Source of the DNA: Basidiobolus meristosporus CBS 931.73
Taxonomy: Eukaryota > Basidiobolomycota > Basidiobolomycetes > Basidiobolales > Basidiobolaceae
DNA: 64,000 nucleotides
Reading direction: 5' to 3'
Assembly: GCA_002104905.1 (NCBI GenBank)
Contig: MCFE01000098.1
Location: forward strand, 108,587 to 172,586
Under the pieces are notes generated by a model, which saw nothing but the letters and a program-made list of their open reading frames with translations, was not told the DNA's origin and ran no database searches. Shown here piece after piece: positions 1 through 64,000 of this stretch. Every line of letters starts with the position of its first letter. Position 1 is the stretch's first letter. The position numbers were made by a program, and so were the translations under genes.

Positions 1-92
1 AACCGCGATGCAGCGTAAAAATATCAGCACACGACCGACGACTCGCGTCACTCATTGGCGAGGGGTTATTATTATCCTCACTCGGTAGGGGA

Positions 93-101
93 ATATATAT
101 A
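93..101 (+). promoter_or_regulatory. TATA box of the MADS gene
   Basis: A TATATATAA run lies about 33 bp upstream of the ATG at 134 and is the only obvious core promoter element in the first 130 bases. Assignment is by position and consensus only. Confidence 0.5.
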
Positions 102-133
102 AGGTGCGTGACAACCTACGGACTTGGGTAACG

Positions 134-990
134 ATGGGCCGCAAGAAGATCAAGGTAACCCAGCCGACCTGCCTTCCTTTGGTATCCTCGACGATCTGAT
201 CCTTACCTTCGTCCCCAGATAAAAACCATCGAGAACGATCGGCAAAAGACCGTCACCTTCACCCGTCGCCGAAGCGGTCTGATCAAGAAGGCCCACGAGC
301 TGGCGGTGTTGTGCGACTGCAAGGTTGTCCTGCTCATGTTTGACGCCAGGGATGCATGTCATATGGTACATTCTCTTTATCTACACTGTCTTGTCTATCT
401 CATCTCACCCCGTCCCATGCGTCCGAGTAGTATTCATCCGAGGACGACCCGGAGGAGCTGATCCACAAGTACTACCACAAGGAGTTCAACACCGTCGAAG
501 GGAAGGTAAGCGTTTGCTTTGGTTCGTCCGGTACGGGAATGGGCTGATGACGCTTTTCCAGCGCAAGGGCAGCAAGGCCAGACCTGAGGACAGGGACGCT
601 CGCTCCACTGTGGTGAACGAATACCGGATCACCACCAACGGGGAGGGGTCGGAGAACATCCAGGTGAAGCAAGTGAGGAATCTTCACAACCCCGGGTCGA
701 TCCTTCTACCCCTCGAGCAGCCCGTAGTCGGCTCTTCCCAGCCCTTCATGCCGTTGCCACCGGCCATCCCTACCCTCGAGGACTACTCTATCATCCCGGT
801 GGAGCATGAGGACAACTATCACCATACCGATCCCGGATACCTGAATCAATTCGGAGAAGCTAGGCCCTTGCTGGAGTATCCCGCCACGGAATCCGAACCA
901 TACGGAGAGATGAAATACTTCTATCAAATCCCAACCACCAGGCCGTCGCTCTACGAAGCCAACAGCTACCAGTCCCATCCGCCGTTCTGA
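134..990 (+). CDS. MADS-box transcription factor (MEF2/SRF-like)
   Basis: Sequence-specific DNA-binding regulator, predicted nuclear. Four exons, 134-154, 219-365, 431-505 and 562-990, join in frame to 223 residues; the introns are 64, 65 and 56 nt with GT..AG ends. Exon 1 encodes only seven residues (MGRKKIK), the invariant MADS start. Exon 2 supplies the rest of the domain, with RRRSGLIKKAHELAVLCDC and the hydrophobic strand VVLLMFDAR. The MGRKKI start is the MEF2/Rlm1 type rather than the Mcm1 type. After residue 56 there is an acidic patch and a tail rich in Pro, Tyr and Glu with no recognised domain, typical of fungal MADS activators. The ATG is fixed by the MADS signature and lies just downstream of a TATA box. 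Targets cannot be inferred. The intron positions are from reading the sequence and have no transcript support. Confidence 0.92.
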
Positions 991-1099
991 CCGGGCCCTG
1001 TTGGTGTATATAATTGCTGTATACCTTCTTATCACTACATACGCATCGCTCTCGAGATATCTACCTAATAAATTCCCCTTATCAACAACCAGGTGGGAC

Positions 1100-2490
1100 T
1101 TACAAGCCTCTGATGAATCTCCCCAACTTCTCGGTTTCTTCCCGAGCGGCTGCCTTGCAGTGGTCGGGGGTGGTCGGCTCGGGATCCCCCGCTCGGAACT
1201 CGTGTGGACCCTCGTCTAGCTTGTGCAATTCGTAGGAGTTCGGAGGTTGCGCGTGGGATTCTTTGGCAGGCATGCGATAGAACGATGAGCCAGTGACCTC
1301 ACATCGGTGGGACCCAAACATCTTCCACACCGCCCACTGCATAAACCGAGCGTGTGTCGAAGGGCAAAGCCCGGGGGAGTGGATCTTCAATGGGGTCGAG
1401 TCATCCTCCTCCACGCAATACGTGACAATCAGTCTCTCACGGACGACCAACAAGGAGTTGTGGAGCGCGGGGTCCATCAGGAACGCCACTAAATTAAGGA
1501 CACCTAGGAGAGGGTTCTCAGCAGGGGCACTCGGAAAACATTCACTCGCTTCTTACCTGGCAGATCGGTGCCAATGACCGACCAGTAGTTGATTTGAGGA
1601 TTCATCGAGTGTTGGAACTGCAACCACAGCTCCATCAAGATGAAGCCACCCTGGGTGATGATCGGGATGAGGGTGTAGAGGGCGATCCTGGCGACCAAGC
1701 GGTTGATGGTCTTCTGGGTCTTTCTGCGGCGTGGTTCGGTCGTCTCGAGCCCGCTCAACGAGTAGTTCCTATCGATGTTGGAGATCCTGCGTAGCCTCAT
1801 CTCCAGTTTGATGATCACCAGGGTCACCACCACCAGACAGTAAATCGACCCGGCCACCACCCAAAACAAGAAAGAGCCCCATTCCCACACCTTCGTACGC
1901 GTGCTGGAGTACCTCTTCCACCAGCACACCCCGACATTGTCGTCCCAGCCTACCCTCCCTGCGGCCCAAGCGGGGACGGTCGTGGCAAACGCAAGCGATG
2001 TGGACACCAGAAAGTAGATGCGCTCAAGGCTCGGGTGGTATGGTTTCTCGTGCAGAAAGACGTATTGCAGGTTGAATGCGATCATGCAGGTCAGGAAGAT
2101 GTAGTAGTTGGTGAGAAAGATGATGGCCCTAGGAGGGGGTTAGTTCGGGTGGCCGCGGGAACGAGTCGACTTCACAGAAACCTACCAGGCGGAAAAGTCG
2201 CACGCAGGCCCGCTCACCGCAACGAAGGTGAACAGAATGTAGACGATCGCCTTGAGCACGTCCACCGCGGATATGGCAGCAGTCAGGCGTAGGGAAACTC
2301 GATCCATGAGCTTCGGCTCGAAGGCTCGGATCGAGAAGTAAATGACGAGCACCAGGGAGCCGCATATTATGGACGCGGAGTTCAGAACGACATTGATGAT
2401 GGTCACCGCGCGGTTTTCATGATCCCCCTTCAACACAAGGTCGTAGCCCGGGTCGAAATCCCAGGAATTCAGCGAGGTCGTTGTTACCAT
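1100..2490 (-). CDS. Seven-transmembrane receptor, GPCR-like
   Basis: Predicted plasma-membrane receptor. Exons 2490-2186, 2128-1557 and 1503-1100 join in frame to 426 residues. Seven hydrophobic segments are visible: around residues 28-50 and 65-90, then one spanning the first splice junction (WAIIFLTNYYIFLTCMIAF), then IYFLVSTSLAFATTVPAW, the long WGSFLFWVVAGSIYCLVVV, IALYTLIPIITQGGFILME, and a seventh after the second junction. A basic third intracellular loop with RRRKTQK lies between segments five and six. This resembles the cAMP-receptor/Gpr1-like group of fungal receptors, but no ligand or G-protein partner can be inferred. The C-tail of about 100 residues is hydrophilic. It is convergent with the MADS gene, with 109 bp between the stop codons. 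Family assignment is by topology. Confidence 0.8.
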
Positions 2491-2827
2491 GAGGAGAGAG
2501 ACGGTGCCGTAAAAAAACTGGCTATCCGGCCCCGGTCAGGTAGTTATACTCTCTTGCCATTCGGGTCACACATGGTTCAATTGGCTGGCAGTGATAGAAT
2601 TTAATCTTCGTTCACCTTGCAACCCCATCGGCCAGTCCCGGTTACACAAGAGGACATTGGTCCAGAACTAACGTATGGAGGCTATCTGATGGCGATTTCT
2701 CTAGGAAGGCTATTGAGTGGTGATTTCTGGTGTTACCCGAAATACCAGTCTTGATGACGATTCGTGTGGTAATTCGTGTGGTAACGATGGTTTATTATTA
2801 TTATAACAAAACGGTGGCAATCTAGAA
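2491..2827. other. Intergenic, receptor promoter / helicase 3' side
   Basis: 337 bp holding the upstream region of the minus-strand receptor and the 3' flank of the helicase gene. It contains a short repeat, ATTCGTGTGGTAA, twice at about 2760-2785. No RNA gene or coding potential is seen. Confidence 0.5.
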
Positions 2828-5579
2828 CTAGTATTCTGCATAGCGCACTTCGCCATTATCCATCACCCATTCACAGTACTTTCTCAAGAACTCATCCTTC
2901 ATGCCCACCGTCTCGCTATCGCCGATGACACAGAGGTGACGCTTCGGGCGGGTGATTGCCACATTCAGACGTCGGGAATCCGAGAGAAATCCAACCTCCC
3001 CGGAGTCGTTGGATCGAACCATCGAGAAGATCACCGCTTCTATTGGACATCGTCGATTAAGTAAGCGAGCCAGCCACAAACAGATCTCGATCACCTACCT
3101 TTTTCTCGTCCTTGGAAGCCGTCCACTAAACAATGCCATTGGGTCAGTAGGGAAGTGTAGTCGATGTTATCATAGCAATGACCCACCGGAGCCTATTTCG
3201 AGTTCTGGATAAGCCTCCTTCAAGGCTAGCGTCAGCATCTTGACTTGGGCGTTGTACGGGGTGATCACGGCGATGTCCTCCTCGTGGAGCCCTGCTTCGA
3301 TGAGACTTTTGACGTGCTCCACCACCACAGTGACCTCCCCCTCGTTGTATTTACTGTCGCCGTCCTTCTCGCTGTCCCCCGCCTCGGCCAGCTCGTTCAT
3401 CCCCGCATGGGCCGTGTCAATGAACACCAGTGGGGCGAGGGTGTTGTCGGTCTCCTCGACGTCCGGAATCTGGCTGAGCAGTCGTTCACGGACCGACGCA
3501 TGCGCCACCAGCTTGTCTTCGTAGAATTCCATCGAAGGGAATTTCATGATCATGTCGTGCATCCGATATTGCGTGGTCAGCATGTACTTCACCTTGCTTC
3601 CGTAAACAGCGAGCATGCGATCAAACAGGGTGATCTCCAGGCTTTTTCCGGAGGAGGGGTCGGGTCGCTCGGTGGGGGAGGAGGGGTTGTTGCGATTGGA
3701 TTTGAGGGACTTTATGGTTGGCGGCAGCTGCAGATGATCCCCGGCCTATTCACAACAACAATGGTCAGGGATGGTTACGCACGGATCACAACTTGGATGG
3801 CGGTTACCAAAATCACTTTCTCGGCCTTGAGAATGGCGATCCAGCATTCCTAATTAGATCAGAGAAGCATTGGTTAGTGCGCGAAAGGTGCGTAGTCCCG
3901 AGATCCCTGCTTACAGCTAACAATACAAGTGGTTAGAGGGGATCCATGCTGTGACAAATGATTCCAATCCCACCTTCCAGCGCCTGTGTTGCTTCGTCAA
4001 TGATCACAACGTCAAACTTCCGGTTCTTCATGGTCTTGCTTCCACACCTGCGACAAATCTCGCATTGTTATTCCCTGCAAAGACGGCCAAGTTGGAGGGG
4101 CCTTACCCATTCAGGGTGCTCAGGATCACCGGGGTCTCCTCGAGCAGCTCATTCACCACCCTCCCTTCCCGCTCCCTGAATTCTTTCTTGAGGTCCTTGA
4201 GCTGCTGGTAAAAGCCCTTTCTCTCGGAGCGGTTCCTCGACTTCTGAATACTCGCCATGGTCTGGTCCATCTCCTTCCGTATGTCGCTCACCAGTTGCCC
4301 TTGATCACACGTTTGTGTCACGACGTCGAGGGCGTGCTCCATCACTGCAGGCAAGATTCGCGCAGGATGGCCGACTCGCAGAATATTGATTCGGCATTTG
4401 GCCAGCCTTTCGACCAGATTGTCGACCGAGATATTCGAGGGGCCACACACCAAGACCTTTTTTTCCTGCTTCACCAGCTGTCGGATGATCTCGATCAGCG
4501 TATACGTCTTACCCGTCTAGCCAGGTTGAAAGCGCTGTTTAGCCGCATGTCTTCACTAGGAAACATAAGATTACCTACTCCTGAGCACAATGGACATGAG
4601 TAAGTGGGCCGTAGCCGGGAAGCCATGATGAATCTCTAACCTGGCGGGCCGTGGATCAAGGCGATCTCGTTGGAATTCAGCCCGAATTTCACTGCTTCCT
4701 TCTGCGAGTCGTTCAGATTCTTGTCGAAGAAGGCGATTTTGTTGAATTTTGTCGAGGCTGATGGGGGCTGGAGATTGAAGAGAACCCGAATCAAACTGGT
4801 CTCCCGCGCTCGCTTGAGGTCCATCATGGCCCATTTCATTCTGAAATTGGAAGGCCTTAGCTATGGTTTGCATATGCATGTTTGCTATCGGTCTACCTTT
4901 CGTAGCTGATATTGTTGGCCAGCTTTGTTCTGATCGAATACCAATAAAAGTGGTGAGTGCCTACTCTATCCAATTAATAGTACGCTTCCACCATACATTT
5001 TACATCTGTCCTCCCATTCAACTGGTATCTCCTCCTTCACTGCTACGGTGATAACCGTATCCGTGACCTTCAGTACAACCCCGTCGACGAAAGGAATGGT
5101 TTCGTTGGGCTTCAAGGGTGCCCCGCTTGTAGAACCGGAGCCGGTGGTGACATTTTTGGCGACAGCAAGAGTAGTTCCGCTTGGGGTGTTTGCGGAAACG
5201 CGAAGATCTTCGGTGATTGCAATAATATCTCCAGAGCGGATGCGATGTGGTAGAAAGGCTGAGAGATGCAGGGGCGGCTCAAAGTCAACGACGCTTTGTA
5301 ATAAGAAATATAACATGTAATAATAATATAAACTCCAGTTAGTCGACTCCTCTCAATCTCTAGACTACGATTGGTACTTCCAAAAAGCGAACATCAGATC
5401 TCGTACCTCTTTCCGCCAAGACCGGTTCGAAGTGCTGTAATGCGCAGACCACCCAAGGCAACTCCACGTCTCTGCAGCTGTTGTATCGATTTTTGACCTA
5501 GTAGTTCCGAGTTCTCATCGATTTCTAGTTGTCTTTCTTTTTCCAACAGGTCCAGTTGGTTCTTTACAAACGTCTCCAT
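2828..5579 (-). CDS. SMUBP-2/Hcs1-type superfamily 1 DNA/RNA helicase
   Basis: UPF1-like SF1B helicase of the IGHMBP2/Hcs1 family, ATP-dependent and 5'-3' in characterised relatives. Twelve exons can be joined: 5579-5407, 5293-5004, 4960-4897, 4840-4641, 4580-4579, 4516-4107, 4047-3974, 3916-3915, 3849-3808, 3745-3187, 3125-3099 and 3039-2828. They total 2055 nt, giving 684 residues, close to the family core without the R3H tail of animal IGHMBP2. Motifs in order: RTGLGGK in the N-terminal barrel, Walker A GPPGTGKT, CGPSNISVDNLVERL (Ia), IIDEATQALE (II), AGDHLQLPPT (III), TTQYRMH (IV), SVDGFQGREK (V) and NVAITRPKRHL (VI). Two exons are only 2 nt long, and each completes a codon of a conserved motif. 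The second intron is short (43 nt), so the exon 2/3 junction is the least certain. The gene lies 166 bp downstream of INTS3 on the same strand. Confidence 0.9.
3915..3916 (-). other. Predicted 2-nt microexon (CT) in helicase motif II
   Basis: The upstream exon ends at 3974 after GAA G, and the downstream exon must start at 3849 with GAA TGC TGG because an in-frame TAG immediately precedes it. Two nucleotides are missing. Between them lie an intron 3973-3917 (57 nt, ends TTGTTAG, branch-like CTAAC), the dinucleotide CT, and an intron 3914-3850 (65 nt, GTAAGC..ATTAG, branch-like ACTAACC). Joining gives GAA GCT GAA TGC TGG, reading EAECW, which matches the family pattern after DEATQAL. The donor GTGGGA of the first intron is weak. 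Confidence 0.75.
4579..4580 (-). other. Predicted 2-nt microexon (GA) in helicase Walker A
   Basis: The upstream exon ends at 4641 after CCA G, and the downstream exon must start at 4516 with ACG GGT AAG ACG, because TAG in the same frame sits just before it. Inside the gap are an intron 4640-4581 (60 nt, GTTAGA..CTCAG), the dinucleotide GA, and an intron 4578-4517 (62 nt, GTAGGT..CTAG, branch-like GCTAAAC). Splicing gives CCA GGA ACG GGT, restoring GPPGTGKT exactly. Treating the gap as one 124-nt intron breaks the frame in the P-loop. Confidence 0.78.
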
Positions 5580-5745
5580 TTCTAGTGCCCGCTTGGTGTA
5601 TGGGGGAAATTGTTGTTAGAAACCGCTAAATAACCACAATAATGCAAGATATCAAATTTGGTGTGCATCCCATTTAGAAATTGTATTAACTGGTTGATTT
5701 TATTAGTATCTATGAAATCCAGACAATTCCCAGTGAATTCTGCAG

Positions 5746-8700
5746 TTACTCGCTATCCGACAATACAATGGCTGATCGCTTTCTCTTCGAAAGTGGACCT
5801 GGCCCGTCGCTTTGCTTACCCCGTCGTTTGGAGCTTCTTGTTTCTCGCTTGGTGATAACTGGGGATGGTTGTTCGTTCAGGGAGCCCAGCTCCTCCGCTG
5901 AGTTAGCCTCAATGTCTAGAAATACAATTAGTGAAAGAATCCGGAATGCTCCCAATCCCAAAACTAACTTACCGATCTCATCGATGTAGAAGACAGGATA
6001 GAGCTGCTGGAAGTCAAACGAATTCACAATGGTCTTGAGTGGAGCTGTGACTGGAGAATCTTTTAACAAACGCTCTTTACAGTGGATAAAATGTCAGTTC
6101 TTCTGAAAACTTGGGTGGCTCGGTTGTTGCGTCTAACATACCAGTAAACTCTTCCAGCGCACTCCCACTTAATTGAACACTCGACAGCCAAAGGTGCAGT
6201 GAGTCGAGATGGATTTTGGAACGGTCCATTAATTCAGATTCGTCGTTCGCTCCCGCTTTGATTTCAGTGGCAATCTCAAGAAAGATGTCACCAAATGCCT
6301 GCGCCAGAGAGTCCGACCACAAGCGACTCCATTGCGTTAAACACGATCTGAAGAAAGGATCACTTCCACCGTCTCTGTGATTTCCTAGTGTAGACACGAT
6401 CTGCTTGGTCGGGGGAACAGTACGGAGCAGGGCTAACAAGCCGTTCAGCGCCTCAGGGTTAGCTGGAAAGAAAACGTAAATAGGGAATTCGACATGAACA
6501 ATCCATCAAAGCCTACCATCTGCTTGTAGTTTATCAAATAACGAAGCAAAAAGCATCTCAACAAGCTCAGTTTTCCCGGCTATTTCAGCAGCGATGAGTT
6601 GCCAGACACAGATCTGCTCAAAGGTCTCCCATTCTAGGGTCGGTCCTAAAGATGGCAATGATAAGGGAGCTGGTCTTCGACCCTTTCGTGGACACTCTTA
6701 CCAACTGATGTTTCGTAGTCTGACTGGCCGAACATGGTGAGCTCGTCAGAATTCAGGCTTGTCATGAGTTGATAGACCTGGCAACTGAAAGGTTAGTTAT
6801 CAGGGCCCCAGATGGGCAAGGAAGCCAATTGTACCTGGGAAGGATCCATCATTGCAACGGCCAAATGCAAGAAGTCGGTGTTGCCAACACAGATTTCCGG
6901 GTATTTCTTGAATATATACGGCAGAACTTCGTAAAACAGGTTGATTTGACTTTCTTGCAAGCTCTAAACACTAGCTGTCAGTCAACATGCCTATCGCCTA
7001 TTGAGTAATGCTGTTACCATACCGTCATGTCTTTGAGTAGTTGCTCCTTCAATGGAGCATCCTCTACTGTGGCAAATGCGGTGTATTTGTCTAGCAGCAC
7101 ATTATCAAATTTGTTTTTAGAGCCGTGAACACTATGTCTAGATAGCAGTGGTCAGTTAACAGGAGCCTAGGACTTTCATGATCATCAACTCACTTAAATA
7201 TGCACAGAATCCATCGGAATCCCACTGCCTCGACTTTTCCGGAGATTTTGTTTAAAAGAGTCAACATCCGAGTTTCCAAAGCGGGATCTGATGAGGAGGT
7301 CCAAGCTTGATCCAACAGAATACTTATCAAGTCTTTGCTCTCTTCATCCTGTGTAAAATAATCTTGGTCCAGATCGGTTAAGGTGGATTTTCTCACGGCT
7401 CTAGATAAAGAAGGGGCGAGGTTTTCGGGCGGGACAGCCTGTGGCGAGGTGTTCAGTCAAAATGAATTGGTAAACAATACGTGTTCTTGCGTACCGTCTT
7501 CGCAAATACTTCTAGAATCTCTTTCAAAAGAGTCTCGGATTTCTCGATCTCTTCATTTGTGGTGGCCTCTCTAAAATCTTTGAGCAGGTCACCGAAAAGC
7601 CATAAGCTGGCTTCATCGACACTTTCTTCTTCTTCATCCTCCTCCTCTTCTCCTTCCCCTTCCCCTTCTTCTTCCTCGTTCTCTACATCCAAGCTTGCTT
7701 CATTCTCTGTCCCCTCTTCATACTGCTCCTCGGTTTCGAAGTCTTCATTTGCACCCTCTAAAACATCAGACTCTTGTTGGTTCTCCATCCCGTTGAAATC
7801 CATACTCATCTCGTCGTAGGGGTTGGAATTTTCGTTTTGATCGCCCTCAATAAACCCGGATTCATTGTTCTCTCCTTCGGTCAAGCCTAGAGAAGGGTTA
7901 ATCAGAGGGGTCGTTATATTGGTCTATGATCAAAAGATCATCGCTACCTGAATAACTAGACGCTACATCTTCTTCTGCAGTCTCCTCTGCACCATTCTCT
8001 TCTTCAGGATCTTCTTGGAAGGCTTGTCCTAGTTGGCCAGTAAACGAGCTCTGGATATCCATTTGGAATGGATCTTTATCATCCTCGAATCCGCTAGAGG
8101 TTGCTTGTGGCTCAGAAGAATCAAGGGAGGGATTGTTGAGGCTGTTCTGATTGACCACATTTCCAAGTATTTGGCTGATTCCTTGTCGGACGCTTGAAGG
8201 TATCGCTGGATTCCCCAACATATTGTTAAACGACCGGATAACTCCCTTCTCCATGATCGTTTGCATGGCGGAGCGTACATGCAGTTTAATATCGTTGGCT
8301 TTTTCCGGGTAGTATTCCTCTACTACAAATTGTAGAAACTCGAGTAGGATACTAGTAATGAATGCATACTTCTCCACGGATCTCTCCATCAGCAACACGG
8401 CGGGTTCTGAAAGCGATGGGTCAACAGGTGAGGGGTTTTGAATAAATTTAACTGAGGGCACGTACCGATGTTCATAATGTTGTCTATGTTAGGATCGTAG
8501 AACAGCCAATCGTAAAACAATGCTAACTTAGCATTGCTAGCGGCAGCATGAGACTACAAGCCATATCAGCATAGCTCGTCGTGTGAGAAAACAATGAATC
8601 TCTAGCGTACCTTGATCCCTCTAATCAGCCCACCAATGATTACATATCTAGGCACAATATCCGACGCTAGGACTGCATTTGTGGGATGGTAAACGCCACA

Positions 8701-10225
8701 TATGTATCGAATGAGATCACAATACAGCGTCTCGGAATCTGGCGTTGACAGGTAGCGGCTGATGAACCACTGAAGATTTCGCTGATGGCGGCCCCACCGT
8801 AACTAGTGTCAATCTAGAGGTTAGTTCCATGGTATTGTTGACCACCTCTACATAAAGACTCACGCTTTCCATGATGTGAAGAAGCTTAAGCTCCATATCA
8901 AACGTTAGTCTGCTTTGCAGATAAATCTTTGGAGTAGGTACTGAGAGAATGTGCCAAACACCTAGATTGCCGCATAGTAAATTAAGTGTCCAGCACCTAG
9001 GTTCAGCACCGCTTACCTCGAAAGTGTGGACTTATCTTCTCGGGCCGATAGAAGAGGTCGATCCAGATCTGTTCGAACTCGGGGATGCGCGCTACATCCT
9101 GTAGAGCTCGAATTAGATCGCGCCCGATGTTGGAACACTCTATGAACTTTGCTCTGGTTAGCTGGTGGTTATCGAAGGTGAGCATCTGCCAGTGGAACGT
9201 GGCTTACTTTTTCGCGTAGCAGATACACGCAGAAATCTGTCTCCTTCTGCCGTAGCTCCAGATATTTCCCATGATCCAAGATCACTCTTATAAACGTATA
9301 AAAGGATGATGCAATGACTACAGGAAATAGATTCATCCACTGTCTAGAGCACCCATCTTTGCTTAACAACTAAATCCTTTTTAAAGCCAAGTGAGACGAA
9401 GACCAACCTATTCTTGGAGAGTAAATCGACCATGGCTTCGCAGAATGACAGGTTCTTCTGTGTTACATCGCCACCTGGACAAATACGTGAGTAATCCAGT
9501 AAAGCCCCCATCAATTGACCTCGACATCTCACCTCTGATTTGGCGGAGCAATATCGTATACAAACTGTCTATTCCCTGCACGTTCATTCCTGTCAGTTGA
9601 TCAACCATCCATAGAAGCTTTGAAAGGTAACGCTCTAGTTAGCACATGGCTCCACTACAGGCAAAGATAAGGACCAACCTGGCTTCTGGTTTTGACATTC
9701 ATCTTGCAAAATCTGGGCAGGGCTGCCAAGTACTTCAACTTCCCTACGATATACGCAAATCCATCTCTAACAATGAAATTGAGATATCTAAAATACTGGA
9801 AACCACTTTAAGGTTGAGGCCGGACAATTCTCTCTCGAGGCTGGAAGTTGGATATTACCTCGTTGGCGTTCGCACTATCCGATAGAATACCGTAGAGTAG
9901 ACCTTTTGCAAGTTGCGCATGCTTGGTCATACTTTGCGAGGCCTGGCAGGTAGCCGGAATGTTGTCAACACGAGTCCCAGGTGAACATATTCAACTGAAG
10001 CAAACCTTTTCCTGCAATTCGTTATGTAGCTCGATCTCTGATTTTTCTGCTATGGTCGTCTTGAGCTCCTCAAAACAAGCAGCCATTTCCTACACGATCA
10101 AAATAATCAGCACAGCCCTTCACGAAACTAAGCTAGACAATCGAAGGTACTTTATCCAACGCATCTATATCATCCACTGGTTCTAGATCCAACAGAATGG
10201 AACAGATCTCACTTGTCGTTGTCAT
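5746..10225 (-). CDS. Integrator complex subunit 3 (INTS3) homologue
   Basis: Homologue of INTS3, a scaffold of the nuclear Integrator complex (snRNA 3' processing and RNA polymerase II termination) and, in animals, of the SOSS single-strand DNA sensor. I could join 21 exons in frame from the ATG at 10225 to the stop at 5746, about 1,100 residues; human INTS3 is 1,043. Diagnostic stretches in order: [74 protein letters not shown] and [10 protein letters not shown] in the N-terminal helical-repeat half. A long Glu-rich linker (7600-7800) separates this from the C-terminal half with [14 protein letters not shown]. The last exon is a basic tail ending LSDSE, again as in animals. Introns are mostly 55-65 nt and all use GT..AG. 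The partner subunits are not in the window. Integrator is not expected in Dikarya, which supports an early-diverging fungus. Confidence 0.88.
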
Positions 10226-10527
10226 GTTGCTTTACAGACAAACCTACGTGAGGAACAACGATAGAGTATGAATCGCAGATAGGATTGTTTCAGAATTGGA
10301 GGATTTTCAAATTGCCTACCAAATTTATCGAACAAAAGGATTGATCAATGTTGAAGTTGGATTATGTCCTCAGTCACATCGTTCAGGAGAATCGTCCCCA
10401 AGGGTTGGCAAATATTTACCAGCCTTCGAGAGAGGTGGAGGGGAGAGATCGATTCTTTTTTATTGTGGACTTCTATCAAAACTCCGGCTTATATGATGGA
10501 ATATTAAGGCTTCTCTGAGTTACGAGG
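10226..10527. other. Intergenic between INTS3 start and receptor 3' end
   Basis: 302 bp with the INTS3 upstream region and the receptor terminator region. No coding potential, repeat or RNA gene is seen. Confidence 0.5.
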
Positions 10528-11890
10528 TCACTGGGCTAGCACCTCACTGATTGCTGATTTGGAGTTGTCTTTGGGGGGACCGGCTCCATATTTCCACTTG
10601 GGATGAATGGGCTTTCGATGTATGAATACTTCAAACCCGTTCAACACTCCCCCCAACTGTAAAAACGCTGCAGCGAACACGTACACCCAAGCCTGATGAT
10701 ACCCTTTAAGTTGTAGTATCATGTGAATGATGGATGGAGTGAAGTGAAACACGTGAAGGAATAACGCTATTCCCAAATTCTCCGTATGTTTTCTATGTTT
10801 TTGCACGGCGTTCATGATTGTCGTGCTGTAACGGTGGTTCGAGTTGATACTCAAAGTCCGCTTGACCTTATCTGGAGAAGGGACTTCTCGGCGTGCCTCA
10901 GCAGTAGTCTTGAAAGTCATATCATGTATGACCAACAGATAGCACACCAACACTACAAACAGAACAATGTAATGAACGCTAAGGAACAATTTCAGAAACA
11001 CCCGGCCAGAGGACGTATGTTCGTTCACTAAGCACCTTGTAGCTGTGAATGAATATTAATCGTTCGGAAAGTGGAGGCTTTTTGGCTACATACCAATACA
11101 TATCTGGACCAAAGCTCCGGGTGTACACACCAGCAATGGCTGTTCCAAGGCAACTAAGGCCGCATCCTATCCAGACCTTCCAATCCCACCTGCCCAGATA
11201 GACATCAATTTTACGAACCAGTTGTAAGTAGGTGACTACAGCAACGGTTCCAACAACCGTCATTTCTATGAAGGTTCCGAGATAAATGATGCCCCCTATA
11301 ACGGCACAGGTCCTGGAGGACGGCAGCTCATCCCAGTACATGGTATCCGCCACCATGAACAGAGTGATGCATCCCAAGAACAAATCCAGGATCGCAATAT
11401 AAAACGGGAATCGAATGGAGGAAGATAGGTGTGGTTTCTTGGATTCATTTTGATTCCGATACTTGATCTCCTGGAAGTCAATGTAGGACATATATATGAC
11501 TCCCGACGAAGCGCATACATTCAACGTGGCGGTGATGGTGGTCAGCATGTAAAAGAAAATGGATCCATTTGGAGCGAAGTCTGAGAGGAAGTGGTTCTCA
11601 CCGAGCTCCTCCACGTTTGTGCCGTTGTGGGCCTGCTTGGGCTTGTGTCTCTCCTCGCCATGCCTTCTATGACCACCCCCGTGGCTAGTCTGGTTTTTTG
11701 GTTTCTTTGGGAGATCGCTCTGAGGCTTAGGCCGACTTGAATTAGTGCTAGCAGCCGGGGTCACTGGCTCACGGCGACGAACGAGGTGTACTGAAGTGGA
11801 AGCATCCTGGACTGTTGAAAGAGATAGATTTTTGTATAATACAGTGCAAATCAGCAATAGTCCAACTAGAATATAGCCAATCCGAGTCAT
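10528..11890 (-). CDS. Seven-transmembrane protein with long basic ectodomain
   Basis: Predicted membrane receptor. Exons 11890-11094 and 11035-10528 join in frame to 434 residues. An N-terminal hydrophobic signal or anchor (IGYILVGLLLICTVL) is followed by about 80 hydrophilic residues rich in Lys, His and Pro with NQTS and NGT glycosylation sites. Seven hydrophobic helices follow: FFYMLTTITATLNVCASSG, FPFYIAILDLFLGCITLFM, CAVIGGIIYLGTFIEMTVV, VWIGCGLSCLGTAIAG, VHYIVLFVVLVCYLLVI, GIALFLHVFHFTPSIIHMI and WVYVFAAAFLQLGGVLNGF. The topology is that of a GPCR, but none of the familiar fungal receptor signatures (Ste2, Ste3, Gpr1) is recognisable, so ligand and coupling are unknown. The acceptor CTACAAG was chosen because it alone keeps helix five in frame. 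Confidence 0.72.
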
Positions 11891-12465
11891 ACAAACTAGG
11901 CCCTAATTGCTATGTTATGGCCTTCGTTAAAACAAATGGTGGGTTAAGTGGGTTAGCCGGGTTAGTTGGGTTAGTAGGTTAGAAAAGGGCGGTGGAGGAG
12001 ACAAAGGGAAAGCCAGGGCAGATCAAGTCCACATATATAGATAAATGCGGGTGAGAGCGTGTGTGGTGGAATATCAAGATACAGAACATCGCTATCGAAG
12101 ACAATGGTATTTCCCATCAAACCAGATTCACACGCTCCAATGCATGGCGACAATGGTCTGCACGCGGTCTATCCGTCAGAGCATTATCAAGATGTCGCAA
12201 ACAATCGAAGATATTTCCCCTATGTGGAGCACAATCTCCCGCCCTGCATGAACGTTGATGCAACTCTAATCCTGGCATTGTACCTCTCCAGACAAGCGTG
12301 GCCTACGGTTGTAATGACTTTATTGTGCTGGAGTGGAGTCTAGAAATCACACCAGTGTGATGCCCATTAGCCACACTCAACGATGAACATGAATCAAGAG
12401 AAAAATTACAGAGATACGATGCATTTGATTTTCATTATATAACTGATATACAAGTAGCAAGTAGA
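11891..12465. other. Intergenic, receptor upstream / rlmN-like 3' flank
   Basis: 575 bp. It contains the telomere-like array at 11941-11982 and two short purine-rich runs, but no reading frame with recognisable content. Confidence 0.5.
11941..11982 (+). repeat. Degenerate telomere-like GGGTTAG array
   Basis: Five imperfect copies of GGGTTAG-like heptamers (GGGTTAAGT, GGGTTAGCC, GGGTTAGTT, GGGTTAGTA, GGTTAG). They sit about 52 kb from the telomere and 50 bp upstream of the receptor ATG. This may be an old interstitial telomeric sequence or simply a low-complexity promoter tract. Confidence 0.45.
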
Positions 12466-13761
12466 TTATTGTATGTTGCACTTCGGGGCTGGTGACACTT
12501 CTCTGGCACCAGGAGACATGAGGTCCTCGATGTCTGCAGTCCCGCAGTCTGCATTGGCGCCTCTCTGGGCCTGGGTCTCGAGTACGAGTTGTCCGCATGC
12601 TCCGGAAACATCCTGGCCTTTTTCCTGACGAACGGTACAGCGAATGTTGTATTTGTTTTTCAACGTGTTCTTGAAATATTCTGTGCTCTCAGCTCCGGGG
12701 GCACTGAACTCAATTTCTGGGCTGTAGATTGGGTTCCAGGGAATCAAATTCACCGTGACATCTCTGTCCCTGAGAAGCTCGCCGAGCTCGTCGATATGCT
12801 CCGGTAGATCGTTGACACCGGATAATAGTACATACTCGATGAACACCTTATTCCCAGTCTTCTCCTGGTAGGTGTCAATGGCCCCCATCAATTTGTCTAG
12901 TCTGTATGACCGGGCACTAGGGACCAACTGCTCTCGGATTTCCTGGTTAGGGGCATGCAACGATAGCGCTAAAGACACTTTGGGCAAGTCAGTTGCGAGC
13001 TTCAGAATGTAAGGAATAACGCCAACAGTGGATACGGTCACTCTAGAAGGCTTGAGGCCAAAGTAACGAGAGTCAATCATGAGTTTGACTGCTTGGGTGA
13101 CGTTCTTGTAGTTGTTGAGAGGTTCGCCCATGCCCATGAATACGACATTACGGATGTCCGCTTCTTTTCTCGCGTGCATCAGTTGCTCAACAATTTCGGC
13201 TGCGGTCAGATTGCCTTGGATTCCCATGGTTCCGGTCGCACAAAAGGTGCAGGCCATTTGGCAGCCCACCTGACTAGATATACACAAGGTGGCTCTTCTA
13301 CTTGTACCATCAGCAACCAATTTTGGCTTCGTCTCCCCCTCCGAGGCCTCATCGTTCTCGGGGGCAGGCTTTAAACTTAACGGCTCGTAAAACATAATGA
13401 CCGACTCCACTTCCAAACCGTCTTGCAAACGAACAACCAGCTTGATGGTGTCACCCGACTTGGAGACTTTCTTATGGATTACCTTACTCGTGCTGAGTAC
13501 GTAGTTTTGGGACAGATAGTCCTTCGCCTTCTTTGGGAAATCCACAATCTCGTCATAGTCAGTGGCGGAGCGAAGAATGAGATTGGAATATAGGCTATGA
13601 AGATGCTGGGGGCGAATCTTCAACTCCTCGAACGCTTCTTCTACCGAAGCTTGGTCGAATATGGACTGGGGATTTAACACTCTTTTGGGTGGCATGTTGT
13701 TCGACTGGACACGCTCGTCACGTATGAACTTTAAGGTTGGAAATTTTTTTATTTTTTTCAT
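12466..13761 (-). CDS. RlmN/Cfr-family radical-SAM RNA methyltransferase
   Basis: Single-exon gene of up to 431 residues. Bacterial RlmN makes 2-methyladenosine in 23S rRNA and tRNA by radical SAM chemistry with a cysteine methyl carrier. The hallmarks are present: the SAM-cluster motif CQMACTFC (Cys167, 171, 174 from the first Met), the preceding TLCISSQVG with Cys160, FMGMGEPLNNY, and the C-terminal GQDVSGACGQL carrying the methyl-accepting Cys. The first Met begins a Lys-rich segment that could be an organellar presequence; a second Met (MPPKRVL, about 13695) is also possible. A C-terminal extension of about 30 residues follows the core. A mitochondrial rRNA or tRNA target would be reasonable but is inferred. 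The 5' end of this gene is included in the duplicated block described for the HAM1-like pair. Confidence 0.9.
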   Translation of the reverse strand: MKKIKKFPTLKFIRDERVQSNNMPPKRVLNPQSIFDQASVEEAFEELKIRPQHLHSLYSNLILRSATDYDEIVDFPKKAKDYLSQNYVLSTSKVIHKKVSKSGDTIKLVVRLQDGLEVESVIMFYEPLSLKPAPENDEASEGETKPKLVADGTSRRATLCISSQVGCQMACTFCATGTMGIQGNLTAAEIVEQLMHARKEADIRNVVFMGMGEPLNNYKNVTQAVKLMIDSRYFGLKPSRVTVSTVGVIPYILKLATDLPKVSLALSLHAPNQEIREQLVPSARSYRLDKLMGAIDTYQEKTGNKVFIEYVLLSGVNDLPEHIDELGELLRDRDVTVNLIPWNPIYSPEIEFSAPGAESTEYFKNTLKNKYNIRCTVRQEKGQDVSGACGQLVLETQAQRGANADCGTADIEDLMSPGAREVSPAPKCNIQ

Positions 13762-14140
13762 TTTCCAGGGATTTTTTCACCAGTGAGTGCATCCGTCCTG
13801 TGGGGATCATTGGTGGGGAATTCACATGCGGCGATTCGTGATGGTCCGACGCAATATTGATTGTGAGGATAAACCTTAAATCTCCGATGCGATTTCTCCT
13901 AGCCAGATTGAAACATACACACACACTTGGGCGTCAATGGCGCCAAGGCTCCGTGACTGTTTGTAGCTCTTGGTAGCTGATTTCTACAAATCATGGGCTA
14001 CGGCCTGTTTGTCTCCACTTGGTACAGTCAGGTCAATGCAGATCATACGAATTTGAAGAGAGATGAAACAAAACTCCACCATCCTACCAATGAACATCAG
14101 GTGTTGCCCTTGGGATGTATGGTGGTGCACGTCACCGAAG

Positions 14141-14148
14141 TGACGTCA
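14141..14148 (+). promoter_or_regulatory. CRE/ATF palindrome TGACGTCA
   Basis: A perfect TGACGTCA palindrome 55 bp upstream of the HAM1-like gene 1 ATG, preceded by a GTCAC half site. It is conserved in the duplicated copy at 16932-16939, which argues for function as a bZIP (ATF/CREB) binding site. Confidence 0.55.
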
Positions 14149-14160
14149 ATCCGACTGCTC

Positions 14161-14167
14161 TATATAA
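14161..14167 (+). promoter_or_regulatory. TATA box of HAM1-like gene 1
   Basis: TATATAA, 36 bp upstream of the ATG at 14203. The same position in the second copy reads GATCTAA, so the box is lost there. Confidence 0.5.
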
Positions 14168-14202
14168 CCAGGAGAGGCCGTGATACAGCCAGCATTTCAA
14201 CT

Positions 14203-16356
14203 ATGGACAACAAACAGAACGAGCTTCCCCCTAGAGTGCACCATCCAGCATCCAAGGAACAAGAAGCGCTCCAGAAGAAGGAACACATTACCGAAGTGAT
14301 TCATGCCGCGCAGCAGGGAAAACTCCCCACCACTGTACAGCTGACCGATGCCATTGAGCAACTTCAGGAGGATAATTCTCTTCACCATGCCTCAGCCAAC
14401 ATGAGCGCCTCTGGCCGAAGGGTGATGGCCGATACGGAAAACCTCTTGGACTCCACCAAGAGATTGTTGACCGAGAAGAATGCCGATGATCAGATCCAGA
14501 ATATCATCTACCACAGCACTCAAGGTGGAATGGCTGCCCGCTCCGGAAACGAGATCACCCAAACCAAAGAGCAACTCTCCGACACTGCAGGTCAAACAAA
14601 AGGCCTGCTCTCCGATGGAGCGGAAAAGATCACCCGTGTTGGCTGGTTGCTTGTGACCTCATCCCAATTCCGCCGATTGATGAATGATGTGACATCCATT
14701 TTCCAGGAATTAGTTGCAAGCAACATCCCTAATCACCCAGAGCAGGAGGAGACCGTCAGAGACACGAGTAGTTCGAAGTACACCAACGACTCTGGAATTC
14801 CCCATGACCATGAGGCAACAGTTGACGAGGCAGGCGAACGTGTCCAAGAGACTTTGCAGAAGAGCGGCAAGCCACTCTATCAAAATGCGAAGGAGACGGT
14901 GAAACCGTACATCAAACAAGCTGAGGACGGGGATATGCCGGTGAAGGAGGCGGCTAAGGAATCGATCCAGGAAATGAAGCAGGGCATTCAGCAACGGTTG
15001 AAAAACGTACGTCTCTCATCGAAACAGGAAGATCACCTCATCAACCGCATGAGGAATGTCTTCCGGGAGCTCCAGGAAAACCCCGAGTTCCAGGAAGCTA
15101 TCGATGAGCTATCGGATATCGCCAGCACCCTGAAATCCCATGGTATGGATGCACAGTCGCTTGTGGCAGAGACAGCACAAACTAAGAAAGAGGCGGGGGG
15201 TGATGACTTGACAATCGCTCGAGCCAATGCCAAGGAACTAGTGGAGAACTTTGCCGGCAATAAGTCGCTTGATCCCTTGATACAGTCCATCAGCAAGCTA
15301 CATAGCGAGTACTCTGTGGACGAGGAGCTGTCGGCGTTCGTCAGAGACTTGAAAGAGTTCATCCGTCGCTCCATTCGCGAGAGCCAGTTCACCGATCGAC
15401 CAGAGTACAAGAAGGAGGTGAGCGGGTTCATTGACAAGGGACAAAACATCATGGACCGCAAGTACCGTCCACACTTCCAGCAGATCAGCAACGAGGTCAC
15501 TAGCTTCAATACGGCTCTGCAGCACGATCGGACCACGCAGGCGTTTGCACGTGATCTGGAGAAACTCACGCAAGACGTGTTCCTCGATGAGAGCGGGAAG
15601 CCAACCATCAAGTACGATCTTGTCAAGGACTTTGCCAAGCTGGTTCCGGTGATTGCGAAGAAACTGGAGTATCTTCCGCTACCAAGGGTGGAGAACTCGG
15701 ACGAACAGTTTGATGTGATACTCGACAACATTGTACTCAAGTGCTCAAACATCGCCCCTGACTACATTCATCTCAGAACAGACACCCTGGTAGACACCAA
15801 TCCGGAAACCAAGCAGAACTTCCACAACAACGTCTACATCAAGTTCGCAAACATCCAAGTGGAGGCGAAGAACATGGCATTCTACTACAAGAAGAAGACG
15901 TTCCCCAAGATGACTGACGTGGGATACATTGACCTCACGATGCCCGATGACGGCATTACCATGGACATGACTTTAAACACCACTCCTGCACCCGACCCGG
16001 TAACGGGGCGCAACCATGTGTATGAAGTCAAGCAGGTGGGAACATCAGCCAAGGATCTGAAACTAAAGATTCACAACTCCAAGCACGATGTCCTATACAA
16101 ACTGCTCTCACCGATCATCAACTCCAAGGTCCGAAAGATCATTGAGGAGCAGGTTCCAATCAAAGTACACGAAACCATGATGAAGATCGAGGAACAGCTA
16201 GTGAAAAACATGGAAGAAAGCAAAGCGCGTATTGGCTCCAGCACTGACCCATCCAGGATAGATCCTGCCCAGCTAACCAAGGAGCCCAACCCTCAATGGG
16301 GATCTCAGGCTTTTGACATGCAGCAACCAACGGTGCAACACATACGTGAGCGCTGA
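14203..16356 (+). CDS. HAM1-like (DUF4449) lipid-binding family protein, copy 1
   Basis: Intronless, 717 residues from the ATG at 14203. An in-frame ATG at 13993 exists upstream, but the TATA box, the CRE site and alignment with copy 2 all place the start at 14203. The first ~450 residues are strongly helical and charged (repeated ETV.PYIKQ, LI.RMRNVFRELQENPEF). The C-terminal ~250 residues form a beta-rich domain beginning EQFDVILDNIVLKC, with VYIKFANIQVEAKNMAFYY and a basic-amphipathic helix, the pattern of fungal HAM1-like proteins related to TULIP lipid-binding folds. The biochemical role is not established; a membrane or lipid-contact role is inferred. It carries a ten-residue stretch around EETVRDTSSS that copy 2 lacks. 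Confidence 0.85.
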   Translation: MDNKQNELPPRVHHPASKEQEALQKKEHITEVIHAAQQGKLPTTVQLTDAIEQLQEDNSLHHASANMSASGRRVMADTENLLDSTKRLLTEKNADDQIQNIIYHSTQGGMAARSGNEITQTKEQLSDTAGQTKGLLSDGAEKITRVGWLLVTSSQFRRLMNDVTSIFQELVASNIPNHPEQEETVRDTSSSKYTNDSGIPHDHEATVDEAGERVQETLQKSGKPLYQNAKETVKPYIKQAEDGDMPVKEAAKESIQEMKQGIQQRLKNVRLSSKQEDHLINRMRNVFRELQENPEFQEAIDELSDIASTLKSHGMDAQSLVAETAQTKKEAGGDDLTIARANAKELVENFAGNKSLDPLIQSISKLHSEYSVDEELSAFVRDLKEFIRRSIRESQFTDRPEYKKEVSGFIDKGQNIMDRKYRPHFQQISNEVTSFNTALQHDRTTQAFARDLEKLTQDVFLDESGKPTIKYDLVKDFAKLVPVIAKKLEYLPLPRVENSDEQFDVILDNIVLKCSNIAPDYIHLRTDTLVDTNPETKQNFHNNVYIKFANIQVEAKNMAFYYKKKTFPKMTDVGYIDLTMPDDGITMDMTLNTTPAPDPVTGRNHVYEVKQVGTSAKDLKLKIHNSKHDVLYKLLSPIINSKVRKIIEEQVPIKVHETMMKIEEQLVKNMEESKARIGSSTDPSRIDPAQLTKEPNPQWGSQAFDMQQPTVQHIRER

Positions 16357-16594
16357 AGTGCCGATTTTCTCGCGACCCGATTCTGACCAACAGATGAGTT
16401 CGCCTCGAGATGCCTGATTTTGTGGTACTTTCTTCTGTACATTCCTGACCTTCATCGTAAATAAACCTTGCGCATTTGCAGCGTTGTCTTGTCTTGATAG
16501 CTATTGGTAGAGTAGGGTTAATTTATTTGACAAAATTGCTCCAGGAATTGCCGCTTGTTTCAGTTTTACAATGGTCAAAAAGGCATCAAGGATA

Positions 16595-16640
16595 GTTACA
16601 TATATATATATAGGCAGAGGGAGAGGGAGAGGGAGAGAGA
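16595..16640. repeat. TA / GGGAGA microsatellite
   Basis: A (TA)n run followed by GGGAGA-type repeats in the 3' flank of HAM1-like gene 1. It is almost identical to 19415-19463 after gene 2. Confidence 0.8.
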
Positions 16641-16931
16641 GTATGTGTATGTGTGAGGTAAGCGAAAAAGTAACACAAAGGAAGACAGTTGAATGCATGT
16701 AAAAATGGCGAAGGGAAGAGGGGGGTTGGTGGAATGTTTTTCTCTGGTCCGACGGTGTGGAGAGAGGATCTGGACTAACACTCTGGTATGTTGCTCAACT
16801 GAACACGCTTACCACTTATGGCCTTTAAAGTTGGAATCTTTTTTATTTGTTTCATTTTCCAGGGATTTCTCACCATCTAGTGGAGATCATTGGTGGGGAA
16901 TTTACATGCATGGTAGTGCACGTCACTTAAT

Positions 16932-16939
16932 TGACGTCA
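16932..16939 (+). promoter_or_regulatory. CRE/ATF palindrome TGACGTCA (copy 2)
   Basis: Perfect TGACGTCA, 61 bp upstream of the ATG at 17000. It is retained although the surrounding promoter, including the TATA box, has diverged. Confidence 0.55.
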
Positions 16940-16999
16940 ACCCGACTGCCTGATCTAACTGAAAGGCCGTGACACCGTGACACAATTAGCATTTCGGTT

Positions 17000-19174
17000 A
17001 TGGACAACAATCAGAACGAACTCCTTCCCCCTAAGGGGCCCTATCCAGCATCCAGGGAACAAGAAGCGCTCCAGAAGGATGAGCACATTACCGAAGTGAT
17101 TGAGGCCGCAGAGCAGGGAAAACTCCCCACCACTGTACAGCTGACCGATGCCATTGAACAAATCGAGGAGGACATTTCACTGGACCATGCTTCGATCAAC
17201 ATGAGCGCCTCCGGTTGGAGGGTGATAGCCGACACGGAAAAATTCTTGAACTCTACTAAGAGATTGTTAGCTGAGAAAGATGCCGGTGACCAGTTCCAGA
17301 ATGTCATCTACTATGGCATCCAGGGCGAGAGGGCTGCCCGCTCCGGAAACGAGATCACCCAAACCAGAGAACAACTGTCCGACATAGCAGTCCAAACAAA
17401 GGGCCTACTCTCCGATGGAGCGGAAAAGATCACCCGTGTTGGCTGGTTGCTAGTGACCTCAACGCAATTCCGCCGTTTGGTGAATGATGTGACCTCCATT
17501 TTCCAGGAACTGGTTGCAAGCAGCATTCCTAACTATCCAGAACAGTCGAAGTACACCGACGACGCTGGAATTCCCCGTGATCACGAGGCAACGTTTGACG
17601 AAGTAGACGAACGTGTCCTTGAGACTTTGCAGAAGAGCGGCAAGCAACTTTACCAAAACGCAGAGGAGTCGGTGAAACCGTACATCAAACAAATCGAGGA
17701 CGGGGATATGCCGGTGAACAAAGCCACGAAGGAATTGATCCAAGAAGTGAAGCAGAACATTCAGCATCGGCTGAAAAACGCGCGTCTTTCGTCGGAACAG
17801 GAAGACCATCTGATCAACCGCATCAGGAATGTCTTCCGGGAACTTCAGGAAAACCCCGAGTTCCAAGAAGCCGTTGACGAGCTATCGAATGTCGCCAGCT
17901 CCCTGAAGTCTCGCGCTATGGATGCAGAATCACTTGTGGCAGAGACAGCCGAAACAATGACAGAGGCAGGGGGTGACAACTTGGCAATCGCCCGAGCCAA
18001 TGCCAAGGAACTAGTGGAGAAATTTGCCGGCAATAAGTCGCTTGATCCCTTGATACAGTCCATCAGCAGGCTGCATAGCGAGTACTCTGTGGACGAGGAG
18101 TTGTCGGCGTTCGTCAGAGACTTGAAAGAGTTCATCCGTCGCTCCATTCGCGAGAGCCAGTTCACCGATCGACCAGAGTACAAGAAGGAGGTGAGCGGGT
18201 TCATTGACAAGGGACAAAACATCATGGACCGCAAGTACCGTCCACACTTCCAGCAGATCAGCAACGAGGTCACTAGCTTCAATACGGCGCTGCAGCACGA
18301 TCGGACCACGCAGGCGTTTGCACGTGATCTGGAGAAACTCACGCAAGACGTGTTCCTCGATGAGAGCGGGAAGCCAACCATCAAGTACGATCTTGTCAAG
18401 GACTTTGCCAAGCTGGTTCCGGTGATTGCGAAGAAACTGGAGTATCTTCCGCTACCAAGGGTGGAGCACTCGGACGAACAGTTTGATGTGATACTCGACA
18501 ACATTGTACTCAAGTGCTCAAACATCGCCCCTGACTACATTCATCTCGAAACAGACACCCTGGGGGACACCAATCCGGAGACGGAGCAGAGCCTCCACAA
18601 CAACGTGTACATCAAGTTCGCAAACATCCAAGTGGAGGCGAAGAACATGGCATTCTACTACAAGAAAAAAACATTTCCTTGGATGACTGACGTGGGATAC
18701 ATCGATCTCACGATGCCCGATGACGGCATTACCATGGACATGACTTTAAACACCACTCCTGCACCCGACCCGGTAACGGGGCGCAACCATGTATATGAAG
18801 TCAAACAGGTGGAAACGTCAGTCAAGGAGCTGAAACTGACGGTCCACAACTCCAAGCACGACATTCTATACAAACTGCTCTCACCGATCATCAATTCCAA
18901 GGTCCGACAGATCATTGAGGAGCAGGTTTCTATCAGAGCACACGAAACCATGATGAAGATCGAGGAGCAGATTCCAATCGAAGTACAAGAAACTGTGATA
19001 ATGATCGAAGAGCAGCTAGTGAAAAATATGGAAGAAAGCAAAGCGCGTATTGGCTCCAGCACTGATCCATCCAGAATAGATCCTGCCCAGCTAACCAAGG
19101 AGCCCAACCCTCAATGGGGATCTCAGGCTTTTGACATGCAGCAACCAACGGTGCAACACATACGTGAGCGCTGA
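17000..19174 (+). CDS. HAM1-like (DUF4449) lipid-binding family protein, copy 2
   Basis: Intronless paralogue of the gene at 14203, 724 residues. It has the same architecture: a helical N-terminal two thirds and a beta-rich C-terminal HAM1-like domain. The N-terminal ~330 residues have diverged from copy 1 at many positions. From about residue 335 to 480 the two proteins are nearly identical, with very few silent changes, suggesting gene conversion. Near the C-terminus this copy has an extra ~20 residues, a tandem duplication of the segment ETMMKIEEQ (ETVIMIEEQ in the second unit). It shares the CRE site but not the TATA box, so expression may differ from copy 1. Confidence 0.85.
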   Translation: MDNNQNELLPPKGPYPASREQEALQKDEHITEVIEAAEQGKLPTTVQLTDAIEQIEEDISLDHASINMSASGWRVIADTEKFLNSTKRLLAEKDAGDQFQNVIYYGIQGERAARSGNEITQTREQLSDIAVQTKGLLSDGAEKITRVGWLLVTSTQFRRLVNDVTSIFQELVASSIPNYPEQSKYTDDAGIPRDHEATFDEVDERVLETLQKSGKQLYQNAEESVKPYIKQIEDGDMPVNKATKELIQEVKQNIQHRLKNARLSSEQEDHLINRIRNVFRELQENPEFQEAVDELSNVASSLKSRAMDAESLVAETAETMTEAGGDNLAIARANAKELVEKFAGNKSLDPLIQSISRLHSEYSVDEELSAFVRDLKEFIRRSIRESQFTDRPEYKKEVSGFIDKGQNIMDRKYRPHFQQISNEVTSFNTALQHDRTTQAFARDLEKLTQDVFLDESGKPTIKYDLVKDFAKLVPVIAKKLEYLPLPRVEHSDEQFDVILDNIVLKCSNIAPDYIHLETDTLGDTNPETEQSLHNNVYIKFANIQVEAKNMAFYYKKKTFPWMTDVGYIDLTMPDDGITMDMTLNTTPAPDPVTGRNHVYEVKQVETSVKELKLTVHNSKHDILYKLLSPIINSKVRQIIEEQVSIRAHETMMKIEEQIPIEVQETVIMIEEQLVKNMEESKARIGSSTDPSRIDPAQLTKEPNPQWGSQAFDMQQPTVQHIRER

Positions 19175-19545
19175 AGTGCCGATTTTCTCGCGACCCGATT
19201 CTGACCAACAGATGAGTTCGCCTCGAGATGCCTGATTTTGTGGTACTTTCTTCTGTACATTCCTGACCTTCATCGTAAATAAACCTTGCGCATTTGCAGC
19301 GTTGTCTTGTCTTGATAGCTATTGATAGAGTAGGGTTAATTTATTTGACAAAATTGCTCCAGGAATTGCCGCTTGTTTCAGTTTTACAATGGTCAAAAAG
19401 GCATCAAGGATAGTTACATATATATATATATAGGCAGAGGGAGAGGGAGAGGGAGAGAGAGTATGTGTATGTGTGAGGTAAGCGAAAAAGTAACACAAAG
19501 GAAGGCAGGGGAAAGGGGGAGGAGTAACGGAAAGTTTTTCTATGG
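19175..19545. other. Convergent intergenic region
   Basis: 371 bp of 3' flank shared with copy A up to about 19505, then unique sequence running into the stop codon of the minus-strand Sec7-PH gene. No gene is seen. Confidence 0.6.
19415..19463. repeat. TA / GGGAGA microsatellite (copy 2)
   Basis: The counterpart of 16595-16640 in the second duplicated block. It is one or two TA units longer. Confidence 0.8.
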
Positions 19546-22028
19546 TCAAGCGGCGTGGAGGGGGCTCTCTTCCCGATGACACTTCTCCATAGCCATCTCC
19601 GAGATGACGAGATCCGCCTCCAAGATCTCCTTGTAGCAACGCCATTTCTGGAGCTCTAGGTAAGTCTCCTTGAGACGGCGAGTAATGTCAGCAGCGGTGT
19701 CGATAGCCTTCTGTTGGGTACGACGCTGGAGTGGAATCATAACCGAGATCTGCTTCTGGAGAAGTCCATCCGAGTCGAGAGACTCTTGGCACTTCAGGAT
19801 ACGGGAGTTCAATTCCTCGACTTGGCTCTGCATGCAACTTGAGGTTAACACTCATCCTACTATTCCTGTACGAGATCCAAATCATTACCTGAACCAGAGC
19901 GTGTCTCTTCTGCTCCTGCTCGGCGAGCTCAGCAGCCGTAAGCTCGGACACTTTACTTTTGGATAGCCCATCGGACCCTCGTGGTTCGATGCCGACTGTT
20001 TGGAAGGCAGCTACATAGTTGATTTTGGCCATCCAATCAATCATATCTTCTTCCGAGTCGAATCGGAACAAAAACTCTCGCTTTGTTGGGGTAACAAAGC
20101 GAAAGACATGTGGGTACGTATTGTAGTCTTTGTCGATCAAACTGATACAGTTGTCAGTAGGGATGATGGAGTGTGGCTTGGCCGAGGGGACGAGCTCCTG
20201 AAAATCAATGTTACTTGAAAGGTTCGAATTTGCATTAAACTTGTTGAGACTTACGTTATGATTGCTCTTGCCCGTCGATTTCTTCGCTGGCCCTTCGTGG
20301 AAAAAGACTAACTGATGTCCACTCAACACTACCCAGAGCTTCTTCCAGCTGCGAATGTTGGCGCGCTTTCCGCCGTCCACTAGATCGCACTTTCGCCGGA
20401 CCAAACCAGCTTTAATGCATTTGAGAACAGAAAAAGGATCTTCGTTCTCACGAACAGCTTTGGACTTATGGATATCCAATGGGGAAAGTTTGCTCTCTGG
20501 TCGACTGATGTCTGAAGCTTTGATCGGGCTGGTCTTCAGTTTGAGTGCTGTTTTAAGGAAAGCCTCTCTGATTATGGACTGCGAACCACGATAACTGTAT
20601 TGACCACGTTCAGGCTCAAATAAGCTTAACTTCGATGCAAGAACGTCGGTAGGTAAACGAGTAGCCACCTATCAAACATTCAAATAAATATATGAAATTT
20701 GACCACCCGTAGTAGACACACGTACATCAGTTGAGCTCTGGCCAGCAGTATCACTGCTCTTTTCCAGCATCTTACGCAACCACGAAATCTTGGTTGACTT
20801 TGCTTTAATATTCAAGTTAAGTTTGTCCCCGTGAGAAAACTCCACTGTGGTCACATTGTCGTAGAGAATCTGAAAGTCGCTGTGTTATTGGCCAAACTTG
20901 AGAAGATGTCTCAATAGATGCGCACTTACCTCTAGGATTTCCGGGGCGACGATGTCGGTTTGCTCCAACATCCGCGTCTGCCGAACGTATTGTTGCTTAG
21001 ACATCTTTTGTTTTACATGTTTGTTATGAGCATCTGTGTGCAAAAGCATCAATGAGAAGGCTACGGAGTATACAACATCTAGAGTGGATTTAGTATCGCG
21101 TCTGTGTCCGTGATGGGGTTCTTGGGATTACCTGAGAGAAGAAAAAGATGCGGGTTTTCTGAGTGGTATTTCTCAGCAAATGCTTGCATGACCCGGTCGA
21201 TTTGTTGAGCCTCCTTTGGAAGCTCGCACTGTGCAAGGAATTTTCTTGATTGCTGTAAGTCCATACGCCTAACGGGAAAAGTGAGCAATAGGGTTCACCT
21301 ACCTCAAAGCCATGTCAATAGGCTCTCCAACAAAACAGATGTCTTTCAACTGTTGACTCAGTGCTGAATCGTCATTTTTCTCACTATTGAGGAGGATAAT
21401 AAATAACTAGATAAGAGTTGGATCCACAGATGGTGATGGTTTACTTGGTCGAGTTGGGAATCGGCTCTATGTCAGTGGTGTTGGTAGTAGTGGTGGTTGT
21501 GGATGGGATTTCGACTGAAGTATTTTCGGTTGGCTGTACAGAAGTTGGGTTATTTTCAACAATTTCGGTTTGCAAGTCATCTACGAAAATTTTCTCGTTA
21601 GCACTGTACTCGAGAATAGAGACCATCTGATTAAAAGCCTCACCGCTGCGGGTTTCAGAAGTAGGTGGCTCGATGTGGATAGTAGATACATGCTCCTCTT
21701 GATTTCCAGAATCATCAACTTCTTCGATAGTTACAGATATCGTAAGTCTAGAGGAGCGACGGGCGAGTGGATCCTCGAATATCTCGTTGGCAGAAATCCG
21801 CGTTTTGGCCGCGGCTGCCTGTGCTTTCGCCTTTCGGTCGAGCACCGATATATAATGACCGTCGCCAAGGTCAATGCACAATGAGTTTGGTCGTTGGTTT
21901 AGGGGAAGGGTTCGAGTGAAAGTGGTGATGGTAGTGGTGGTGCGATTCGCCCGAGCTTCCTCGGGTGAACTCTTGGTGTATGGTGGAGGGGCTTCAAATA
22001 AGGCATCGTTCACATTGGTAGAAGCCAT
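19546..22028 (-). CDS. Sec7-PH ARF guanine-nucleotide exchange factor (EFA6/PSD-like)
   Basis: Exchange factor for an ARF-family GTPase, expected at the plasma membrane or endosomes. Eight exons join in frame from the ATG at 22028, about 720 residues. An N-terminal ~190-residue Thr/Ser-rich tail is followed by the Sec7 domain with RKFLAQCELPKEAQQIDRVM, where the Glu of PKEAQ is the catalytic glutamate finger, and VAFSLMLLHTDAHNKHVKQK. Next come a linker, a PH domain (RKCDLVDGGKRANIRSWKKL to DSEEDMIDWMAKINYVAAF) and a C-terminal coiled coil of about 120 residues. Sec7 followed by PH and a coiled coil is the EFA6/PSD order. The Sec7 domain is cut by introns after LFLLS and after APEILE. All splice sites are GT..AG and in frame. 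The GTPase partner is not in the window. Confidence 0.9.
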
Positions 22029-22897
22029 ATGGAACTAAAGTATGATATGTGTAACTTGGGATAGTTAATAGATACTGAAGAAGAGAAGCTTAATACAGGT
22101 AAATAGAAACCCAAAACTGATATTTACAAGGCTTCGGTAGAGTAACAAGATTAGGTGTGGTAAAAGTGGGAATGGAGCAGGTAAGTGTAATATAACAATC
22201 TCTTGATGGGGTTTTTTTACTAGTGAATCATTAAATTATATTACAAAAGGCGGCAATTGGTGACATTTCTTTTCTTAGCACCTTTTCCAGAATAGACACT
22301 GGTTGTGTTCCATGTCTGGGCCAATGGATTATATCACTGGCGAATAAATGATGACATTTCCCCCGAGAAATATCGAGAATCCTCATAGAATCCGTATATC
22401 AAACTTGCATGGGACTTCCGAAAGATTGACGCAATCGGTTGACTAGTCCATAGCAGGGAACATGACGAGCGCTCCGATCCATCACATGCAACGAACAAAA
22501 GATCTGTGGCTCAGACTCGATAGCTTCATTAGTTTTCGCGGACATGTGGATGTTTACCAGAACCCATCACTACCGCTTTCCTAGGAATCATTACTACGCA
22601 TTAATTGAATGCGCTCATTGCGGTCAGTAGAAAGATTAATTGATGAGATTTGGTTTAGTCGAGTGATGAAACAATTTTGCATCAGAGGGTTGAGGGTTGT
22701 TGTTTGTTTTGAACAATATCTTGATTATTCCAATTGACATTGCTCGCCCTGATTGAAGAGCAAAAATGGGATCATGATGAGTGGAAAATGATGAATAAAA
22801 ACCTCGTAGCACACACACGCGGTGTTGAGAGATATCTATTTGTATATTTTATTCGGTTTTGGTTGATACGCGCCTCCAGTGCCAAGTTGAACTCAGT
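22029..22897. other. Divergent intergenic region (Sec7-PH / Dbf4)
   Basis: 869 bp of AT-rich sequence forming the two divergent upstream regions. No convincing reading frame, repeat or RNA gene was found. The short CTCATTGC and ATTAATTGA motifs were not interpretable. Confidence 0.5.
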
Positions 22898-25220
22898 ATG
22901 GAAGCCAAGAGTACCCTTACTGAAGATGAAAACAATCCTACCAACAATTTGGCCTTCGAGCTACACACGCAATTAAAGTCCCCGGAGTCGAACAGGTCCC
23001 ATTCGACTCTAAACACCCTCCTTCGGACTCCAGAGATATACACAAAGAGACGTCGGAATAGTTTCGATACAGAGAATCAAGCTATCTCCCTACAGACCCC
23101 GACCGAACTCACCAACAAAACGCCAAAAAGAGCCAAATACAATCTCGACTCTGCTCGTAAGGATGGCGAGATGCATTCCCCCGTCGCTCGTCCAATGAGC
23201 TTCGATCTAGCTAGATGGGTCAAGACCTACCGAAAAGCGTTTCCTTCATTTTCTTTTTACTTTGACCATGTGGACGAGGCGCTGCAGAAATCCTTTGCCA
23301 GTAAAATTAGAATCCTGGGCGGGGTATGTCATTTTCAAGGATGCTAGTGGGATGTATGTTTATTAACTCGACTATCTCTATTGTGCCTTTCTGTAGGGAG
23401 TGGAGCCTTTCTTCTCGGCCAAAGTTACCCATCTTATTACCACTAGAGCTATTTCTCCCCCGGATCCAAAGCCTACTACTGTGCCTACGCTGACGAACAC
23501 TCCGCCTCGTCAACTTCATGAACCACCTAAAGCGCAGCCTATCGCCTCCAGTCAGAGCATTTTACCCAATCCAGTAAAAGAGCCTTACAAACCAACGAGA
23601 GCCATGAATGGCCTCGAGCGACAAGGCGATCAATTGAGCCAGGAGGGAGGCAACACAAGGGCTTTGTTGACTTCGTTGACGAACGCAATTACCTCCCCAA
23701 TGTCAATGTTAGTTCTTCAATACGAAATCTTGGATGCTCGATGTTGACAGGATATCATTATTGTAGGATACGGAAGAGCCAGCAACCACCAGTACATACC
23801 CCGGGGAAGGTATGTTCACAATGAGCTTGACAGGAATGTCGAGAGGACTTATCAAATTGGTGTTCTGTAGGTTACCCAACCTATCTTCGGGACTCCCAGT
23901 GCGAAAGCCAACATCATCACCAAGGCTCGGCAGTGGGGGATGAAGGTGTGGAGCGTAGAGAGTATCCTTTTTCTATGAGTGGCTAGAGTTTTTTGCCTTA
24001 TCAAACAACCACCGACTTACTGGGTTTCTATTATCGCCTTAACGCACTCCCTACAGAGCTAACCAATATATTGAAGCATTTGTTAAACACCCCGTTCTCG
24101 ACTCCGATCCAGGCCAACCGAAATCTCGGCGATGTATTACGAGACGAGAAGGTCTACGGATTAAGCACGCACCATGGCGATACGAATGGTGGTGTTTCTG
24201 ACATTCACTCATTTCGACAAGTCTTTCTTTTAGTCGAGGATACTTCCGGAATACATAAGCCTGTTATGGTAGGCGAGTTTATTCTACCAAGTGATGGTCG
24301 GGACCCCCCTTGGCCTAAAATACATCGGAATTCAGAGGGGCGCTGCCCTTTTATTCGGTATGAAGACGTGGCAGTCTCCCCTCCAAACACTCATATGGTT
24401 ACACCGAAACGAGGCATGGGATTCGGAAACAAGATGAATTCCAATGCCTCAGGCCTTGTGAACTCCATAACCTCAGCGTATGCCTCTTCAGCTAGAAAGA
24501 GTCGAGTTATTAATTGTGTGCCGCCCAAGGAAATAGAGAAGTTGGGCAGAAGGGTGTTGACTCCCAGCAAAAGTGTTGAGAGAGGTGGCCAATCAAGTCA
24601 CAAGTTGACCGACTCATCGAAGAAGATCTCATCGGTACGGATGAGTGCTGCCCGCAAGCCTGGATATTGTGAAAACTGCAGGCTGAAGTTTGACGATCTG
24701 GAAGAGGTAAGGAAACGAGGTTTATTCCGTTCATGAACGCATCATTTACGCTTAGATATTGTAGCACGTACACTCTCGCACTCATCGCAAATTCGTATCC
24801 AATTCCGAACATTACGCCGAGCTAGACGCGCTGCTAACAAGTGTTCAACGACTACCCATCAAGACGACTTCTGAGCCTATCAGCAAGTGTCACAAGCATC
24901 GAAGTGCAAACGCTATTGACCTGACTGAGCCTGGCTTCTCACCCAGCAATGGTGCACACATAGCCATCCTTAATCCCGCAGACTGTGGCTCTATAATCGG
25001 AGGGTTTGACGAATCGACATCTGCTACCACAGTCCAGGACAGATGTAGCTATCCCACCTCTCCCGAGTATGGCTGTATTCCAAAATTCAATAGACGTTCT
25101 TCGTTACCATTCAACCTGGTTCATTTGGAGAGTGAGCAGACTCCCACGCGGCAACGGCGCCCCCGCCCAAACATCAATCTCGACATGGTGACCCCTTTCC
25201 CATCGTATTTCAAAAATTAA
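22898..25220 (+). CDS. Dbf4/Dfp1-type regulatory subunit of Cdc7 kinase
   Basis: Activator of the Cdc7/Hsk1 kinase that fires replication origins by phosphorylating MCM. From the ATG at 22898 (MEAKSTLTEDEN) the exons join in frame to a stop at 25220. Motif N is a BRCT-like region: RILGGGVEPFF, VTHLITT, then AKANIITKARQWGMKVWSVE. Motif M follows in PPWPKI..GRCPFI. Motif C is the zinc finger CENCRLKFDDLEEHVHSRTH (CxxC...HxxxxxH). The finger is split by an intron after DDLEE. Splicing 23962-24056 joins VWSVE to KLTNILKHL, which fits the family; the sequence upstream of 24057 that also looks open is intron. The C-terminal ~130 residues are low complexity. The Cdc7 gene itself is not in the window. 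Confidence 0.9.
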
Positions 25221-25599
25221 TCGGAAGAAAGCCGCCCTCATCTGTACATTAGTTTATTGCATTCGTGATTGTATGAAATCAGAAAAGCCATGAAAAAAAG
25301 TAACCCTTCGTTCTGTAACATAGTATTGTACGCCCACCCACCCAAGTCCCACTCTCCCTCTGCACATTTTCTAAGAATAAATACCTAGATGACTCTTTCT
25401 TTTGACTAGCGAAGTTCCAAGAAACAACACCGAGAATGCTTGGCCATAACAAGTGGAGTACTCTTTATATTGGCTTGGGTACAAACGTTCTGCGGAATAA
25501 ACAGATGTAGGGTAAAGATTCGGATGTCGCGGTATTCTCTCGTGCTTCGCAAGATGAGTAGGCTCAATAAGACCGATGAGGGTGAAGGATTGGGGTCTT
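25221..25599. other. Convergent intergenic region (Dbf4 / multicopper oxidase)
   Basis: 379 bp between two stop codons. Only 3' flanking sequence is seen; an AATAAA-like TAAGAATAAA lies near 25372. Confidence 0.5.
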
Positions 25600-27297
25600 C
25601 TAGTTGATCTGGAAATATGAGGAGTAATGTAAATCCTCGACGCCCACCTCGAAGATGGCTTGCATCCCAAGCATCATATGCGCTGTTACGTGACAATGGA
25701 ACACCCAGACCCCTGGGTTGTCTGCAACGAATCGAAATGCACGCCACCCACAAGGTGTTCCTGGTGGATATCGTAAAGTGGTATCATCCCGCTCAGGGTA
25801 TACTGATATAACATCTCTAAGCAGATGTTGCGATGTATTGCTCACCATGGAAGACAGCTCTTGGGAGGAGTAAAGGCCATTTCCTCCGCCCAGATCGAAG
25901 AATGAATGTCCGTGGAGGTGAAAGGGGTGCTGATCACATCGGCCGGTTGTGGTAGCGGTGTTTTGAATCACCACTTGGATGACTTCGTTCAATTTTACTG
26001 GGATGGTCCTTCGGGTTGTGTCATACCCATCAACTCGCTGGATCATTGGGTAGTTGGGGTATCTGGACCTCCTGCCGTCCAAAAGATCAAGAAGAATAGG
26101 TGACATCGGCTCCTCAAAGGAGATATCGTTCAGGTACATGCGAATCGAACCGTCGTTTAGTTTACGTTGTGAGGTGGTCAAAACAATCTCCCGGTCATAG
26201 TAGTTAGGGAAGCTAGGGTGGTTTAGTTGGCTGGGTAGGATCTCCTTCGGCAGCATCTTGAACCTGTTGTACTCCCACAGCGGGGTTCCCAGTGGGACTT
26301 GGGGCACCTTTGCCGGCGCAGGGCGGGTGTTGGTAGTTGGTGCTGCGGCGCCTTCATAATGCAGAATGGAAAAGCCATTCTCAGGTGTTGATAAGCGGAA
26401 TTTTGCGTTGGCCTTCATCATGTAGTTATCGATGGGCTGGTTCGCCACCACCAGAACAGAGTATCTCTGGCCTGCGTTTATCTCCAGGTGATTTATCTGG
26501 ACCGGCTCAACATAGAATCCATCCACTTCGATTACCGTCATGGTGTGGTGCGGAATAACGAAGGAAAGATATGTTGACAGCATGGCACCAATAATGCGGA
26601 ATCGATAGGTTCGGCCTGGTGTGACGTTGATGACATCATAGCCACAGGAGGCAGTCTTTTGGCAGCGCAGATCTCCCTTGGCACAGCGCCAGTTTTCATA
26701 TGTCTTTCCGTTGGTGAGGATCGCCTGCGGGTCGCCTATCCAGCGAAAGGGCGTGGAGAGTAGACCGGACATAATGTCATGGTCATCTCTATGGTAGAAG
26801 TCGCTTAGCAACACAATCCGCTCCTCATCATATCGGTAAGGTGGCTTATCATCTTTATCTTCAATGACCAATGCACCATAGGCCGACATTCCATGGATGG
26901 ATGTGTGAGCGTGGTAGAAGTAAGTTCCAACCTGGTTTGTCAAATGGATCTCATGCCGATAATTCTTCCCAGGGTCGACAGGCCACTGGGTGACGTAAGG
27001 AACTCCATCGGACTGTGGTGTGCCTGTCTGGAGAATTCCATGGAAATGGATGGCCACCACCTCCGAGGCCATGCTATTGTGAACGTTAATCACTAAGGTA
27101 TCTCCGGTATGAGCGCGTATGGTAGGACCTGGCGAGCCATCATTAATCAGAACCATGTACCGTTCGTAGCAGTCGGGCGCTCGATAATTTTGGCTGATGG
27201 TAAGGTTGTACTCTACCAGATGGGCATGGCCCAGGAACATGCTTGAAGCTACTAGTGCTAGAAAAAACACTTGCCTACAGTGCATATCGAATCGCAT
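25600..27297 (-). CDS. Secreted multicopper oxidase (laccase/ascorbate-oxidase-like)
   Basis: Single-exon gene, up to 565 residues. An N-terminal hydrophobic signal peptide (VFFLALVASSMFLGHAH) precedes three cupredoxin domains. All four copper motifs are present: HFHG (residues 84-87), YHAHTSIHG (HAH 129-131), HPFHLHGHSF near residue 460 and HCHVTAHMMLGM near residue 540, giving the type 1, 2 and 3 sites. The residue ten positions after the type 1 Cys is Met, or a nearby Leu, depending on alignment. Substrates of fungal relatives include phenols, ascorbate and ferrous iron. No C-terminal membrane anchor is seen, so Fet3-type ferroxidase is less likely than a soluble laccase or ascorbate-oxidase type. 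A second Met four residues in (MHCRQVF) is an equally good start. The lack of introns is unlike its neighbours. Confidence 0.9.
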   Translation of the reverse strand: MRFDMHCRQVFFLALVASSMFLGHAHLVEYNLTISQNYRAPDCYERYMVLINDGSPGPTIRAHTGDTLVINVHNSMASEVVAIHFHGILQTGTPQSDGVPYVTQWPVDPGKNYRHEIHLTNQVGTYFYHAHTSIHGMSAYGALVIEDKDDKPPYRYDEERIVLLSDFYHRDDHDIMSGLLSTPFRWIGDPQAILTNGKTYENWRCAKGDLRCQKTASCGYDVINVTPGRTYRFRIIGAMLSTYLSFVIPHHTMTVIEVDGFYVEPVQINHLEINAGQRYSVLVVANQPIDNYMMKANAKFRLSTPENGFSILHYEGAAAPTTNTRPAPAKVPQVPLGTPLWEYNRFKMLPKEILPSQLNHPSFPNYYDREIVLTTSQRKLNDGSIRMYLNDISFEEPMSPILLDLLDGRRSRYPNYPMIQRVDGYDTTRRTIPVKLNEVIQVVIQNTATTTGRCDQHPFHLHGHSFFDLGGGNGLYSSQELSSMVSNTSQHLLRDVISVYPERDDTTLRYPPGTPCGWRAFRFVADNPGVWVFHCHVTAHMMLGMQAIFEVGVEDLHYSSYFQIN

Positions 27298-28383
27298 GAA
27301 GTGATGGTATACAGTTTAAGGAGTAATCACTAGGGGTATTCACAAGGAGTACTGGTATACAGCTCCTAGTATATTCACAAAGGCTATATGGACAAGGCAA
27401 AAACGGGATATCAGCAACATCATCGAGAATCTTGGCAATCTTAAATATCTATCGTTCGAATGGCCAGTTTCCACGAGCATTCCCTGCATGCTGCAAGCAA
27501 TGCCTGTTCTTCGTGACATGTATCGAGTGCACACCATCAAGTCTGGGGTTATAGTAATAACCACTGTATGCTGCTGAAGTTTGAGATGTCATTTGTTGAT
27601 TGCAGACATGGGCTACTTGTGCAGGCTTGATCAAATGACCCGAAGCAACCGATGCAGTGATAGCAATAGCATTTGCTTCATAGGTAGAGATATGAGGTTA
27701 GACGGCCTGGTAGAGATATGAGGACGCTAGATATGCAATAATTCAGAGATTGAAATATGGGGATCTGATGATTACAGAAACAAATTAGATATAAATATAA
27801 TTTGGTCTCGGACAGAGAGAACACTTCGCCAACATAATCTTTTACTGCTTCACTAAGCGTTTTGATCGATTGAAAGGGCCAACTCCCTACATGATTCAGA
27901 AGATCAAGTGACTGCTACAATGGTAAAGAAGCAACAACAACTGCGAATTCTGGAAGTAAATAGATCTACGTATGGAATATTCGTGGACTTTTGTATTGAT
28001 TCCTATTTCAAGCTTCCAATAGCCAGTGATCATAATCAGCCATCGTTGTGACAGACATTGCTGCTTGAGCCAACACAATGAATCATTCAACATTGGTAAC
28101 ATCGATCTCATTGGTGGTTCACCAAGATATAGGGTTGATATGATTTCAACTTGTGGCTACACTTCGGCAATTCCGTTATTAGGCATAAGCCATAATCACT
28201 ACACTATTTCTATTCCGCTCAACGGGGCCCATTGTTCACCTATTTGCCTACGCAGTTTTCGAATCCAGTAAGCAATCACAATTCGTTTTAGTACCTCTCG
28301 GTGACGGTGACGTAGATTGCTGCTACTTTATGCCCCATTTCCGTTAGTGTTGTTAGATCCTTCGCATATGGGCTTTTCTTTCA
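27298..28383. other. Divergent intergenic region (oxidase / BEACH)
   Basis: 1,086 bp, AT-rich. It contains a nearly repeated phrase TGGTAGAGATATGAG/TAGGTAGAGATATGAGG (27680-27725) and palindromic-looking stretches. No reading frame with recognisable content, and no tRNA. Confidence 0.5.
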
Positions 28384-31300
28384 ATGGACACGCATCAACA
28401 ACCAGCCGCAATACTTAATTCACTCCTGGACACAAACAGATCCTCCGAACACTCGTTATCTTTGGAAGATGTCCTTGGCTTGGTAGTCATCATCTCCAAA
28501 TTCCATCTAGATAGCTTATATTTCGAGGACGCGCTGGGCGCAAACCTGACACACAAAACGACTCTCACCGAAGCTACGCCCAGGAGTCTCTACGACTACA
28601 ACCCATTTGACGCTTTTCCAATCAGTAAAGCTCCATTGATTGAACTACGCTGTGAATCTTCGAAAAGCGAAGGAACTTGCTGGAATTTGAAAAAGATATA
28701 CTCCTTAAGTCACCTCGAATCTGAGTGTATTTTGTTTATTTCCCTTGTAGCTATATTTGAATGTATCGACAAGGGAAAAGGATGGAGGCATTACCTTGAA
28801 TCTTGGGAGATATCGAACCAATCCGCCACAGCGAGAAAAGAGTTCTCGTTCCTAATCGAAAGCAAGATTACAATTCAATTTGTTGAACGGCTTTTAAATA
28901 TTATTACTGGATTTCACCATGCCAGTAGTAGAAACGATCTCAAGCCTGAGCAATACCAACTCCAAAGCATTGGGGTTCATATTCTTGGTAGCTTAATATG
29001 GGAGCGAATTATTAATACTTCGCAGGCACAAGAGGTCTCTTTGTTCAAGTCCTTGGTCAGATTAATCGGATGGCCGCATTGCTTGTTACGCGATCAAACC
29101 GAGGATAGCTCAAGTATTCTAGAACACCCACCTGAGTGCACATTACTTTGTTCAGAGTTTCATATACAGACGTTAGCATGGCGAGTAATTCAACTGGTGG
29201 ATATTACAGGCTACTCTGATCAGCGCGTGCCTGATAGAGAACTCTTGTTGCAAAGCATCTCACATCTCTTCTTGTGGACAGCAAACTATGCTCCGTATTT
29301 CTCTAAAGAGCATTCCGGTTACGACTATCATCAGACCAAGCTTTTTTCAGGCCATCACGTTCCTGCTGATGACAATAGCGACTTTACTTCGGCAGTTTTC
29401 GCCACAACCTTTCAAGAGAATGATTACATTATGTGCCGGGACAAGTTGTCAGAGTATAAAGCGAGCATTGCAAAGCAACCCCCGCCTTCGATTGTAAGAG
29501 ATATTCGCACAGTAGAGCTTGATATACTCTTTGATATTGCTTTTATGTCTTGTCTAGGATCTGAATTCAATCCGAAATTCAAGACAGACAACGGGAAAAA
29601 GCCTCCCTTGCTACAACCAAACAGTCCGCTCTTGAATCTTCTGGAATTGACGTCACGGTTCTCTAATTTGGAGATGTCCCATGCAGCAAGCTTGCCGTTA
29701 GAATGGGAAGAACTCTTTCGCGTATTAAATCGTATACTAATTTACGATGATCCTGAAAGCACGAGCTCCAGCACAAACAACCGACTTAGTCGACAAGTAC
29801 GCCAGAGGCTGCAGATGAAGACTGATAACAAGCCTGTCATGCCTCGAATTCAGTATTACATTCTGCAAGTCTTGACTCGTATTATCAATCTCACAGGGGA
29901 AGAAGACGAAGTGTTCCGAAGGCGATTCTGGTGCATGCGACTGCTCTGCGAGGCTCGTTTCTGGGATGTAATCTTTTCTGGATTGTTCTTTGCGTGGGGA
30001 GAGGGCATAGAACACGGCTACATCGAAGGAGTGCCTTTCAAGAAAATACGCACTTTCTTGAACACAGCTGTGCTGGAATTTATCGTTTACACCAGTACTC
30101 TGAATGCTTTCAGCAATCATAACCAGTGCTCTCAGCTTCTTGCTATCCTTCATACAAGCCGTCAGAGGAATGCCCAAGTTATCATTGATGTACTCAAAGC
30201 TCTCGCCACGATTATCTTCCTGAAGCAAGATGCTACTCGAGAGTCTTTGAAGCAGCTTCATTGTTTATCCGAGTTTATTCCTTTGCTGCACGAAGCCAAC
30301 GAGGACCAGCAAGGAATGTCTTTCATTGAAATCGCTGACAGCAATTCTTCTGAACAGGATCATGGTCAGACTCTGTGGCTACTGTTAAGTATTCTGAATT
30401 CTTTGGTCATAGGTGACCGCGAGTTCACAACTCTGTTCTATAAAGAGCCTCACTGTCTGGAACTTGTTGAGCAGCTATTGTGGAGTGATAACCAAATCGT
30501 TTCCAACTTTGCTGTAACCCATCTAGCAAATATGCTTGCTGTCGCTCCGGTGGAGCCTACCGAATATGCTTCAGAGATCGTCAGGGAATATTTTCGATTG
30601 TTTCCTGAGGAGATATCTGCCATCTCCACATTCGACGTTCAAATCAACCTCCTTCAAGGGTTAAGATCTGCCTTCCATTTGTATTCAGATACCAACTGTA
30701 GTTATCGATGCGAGCGCAAAATGCTGCAGAGAATTTTCCTGCAGGAGAGCTGCCTTGAGTTTATATTGGATGTGTTGGATATGCCGTTGGAGCTACCGCT
30801 GATGAATACCACCAAGCTCGTGGGTTATCGCAGTACTTTGTGTCTGGAGGTCATCCGAACTCTTACTGCAGTTATATGCGACTACGACGAAGCGAAAAAT
30901 CTACTTAAGCGGATGAATGGCTATCACAAAATCACAAGACATCTTATTGGGTTGGATGCAAAGCTTACCCTCGAGCTTTTCGATGGCCTCTTTGGTATGC
31001 TTGTGGACCTAGAAACGTGGTCACCCGAGAAAGCATTCAACATAGAAAACAAAGAGGTCATACCTCTACTTATTGGTGTCCATCCGATTATGGACCTACC
31101 TATGCAGCTGATGATGCTTAATCGATTTATCGAACTGATAGATTATAACGACCTCAACAAATGGGTTCTTTGCCAATCATCAGTTCTTTCCAAGCTTCTC
31201 AAGAACGGCAGCTCGATGAACTCTGTGGACTATGTAGCCAAGCTAGTGTACATGTTGGAATCCATCTCGTCGTACTCCATAAACATCTCGAATATCAAGT

Positions 31301-34300
31301 TCATACTGAATACGCTGTGCTATGAAAATCTAGAAGCCTCGGAAGAATGCAAGCTTAACCGAGATGTTTTACGATCCCACCACGGCCCATTGCTAAGGAT
31401 GATACTCTCACTCGCTCAAAAGGACACCAATCTTGATTTCTTTCTATTTAAGGGAGTTGCTTCTGGAATCATCATTCCCGAGATACCCAGAATCCACTCC
31501 GGAGGGTATACGTTTTTCACATGGATATGCATGCAGCCGGCTTTACGAATAGGCTCCAGCTCTGAGCCTTACCGTGGATATCACGATGGAAGCGAAAAAT
31601 ACTGTCCCAGAATCTATTCCTGTGTATCTTCCAAGGGGAACGGGGTGGATGTGTTCTTCAATGGAAACACCCTGGAGTTGCATGTGACAAAAGCAAATCA
31701 GAGGAAAAAGGTGGCAGTAGCAACGCCAAAGTTCCTTCATAACCGATGGTATTTTATCGCTGTAAGCCATTTTCCTATTCGGAAACGCCTAAGCAACCCT
31801 TCTGAGGTGAACATATATGTAGATGGGCTTCTCGGCTGCAAGACGCAGATTGATTTTTCTCTACCTGGAGCAGAGACTGTGAAATGCGTTGTTGGTGGAT
31901 CCATCAATCCAACACCAGTAGAATGCGCACAGGAGTGTGGGAATCTTCAGGGCGCATTTACTCAATGCTTTAGAGGCAAAATGTCGGCTGTATACATAGT
32001 TGAGGAGCCCTTGACACTCTCACAAGTCAAAGATATATATTCTCTTGGCCGGAATCTATCCACTCAATTCAGACCAGAAGAGCATGGCGAGTATCCCAAA
32101 GCGCCATCCTCCCTTTTTGACGGATACCTAGCCTCCCGTATTCTTGTGAATTTGCATCCTCGAGCATCCAAGCATCATGATTGCATCAACTTGGCCCCTC
32201 GCCTGGCGCAAAGCACGACACAGCAAGCAATTAGCTTGGTTAATGTGGAGAAATGCTCTACATTAAGCCTTCAAAATGCTATACACGCTCTAGGTGGGAT
32301 TGAGATCTTTTTCCCATTGATATTGCGATGTGACGTTTTGGATGCCTCCACTTATTCCGCTCCGTTCGGTTCTCAAGATGAGTTTTTTGTTAGGAACGGG
32401 CCTATTGACTCGTTCTTTGCATTGATAGCATCGCTGCTGCGTAACAACAAGAGAAATCAGGAATCCATCCTGCAGGCCAAAGGAATCAAAACCATCAGCT
32501 TGCTTTTGCAGCAGATTAACCCTCGGCACTTAACTATCTCGTCCTTTCAGAGTATGATTGCACTAATCAATTCTGTCCAGTGCAATGATGAGCTGATCGA
32601 CCGAGTGTACAAATATTTGTTGTTCGAGTTCCGACTTTGGATCTACACTCCTTACGAAACCCAGTCTTACATTCTCGAGTATTTGCTTAGTTTCGTAATG
32701 TCCCACACGAAGATGTGCCGGGAGGAGCTGGGTGTCAATTTCTTTTTAGACACACTCAAGATCTACTACTGGTATTCTCCCGGCGAATATTCGTGTCCAT
32801 CGAAGCATCCATACTCAACAGAGGTCCGGCCTACTACGGAAAAGGTTGCTGAGCTACGAAAACGCTTCTTTAAAATTATCGAGTACATTGTCAGGGACAA
32901 CATTACAATGGATGAATTTCTTGGCCTTGTCAAGAGTATGCTGACCAGCGATGATCCGCAGCATGTTCAAGAATTGCTCCAACTAATACTAAATATGCTG
33001 AACGGCCCTCTTGAATACAGCATCGTAGACTATTTGATCTCCTACGGAGGATACGAAATCCTGACTGAGCTTCTTAAGCACGAGGATGTTAGTATCAAGA
33101 TCCACTCGTTGAACATCGTGAACTGTCTGATCAGATCTCCCGAGATTCCTGAAAGGTGGACACGAAGACTTAAATTTGAAGACACGCACTTCACCATCCT
33201 CGGAAGCCTGTTCAGTGATGCGCCTATCGATGAGGATTTATACGAGGCCCTACTTGAGTTTTGCGTCGAGTCTGCTGAGCAGAGGCGTTCTTCTTCAAAT
33301 TCTATTCATCATTTCAAGCCACAAAACCCTCGCGTATTCGCCTGTATCATCATGATGTTGAGCCACGAAGAAACGGAGAATCCGTTGAAAGTTTCGATCC
33401 TACGTGATTTACTATTACTTGCAGAGTCCTCTCCTAAATTCTGTGTTGATTTTGACAAGACCTGCTTAGGTTGGACTACTCTGCTGACGAAGCTTGTGCC
33501 ATTTGATTCATGCTGCAAATCGAAAAAGTTGGATTACGATGTGGCCACAAGCATAGGAGCTCTGGCCATCGATCTTCTGATTCGTATCACCTGGCATCTG
33601 TTTGACAGTAATCGATCTGCGTACAAGGTTGTCAAAGACACGGTTATATATCTGTGGACCTCCAACCGAAGCGACCATGTGGATGTGATCCGCAGCCTTT
33701 TATACAAATTCTTAGTACTAGTCAGTGGTGACGTTCAAGGTGAAATGCCGAAAATATCGCCAACTAAGATGGTAAGCCAGTTGCTCGCTGTGAAACCGAT
33801 ATCAGAGTCTCTTAACGCCATTTGTAAAGGGGAACATCATCTCTCTTCTCTGCTTTATAGAAGACTACTTGTTCAATTTCATCAACCTCGACGATGTCAT
33901 CCCCAAACAGAATCCTCTCTATGGTTGGACAACACCGAATTCATCGGTGACTACGTTGGCCGGTAATATGAATTGCTCCCCGACTTTTTTAGATGTGGTT
34001 ATTGAAGCGTTCATCTATAGCCAGCGGATCGGACTCTGCTTTTGTCCCTACAGAACTCCCGCAACTACTGATGCTCAGAGCCACTATGAACCCTTGGGAA
34101 GAGTGCTACGATCTGGCTGACATATACTGCCAGGTAATCGTATACTTTGATACTATAACACATCCCAGGGCGAATCCACGAGACTATTCCAGCATGGTAT
34201 GTGTAGACAACACTGAGATGGAATGGATCAGCAGCATTAATCCAGCACCTTATTCAGAAACCTGGTGGACTTTGCATCATGGCCCTGAGAATACTACTCT

Positions 34301-37300
34301 ATTCGTTCTACATGAACGAAGGGCCATTAGACCTGGAGAATAGATGTCGGATGCTAATTAGCCATCTGAAGAGACACCTAACTCCCTCACGCTCAAGCTT
34401 TACTCCTATATTTCAAGCGACCAGTAGCGAATATTGTCCAGAGAGCCAAAACCTCAAACCTTATGTTCTCCCGATAATCGGTGCTATTCACGAAGCTTTC
34501 AAGTAATGATATTTGTGTCTTAGATATTGCTATTGCGATGATGCTAATCGTATGTCTCTCTAGCAAATTGGACTCCATTGAGAACCCCACGGGATACCAG
34601 GCGTTTCTCGACCTGTACTCCTTTGTTTTCAACAAGTATCGGGAAATCCTGAGAAGCGTAGACAAAAAGACGTTTGGAGCTTATCTGGATTCAAGCTGGC
34701 CCGACATTGACACAGATATCCGGGTCTTCGAAAAATTCATTTCCTCTACCAAATGGGGTGCCTTTTTTGATCAGCACCTATTCCCTGCAGTCAAGAGTAC
34801 GGAAGAGCAACAGCTTGAGTGGTTCACCAAGAGCGCAACACTATTTTCGAAAGAGGTCAGGTCCTTCCTCCACCGGCTACGGAAGGAAGACATCAGCCAG
34901 ATACAGAACGAACAAGCCTTTGAACAATCGGTGGAAGAAGTCATCAAGAGCTATCGCGACGAGGAGATGAACCGATTGAATGCACTAGTAGTTGAAAGAA
35001 AACAACTTCAAAGTCGACTGATGTGGCAGTGGCTAGTCAAGCTTCAGGAGTTGACACATGAACGAGAAGCCTGGTTTGAGACGGCAGGAAGTCAAACACA
35101 CTGGAAGCTGGATAAAATAGAAAACTACTCTCGAATGAGGAAGAAACTTACTATTAACTATGAATTTAATGACCACAAGGATGCGAGTGCCAAACGAGAT
35201 AAATCTCCCCTGGAGAACTCCAACTCCAAAAACAAGCGATTTAGCCTCACTAAAGCGCGATCCAGTGTACCCGACCTTGGCGTGGATGAATCTCTCCTCA
35301 AATTGCTATTTAGCACCGACCAACAATCGCAGGAGGAAGCTGACGATGAGGAATGGAATATGATCGATGAGGACCTTCAAGTCACCACAGACGACCAACC
35401 TGAAAGGAATGTGTGCTCTGTGGAATGCGAAATGATAACCCTAATGACGACTATCAAAGGGAATCTTGAGCTCAATGCTAGCCATATACGATTCATCGTA
35501 GACCGTACATTCATGTTAGAACAGGTCGCAAATCCTCAGACCGCACACGTTCTTGATAGCGACATATGGCGAGATCGCTTATGGCCATTGGCAGACCTCC
35601 GCGAGATTTACTTTCGCAAGTATATGCTACGTAAAACGGCGTTAGAGTTATTCATGACGGATCAAACCAATTACTTCTTCAACTTTCCTGTTGCTAAGGA
35701 GCGGCTCCGCTTCTACACCTGCATCATGTCACTGAAGCCGCCTGCGCTGATCAATTCCTATGTTCGCTCTCCATCACACATGTTGAAGAATAGCAATTTA
35801 ACCGAAAGATGGCAACGACATGAAATCTCGAACTTTGACTATTTGATGCAGCTTAACAGCATTGCGGGCAGAACATACAACGACCTTACCCAGTACTTTG
35901 TTTTCCCGTGGATTCTTGTTGATTACGAATCGGAGAAGCTCGATCTCTCGGACCCAAATGTATACAGGGATCTGTCCAAGCCCGTAGGAGCCTTGAACGA
36001 AACTCGGTTGCAGCAGTTTGTCGAGCGGTACAACTACTTTGATGATCCGTGTATCCCAAAGTTTCATTACGGCACGCATTACTCGAGTGCTGCATCTGTG
36101 GCCTTTTACCTGATCCGCCTAGAGCCTTTCACTTCCATCCACCTTGCGCTACAAGGCGGGAAATTCGACCATGCTGACCGTCAGTTCCATTCAATTCCGG
36201 AGTGCTGGTTCAATTGCACCAACGCCAGTGGCGACGTCAAGGAATTGATCCCAGAGTTTTTCTACATGCCAGAGTTTCTGACAAACGCCAACCGCTTTGA
36301 TCTAGGTGTCAAGCAGACGGGGGCTCGCGTTGACGACGTGGTGCTGCCAGGGTGGGCCAAGTCTCCAGAGGAATTCATTCGTATTCACAGGGAAGCATTG
36401 GAATCCGACTATGTTTCCGAGAATCTTCACAAGTGGATTGGTAAGTACCCCATGCAGTAGGCCTTTCTTTTGGTACGGTTCTCATTGTTTCCTCCCATCA
36501 GATTTGATATTCGGGTACAAGCAGCGAGGGGAACAGGCAGCGAAAGCGCACAACTTGTTTTACTACCTGACCTATGAAGGCGCTGTAAACCTTGACAATG
36601 TGCAAGATCCGATGGAACGCAACGCCATCGAATCTCAGATCTATCATTTTGGCCAAACACCGACCCAACTCTTTGTCCGCGAGCACCCTCGACGTTGCTC
36701 TCGCGTCCCTCGCTATGTTCCCAGGAATCTTTTCACATCCCCCAACAGATACAAGAAGTACATGGTCAACCTGCGGTCCAAAAGAATTTCTTACATCGGC
36801 ATCTGCGACCTCCGCGCATCGTTCTCGCTGGACCGTCAGCATCAGGTAGTCTCGATCGACCAGAGCGGAATCATCAGTGCCCACGTTTACAAAGAGACCA
36901 CCTCTACGGATATGGCCTTTTCCCTGGAAATCGACCCGATGCTAGAGTCCGGACGACGCATCTCCTCTCCCTTTTGCTTTGAGGCCAATATCACACCACG
37001 CTGCTTTGGGTGCAGCAACGATGGCCAGTATATTTTTAGCGGTGGCCATTGGGACAACACCTTCAAAGTGGTGCTGGTGGAAACCGGTAGAGTGTTACGA
37101 AGTGTCACCGGCCACGATGACATTGTTACTTGTCTTACGCTTAGCGAGGACGGAAAAACTCTGGTTACAGGCTCTAGAAGCACCACCCTGCTTTCCTGGA
37201 ATATTGAATTTGATTCCGGCGGCTCCCTGATAAAGGATGTTGCTCCGAAATTGACTTATTATGGGCACAACAATGAGGCATGTCGCACATCACTTTCGCA

Positions 37301-38023
37301 GCCTGGCCCAGGATGACTAATCCTGCCTTCGATTTAGGTTGTCTGTGTTGCTGCCAATTCCGAGTACGATGTTCTCGTCAGTGGATCCAAGGTACGGTTG
37401 CGTGTGTGAACGGAGATTGCTTCCGGAGAAGCTGCTAACGTATCTGTGTAGGATGGAACGTGCGTTGTACATTCGCTACGACAAGGCCATTACATTCGGA
37501 CGTTATCGCCAGCCTACGATGATGACGCCTCGGTGAATATCGTTCGTATATCAAAGCATGGGAACATTCTGATCTATTCCGAGAGTCAGGTACTTATCCA
37601 CCGTTTGCCCCTGCAAATCGCAAATCAGCTATTTACACTGCTACAGGAATCCGCCTCACTTCACGTATTCAACATCAATGGAAGACTTCTCAAATCACTG
37701 GTTCTCCTCCAGCACCTAAATGATATCATCTTCACGCATTCCGGTGATTACCTGATCGCAGCTGACTGTCATGCCAACGTACTGATCTTCCGGACATATG
37801 AGTATGTGCTTTGTGTTACACTGACTCATCTGAGACGTGTTATGCTCGGTTGACAACTAACCCTTTGGTTGTTTCTAGCCTCCAGTTTCACTATACTTTC
37901 GAGACCCTAATACCGGTCTATTGCATCTCCCTATCACAAAGCGAGCGCCAAATGTTTCTGGGCGGCGACGACGGCAGGCTCATCGTGCTCTCGATGAACC
38001 TCAAGGAGAACCCCCGCGAATAG
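28384..38023 (+). CDS. BEACH-domain protein with WD40 repeats (LYST/neurobeachin-like)
   Basis: Giant scaffolding protein of vesicle traffic, vacuole or lysosome and autophagy (Bph1, LYST and LvsA family). Ten exons join in frame to 3034 residues: 28384-33823, 33864-33962, 34021-34196, 34258-34502, 34564-36440, 36502-37277, 37338-37391, 37452-37589, 37647-37801 and 37879-38023. The first exon alone encodes about 1,813 residues of helical armadillo-like repeats plus a concanavalin-like lectin module (31500-32060, GGYTFFTWICMQPAL). Then come the DUF4704-type region, NFINLDDVIP, a PH-BEACH domain (about 35420-35760) and the BEACH domain (about 35800-36680) with WQRHEISNFDYLMQLNSIAG, FPWILVDYESE, HYGTHYSSAASVAFYLIRLE and GYKQRGEQAAKAHNLFYYL. 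C-terminal WD40 repeats start near 36780. The 40-nt first intron uses acceptor ATAGAAG and is the least certain. The sixth intron has a GC donor. Confidence 0.93.
37278..37337 (+). other. GC-AG intron in the BEACH gene
   Basis: The WD40 reading frame requires GAG to join GTT GTC TGT (HNNEVVCVAANSEYDVL). The sequence after GAG is GCATGT, not GT, and the acceptor is GATTTAG. The 60-nt size is typical of introns here, so this is read as a GC-AG intron in phase 0. Confidence 0.7.
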
Positions 38024-38242
38024 CATTGTGTATATTTCTCTGACACGCTTGGATTCGACGCATTTATTTATTACGCATTGTACATCCGTTACTTTAATGA
38101 TTACATAAAGAAGGCCAGATGCGCTTGGAATGTTACTTTATTTTGTACCGATACGAATATTAGTCAATGAGTGAGCATGAAGGTGGGCAGACATGGATGC
38201 ATATGTATATATATGTTACATAATTACTCCTCTCTTTAAGGA

Positions 38243-38815
38243 TTAGATGAGCTTTTGGGCGGTTGTGTGGATAGGGGATTCGCTGAGGGAGTTCACGGTA
38301 TCCGATTCGAAGAAACGGATGGCCTCGCTTGCATGATGGCCTTCCTCAGCGTCCAACCAGTCTGCCTTCAGGGGCTGGCGTGACACGTTTCCGTCAGATT
38401 GGCGCCTCTCGAACTGGATGGAGGAGGCGATGCTGTGAACGTTCAACCCAACAGGGTTGTAGATGGTATCCTGGAGGACGGAGCGCATAGCCTCCTGGGC
38501 ATAGCCCTGATCCTCGGAAGTACTCAGCCAGTCTCTACGGATGGCTTTCCATGGCTTCCTGGAATGCTCCTGCTCGCTTTCGTAGTTGCCGATCTTGTGG
38601 ATCTTGAGTTCGCCCAGGGCGCTCACCGTCTCCTCGTTAACAGAGCGCATGGCCTCTTGGGCATACGAATGGCTCTCCTCGGCATCCATCCAGTCTCTCT
38701 GGTGGACTTGGACAGCCTGGTTCTGAACAGTATACTTGCGAGCGCCGGCTGTCATTGCAACGCGGGAGGGCATCGCGAAGGACAGTTTGAAGGCTACAGA
38801 TTTAATCAAGGACAT
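38243..38815 (-). CDS. Orphan protein with three internal ~55-residue repeats
   Basis: Not recognised. Intronless, 190 residues. The first ~30 residues (MSLIKSVAFKLSFAMPSRVA) are basic and amphipathic with no acids, like a mitochondrial presequence. The rest consists of three imperfect repeats, each opening with DWM/DWL followed by a Ser/Glu patch, YAQEAMRSV (EAIRFFES in the third) and ending in a short hydrophobic IHKI/VHSI/IHTT motif. Repeat units begin around residues 41, 95 and 150. The repetition indicates internal duplication of one module and supports a real protein. It is convergent with the BEACH gene, 219 bp apart, and has a TATA-like ATTATAAATA at about 38861 upstream. Function unknown. 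Confidence 0.7.
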   Translation of the reverse strand: MSLIKSVAFKLSFAMPSRVAMTAGARKYTVQNQAVQVHQRDWMDAEESHSYAQEAMRSVNEETVSALGELKIHKIGNYESEQEHSRKPWKAIRRDWLSTSEDQGYAQEAMRSVLQDTIYNPVGLNVHSIASSIQFERRQSDGNVSRQPLKADWLDAEEGHHASEAIRFFESDTVNSLSESPIHTTAQKLI

Positions 38816-40231
38816 GTGGATGGGAGAGCTGGTTGATGAATAGCAGAGACCGACTCGAACGGATTATAAATACTCGGAGGTCGGTGGGACACAAAGAACC
38901 AAGATAAATGAAATTGAGATACACGTACAAATCAGCAGATAAAACCGAGTGGAGATTTTAGGGCTAGCGGCTGGCAGCCACCGGTCTGAATGTTTCATCC
39001 AGCAAAAGTGGGAAATGAACCAAGATGCGATCTACGTGCACTTCGTAACCAACCCATCTGCATCATGCCCTTTGCGACCAACTCTGTTGCCAACCCGTAC
39101 GTGTCACCAATATGAAACCGTTGTACGCTTCCCCTGTGGGAGATGCTTTTTAGTGAGAAATTTCGTAGTCCGTGTTCATCTGAAACAACCAGTGTTAGTC
39201 ATCCGTCGGACCGGTGTTTGTCATGAGACAATCAGGCCTGGATATGTCATTTATTGGTTGGCATCAACATACAAACTCTATGAGCAATCATTAATCCATG
39301 ATTTGCTGCAGTCACCTTTCCATACACGTGTATTGGTTGCAGATTGTGACAATCTCACATGTCTGACTACGCAGGCGATGATTGGAGCATTGGATTGGCC
39401 CGTCCAATGGCCGCCCCGCATCCAATCTTGAGAGCCAGGCTTTGAATCCTGTTTGCCATGCTGCTGTTGACCGAGAGGTTTCGGCCATGGCTCGGTCTGG
39501 AGGGTCGGCCCAGCATGTTCAGCCATGGTCAATCCGATTGAAAATGACACATTGGTCCAACCCTTGCCTCCGAGCGAATCCTTCGGCTAGCCACCACTTC
39601 CCACAGACTCGCTCATTCAAGCGTTCATTCCACACCGAATCGAGAGATTGAGGGGGTATAAATATTGCGCAAATAGGAGGAATGGTTCATCAACAACCGC
39701 TAGGTGCGGAGTAAACGGGTGGAGGCATGCACGCTCCTCCCTAACCCTTCTTCGCCCCTATGCCGCTCCTACTTGGGTTGTTTTTAAGATCCACTGTGAT
39801 TGACAGTTAAATATAGGGATCCAGGAAGATTTCCCTGAGTGGGGCAGGAAAGCTTATTCGAATGCCAAGAGTATACATCGGGAATTAGGCAATTAATGAT
39901 GGTGTTGGTGATGTTGATGGTGGTTTTGGAATCTCATCTATTGTTGATGTGTTGATGTTGCTGGCTTTGGAATGCCTCCTCGATATGAATATACATCCGC
40001 AATCCCTGAACTGGTCTCTCATGGATGGAGGTTTCTTAGGAGATTTCCGAGGAGCCGCTGGTTGATAGAAAAGTGACCGGCTTCCTGGCACTCTCGTTAT
40101 TGTTTCCTCACTTGCGATTTTGTAGGGATTCTTTACGCCGTATCATGGTTCACTTTGTCACCTCCTTTTTGTATTGATTCCACCACGAACAAGCTGAGCT
40201 TTTTTCCTCCCCTTCCGTGTCCCTTGAAACC
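38816..40231. other. Gene-free region with CCAAT-like and TATA-like motifs
   Basis: 1,416 bp. It holds the upstream region of the three-repeat gene, reading frames with no biased codon use, several ATTGG/CCAAT motifs around 39385-39420, and imperfect TTGATGTTG/GGTGATGTTGATGG repeats at 39900-39965. A 160-codon frame at 38949-39431 resembles nothing known and is not annotated. Confidence 0.5.
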
Positions 40232-42079
40232 ATGATCAGAACCAACCTAGCACTTTGGGGGTGTCTCATACTGCAGTTTTCCTGTCTCATCCAACCCATG
40301 ATAGTCACGAAATACAATGTAACTATTCCCTCCTGCGACCCTTTCGGCCAGCAGCAGAACCCGTTCAACCACACCGGAGTCTTGGTAAAGGCTCTGGTGG
40401 ATTGTAAAAACGCGAACCACACCTTTATCGATATTCCCACCAAGATCCAACTCAGCCAAAACGTCACCAAAACCATGCTTGTTGTGCGCAGAAACGGGAG
40501 CTGTCTGGACGACCAGGTGATTTTCGACTCACTTCACACACTGTCACTCCATATCCCCTAACCATAGCCTTAGTTTTCCACAATTCTCCACAAGCAGCTG
40601 CTTGAAAAGCTGAGCACCATCGGCCTTCCTAACTCCGTGGTCCTTCTATACCCAATTTCACCCGGCCTCAATGTGTGCACGCGAACCTTCGCCCCGAGCT
40701 TTGCCAACAACCCCCTGGTTATCGGGCAGGCGATCATACCACAGGCCTATGTGTTTTCCGAGTATAACGCAACCGGGGGACTTATGACGTTGCAGGTGTC
40801 CCAAGGTATTTCTTGATTTGGTTTATTGGTGAAGCTTCAGAGCCAAGCTGACGACTTTGTGGCCAGAAACAAATCCCTGGAATACCCTGGTAAACTCCCA
40901 GCTATATAGCATTCAGTACTGGGTATTCTTTGCGTTGGTAGGCTGCTCACTTTGGAATGCCTCGAGTGTTGTCGTCCTGACCGGTTGTTTGTAGAAAGTG
41001 ACAGGCGCGTCCATTCTCCTGTTCTACATCCTGAAGGTGATGTTCCGGGGGTTCTTTGAAAAGAACATACGCACCGCACTTGCGTTCCTCATGATGACGT
41101 ATCTGCTTGGTTGGTGCACGCCTTGGTATCGGTCCGAATCGAGCCAACCACTAACTTCACTACGCTGCTTTCTAGCCACAGCCTTTTTCCCTTGGGACGC
41201 GTTGGACGAATTGATCTTTGTGGATCCCGTCAAGGCAATATTCGAATATGATTTGCTGCGCTCGAGCACATTCAAGGTCTACGTAGTGTTGGCATACCTA
41301 TTGGGGATAGTAAGCTGCTACCTGTTGACCGTCACATGGTTGGTATTCTGCGCAGGCCTGCATCGTGAGGCGTCAATTAAGCATTTTTACCAACACAAGG
41401 TGCCGCGTGATGATGCTTGTCCACAACGTCCGTCTGTTCCGCGTTTTTCTGATCACCAGCTGGGTATCTTGCGTTTGCTACCTTGTCTCCACGGTGCTTT
41501 GTGTGGCTAGTCACTATGTGCCGGAGGAGCTGCTGGAGCGGGTCACCCTTGTTATCCTCTACCTGAACCTCGGCCTGCTATGCTTTTGGATTCTGCTGGC
41601 CTGTATATCAGGTATGAGCACTGATCTGAGTTAAACGAAACCTGATGTTGGGCCTCAATTTATTTGATACATAGCGGTCAACTTCACGTGGTGTCTAAAC
41701 CATCCAGATATGTCGATGGGTTCTCGCAAGCGCATGCGACTGGTGGGTACCAGTTACTTCAATGATAGCTAAGCTAACCCTGGATTTATAGATCACGTTG
41801 GCCATGCTGTTCATGCTGCTCAGTTTCCTGGGCCAGCGGTTGGCAAACATCTTACTGTCTTTGAACAACGTCTACGCGTTCATTGTTCCGGCATTGGTCT
41901 ACTCTATAGCCGAGGTGGTGACTTACGGGATCACCCTCGGGTTTGTGTGCTTCGTGAACTCGGTAGAATCCGCCGACGGCGCATACGTGGATTATTGGGA
42001 ACCCTCATGCTACGTCCATTTTGGTACCGGTCAATCGGAGCTGGATAGACTGACCTCCGCCCAGGCGCTACCCTATTAA
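40232..42079 (+). CDS. Seven-transmembrane protein with N-terminal ectodomain
   Basis: Predicted receptor-like membrane protein. A signal peptide (TNLALWGCLILQFSCLIQP) precedes a ~165-residue ectodomain with several Asn-glycosylation sites and paired Cys residues, then seven hydrophobic helices. Exons start at 40232-40516, 40595-40805 and 40867-40937, and further short exons follow from 40995. Helices include ASILLFYILKVMF, TFKVYVVLAYLLGIACIVR (across a junction), RVFLITSWVSCVCYLVSTV, LVILYLNLGLLCFWILLAC, ITLAMLFMLLSFLGQRLAN and FIVPALVYSIAEVVTYGIT. The architecture, a soluble ectodomain then seven helices, recalls the minus-strand protein at 10528-11890, but I cannot show homology by eye. 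Ligand and coupling are unknown. The stop is at 42079 and the downstream carrier gene is convergent. Confidence 0.72.
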
Positions 42080-42216
42080 GCCTGGCCTCGCCATCCCTCT
42101 TGTACATCATCTTCCTTTGGTTAGCTATCTATTAAAAGTAACGCGAGTGGTGCTTGATTCTATGTTTAATGGTACAACAGCATGGATATCTTAGTCATAG
42201 GAAACAAGGGACGGCA

Positions 42217-43189
42217 TCAGCGGCGCTTCAGCAATTCGAACACTGTCATGGAGATGACGGTGTTGGGTGTGGCCCACAGCACCCGAGCCAGCATTCCTCG
42301 AGTGAAGGCTCGGAGCCCCCCTTCTTTTAGCCACATGTGTTTCATGATCTCCCAGGATGACTTCAGTTCCCCTTGTCTGTTTGCGACCTGCCATCTCGTC
42401 TTAACAATATCCAGGGTGTTCGAGGTGGCCGCGGCAATGCTACAAGCTCCGGCGGAGCTAAGTATGTAGGCCCATGGGGGAAGTACGTCGTCAGTTACCG
42501 ACCCCTTGTGTACTTTGTAGCTAGATATCCAGGACTTGAACTTCTCATAGGTTACGAAATAAATCACGGTATATGGCACGAACACGCCAAGTGTGATCCA
42601 ATAACCCTGATAAAATCCTCGTAAGCCATCCCTAGAGTAGATCTGCCTGGCTAGCCGAGCAGTGTCTGAGCCGGATAGCTCGCTTGCTACACCAGGCGAA
42701 TACTTGCGCCCCACCAATTTCAACCGTTCGGCGACTTGGAGTCGGTTCTTCATCACCTCCATCGGTGTCCAGAACAAGCCGGAGAGTACCTCGGCACATA
42801 GGCCAGAGATCATGTGGTTCGCAGCGTTGTCCTTCCCCAGTCCCCCTACTTCAGATAGCTTCGCTTTCACATAATCGTAGGTTGTTAGGTACACAGAAAG
42901 TCCGGGTACGGAGAAGGCCAGTGCCACCGGAAGCCCGCGATAAAACGCGGTGGACGACTCCTTTCGTAAAATCGTCTGGGCGGCTCCAACCACGCTTTCG
43001 CGTGAGCCAAGCGACACTTGTAGTCGGGTTTTTACTGTGTCCACTAAAATGGCGAGGGAGGGAAGAAAGGTCAGTCACAGCACAAGGGTTCCTAGCCGTA
43101 AAAGAAGTATAGCTACGTGGATGAGTACACACTCTGGCAACAAGCGCAGCCACGCTAGAAGCGGCGATATTGTATTCATCGAACGGCAT
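42217..43189 (-). CDS. Mitochondrial carrier family (SLC25) transporter
   Basis: Inner mitochondrial membrane solute carrier. Exons 43189-43117 and 43043-42217 join in frame to 299 residues, the normal family length. Three carrier signatures are visible: PLDTVKTRLQV (restored by the splice), PMEVMKNRLQV and TLDIVKTRWQV, spaced about 100 residues apart, with FYRGLP, FYQGYW and FTRGML after each repeat. In the third signature Pro is replaced by Thr. The substrate cannot be assigned from these motifs; the sequence resembles the SLC25A44/A38-like eukaryotic groups more than the ADP/ATP carrier. The ATG at 43189 opens directly onto the first helix, with no cleavable presequence, as usual. Confidence 0.9.
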
Positions 43190-43880
43190 GGAGCTCCAAC
43201 TGAAAAGACAATTCTGGGACAAGCTCTAATGGTGGCACTATCTAGGAAATATAATCATCATCATCACCATCATTAACATCATCGGAATCTTGCTCAACTA
43301 GATGGAGGTTGGTGTGTAATCCTGCCTAAGTAAATGGAGGTTGATATATAATCCTGCTTAAGTAAATGGAGGTTTTTTAAACCCACGCTTTGTATCCCCA
43401 GAGCAGGATACCATTCTCAATACACCACAACGATGTATTTATACAAAACGCCATTAGTCGACACCATTGAGCCTCATCCATGCCTTATCTCCTAATCTAG
43501 ATTCCAACTACTGATTCGACATGTGTCACTGATAAAGCACAACTTGCTTAGCTTTGAGGAATTCTCTTTGGTTGGAGCATCGCCAGTTCCCACTAGACTA
43601 TTGCTGGAATGGCTTTAAATGGCTGATTCGTCATTCAGCTACAAATTTAAAAGCCTTCAGCTCGTCGGTCGAGTCCACTTGATGATTTGATAGAATAGTA
43701 TTTAGCACGCGTGGGAAGCCATCTGAGCCCTCTATTTCTCCACAACACACAGCACTTCTCCTAAAATTCATAGTCCACTTCCAACAAAGCATGCTACATT
43801 GGGCTTTGACAACTGGTAAAAGCATTTATCCAGGTTTTCGAACCGTATTGGAATAAAAGTTGAGCTTTGTTGTGACGGTG
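43190..43880. other. Intergenic region with short tandem repeats
   Basis: 691 bp between divergent genes. It contains a CATCATCATCACCATCAT microsatellite (43256-43273), the 32-bp tandem repeat described separately, and otherwise unremarkable sequence. Confidence 0.55.
43299..43378 (+). repeat. 32-bp tandem repeat, 2.5 copies
   Basis: Units start at 43299, 43331 and 43363, with the core ATGGAGGTT and then TAATCCTGC. The third copy is cut off after ATGGAGGTT. No coding role is seen. Confidence 0.75.
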
Positions 43881-45118
43881 ATGTTAACCTTTTGCTCGTT
43901 CGATCTTTGGTGTGCACTAGTACTTTCACTCCCTCGCGCCCTGATCCATTTTGTTCGCAAGGATCGTAGGGTACACTCTTGGACCATATTGCAATATATA
44001 CTATCCTCACAGTGCCGGAACACTCTTCGCCTCACCTCTCTTTCCAACCTCCGTATACTCTTTACGCTGGGAACCCGACTCCGTTCGCTCCTACACCACA
44101 CTCCCCAGGGGACTGCGCTTCTGGTCAAAGATTTCCACATACCCTCTTATTGGATAGGAAACGCCCGATACCTAAGCAAAGCCTCGCCCAAGTCTCTCGA
44201 CTACGTCATCCTCTATGCCCACGGTATTCCCTCTCCCATGGCCACTTTTCCGTTTTGCATTTGTATTGACCTTACTTGGGACCCGAAGGAGGAGGCTTTT
44301 GCATAGGAAACGCCAAGATGCACCTGTCCACACATCTCGAATGGCTTGCGCAGATCGAAAAGCAAACCAACCTGGCCGGCTGCATCTTCTCCATCGAATA
44401 CGGTAAGCAGCACTTGTTCCGTGGTTGTTGAGAGTGAGAGCACTTGTTCACGCAGAGCCCACCTAGACTTGGCCCCCGAGTGCACTTTCCCAAAGCCTAT
44501 ATTCCAGATGAAAGAGGCTTATGAGTACTTGGTGAACACGCTGCACATCAGTCCCAGCAAAATATTCCTTGGTATGTTGTTCAGAAGGATGTGCCAGGCC
44601 TACTTCTCACGCTAACGCCTATCGTAGCTGGCGACTCTGCCGGTGGCAATATCGCAATTTCTAGTGCAGTCCATATTCGAGAGGCTGGCCTGCCTATGCC
44701 CGCTGGCATGATACTGGTGTCTCCATGGGTGGACCTTGACTCCGAATCGGAGTCCAGCCTTCAGAACCAGGACTTCGATATCGTGACACCCGAGTCGCTT
44801 ATCAATTGGGCAAGCCTATATATGGGAAAGAATCCCTTTGTTACCGGATCACCACTATTTGCTGACCTGAGTGATCTCCCACCAATGCTGATATTTGCCG
44901 GAGGAAAGGAGATCTTATTGGACGACATCCTGGAATTCGACAGGATGGCCACTCGGTGCGGGATATACGTCGACTTCGTGGTAATCTCGGACATGGTTCA
45001 TTGCTGGCCCTTGTTCAGGGAATTCTCCGGGGACAAGCTTCACCAAATGGCCACGGACATGATAGCGAGATTCGTCGATACGTCGCTGAGCAAGTCGCCG
45101 GAGAAGCTCGCCTCGTGA
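43881..45118 (+). CDS. Membrane-anchored alpha/beta hydrolase (HSL/AFTD lipase-esterase type)
   Basis: Carboxylesterase or lipase of the hormone-sensitive lipase group. Four exons, 43881-44223, 44289-44402, 44467-44571 and 44628-45118, join in frame to 350 residues. An N-terminal hydrophobic segment (LTFCSFDLWCALVLSLP) is a probable membrane anchor. The oxyanion-hole motif HGGGF is rebuilt across the first splice when the acceptor CCGAAG is used. The nucleophile elbow is GDSAGGN at the start of exon 4, the acid lies near PLFADLSDLPPMLIFAGGKE, and the catalytic His is in VISDMVHCWPLF. This matches sterol/steryl-acetyl hydrolases such as Say1 in layout, but substrate is not determinable. It is divergent from the carrier gene. 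Confidence 0.88.
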
Positions 45119-45352
45119 TCGCCGGCTTGCTCCTTGTTACCCGTTCTGTATTCTTTTGTAATGATCAGTGTTGATAATCGTGTAGATGTGAAGTAAGGTT
45201 TAGTAAAACGATTGCAGTGCGATGGATTTGCGCTGGATTTGCCCAAGCCATCCCTGTTGTACATCATTCCCCCATTCCGGAATAAATCGGACTCGAATAA
45301 TCAGGTTGAAGGGTTTATTTTACATCTAGGGTGGTACATGGACAGGGGTTCT

Positions 45353-45811
45353 CTACATTACAAACAGAAGCCCAGCCGAGAGGATCAACGCCAAGGACAG
45401 GCAATCAGTTTTGCTGGCTCCATTTAGAATGCTAAGGGGCGTTGTGCTTGGGTTGCTATCCCCCGAAAGCGAGCTAGGGGAGCTAGGTTCGGTTGGGGTG
45501 GGGCTGGGCGTGGGCGTGGACGTGTAATACGGACAGTATCTTTCAACCACGGACTGTTGATAGGAAAAATAAGCCTGAACGCCGGGGTCCTTGGGGCAAT
45601 AATAGGTGCAATGAACGTAACCCTTTGCCTGGCGACAGTTGCAGTCGATGTCGTTGCGATCACATGCCATCGTTTCCAGATTTGCAACGCAGCTGTTGTA
45701 GGTTGCAGGCATTGAGCAGTGCTTTTCGTCGACTTCTTTGGGGATGTATAGCTCAGCCGCGTGAGCCCCGCACACTAGAGCAGCTGCAGCAACCAAGGTA
45801 GAGAACCTCAT
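45353..45811 (-). CDS. Small secreted CFEM-like Cys-rich GPI protein
   Basis: 152 residues, intronless. It has a signal peptide (STLVAAAALVCGAHA), then a compact Cys-rich module of about 75 residues with eight cysteines (CSMPATYNSC, MACDRNDIDCNCRQ, CTYYCPKDPG). A Pro/Thr/Ser spacer and a C-terminal hydrophobic tail (SLALILSAGLLFVM) preceded by a small-residue site indicate a GPI anchor. The Cys spacing, with CxC and a preceding Asp, recalls CFEM domains that bind haem or sit in cell walls, but the match is loose. It is predicted to act at the cell surface, and is convergent with the hydrolase gene, 234 bp apart. Confidence 0.75.
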   Translation of the reverse strand: MRFSTLVAAAALVCGAHAAELYIPKEVDEKHCSMPATYNSCVANLETMACDRNDIDCNCRQAKGYVHCTYYCPKDPGVQAYFSYQQSVVERYCPYYTSTPTPSPTPTEPSSPSSLSGDSNPSTTPLSILNGASKTDCLSLALILSAGLLFVM

Positions 45812-46374
45812 TTTGTAGGAAAAGAAAAACCCTCGAGCCCATCACATTTATATCGCCCATTGTTTTCGTCAGAGAGGCAAAAGATAATCCATTTATGGGG
45901 ATCGGATCAAATGGAAAGGAAGCGGGTCCTCAGCTAGAACCGACTGTGGAGTGTATGGAAAAACAGATTAGCATTCGGCACAGCATGGTTATGCATGCCA
46001 AAGGGGAGATCTTGATAAATCAACACATGCACCAATGGGCTTCGGAGTTGGTGGATGCGGTGCACATAGTCCGATACCATCAAGTGGAGGGCTGAGGGCT
46101 CAGAAAAGGGATAATGAGATGCATAACCAATACTCTGGCTCACAATGCTTTATATCTCTATAGATGCTGAATTGATATGATTCGTATCAGGGCCAGTGAC
46201 GGCATTGATTAGGAAGAAACTGAGGTTTGAGACTGTCACAACAGCTGGAATTCAGGATGCAAGGCGGATCTTCAGGAGTACCACTAGGTGCGGGCCTTAT
46301 CCGGGAATATAAAACGCTCCAGCAAGCACCATTTGTCATCGAGGACCTCCTTGAATGACCCGCCGCTCAACAAA
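45812..46374. other. Intergenic region upstream of the homeobox gene
   Basis: 563 bp with the two divergent upstream regions. A TATAAA-like GAATATAAAAC lies at about 46305, 70 bp upstream of the homeobox ATG. No other feature is seen. Confidence 0.5.
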
Positions 46375-47173
46375 ATGAACCTCGTTAGAGATGAGAATGA
46401 GAATAGGGCAATTGGCTCCCGCCAAGCCGAGAGTCTAAACCAGTGTATTAAGCGTCGAAACCGCCTAAGTCCACAGCAGGCCAGTCGATTGATGCAAATA
46501 TTCGAGCAAACAACGAAGCCCAGAACCGAGCTCAGGCGGACCTTAGCCAAAGAGCTTGGGATGAACCCTCGTGCCGTTCAAATATGGTTTCAGAATCGCC
46601 GACAAAAACTAAAGAAGGAGCATCAGGAAGCGCAACTTATAGAGCCCAGTCGAATTCTGACCGCGCCCATATCATTTAGTCTTGAGTCGAGTCAAATTCC
46701 AAGTACTCTTGATGGTGACCCATCAGTCTACAACACCATAGGCTCCACAGAAAATCAGCATCAGCCGTTTAATTTTGCCCTCCATAGTGAACTTTCAGGC
46801 CCGTATCCGGTCGATGTCTCCATGTACCCGAGTAGCTGTACCCCGACAGGATTCGAAAGTTCTAATCAATGTATAGCTTTAAGCAGTGTCTCGGCAACTG
46901 TTTAGTTATTAATATGTTCTTTTGGTGTATTTTGTAGGTGAGAGATCCATGGCAAGAAAACTTCCGCACAATCTTGAGATTGGTCAACTTAGCCCTACTG
47001 GAAGCAGCACATACCCCTGGCCTGGATTCAGCATATCAAATACTCCCAACTTTGACGGAAGTGAGAGTTATATAATGAATAATGTCGATTCTTTTCATGT
47101 TACCATGCCGGATAGTCACCCGAAAAAACTGGACATATTCAATAACTTCAGCCATATATCCTACCACATGTAA
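46375..47173 (+). CDS. Homeodomain transcription factor
   Basis: Two exons, 46375-46885 and 46938-47173, about 248 residues. A typical 60-residue homeodomain occupies residues ~22-82: RRNRLSPQQASRLMQIFEQ (helix 1), RTELRRTLAKELGMNPRAVQ (helix 2 and turn) and VQIWFQNRRQKLKKEH (recognition helix with invariant W, F, N and R). There is no TALE insertion. The remainder is Ser/Asn/Pro-rich with no domain, as in fungal Yox1/Pah-like regulators. The ATG at 46375 starts 20 residues before the domain. The donor after residue ~170 (A|GTGTCT) was chosen because it keeps the Ser/Asn-rich frame open to 47173; other splice choices give shorter tails. Confidence 0.85.
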
Positions 47174-47563
47174 GTATAGTTAGTATAGCGCGGATTGTAT
47201 CTCATAAAGTAGCCCGATTCAACTCGCATGTCTTTCCATCTCCAATTTTGTTGGTTTACGGATTGCAACAAGTATGACAATCCATCCTCAACAGGCTCCC
47301 GTATAAGGCTCCCGTATAAATAAAGATCTAAGCAATATTGAGATCATATTACACATGTTATGACATGATCGGCCGTGAATCATTGGCTCCTCCATCAGGA
47401 ATGGAGTTCTTCTAACAAGTCAGCATTTCGTGACAAGTACAGTCAATGCTTACTTCATTCTAGGGTAAGAAACATCTACGCCAACAAGTGTAGAATGCAG
47501 TGTATGCACAACTATAAAAACTCCCAGCAGTAATAATCCATTCTTCAATCCAGTACTTACACT
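47174..47563. other. Intergenic region with promoter of secreted gene 1
   Basis: 390 bp. A direct repeat GGCTCCCGTATAA occurs twice (about 47295-47320) and a TATA-like CTATAAAAAC lies about 50 bp before the ATG at 47564. Confidence 0.55.
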
Positions 47564-48577
47564 ATGAGATCAATCGCCATCCTATTCACCACTGCCTTGG
47601 CTTTAGCCTCCTCCACTTCCGCATATCCAGCTCAGGTTACGGTCACAACCACCACCGTTGTCACGGTACAGCCCACAGATGCAGCCACTGCAACCCAAAG
47701 CTCAACTGAGCCAAATCCAACTCAGTCCAACGGCAATATCCCGGGCCAGGGTGGTTTCGGGGGAATGGGCGACAGTATCTCCGACAACTGCCAGAATGCT
47801 ATCAGGGGGATCGTGGTCACCGCAGAGGGTCAGCAATCTTGCCTACCAGTAATGCAGCTCGCACCAATCTGGAACCAAACGCTGTATGATTCAACGAACA
47901 TTGCGCAATATATTTCTCAGGGATTGGATGTGCTATGTCAGGCACCAGAATGTTCCGCTGACACTCTGAGTGCAGCATCTCAGCAACTAAAGAGCAACTG
48001 CAATTCCAAAGACGAGAACAGTCTCCTGGTGAAGACAGTATCCGGGTTGGTCAACAACTACGGAGCGGCTAGAAAGCTTGGCTGTGAAAAGTTGCCAAAC
48101 GATAACAATAGTGATGGGAGCACCGAGGGCAACAACGAGAATGGAGATGACACGAATAACAACTCCGACGCGAACACCGCATACTGTGTAGCTGACGCCA
48201 CCCAGTTCTACCTCAACAAGGGTCTGCTTATCCTGACCGGGAAGTGGAAAGAAAACCCAGAGCAGCTGTGTCCCCCCTGCGCCAACACCTGGTACTCAGA
48301 TATCAAGGAGTTGGAGCCTCAGTATGAGGACCTGAAGGAATGGAAGCTGGCTGAGCAGCTTGAAGAGGTTTGCCCCTATCTCAAGAATAGCACCTCCACC
48401 TCCACCACCACTGGCTCACCGTCTGCAGAGTCACCAACTCAAGCCACTGAGACAACCGAACCAACTCCCGCCGAGAGTCAAACGGGCAACGCCGACTCAC
48501 CAGCAGCCACGCCCACCCCACAGCCCTCAGATGGAGATCAGTCCTCCACTGTGGTTATTGTCACCACTACACAGTAA
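47564..48577 (+). CDS. Secreted repeat-pair protein, copy 1 (function unknown)
   Basis: 337 residues, intronless. Signal peptide SIAILFTTALALASSTSA, then a Thr/Ser/Val-rich spacer. Two Cys-containing helical modules follow, NCQNAIRGIVVTAEGQQSCL..VLCQAPECS and YCVADATQFYLNKGLLIL..QLCPPCANTWY, separated by an Asn/Gly/Asp-rich linker. A Thr/Pro/Ser-rich tail ends VVIVTTTQ. The two CxxC-type modules resemble a fungal secreted family of unknown function (DUF7729-like; assignment tentative). A cell-wall or extracellular role is inferred. It has a near-identical neighbour 1,536 bp downstream. Confidence 0.82.
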   Translation: MRSIAILFTTALALASSTSAYPAQVTVTTTTVVTVQPTDAATATQSSTEPNPTQSNGNIPGQGGFGGMGDSISDNCQNAIRGIVVTAEGQQSCLPVMQLAPIWNQTLYDSTNIAQYISQGLDVLCQAPECSADTLSAASQQLKSNCNSKDENSLLVKTVSGLVNNYGAARKLGCEKLPNDNNSDGSTEGNNENGDDTNNNSDANTAYCVADATQFYLNKGLLILTGKWKENPEQLCPPCANTWYSDIKELEPQYEDLKEWKLAEQLEEVCPYLKNSTSTSTTTGSPSAESPTQATETTEPTPAESQTGNADSPAATPTPQPSDGDQSSTVVIVTTTQ

Positions 48578-49099
48578 ATCTTGTAAGCATGAATGTAGCT
48601 TTGTAAATCTATCCCAACACACGAACCAATATGAATAAATATCACTTATTATCAATACGTTTTCCCACAAATGGTCAAAATTAAACAGAATTCGAAACCA
48701 TACGTAAATAGAACAGTCACACTTACTCGCAACAATCATATTACGCCATAAACAGGGATTACGAGCAAATGGTTGGTGCCTCCAACAGCGATAGAATTCT
48801 TCTATTAATAGTTAGACAAATCATCATATCATGAATAGTGTGCTCAGATGTAATGGTGGTTGAGAGAGTAAATAAGGCAAGGCTTACTTCATCCCCATCG
48901 CTATGACCTGGTCCATACACTACAGATAGTCCTCACTTCTTGGCATGATGAAAGTATTTCCCATTTTCGGATCATCTTTCCGCTCGGAATCAGAATCGTT
49001 ACTATTTACGTAACAACATATGTATCTCTCGAAGTATAAAAGGATAAGTTGTCACCTTGCTAGCAGTCATTATTCATTCTTCAATCCAGCACTTACACT
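48578..49099. other. Spacer between the duplicated secreted genes
   Basis: 522 bp: the 3' flank shared with copy 2 for about 80 bp, then unique AT-rich promoter sequence with a TATA-like AGTATAAAAGG near 49035. The last ~30 bp before the ATG again match copy 1. Confidence 0.6.
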
Positions 49100-50113
49100 A
49101 TGAGATCAATCGCCATCCTATTCACCACTGCCTTGGCTTTAGCCTCCTCCACTTCCGCATATCCAGCTCAGGATTCGGACACAACCACCACCGTCGTCAC
49201 GGTACAGCCCACAGATGCAGCCACTGCAACCCAAAGCTCAACTGAGCCAAATCCAACTCAGTCCAACGGCGATATCCCGGGCCTGGGTGGTTTCGGGGGA
49301 ATGGGCGACAGTATCTCCGACAACTGCCAGAATGCTATCATGGGGATCGTGGTCACCGCAGAGGGTCAGCAATCTTGCCTACCAGTAATGCAGCTCGCAC
49401 CAATCTGGAACCAAACGCTGTATGATTCAACGAACATTGCGCAATATATTTCTCAGGGATTGGATGTGCTATGCCAGGCACCAGAATGTTCCGCTGACAC
49501 TCTGAGTGCAGCATCTCAGCAACTAAAGAGCAACTGCAATTCCAAAGACGAGAACAGTCTCCTGGTGAAGACAGTATCCGGGTTGGTCAACAACTACGGA
49601 GCGGCTAGAAAGCTTGGCTGTGAAAAGTTGCCAAACGATAACAATAGTGATGGGAGCACCGAGGGCAACAACGAGAATGGAGATGACACGAATAACAACT
49701 CCGACGCGAACACCGCATACTGTGTAGCTGACGCCACCCAGTTCTACCTCAACAAGGGCCTGCTCATACTGACCGGGAAGTGGAAAGAAAACCCAGAGCA
49801 ACTGTGTCCCCCCTGCGCCAACACCTGGTACTCAGATATCAAGGAGTTGGAGCCTCAGTATGAGGACCTGAAGGATTGGAAGCTGGCTGAGCAACTGGAA
49901 GAGGTTTGCCCCTATCTCAAGAATAGCACCTCCACCACCACCACCACTGGCTCACCGTCTGCAGAGTCACCAACCCAAGCCACTGAGACAACCGAACCAA
50001 CTCCCGCCGAGAGTCAAACGGGCAACGCCGACTCACCAGCAGCCACACCCACCCCACAGCCCTCAGATGGAGATCAGTCCTCCACTGTGGTTATTGTCAC
50101 CACTACACAGTAA
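49100..50113 (+). CDS. Secreted repeat-pair protein, copy 2 (function unknown)
   Basis: 337 residues, same layout as the gene at 47564. I count only a handful of amino-acid differences: VTV to DSD after the signal peptide, N to D and Q to L near residues 58-62, R to M in NAIRG/NAIMG, E to D near LKEW, and S to T in the tail. Silent changes are also few. The upstream regions diverge about 30 bp from the ATG, so the two copies probably have separate promoters. Sequence identity points to a recent duplication or ongoing conversion. Confidence 0.82.
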   Translation: MRSIAILFTTALALASSTSAYPAQDSDTTTTVVTVQPTDAATATQSSTEPNPTQSNGDIPGLGGFGGMGDSISDNCQNAIMGIVVTAEGQQSCLPVMQLAPIWNQTLYDSTNIAQYISQGLDVLCQAPECSADTLSAASQQLKSNCNSKDENSLLVKTVSGLVNNYGAARKLGCEKLPNDNNSDGSTEGNNENGDDTNNNSDANTAYCVADATQFYLNKGLLILTGKWKENPEQLCPPCANTWYSDIKELEPQYEDLKDWKLAEQLEEVCPYLKNSTSTTTTTGSPSAESPTQATETTEPTPAESQTGNADSPAATPTPQPSDGDQSSTVVIVTTTQ

Positions 50114-50215
50114 ATCTTGTAAGCATGAATGTAGCTTTGTAAATCTATCCCAACACACGAACCACTACGAATAAATAACTCAATTGCTCGTATATATATA
50201 TCCACCCCCTTGTGT

Positions 50216-51532
50216 TTATAAACAGGAGCATTCAATTAAGCGTAAATTCATCGGAATCCAACCATTAGCTACTATCAGACCGAAAATCTTTTCAACACGG
50301 CTTGTAGGGGAGCACTTGTTATATGGTAAATAGGAAATATGATAAAGATACCATCTAAAAAGCAGTTGACCACGGGTTCTCATGTGTGGTGGTCGTTTCG
50401 GTCTGTATACCAAAGAGGCTACCGTCTTGTATGCGGTGGCAAACCTCTTATATTCGGACATCACCCCGTTTGTAGGCTCCATGGCCGAGAGGGCTGGTCT
50501 GAGGAGGTTTTCACTTGGTACCGAGGAATCGAGTGGTTGGTTCTGATCTATGTCTACCAATACTGCCTGGCTTGATAGATCTGCATCTACATACATTATC
50601 ACCGGTTTTTGGGAGTTTGGCTGGACCTCGGCCACTTTGGTTTGACTGCGCTCCGAGCGAGAGAGTCGACGGCCAGAAGAGGAGGCATGGAATATATCTT
50701 TTACCAAGTTGGAATCCGCGCGTTTGCGCCCACTGCTGCTGATTTCGATCATGCTCTTATCCACCGAGGTCCGTTTTGTGAACGCTTCTGGTGTGGTCTC
50801 TTCAGGGATGGTGCCGTTGGTAGAGGTGGGGCTACCACTACTCGGTGAGGTCTGCTCGTTCGATCTCGCTGTGGCCATTCTTTCCAGCGGATAGAAGATA
50901 TCCGATGGAGGAGTTGGATTGGTCAGTTCTTTCAGGGTGGCCTCCTGCGCAGCATGTCTTTCAAGCCCCATTTCTTCGAGTAATGAGCCTACAGAGAAAG
51001 TATCGGAATCATCGCTCTCAGCGGTCTTCCGAGTGATTTCCTGCTCCTCGTCGATGAATGGAAGGCCACAGTACGTAGGGATGGCAGCTGAGGTGCAGAA
51101 CCAAGGGATCTCCAGTTGACAATGTTGTCGATAGGATGCCTCGTCAATCTTGGAAATGGGAGTGGGCTGAGGCCTCAGAAGTCGCAAGTATTCAATGAGG
51201 TCGTGGCGGAGCTGCTGGCATATGCTGGCGTACTCGATGGTGTTGACTTCTCTTTCCTGAAAAGCCCTGTTGACTCCGTTTTTTGGCTGATCCATCGGGG
51301 TTACTAATCGATAGTTGTCCAGAAGTTTCTCCAACACGCTCTGGCAGCTCCTTGGATAGTCAGCAGAGGCCGAGTCCCTGGAGAGAGTGCTCAACTGGTC
51401 CAAAGACAGCTTCTCCACTCTCAATTTCCCTTCCAAGCCAATCCAACGACTGTGCCCGCTGTGGATCGCAGCCTCGAAATGCTTTTCTAAGGAATCGCTG
51501 TACTTCCTCTCGAAGCCCACTAATTTTGGCAT
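50216..51532 (-). CDS. Orphan protein with disordered Ser-rich half
   Basis: Not recognised. Intronless, 438 residues from the ATG at 51532. The first ~130 residues are helical and charged with heptad-like spacing (FERKYSDSLEKHFEAAI, QQLRHDLIEYLRLLRP) and could be a coiled-coil or BAR-like segment. Residues ~165-330 are rich in Ser, Thr, Glu and Arg with acidic phosphosite-like patches (ESDDSD, RRLSRSERSQ). The last ~60 residues are basic and aromatic. No signal peptide or transmembrane segment is seen. The stop lies 103 bp from the stop of secreted copy 2. A regulatory or scaffolding protein is a guess; no function is assigned. Confidence 0.6.
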   Translation of the reverse strand: MPKLVGFERKYSDSLEKHFEAAIHSGHSRWIGLEGKLRVEKLSLDQLSTLSRDSASADYPRSCQSVLEKLLDNYRLVTPMDQPKNGVNRAFQEREVNTIEYASICQQLRHDLIEYLRLLRPQPTPISKIDEASYRQHCQLEIPWFCTSAAIPTYCGLPFIDEEQEITRKTAESDDSDTFSVGSLLEEMGLERHAAQEATLKELTNPTPPSDIFYPLERMATARSNEQTSPSSGSPTSTNGTIPEETTPEAFTKRTSVDKSMIEISSSGRKRADSNLVKDIFHASSSGRRLSRSERSQTKVAEVQPNSQKPVIMYVDADLSSQAVLVDIDQNQPLDSSVPSENLLRPALSAMEPTNGVMSEYKRFATAYKTVASLVYRPKRPPHMRTRGQLLFRWYLYHISYLPYNKCSPTSRVEKIFGLIVANGWIPMNLRLIECSCL

Positions 51533-51849
51533 GGTTTCCAGAGAATTTGATCTAGTGCAAGGCTCCCTTGTGTAATGATCATCGAAATATATATGGTTTC
51601 TGCAGTCGGGGAATTGAATCAGTTGTTACGAATCAGGATGGCCTTTACAAACGGTGTGAGGCAAGGTTAGAGATCTCTGTCATGACTTGCTGGCCAAATC
51701 CGTTTCAACCAAAATCCGTTTCTAAACCTCGTTTTAATAACAACTATCGTCCTTAAAATTTCTGCCAAACAGCCTAATCTACATAATGTATGCATGTGAT
51801 TTAGCCAGCTCCACACAATACATGCGATGGTGCGGTTCTTTATTTGATG
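51533..51849. other. Intergenic region
   Basis: 317 bp between the orphan gene and the methyltransferase 3' end. Contains an AAATCCGTTT direct repeat (about 51698-51724). No gene. Confidence 0.5.
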
Positions 51850-52602
51850 TTACATGCTCGCTTTATCGTTGAACAAGCAGTATATAAACTTTTGCTTAGC
51901 TCCGCTCGGTGTTGTGTGCGTTTCATTTCTACTCTCGATAAGCTCTAAATAGCGCTTTTCGTTCCCTGTTGAAGTAGAATACCCAGTGTTGAGCTCTTGT
52001 TTCAGCTTGTCTGCATCGTATCTTTCAACGTTCAAGCCACTACATTTTAGCGGCCCGTCAGGCAAGGCAAACGTGCCAATGAGGAGCCAGCCACCAGGCC
52101 GCAGGGTTTGATACAGCATTTGGGAGTAGCTGAGGCGATCTTTCTTCTCGGTCAAAAAGTGATAAACAGCCCGGTCATGAACAAGATCATACTGGCCATA
52201 CTCCCCGTTCTGATTAAATTCACGAACATCGGCAACTACCCAGTCCAATGCTGGAGATTCCGCGGAAAAAACCTGCTCTTCAAGGCCCTTCTTTGCAATT
52301 GCGAGAGCATTTTCACTTACGTCAACAACAGTAATACGCTCAGCTACAGTCTGGTGACGAACCAATTCCGCAGCGAACGGGGAAGCGCCACCTCCAAGGT
52401 CAACAACCCGTTTTAAAGGAGCGCTTGCCTTTGCGATACCAATCAGCTCCTGTGCGACGGCTGGAATTCGGTTTGTGGTCCAAGAGAGTGAGTCTACAGG
52501 TTTTTTGGCATAGACATCCTGCCAATGCTTGTGGGTTAAGGTTGACATAACACGCTGTGAAAATATGGAGTATTTGAAGAGACTCGAAGGACGCAAGATC
52601 AT
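51850..52602 (-). CDS. Class I SAM-dependent methyltransferase
   Basis: 250 residues, intronless. Rossmann-type methyltransferase: motif I VVDLGGGASPFAAEL, motif II with the acidic ITVVDVSENAL, motif III-like DWVVADVREF, motif IV YDLVHDRAVYHFL and post-motif LRPGGWLLIGTF. The N-terminal HWQDVYAKK is typical of small eukaryotic protein methyltransferases such as the CSKMT/METTL12 group, and the first ~18 residues (MILRPSSLFKYSIFSQRV) look like a mitochondrial presequence before an internal Met at residue 19. The substrate cannot be told from the sequence. The second Met would give a cytosolic form; both starts are plausible. Confidence 0.82.
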   Translation of the reverse strand: MILRPSSLFKYSIFSQRVMSTLTHKHWQDVYAKKPVDSLSWTTNRIPAVAQELIGIAKASAPLKRVVDLGGGASPFAAELVRHQTVAERITVVDVSENALAIAKKGLEEQVFSAESPALDWVVADVREFNQNGEYGQYDLVHDRAVYHFLTEKKDRLSYSQMLYQTLRPGGWLLIGTFALPDGPLKCSGLNVERYDADKLKQELNTGYSTSTGNEKRYLELIESRNETHTTPSGAKQKFIYCLFNDKASM

Positions 52603-54083
52603 TAGGAGTATTTACTAATACGTAGCTCGGAAGATATCGATACCATTTTGCCCAAAATACTGTTGGATATTCCCGTGATTATGCCATCACGTGCTTGATG
52701 GCAAAAGTGTCTGAATTGAGTAGTGGCAGAGGAAATTCCTTTCTTACATCTGGAATTGGCACTTTCAAATGATTCACAGTTATTATGAGACGATTCGCAA
52801 CAACGACTTGTGTGGCTTCTCAAAGCACTGATGCAGGCTAATGTAGATCATGTAGGTCACCATACCCCATCCGTTCATGTGATTAGCATTCGATCAAATG
52901 AACCAGTTCTATGCTTTAGTGTACTGAAATCGTTTGCCTTTCTACCTTCGCCGGATTGCCTGAATTGCATAATGAATTATTAATCAAAGGTTCTTCGGCA
53001 GATGGCGGGCTGGGTAGTTATCATTCTGCCCATCTCTGTGGGATTTCAAGTTTTTTGAGGTATATCGTTGCATTACTGTTCTCAGAAGCAACATGGTTTT
53101 ACCATCCCAAACTATGTGGTAATACCGATGAGAGACGGCTAATCCATAGACGCGGGATGTTTGAGCCTTAGCCACGTGTTATCCGCAACCCAAGAATAGA
53201 TTTCCCACTCCTAAATGGATTTTTGTCCATGCGGTTTGATGTTTCTTCACACCAATGTTTGGTAGCACAGATCCGTAGCACCACAAGCTTTGCCAGATAT
53301 TTCAATATGTGTCTGCTTATAACGGCTCCGTAGTGTGGTTGCTGAGTTCTTTTTGGATGGAAAAAACGAAAAGCGGAGTCACATTGTAGATAGGATCGAA
53401 TCTACAGACACCTTGGTCATACGTATCATGATGCCTCTGATCTTTCCCATTTTAGGAGATGTAATATAGGTCTGCCACCACGTTTAATAAACCTCTTTGG
53501 CCAGTTACTAAAGATTAAAGCTTGAATGACACTCGTTGAAACGCATCTGCCGCCTCAAAGGAGTTCCCAAACAATATAAAATGTCTGAGTTCAAGTAGAA
53601 TATCTTAAAAATAGATAACTCAGTAATTTTACCCGTTTCTGCCCACACTTAACAAGTCTGTAGGGCAAAGAACCAATTAATTCAACATCCCAGAACAAGC
53701 CAGAGAAAGATTCGTCATTGTTGAGGTGGCACATGCTACTATGGCGGTAATCTTTATCTCCATGTATGGATTTACAATTAGTAATGCGGGCAGCTCAGTT
53801 TGGCGACTGTTTAAACTGACAAGGCTACTGTTAATAATATCTAACAGTACTTGCTGAAGAGCAGGGAGGGAGAAGACAGCCACGTGAAGTAATCGATCTT
53901 CATTAGGCTGAATGGAGTCCATTTCCAATGTTTTTCTAAAAATACACTCCACCGTGCATGGGCAAACTAGATCAGTGTGTCAGATGATCGATCCTATGGT
54001 GTGGGCTCAAGTAAGTCTCTTTCCCATGTCTATAAAAGTCAAGTAAACCGTCCCTAAACAACCCATCAATCTGGTTAATTAGC
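52603..54083. other. Gene-free region
   Basis: 1,481 bp of AT-rich sequence with no recognisable gene. A 91-codon minus-strand frame at 53677-53952 encodes a weakly hydrophobic sequence without a recognisable domain and is not annotated. The final 55 bp hold the bicupin promoter. Confidence 0.5.
54031..54037 (+). promoter_or_regulatory. TATA box of the bicupin gene
   Basis: TATAAAA, 47 bp upstream of the ATG at 54084. Confidence 0.55.
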
Positions 54084-55379
54084 ATGAAAGTTCTTTTCTC
54101 TCTTACCTTGTCTACAATCATCGTGTCTTCACTCTTGTGCCCTGGAGTGAATGGTGAAGGCGACTACCCTCCCGAGAGGTCATTTCCTAATACTCTCAGC
54201 CCGGAGACCAGCCAGAACTCCATGAGGGATAAAAATAGCCTCATCAACCACCATAAGGTCAGACCTATTGGAAGGTCTCCACACAGAAGTGTTTTTCCCA
54301 GCGAAGGTTTTCGGCGTACATACAACAAAAGGAATCCCGCGAGCTCACCACATGTCATTTCTTTAATCAACCAAAAGCCTACATTTACATCGGAGGCAGG
54401 GAGCATCACCTCGCTAACAGCCGACAATTTCCCGATACTCAAGAGACTCTCTATACGTCGCTTGACTCTTAAGCATCGCGGTGTGCGTGAGCCACACTGG
54501 CATGCGAATGGGAGCGAGCTCGCATATTGCTTACGAGGTGAAGTCATAGTCACCATGTTCGAGAACAACAGCGTTTTCAGTACATTCACTGTGACTGCTG
54601 GGCAAATGTTCTATATACCATCGGGAGCCTTGCACCATATAGAAAATACAGGGGAAGAGGAGGCGGAAATTATCCTCGCCTTCACCCACGAGAGACCCGA
54701 AGACTTTGGTATATCTGGAGCTTTCGGAGCTATGTCAGACGCTGTCCTGGGAAATACCTATAATCTGCCAGCTAAGGCTTTCAAGCCGCTTATCCGGACC
54801 ACCAAGGACACACACATGGGTCTGTTGCAGAAGCCAAAACAGGTCACAACTGAAGAAAAATGGGTCAATCCACACAAATTTGATGTGGAAGCCATGTCAG
54901 CACCTATCTCATCTCTCGCAGGATCAGCCAAAACAGCACGAAAGCAATTCTGGCCCATCTTGGATGAGATCTCAATGTATTCACTGAGGGTCACCGACAA
55001 GGGTATGCGTGAGCCTCATTGGCATCCAATTACCGCAGAGATGGGCTACGTAGCAAAAGGGAATGCGCGCATGACCATTATGAACCCAGGTGGTGGCTTA
55101 GATACCTATCTGCTTAAACCTGGGGATGTCTACTTTATCCCTCGTGCCTATCCACACCACATCGAAAACATCGGTTCGGGTGATATTCATTTCCTCATCT
55201 TTTTCGACCAAAATACTCCCGGTGACATTGGATACAAGGCATCCATTAGCGGCTATTCTAGAGAGACGTTGGCTGCTGCCTTCGGCACCAATGTGGAAAA
55301 GCTACCCCAATTCCCGTTCACCGCTAAAGACCCATTGCTTGTTGATCGAATCAATCCGGTGGACCCGATTGTCCAGTGA
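54084..55379 (+). CDS. Secreted bicupin, oxalate-decarboxylase-like
   Basis: 431 residues, intronless. Signal peptide VLFSLTLSTIIVSSLLCPG, then two cupin barrels. Cupin 1 (from about residue 131) has REPHWHANGSELAY and YIPSGALHHIE; cupin 2 (from about residue 305) has MREPHWHPITAEMGY and FIPRAYPHHIE. Each carries the HxH...E...H metal set for manganese. This is the oxalate decarboxylase bicupin layout, which would convert oxalate to formate and carbon dioxide outside the cell. The lid loops read HERPEDFG and DQNTPGDIG instead of the SENS loop of Bacillus OxdC, so activity (decarboxylase, oxidase or storage-like) is uncertain. A basic, low-complexity stretch of ~70 residues separates the signal peptide from cupin 1. 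Confidence 0.88.
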   Translation: MKVLFSLTLSTIIVSSLLCPGVNGEGDYPPERSFPNTLSPETSQNSMRDKNSLINHHKVRPIGRSPHRSVFPSEGFRRTYNKRNPASSPHVISLINQKPTFTSEAGSITSLTADNFPILKRLSIRRLTLKHRGVREPHWHANGSELAYCLRGEVIVTMFENNSVFSTFTVTAGQMFYIPSGALHHIENTGEEEAEIILAFTHERPEDFGISGAFGAMSDAVLGNTYNLPAKAFKPLIRTTKDTHMGLLQKPKQVTTEEKWVNPHKFDVEAMSAPISSLAGSAKTARKQFWPILDEISMYSLRVTDKGMREPHWHPITAEMGYVAKGNARMTIMNPGGGLDTYLLKPGDVYFIPRAYPHHIENIGSGDIHFLIFFDQNTPGDIGYKASISGYSRETLAAAFGTNVEKLPQFPFTAKDPLLVDRINPVDPIVQ

Positions 55380-56290
55380 TCGAGAGCGCCTTGTAGCGGC
55401 CACTTACCAATCTATACATGATTATGTTGATTGTGCCAAATACCCAAGAAATTCCCTTTTGATTATTTTGTTTTAGCCCGAAATATCGATGGTAGTAAAT
55501 TACCCGTATGACTTAAAATGAATAAATCAGCAGTTGCTTTCAGTGAACTCCACGTGTGGTGACCAACATTCGTGAATTCTTACTTATTGCGGGCCTGGGT
55601 TACCATTGGAGAGTTCAGCATTTCCAGTATTTTACGAGGCTTTTAGCAAGTTTGTAATGGCCACAGAGTCAACGGTATTTCGATCCAATTGAAGTAACAC
55701 TCCAATCGATTGGGATAAACGTAACTGATTGCCGATCTTGCCTTAATTTAGGAATTCAGCAGTTAGTTCCATCCGTATTCAGCATATTAATCTAAATATA
55801 TATAATGATTTTTTTAACTAGATTCCAAAATGACCGTCACCATTCCGTATTGTAATTCGGGCAAGTTGAAGCTGATTTACCTAATACTGTAGGGCTGAAA
55901 TTATGCAGTTCAGTACAGGCCATTATACCATTGCTTCCCTCCATTGCTTCCCTCCCTTGCTACATCGTTTATTAGGATCGGGGGTTGGCCGTTTAAGATG
56001 CCAAATCGCCATTTTCTTTAGATTTCTTGGCTTGAGCGTATTCCAGTCAATAGGGAAGGTGACTTCATTTTTCTATTACCTGAGAAGTGCTCATATAAAG
56101 ACTAGTATTCTCCGCACTAACTTATATTATATTCTTACAGGCGAAGAGTCAATAAACACTTGTATGCATTAGATATGAATGAGGTGGATTCAATCCTTTT
56201 GTCAAATAGTAAAATCCACTCAACACTCCGAGTTACCATTACAAGTCAGTTGTCCTTACTATATTATAAAACTTCTTCCTTACTGCCTCA
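55380..56290. other. Gene-free region
   Basis: 911 bp, AT-rich. No gene, RNA or strong repeat is seen. A near-duplicate CATTGCTTCCCTCCATTGCTTCCCTCC occurs at about 55930-55957. Confidence 0.5.
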
Positions 56291-57050
56291 CTACTTCGTC
56301 CACCCACATGCTTCTAGCCAGAACTTGTCTCCATCACACAACTGGCTCCTAAGATATGCAAGTGTCATCCTCTGTACCACCGCCAAGCGATCGGGGCTCT
56401 CATCCAGAGTTTCGCCAGCATCCCATCCACTGATGCCACCAAATACATGTTTACCGCCCTTCACCATGAGCGAATCTTTGGGCCCTGGAGAAAATGTGTG
56501 CGGATCCCTACGCCGGCCAGCGTCGCGTATGGTTAAATGGGAACTTGTATCCTCCCCCCAGCCGATAAGTGCCGGGGTTCGCATTTCGCAGAAGTCGGGC
56601 CCGTAAAGAGCCACGAGTTTTTTCTCGGCTTCAGAAAGGTCTGAGCCACCGCCTCCAGTGGCACCAACTAAAACTCTAATTCTTATACGCTTGTCCACAA
56701 TTTGTGTTGTAGTACCATCACGAGGGTCAGTATTCTTCATGCCTAGCAGCACACTAGCAGTCATCGCACCCAGTGAGTGTCCTGCATCAGATATCCGGAT
56801 CCTGTCCAATCGTCCCTTGAGTAGAGGAACGGCATCCTAAATGGTGTCGAAATGGTTAATAATTCAAACCAAATCCTGTGCGCGCGAATCCAAAAACATA
56901 TCCCCACAATTCAAGGAATCAAGACCAAGACCAATCCCAAGGGATTTAGACCTCAGATGTGTAGTCTGTATGATCATGAAGCCGTACCCAGCCCAAAACT
57001 CATGCAGTGAGCCATAACCCTCAAGTGAGGATAGGTAGTCACTATGGCCG
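56291..57050 (-). pseudogene. Truncated alpha/beta hydrolase gene, 5' part lost
   Basis: The C-terminal part of a dienelactone-hydrolase/PAF-AH-like alpha/beta hydrolase. Reading from 57050: SDYLSSLEGYGSLHEFWAGY, THLRSKSLG, DSRAQDL, a possible 36-nt intron, then VPLLKGRLDRIRISDAGHSL with the nucleophile elbow GHSLGAM, an acid region near LIGWGED, and the His in GGKHVFGGISGW. The stop is at 56291. The remaining frame is intact, but the start codon and N-terminal strands are missing: homology stops at 57050, where C-rich telomere-associated element sequence begins. The gene was therefore cut at the chromosome end rather than decayed. Family assignment is good; activity of the remnant is unlikely. 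Confidence 0.78.
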
Positions 57051-57467
57051 TAGGGGGGATGATTATCATCAAAGGGTGAAATCTTTATTTAAATCATAAC
57101 TAAAGAAGCCAAGATGGAATATAGACATCTGGAATACAGAAAGCCTACAAGACAAACTTGGACTTAGCTGATTCCCAAATATCATCAATATAAAAGTCTA
57201 GTGGAGTATGTAGCAAGACTGCTTGTTCACTGTAGTATTTCTTGAGGAAGTTTGTGACATGGAGGGAAGGAGAGTTTCTCAATAAGCTGGTAAATCTTTT
57301 GAGGAGTTCTTTTTCCAGAGAGAAGGGCAAAAAGGGTGTAATGTCCAAATGATGTCTGAATATGTGTTCTGAGAGCTCCTAATCCTGTTGTAAAAACTTG
57401 TAATTCCACCTAAATATTCTCATAACTTAGTCACTTAGATCAATACCTACAAATCTTATAGAATACT
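57051..57467 (-). mobile_element. Telomere-associated gag-like element, copy A (5'-truncated)
   Basis: Minus-strand element. Its 3' end abuts the broken hydrolase gene through CCCCCCTA. About 70 codons of the gag-like C-terminus survive (57348-57145, with FSLEKELLKRFTSLL and FLKKYYSEQAVLLH, matching copy C), with stop codons and a frameshift upstream. The 3' tail shares AAATAAAGAT then TTCACC with copies B and C. Confidence 0.72.
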
Positions 57468-57611
57468 GGGTTGGGGGGAGACAGTCACCAACAGGTGAGA
57501 TCTTTATTTCAGCTGAAACAAAGAAGCCAGCACTACTGTTGTAGCTTTGATTTAAGAGTGTGTAGCTGAGGGGAACCTATAAGTAAGTTAATAAGGAGAT
57601 ATGATAGTTCT
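57468..57611 (-). mobile_element. Telomere-associated gag-like element, copy B (3' tail only)
   Basis: Only the last ~140 bp of the element remain: GGGTTGGGGGGAG at the centromere side, then the shared tail (GGTGAGATCTTTATTT and AAAGAAGCCAGC on the plus strand). Same orientation as copies A and C. Confidence 0.65.
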
Positions 57612-58303
57612 TGTTGTATCCAAGAGAAAGTGTAATAAAACTCTTGAATAGTTTAACTGAACCAAAGGGACAATTAAGTGCAGAATCTTAGAATTGTCAG
57701 AGAGTGGCGGAAATATTAGCAGAAAGATTCTGATCTAATATTGGTCTTGGATATAGCTGGATTGGCTATAAATGATATTTGTTTGCTAGGCAGGCTAGGC
57801 TTGGTGTTCTTTGGAGTGCTAGATATACTAGGCTGGGATAGAAACTAGAACGGAATTGTTGGATTCTTTATTTTTGCTGAGACAGAATCTTAATTTCGTT
57901 GAGACACACACTAAACCAAAGGTTCAGTAAACTTTATTTATACTTTTCTGATCAAGTTGAATTAGTAAGCGCCAAGGGACTGGATTGATTGAAATCAATT
58001 TGGGTGTTCATAGGTGCATAAGATAAATGAAAATTACATCATCAATCAACTGATGTCTTGGCAACTGCACCGTGGTTGGATAGATCTCAGATGACTAATC
58101 ACCTGGGAAGGCTTGGCAGATATGTTGATAACGTAATGACCATTTGAAAATAGATCAGGTGTGATAGCTAAAAATAGATTCTGAGGTGGGATAAAATAAA
58201 CTGTAACTGAGATTTGTTATGTTTGGGTTAGGGAAAATCAGTTAGGGTACTAGATTTTCAAACGGAGTAAAATTGGCTAAGTTTTAAATGTTGATGCACA
58301 ACA
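57612..58303 (-). mobile_element. Solo LTR of a Ty3/gypsy-type element
   Basis: 692 bp, starts TGTTGTATCC and ends GATGCACAACA (terminal TGTTG/CAACA inverted repeats). It is flanked by a 5-bp direct repeat GTTCT (57607-57611 and 58304-58308), the expected target-site duplication. No internal region adjoins, so it is a solo LTR left by recombination. It is homologous to the LTRs at 58471 and 60857. Minus orientation is by comparison with those. Confidence 0.85.
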
Positions 58304-58470
58304 GTTCTTCAGTGCTCAAGACACTGTTCAGTGGGAATGGGGGGAGTAGCAAGAAGGGTAAGAATGATTTGTGAACAACATTGATAAGGAGAATATGATA
58401 AGAATTGATATTCATCATAAAGGGAGTGTGCAGTTTCAGATATTGCTGCCAAAGGTATGTCAAGTACTTC
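58304..58470. other. Spacer between LTRs
   Basis: 167 bp of AT-rich sequence between the solo LTR and the next LTR, starting with the second copy of the GTTCT duplication. Not recognised. Confidence 0.5.
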
Positions 58471-59168
58471 TGTTGTATCCAAGAGAAAAGTGTAATAAAA
58501 TTCTTGAATCAGTTAACTGAACCTAAGTGATAACTAAGTGCAGAATTTAGAATTGTCAAGAGTGACAGAAATATTAGCAGAGAGGTTCTAGCCTAATTTT
58601 GGCCTTATATATAGCTGAGTTGGGCTATAAAGGCAACAGAGTAGGTTTGCTATGCAGGCTAGGCTTGGTGTTCTTGAGAGTGCTAGATATGCTAAGCTTG
58701 GGTAGAAACTAGAACAGAGTTGTTGAATTCTTAATTTTGCTGAGGCACAATCTCAATTTTGTTGAGACATGCACCAAACCAAAAGGTTCAGTAAACTTTA
58801 TTTATACTTTTCTTATTGAGTTGCATTAGTAAGCGCCAAGAGACTGGATTAATTCAAATCTGTTGGGGTATTGATAGGTGCATAAGATAAATGAAGAATT
58901 GCATCATTAATTAGCTGATGTCTTGGCAACTGCTAAGTGGTTGGATAAATCTCAGATGACTAATCACTTGGAAAGGCTTAGCAAATCAGTTGAGGATGTA
59001 ATGACCACATGAAAATTGATCAGGTGTGACAGCTAAAAGTAGACTCCAAGAAGTGATAAAATAAACCATGACAGGGATCAGTTATGTTTAGGTTAGGGAA
59101 AATCAGTTAGGGTACTAGATTTTCTAATGTAGTGAAATTGGCCAAGTCTTAAATGTTGATGCACAACA
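58471..59168 (-). mobile_element. 3' LTR of Ty3/gypsy element 2
   Basis: 698 bp, same termini as the solo LTR. On its internal side lies a purine-rich tract on the coding strand (GGGAGGAAGTTA), the expected polypurine primer just before a 3' LTR. The pol remnant that ends next to it is on the minus strand. Confidence 0.82.
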
Positions 59169-60856
59169 TAACTTCCTCCCAGGAGAGGAGTTTTCTGACA
59201 CTTTCTGGGTTCCCCTACAGCTCCAATACTGATTAATGATGGCAACAACATCAAAGTTGGTGTAAGGTTCCCAGGTGTTGTGTTTGGCATCATAACCTTT
59301 CCACTTGACTAAGTAAAGGCAATTTGGCTCTTCTCCATCATGGTCAATAATAGCTTTAGCTTTATAGGATTCAGAAGTAACTGGGTCTTGAGATATAAGT
59401 TTGAGTGAAGAAGGTGGAAAGTTTTTGGGTAGCAGTGCTGCAGTATTGTCCTGAAGTACATAAGATCCTCCAGTGGTATGTCTAACAACTTTAAATGGGC
59501 CTTCATATTTAGGGTCAAGTTTAGATTGTTGGATTGGATCTAGTGTCATGACATATGACCCATCTGGAAAGCTGCTGTTTCTGTGTCTTGAGGCATATGT
59601 TGAAGTCATCTTTTGCTGTGTGGCCTTACTTCTGGCACTGATAGCAGGGTAGACAATGTTTGTAAGGTACTCAAGCCAGTTCTTTAGCTTGTCTGTATTC
59701 AAACTTGCTAGCTCTGTATTCTGGTAGTCCCCAAAGTGGTTGTATCTTCTTCCAAACATCAAAGAAAACGGTGTTGATCCATGTAGAGTGGCAATTTTGG
59801 TGTTGATAGTGTACTGTACAGTAGGAATGTACTTGTCCCAATTCTTCTTGATACCTTTGATAGATTTCCTGATGATGTTCACTGAGGTCTGAACATGTCT
59901 TTCAGCAAGTCCATTAGCTTTTTGATGATATGGAGTGATCAGACAGTGATCAATGGCACTATTCTGGCAGAGGGCTTTGATCACATGATATACAAATTCT
60001 GCTCCATTATCCGATTGAATGACCTTAGGGAATCCAAAAAGGCAGCAGAGCTTGAATAGTGCTTGTGCAATTGTGGCAGCACACTTGTCTGGGATAGCTT
60101 TGAGGAAAACAAAATGTGTAGACATCCACAATTACAAAGAGGTAGTGATTACCATCATCACTAGTGGTGAAAGGCCCAGCTAGATCAATTGCAATATGAT
60201 CCATAGGAAGGCTTGTATGGATGGGACTCAATGGGTGAAATCCATGGTGGCTGATATTGTAAAGTTGACATTCTCTGCAAGACTTGACAAATTCTAGGCA
60301 GTCAGCTTTGATATTTGGCCAGTGATATCCATCAGAGTATAGCTTCTTCATAAGTGTGTCAGCTCCAAAGTATCCAAGTAGATGACTCCTCTGTATCAAC
60401 ATTTTTCTTTCATTGGTATGAGGGATTTTCCAGGTTGCTGAATCCAGTTGAGGAATTATTTTGGAAGTTGTAGTGAGCTTACTGATTGTGTCAGTAATCA
60501 CATGTCCCTCCCAAGGTGAAGTTGGGAAAAGTCTTGAAAGGTGGTCAGGCAGGATGTTGAGGATTCCTGGGCGGTGAATAACTGTATATTCATAATCAAG
60601 TAGAGTATCAAGCCAGTTGGTAAGCATTGGAGTCAGAGTCTTTTGAGTGTGGATATAGACAAGGGCTTGGTGGTTGGTGTACAAGGTAAAAGAGTTGCCC
60701 TATAAGTACTGATGAAACTTCTTCAAGGCAAAGACTATGGCAAGTAGCTCCTACTTGGTGGCAGAGTAGTTTCTTTCAGCAGGTTGTAGAGATCTGGCTT
60801 GAAAAGAGATCCAGTGAGGCAGATTTTGGTCTTCATCCTGGTATAGGACAGCCCCT
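59169..60856 (-). pseudogene. Ty3/gypsy chromovirus pol remnant (RNase H, integrase, chromodomain)
   Basis: Internal region of element 2. Reading on the minus strand: a partial RNase H segment with two in-frame TAG codons (60690-60850), the tail HRPGILNILPDHLSRL, an integrase zinc-binding domain (GYFGADTLMKKLY to CRECQ), the core with IDLAGP, QSDNGAEF and NGLAERHVQ (the D, D, E residues), and a C-terminal chromodomain (LYLVKWKGYDAKHNTWEPY). A frameshift near 60120 separates the first Asp from the other two. Reverse transcriptase, protease and gag are absent because LTR 60857 interrupts the element. The chromodomain marks it as a chromovirus. It is fungal and inactive. Confidence 0.85.
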
Positions 60857-61554
60857 TGTTGTATCAAAGAGAAAGTGTAATAAAACTCTTGAATGGTTTA
60901 ACTGAACCAAAGGGACAATTAAGTGCAGAATCTTAGAATTGTCAGAGAGTGGTGGAAATATTAGCAGAAAGATTCTGATCTAATATTGGTCTTGGATATA
61001 GCTGGGTTGGCTATAAAGACAATGATATTTGTTTGCTAGGCAGGCTAGGCTTGGTGTTCTTTGGAGTGCTAGATATACTAGGCTTGGATAGAGACTAGAA
61101 CGGAATTGTTAGATTCTTTATTTTTGCTGAGACAGAATCTTAATTTTGTTGAGACACACACTAAACCAAAAGGTTCAGTAAACTTTATTTATACTTTTCT
61201 GATCAAGTTGAATTAGTAAGCGCCAAGGGACTGGATTGATTGAAATCAATTTGGGTGTTCATAGGTGCATAAGATAAATGAAAATTACATCATCAATCAA
61301 CTGATGTCTTGACAACTGCACCATGGTTGGATATATCTCAGATGACTAATCACCTGGGAAGGCTTGGCAGATATGTTGATAACGTAATGACCATTTGAAA
61401 ATAGATCAGGTGTGATAGCTAAAAATAGATTCTGAGGTGGGATAAAATAAACTGTAACTGGGATTTGTTATGTTTGGGTTAGGGAAAATCAGTTAGGGTA
61501 CTAGATTTTCAAACGGAGTAAAATTGGCTAAGTTTTAAATGTTGATGCACAACA
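60857..61554 (-). mobile_element. 3' LTR of Ty3/gypsy element 3
   Basis: 698 bp with the TGTTGTATC...GCACAACA termini. Its outer end cuts into the RNase H region of element 2, and its inner end is followed by a purine tract and a second integrase/chromodomain copy. Element 3 therefore inserted into element 2. Confidence 0.82.
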
Positions 61555-62355
61555 TCACTTCCTTCCGGAAGAGGAGTTTTTTGATACCTTCTGGGTTCCT
61601 CTGCGGCTCCAATACTGATCAATAATGGCAACATCATCAAAGTTGGTGTAAGGTTCCCAGGTGTTGTGTTTGGCATCATAGCCTTTCCACTTGACTAAAT
61701 AAAGGCAATTTGGTTCTTCTCCATCATGGTCCACAATAGCTTCAAGTTCATAGGATTCCAAAGTTACTGGGTCTTGAGAAATAAGTTTGAGTGAAGAAGG
61801 TGGAAAGTGATTGGGTAGCAGTGCTCCAGTGTTATCCTGAAGTACGTAAGATCCTCCAGTAGTGCGTCTGACAACCTTGAATGGTCCTTCATACTTGGGG
61901 TCAAGCTTAGATTGCCGGATTGGATCTAGTGTCATGACATATGACCCATCTGGGAAGCTGCTGTTCCTGTGTCTTGAGGCATATGTTGAAGTCATCTTTT
62001 GCTGTGTGGCCTTACTTCTGGCACTGATAGCAGGGTAGACAATGTTTGTAAGGTACTCAAGCCAGTTCTTTAGCTTGTCTGTATTCAAACTTGCTAGCTC
62101 TGTATTCTGGTAGTCCCCAAAGTGGTTGTATCTTCTTCCAAACATCAAAGAAAACGGTGTTGATCCATGTAGAGTGGCAATTTTGGTGTTGATAGTGTAC
62201 TGTACAGTAGGAATGTACTTGTCCCAATTCTTCTTGATACCTTTGATAGATTTCCTGATGATGTTCACTGAGGTCTGAACATGTCTTTCAGCAAGTCCAT
62301 TAGCTTTTTGATGATATGGAGTGATCAGACAGTGATCAATGGCACTATTCTGGCA
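61555..62355 (-). pseudogene. Integrase/chromodomain remnant of Ty3/gypsy element 3
   Basis: Second copy of the integrase C-terminal part and chromodomain, nearly identical to 59169-60000 (Glu of NGLAERHVQ, KWKGYDAKHNTWEPYTNF). The open frame is intact from 62355 to 61555, but the sequence stops abruptly at 62355, in the codons corresponding to CQNSAIDHC. It is joined there to telomeric repeats, so the zinc finger, most of the core and everything upstream are missing. Confidence 0.85.
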
Positions 62356-62370
62356 GGTTAGGGTTAGGGG
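62356..62370 (+). repeat. Interstitial telomeric repeat at element junction
   Basis: GGTTAGGGTTAGGGG lies exactly between the broken integrase sequence and the 3' end of gag-like element copy C. It runs in the same direction as the terminal telomere. Confidence 0.85.
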
Positions 62371-63262
62371 AGGGAAAGTCACCAAGGTAGGTGAAATCTT
62401 TATTTGATTTCAGACAAGTCTAACTACAAATAAAGAAGCCAGCTGGGAATAGAAGATTCCCAAAGTAAACACTAAGTTGAATATGAATAAATCTAAGCTA
62501 AAGTTAAGGCAGTATCCCAGAGTACACTGGAGTTCAGGTTCATGGGGGAGTGAAGTAGATAAGCTTGAGAGATATAATAATCTTTTAAGAAGTGGGTAAC
62601 AGCAGGTGAAGGGGAGTTTTTGATAAGTGAAGTGAATCTTGAGAGCAGAGATTCCTCTAATGAGAAGGTCTTGTAAACTGGAGAATCAGGAAACTCTTTA
62701 AAGGCATGGTCAGTAGGTTCCCAGTAAAACTGGTCAGAGACATTTTGAGAGAATTGTTCAGCAATACTTTTGTCAAGTACTACCTCCAGAGTGTGATGGT
62801 TGATAAATCTCATGTTAACAATCTTGGATAAATTGTAACCTTGTTGCTTGAGATACATCCTATGCTCAGATATGGGAATAAAGTCCACATTGGCAAAGTA
62901 GCAGACAGCCCAGTCAGTAGCAGGAGGCAAATCAGAAGTGGCAGGAAACTTTCTTTTAGTCTTGGGAGGAGCAGCAGGATATCTTGAGGAAGCAGGAACA
63001 GACTTTTTGACAGCTTCAGAGTAGGAAGAGTAAGCAGGAGCAGATGATTCTTGGGGAGTCTTGTTGGCAGGAAGAGTTGGCACAGGGACAATTGATTCTT
63101 GCAGATCAGAGAAGGCAGAAAACAGCTTTTGAACTTGCTTCTTGAGTAAAGCATTTTCAGCCTCAACAAGTGCAAGCCTTTCCTCAAGGAAAGAAATCTG
63201 AAGGGAATGGAGTGAAGGCATAAGAATCAAGAAGAAGAGGGAAGGATGGGGTGGGTGGGTGG
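62371..63262 (-). mobile_element. Telomere-associated gag-like element, copy C
   Basis: The longest copy. On the minus strand: 5' region next to the 101-bp repeats, one reading frame (63221-62493), a ~120-bp 3' tail with AATAAA, then CCTCCCC and the telomeric junction. Same orientation as copies A and B, 3' end toward the centromere. No reverse transcriptase frame is present. Confidence 0.75.
62493..63221 (-). CDS. Gag-like ORF of the telomere-associated element
   Basis: 242 residues from the ATG at 63221; the frame is open further upstream but has no earlier ATG in the element. An N-terminal coiled coil (FLEERLALVEAENALLKKQV) is followed by a Pro/Ser/Lys-rich linker, then a globular part with WAVCYFANVDFIPISEHRMY and NMRFINHHTLEVVLDKS, and a helical C-terminus (SRFTSLIKNSPSPAVTHFLK). 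Coiled coil, basic linker and small alpha-beta domain match the layout of ORF1/gag proteins of non-LTR retrotransposons. No CCHC knuckle is seen. The C-terminal ~65 residues recur in copy A. It is intact, so it could be expressed. Function is inferred from layout and context only. Confidence 0.65.
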   Translation of the reverse strand: MPSLHSLQISFLEERLALVEAENALLKKQVQKLFSAFSDLQESIVPVPTLPANKTPQESSAPAYSSYSEAVKKSVPASSRYPAAPPKTKRKFPATSDLPPATDWAVCYFANVDFIPISEHRMYLKQQGYNLSKIVNMRFINHHTLEVVLDKSIAEQFSQNVSDQFYWEPTDHAFKEFPDSPVYKTFSLEESLLSRFTSLIKNSPSPAVTHFLKDYYISQAYLLHSPMNLNSSVLWDTALTLA

Positions 63263-63758
63263 GAAAATTAGCAGGTAGAAGAGAAGGAAGGAGCAAAAAT
63301 TCCAGAAGTCAGAATTTATAGATGGATGGACAAGGGTAGATGGATGGATTATTCCTGGGTTAGGAAAATTAGCAGGTAGAAGAGAAGGAAGGAGCAAAAA
63401 TTCCAGAAGTCAGAATTTATAGATGGATGGACAAGGGTAGATGGATGGATTATTCCTGGGTTAGGAAAATTAGCAGGTAGAAGAGAAGGAAGGAGCAAAA
63501 ATTCCAGAAGTCAGAATTTATAGATGGATGGACAAGGGTAGATGGATGGATTATTCCTGGGTTAGGAAAATTAGCAGGTAGAAGAGAAGGAAGGAGCAAA
63601 AATTCCAGAAGTCAGAATTTATAGATGGATGGACAAGGGTAGATGGATGGATTATTCCTGGGTTAGGAAAATTAGCAGGTAGAAGAGAAGGAAGGAGCAA
63701 AAATTCCAGAAGTCAGAATTTATAGATGGATGGACAAGGGTAGATGGATGGATTATTC
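63263..63758. repeat. 101-bp subtelomeric tandem repeat, five copies
   Basis: Units with GCAGGTAGAAGAGAAGGAAG start at 63271, 63372, 63473, 63574 and 63675, a period of exactly 101 bp and near-perfect identity. Each unit contains GATGGATGG motifs, and most junctions read CTGGGTTAGG, a telomere-like core. The first unit grades into the 5' region of the gag-like element, the last runs directly into TTAGGG repeats. Confidence 0.92.
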
Positions 63759-64000
63759 TTAGGGTTAGGGTTAGGGTTAGGGTTAGGGTTAGGGTTAGGG
63801 TTAGGGTTAGGGTTAGGGTTAGGGTTAGGGTTAGGGTTAGGGTTAGGGTTAGGGTTAGGGTTAGGGTTAGGGTTAGGGTTAGGGTTAGGGTTAGGGTTAG
63901 GGTTAGGGTTAGGGTTAGGGTTAGGGTTAGGGTTAGGGTTAGGGTTAGGGTTAGGGTTAGGGTTAGGGTTAGGGTTAGGGTTAGGGTTAGGGTTAGGGTT
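63759..64000 (+). repeat. Telomere, (TTAGGG)n
   Basis: About 40 uninterrupted TTAGGG units running to the end of the window, G-rich strand 5' to 3' toward the end. This marks the right chromosome terminus and a vertebrate-type telomerase template, common in filamentous fungi. Confidence 0.98.

Follow-up and report, generated by a model that had tools for sequence, protein, structure and literature searches.

A candidate gag-only retroelement and its partner families at chromosome ends of Basidiobolus meristosporus

An element lying next to the telomere at one contig end of Basidiobolus meristosporus CBS 931.73, here called F1, is probably a non-autonomous, gag-only non-LTR retroelement, one member of a consortium of at least five families that live at chromosome ends. 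The arrangement resembles that of HeT-A and TART, would have arisen convergently, and would operate in a telomerase-positive fungus. The window, i.e. the whole stretch of DNA that was analysed, comprises 64,000 nucleotides at the end of contig C1290 (C1290:108587-172586), and searches were carried out on the assembly of 89.0 Mb in 1,311 contigs. Five families with one common 3' tail were identified: F1 and F4, which are gag-only, F3 and F5, which are LINEs, and F2, which is SINE-like.

The window copies and the common tail

Tails at 57059, 57479 and 62371 of the window all have their transcript 3' ends facing the contig interior. The initial annotation had taken the three copies for one element, a reading that is rejected here: they belong instead to three families, F4 (57059), F3 (57479) and F1 (62371). 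The F4 copy is the 3' part of a truncated gag-only element (57059..57385, minus strand), with its tail core starting at 57059 after TAGGGGGG, and it matches the F4 copy of the sampled stretch L015 over 332 bp with 87.7% identity. The F3 copy is also truncated, and is in addition split by a solo LTR and then by a Ty3/gypsy-type sequence. Its first piece (57479..57610, minus strand) is the LINE 3' end with the common tail, the core running from 57479, and is 91% identical to the F3 LINEs in stretches L071/L072; the LINE continues in a second piece (58303..58470, minus strand) with 90.5% identity to the same stretches. The solo LTR between them (57611..58302, no strand assigned) is bordered by a 5-bp duplication, AGTTC (57606-57610 and 58303-58307), and shows 97% and 84% identity to the window's other two LTR copies.

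The Ty3/gypsy-type sequence (58471..62356, minus strand) consists of an LTR, integrase and chromodomain ORFs, an LTR and a second internal piece that is 93.9% identical to the first; in Pfam, Chromo and Integrase_H2C2 score over the cut-off and rve slightly under it. This element is severed at 62356, a point past which the neighbouring copy (the first internal piece) extends, and in the window no Ty3/gypsy sequence resumes beyond the F1 element. The order LTR-internal-LTR-internal, severed on the telomere side, perhaps represents a tandem pair with a common LTR.

A junction spacer, GTTAGGGTTAGGGG (62357..62370, plus strand), separates the severed Ty3/gypsy sequence from F1 (62371..63758, minus strand). 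From its 3' end, F1 comprises the common tail (62371..62405), with a C-rich 3' end, a predicted CACC/GGTG hairpin (62380-62393) and an AATAAA signal (62399-62404), followed by a gag-like ORF of 242 aa (62493..63221) and, on the 5' side, five tandem repeats of 101 bp each, which are about 99% alike and abut the telomere (63262..63758), all on the minus strand. The gag-only coding content attributed to this element by the initial annotation is thus borne out; its limit, placed at 63262, is not, for F1 runs on through the repeats to 63758. Shortening on the 5' side, claimed for all three copies, is seen in those of F4 and F3; F1 has its whole ORF plus the five 5' repeats. The contig closes with the telomerase-type repeats that had been said to cap the end, (TTAGGG)40 (63759..64000, plus strand).

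The tail core GGTGARATCTTTATTT occurs 1,723 times genome-wide (1,568 forward and 155 reverse copies), compared with 0 for a reversed-pattern control across the whole genome, and so is not due to chance. Counts of exact-core tails by family, made for F1 to F3 only, are 674 for F3, 419 for F2 and 212 for F1. Read in the transcript sense, the common tail presents AATAAA, a CACC/GGTG hairpin and a C-rich end, and the extent visibly common to the families is some tens of nucleotides. Folding predicts the hairpin in the tails of four of the five families, with modest z-scores of -1.1 to -2.6, and does not predict it in the window F4 tail. Long F1 DNA matches have the same 3' end, beginning at query base 1-11 in all of the best 40 of 688. 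The transcript was originally expected to finish in a C-rich, CCCTAA-like sequence; the C-rich end stands, but the tail itself seems to finish in a C-run, with CCCTAA supplied by the junction, judging from the few junctions that lack TTAGGG. It had been recommended to look for an autonomous element that encodes reverse transcriptase and ends in this 3' tail, and the search yielded two LINEs, F3 and F5. Because the tail is common to two LINEs, two gag-only elements and the SINE-like F2, its best explanation is that one enzyme system recognises it.

Junctions and family membership were studied in a sample of 40 stretches (208 kb) drawn from 37 contigs and containing 106 tails, of which 102 could be parsed and assigned and four were unparsed. 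Most of these stretches were selected for their close match to the window at the DNA or protein level, a choice that biases junctions and pN/pS towards full-length, recent copies.

The SINE-like partner was unforeseen in the initial annotation. Sixteen full-length copies of F2 measure 518-522 nt and are on average 97.7% alike. Measured against the consensus of the Pol III boxes, the B box near +55 is exact in 15 of the 16, and the A box near +12 has one mismatch in all 16. Stop-free runs in F2 are never over 74 codons, and the tail is of LINE type. ARAGORN and Rfam recognised no tRNA in stretch L069, which contains F2 copies; an Rfam match to FMR1-AS1, below its cut-off, was taken as chance.

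Coding capacity of the gag-only elements and LINEs

The F1 gag (242 aa) has a predicted coiled coil at residues 4-40, a putative RRM-like domain at about 104-171, and predicted C-terminal helices. Structure comparison of its model by VIA gave RRM-like matches; Foldseek gave no match with E under 0.001, LINE-1 ORF1p was absent among the fold matches listed, and nothing in Pfam scored above cut-off. Relatives in the PDB were sought by sequence, with two designed-protein matches (E 0.013 and 0.72), which were disregarded, and none other. Among sampled full-length ungapped copies, 33 of 34 are open, and a pN/pS of 0.26 (codon bootstrap 0.17-0.39, from 528 pairs of open copies in a sample skewed to window-like copies) indicates that the gag is under purifying selection in these copies. 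The F4 copy in L015 has a frame of 285 aa with 44% identity to the F1 gag and the same gag-only architecture, and a relative in B. ranarum is 49% identical over 67% of the query.

It is distinctly improbable, in our judgement, that F1 is a defunct LINE remnant produced by deletion, which continues to be copied and whose protein has no role. Such an origin would fit an element that has no reverse transcriptase and relies on others, and passages of PMC7367193 term MoTeR2 a likely defective element. However, the open frames, the low pN/pS with its upper bound of 0.39, the existence of the B. ranarum relative and the architecture that F4 keeps at its level of divergence all speak against it, as does the low identity, confined to a portion of the F1 gag, with the ORF1s of the two LINEs: 35% (over 162 aa) and 27% (over 86 aa).

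The F3 LINE is about 4.7 kb long. Its ORF2 frame of 922 aa carries a strong RVT_1 match and a weak APE-type match, below the Pfam cut-off; this frame is found in 37 of 63 scored F3 matches, and one of the 37 has an in-frame stop in the matched part. In the F3 copy examined, ORF1, which has an N-terminal Cys-rich motif, falls into two separate frames. The second LINE, F5, has an ORF2 frame of 949 aa that is 46% identical to that of F3 and is both recurrent and the longest among F5 matches, one decayed relative being listed with 1026; its ORF1 frame of 497 aa stops short of its homologues. An ORF1 piece of one of these LINEs shows 98% identity, across 75% of its length, to a B. meristosporus CBS 931.73 protein. 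As ORF1 of F3 and F5 is never one whole frame in the copies read, no fully intact LINE is present among those copies. Two public contigs (4,892 and 4,636 bases) apparently match both ORF1 and ORF2 and may hold whole related LINEs.

The endonuclease domain of the F3 and F5 ORF2 retains most APE motifs (N, Y, GDxN, D and SDH). At the metal-binding position that usually holds the catalytic Glu of APE, F3, F5 and two relatives have Asp, their motif reading IDV, versus ET/EA in other aligned LINEs. The C-terminal part of F3 ORF2 has no Pfam match and, by eye, no CCHC or RHD-type motif. Telomerase is encoded in this genome, judging by a match to the TERT RNA-binding domain above cut-off, in two pieces, at C880:173109-173423. 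One of these pieces has an in-frame TAG, perhaps within an intron.

Chromosome ends and junction structure

The elements point to chromosome ends, as the initial annotation had proposed. On contigs of known length, which cover 85 of at least 154 gag matches, 84 of the 85 point to the nearer contig end. At 83 of 102 junctions the flank is the broken 5' side of a member of the five families, and at none of these 83 is it in opposite orientation. Among the first 100 listed tails, the 36 on contigs of more than 100 kb all lie within 25 kb of the end to which they point (the length of C2 being taken as its last listed telomere match), and TTAGGG stands a few bases before the tail in 84 of the 100, the kind of junction for which a search at other chromosome ends had been recommended. 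Terminal TTAGGG tracts of 116-249 nt lie beyond the elements at 18 contig ends, one of them a left end.

These tracts, the arrays that are same-oriented yet different between contigs, and the severed Ty3 flank in the window make it highly improbable that repeats have merely been heaped at contig ends by the assembler. The features that would suit such an artefact are six left contig ends that lack telomere repeats at their start and mostly begin within an element, and the odd strand ratio of telomere 18-mers in the whole assembly, 103 reverse versus 8,002 forward. The ratio places telomeres mostly at the right of contigs, and this bias looks like an assembler habit. By an estimate using about 210 nt per end, the 18-mer total implies in the order of 200 telomere-bearing contig ends, which would mean that chromosomes are very numerous or that many of the ends are variants.

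A majority of copies at internal sites with target duplications, both orientations near telomeres and random junctions, named at the outset as patterns that would count against terminal attachment, are absent overall, with three exceptions. In C251, which is 12.8 kb long, a gag match is directed towards the more distant contig end. An array at C558:97000-100500 lies mid-way along a 218-kb contig, beside diverged tail-like sequence. At C726:55500-61500, tails that are a few hundred bases apart face each other, and CCCTAA lies on one side; this may be a fusion of chromosome ends, a very small insert between two ends, or a misassembly.

Junctions have a fixed register. A G-run of at least 3 precedes the tail core at 100 of 102 junctions, all sampled via their tails, so that tail-less copies fall outside the sample; the fixed tail-telomere junction that had been claimed from the window thus recurs. 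A telomere-phase match of at least 6 nt, i.e. a whole TTAGGG in phase, is found at 83 of the 102, and a match under 5 nt at 10, two of these with an irregular G-run. Spacers have a median of 9 nt if perfect repeats are counted, or 10 nt if variant units are allowed, versus the 116-249 nt at the 18 ends; those of at least 24 nt number 2 of 102 by perfect repeats and 5 of 102 with variant units, against an expected share of 89% for random insertion into a 214-nt tract. Sixty junctions are testable for resumption of the flank beyond the element (42 of 102 are untestable), and at 58 the flank fails to resume; at the remaining two, the apparent resumption matches the element's own repeats. This agrees with the earlier proposal of terminal attachment as opposed to ordinary internal insertion.

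The same junctions bear on a different route, in which the LINE enzyme nicks near the telomere base and elements insert in the TTAGGG tract, the spacers shrinking later, as for SART/TRAS and as suspected for MoTeR. Nicking is possible, since the F3 and F5 LINEs keep an APE-like endonuclease domain, albeit a weakly matching one, with most of its motifs; TTAGGG is indeed at the junction of most listed tails; and MoTeR spacers extend from half a unit to more than 20 units, in tracts that are reported to break and rearrange (passages of PMC7367193). We nevertheless consider this route rather unlikely, given spacer lengths far from those of random insertion in a tract as long as at contig ends, the ten junctions with a telomere-phase match under 5 nt, the loss of flank beyond the element, and the replacement of the endonuclease Glu by Asp.

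Details of the junctions are instead in line with addition at the chromosome end itself. The G-run length is mostly 4 with or without a preceding TTAGGG in F1 (31 of 39) and F5 (7 of 8), a constancy that is expected if the telomere GGG and the RNA C-run overlap. This overlap is not clean in F3, the G-runs of which are longer and more variable without TTAGGG (6-11 versus 5-7). Bare tail pieces of some tens of nucleotides lie between elements (L136 near 116-154 and L069 near 4054-4095), as expected if copying starts at the tail and aborts. No A-run was seen by eye between tail and telomere in the junction listing, and priming thus appears to take place at the C-run and not at a poly(A) tail.

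The 74 non-recurrent junctions have 73 distinct breakpoints, so the sampled junctions represent separate events. Together with the open ORF2 frames and the selection on gag, this renders improbable a spread of the arrays chiefly by recombination or break-induced copying between ends, with retrotransposition old and rare. Rearrangements of that kind are documented for MoTeR arrays (passages of PMC7367193), and the high likeness of the copies would suit such a spread.

Gag divergence shows no correlation with how far a copy lies from the contig end (rho -0.03, n=55, for right-end gag matches on contigs over 50 kb, with the window's own copy excluded), and an older-inside order is therefore not seen genome-wide. 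The order in the window (88, 91 and 97.7%) fits an age gradient, as a single case that compares different families. Strict outward growth at all ends is not supported; rearrangement between ends may blur the gradient.

Proposed mechanism and comparison with known systems

The fixed junction register, the shortness of the spacers, the loss of flanks and the tail pieces left by aborted copying speak for elements being added where the terminal Gs of a chromosome end can pair with the C-run, and on this sequence evidence end-priming without nicking is likely. In the mechanism we propose, the F3 and F5 LINEs would supply reverse transcriptase and mobilise the other families in trans, F1 and F4 would supply additional gag, and F2, which encodes nothing, would hitchhike. 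The RNA would begin in the 5' repeats and end near the C-run, and would be bound via its tail by gag and the LINE enzyme. At an end that is short or has just been healed, the 3' G-strand, finishing in TTAGGG or in G, would then pair with the C-run and prime copying, which could halt anywhere up to the RNA 5' end, after which telomerase would cap the new end. Repeated rounds would produce head-to-tail arrays with short TTAGGG spacers. Because the genome encodes telomerase and its chromosome ends bear repeats of the telomerase type, the elements would work in parallel with that enzyme.

A broader reading, which we offer tentatively as a possibility somewhat short of probable, is that short or broken ends are routinely extended by cooperating retroelements, that the common tail lets a bare G-strand prime, that gag-only elements are end-targeting helpers, an independent invention of HeT-A, and that a SINE has evolved to telomere life. 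If so, telomerase and retroelements would be two layers of one end-maintenance system. The known precedent is HeT-A/TART, in which a gag-only element relies on reverse transcriptase elements at the telomeres of a host that has lost telomerase. A fungus that divides the work in the same way, and has both a SINE-like element at telomeres and a telomerase gene, would show that the arrangement can evolve repeatedly and need not await the loss of telomerase. With 1,723 tails and short, readable junctions, priming by chromosome ends would become testable largely by sequence.

The system does not match the full definition of any of the described families with which it was compared. We place it as a variant of telomeric non-LTR retroelements, because its TTAGGG caps and telomerase separate it from HeT-A/TART/TAHRE (HTT), and because no restriction-like endonuclease, as in MoTeR, was seen. 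By analogy, it would work like HeT-A/TART, with an array layout that looks like that of MoTeR1/2. Neither a telomeric retroelement of Basidiobolus nor a telomere-specific SINE was found in the literature searched, which covers few subscription journals and, for the SINE, includes portions of PMC4700185.

HeT-A, TART and TAHRE of Drosophila combine gag-only and reverse transcriptase elements in tandem end arrays, with gag under selection (as described in parts of PMC4467039 and PMC4700185). The Basidiobolus families likewise include gag-only and reverse transcriptase members at chromosome ends in the same orientation. Unlike the Drosophila telomeres, which are made of the elements, the ends here have TTAGGG caps in a genome with a TERT domain, junctions run through TTAGGG and the G-run, one tail is common to five families, and a SINE-like member is present. 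In homologue searches with the gag and the LINEs, no protein named as an HTT element was among the matches listed, and nothing found suggests kinship.

SART and TRAS of Bombyx are two-ORF LINEs with endonuclease and reverse transcriptase at telomeric repeats, where the endonuclease cuts TTAGG between T and A (parts of PMC4700185), and they insert in opposite orientations (parts of PMC10088271). F3 and F5 also have the two-ORF plan with APE endonuclease and reverse transcriptase, with the qualification that the endonuclease match is below the Pfam cut-off and has Glu changed to Asp, and that ORF1 is broken in the copies read. In contrast to SART/TRAS, orientation is uniform and 83 of 102 joints keep a whole TTAGGG in phase; gag-only and SINE-like partners, both present here, do not feature in the portions of the description compared. 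The rotifer Athena elements, endonuclease-deficient Penelope-like elements, are telomere-associated too (parts of PMC10088271), but are of Penelope type as described there, whereas the Basidiobolus LINEs have a LINE-type ORF2 with RVT_1, an APE-like domain and an ORF1. F2 resembles tRNA-derived SINEs in its A and B boxes and LINE-type tail, and differs from them in having no recognisable tRNA structure in L069 and in sitting in telomeric arrays.

MoTeRs of Magnaporthe are arranged head-to-tail with (TTAGGG)n between copies, and MoTeR1 has a partner without reverse transcriptase, MoTeR2, the two having 860 bp of 5' and 77 bp of 3' terminal sequence in common; passages of the same source describe the MoTeR2-specific sequence as unrelated and without obvious function (PMC7367193). 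The Basidiobolus arrays are also head-to-tail with (TTAGGG)n between elements, but the sequence in common is a tail of some tens of nucleotides, and F1 and F4, unlike MoTeR2, encode an ORF1-type protein. In place of the restriction-enzyme-like endonuclease that lies C-terminal to the reverse transcriptase in MoTeR and FoTeR, there is an APE-like domain, with a separate ORF1. As fungal telomeric non-LTR elements the three systems are alike, and the upstream tandem repeats of the Fusarium FoTeRs (parts of PMC12857005) have a counterpart in those of F1.
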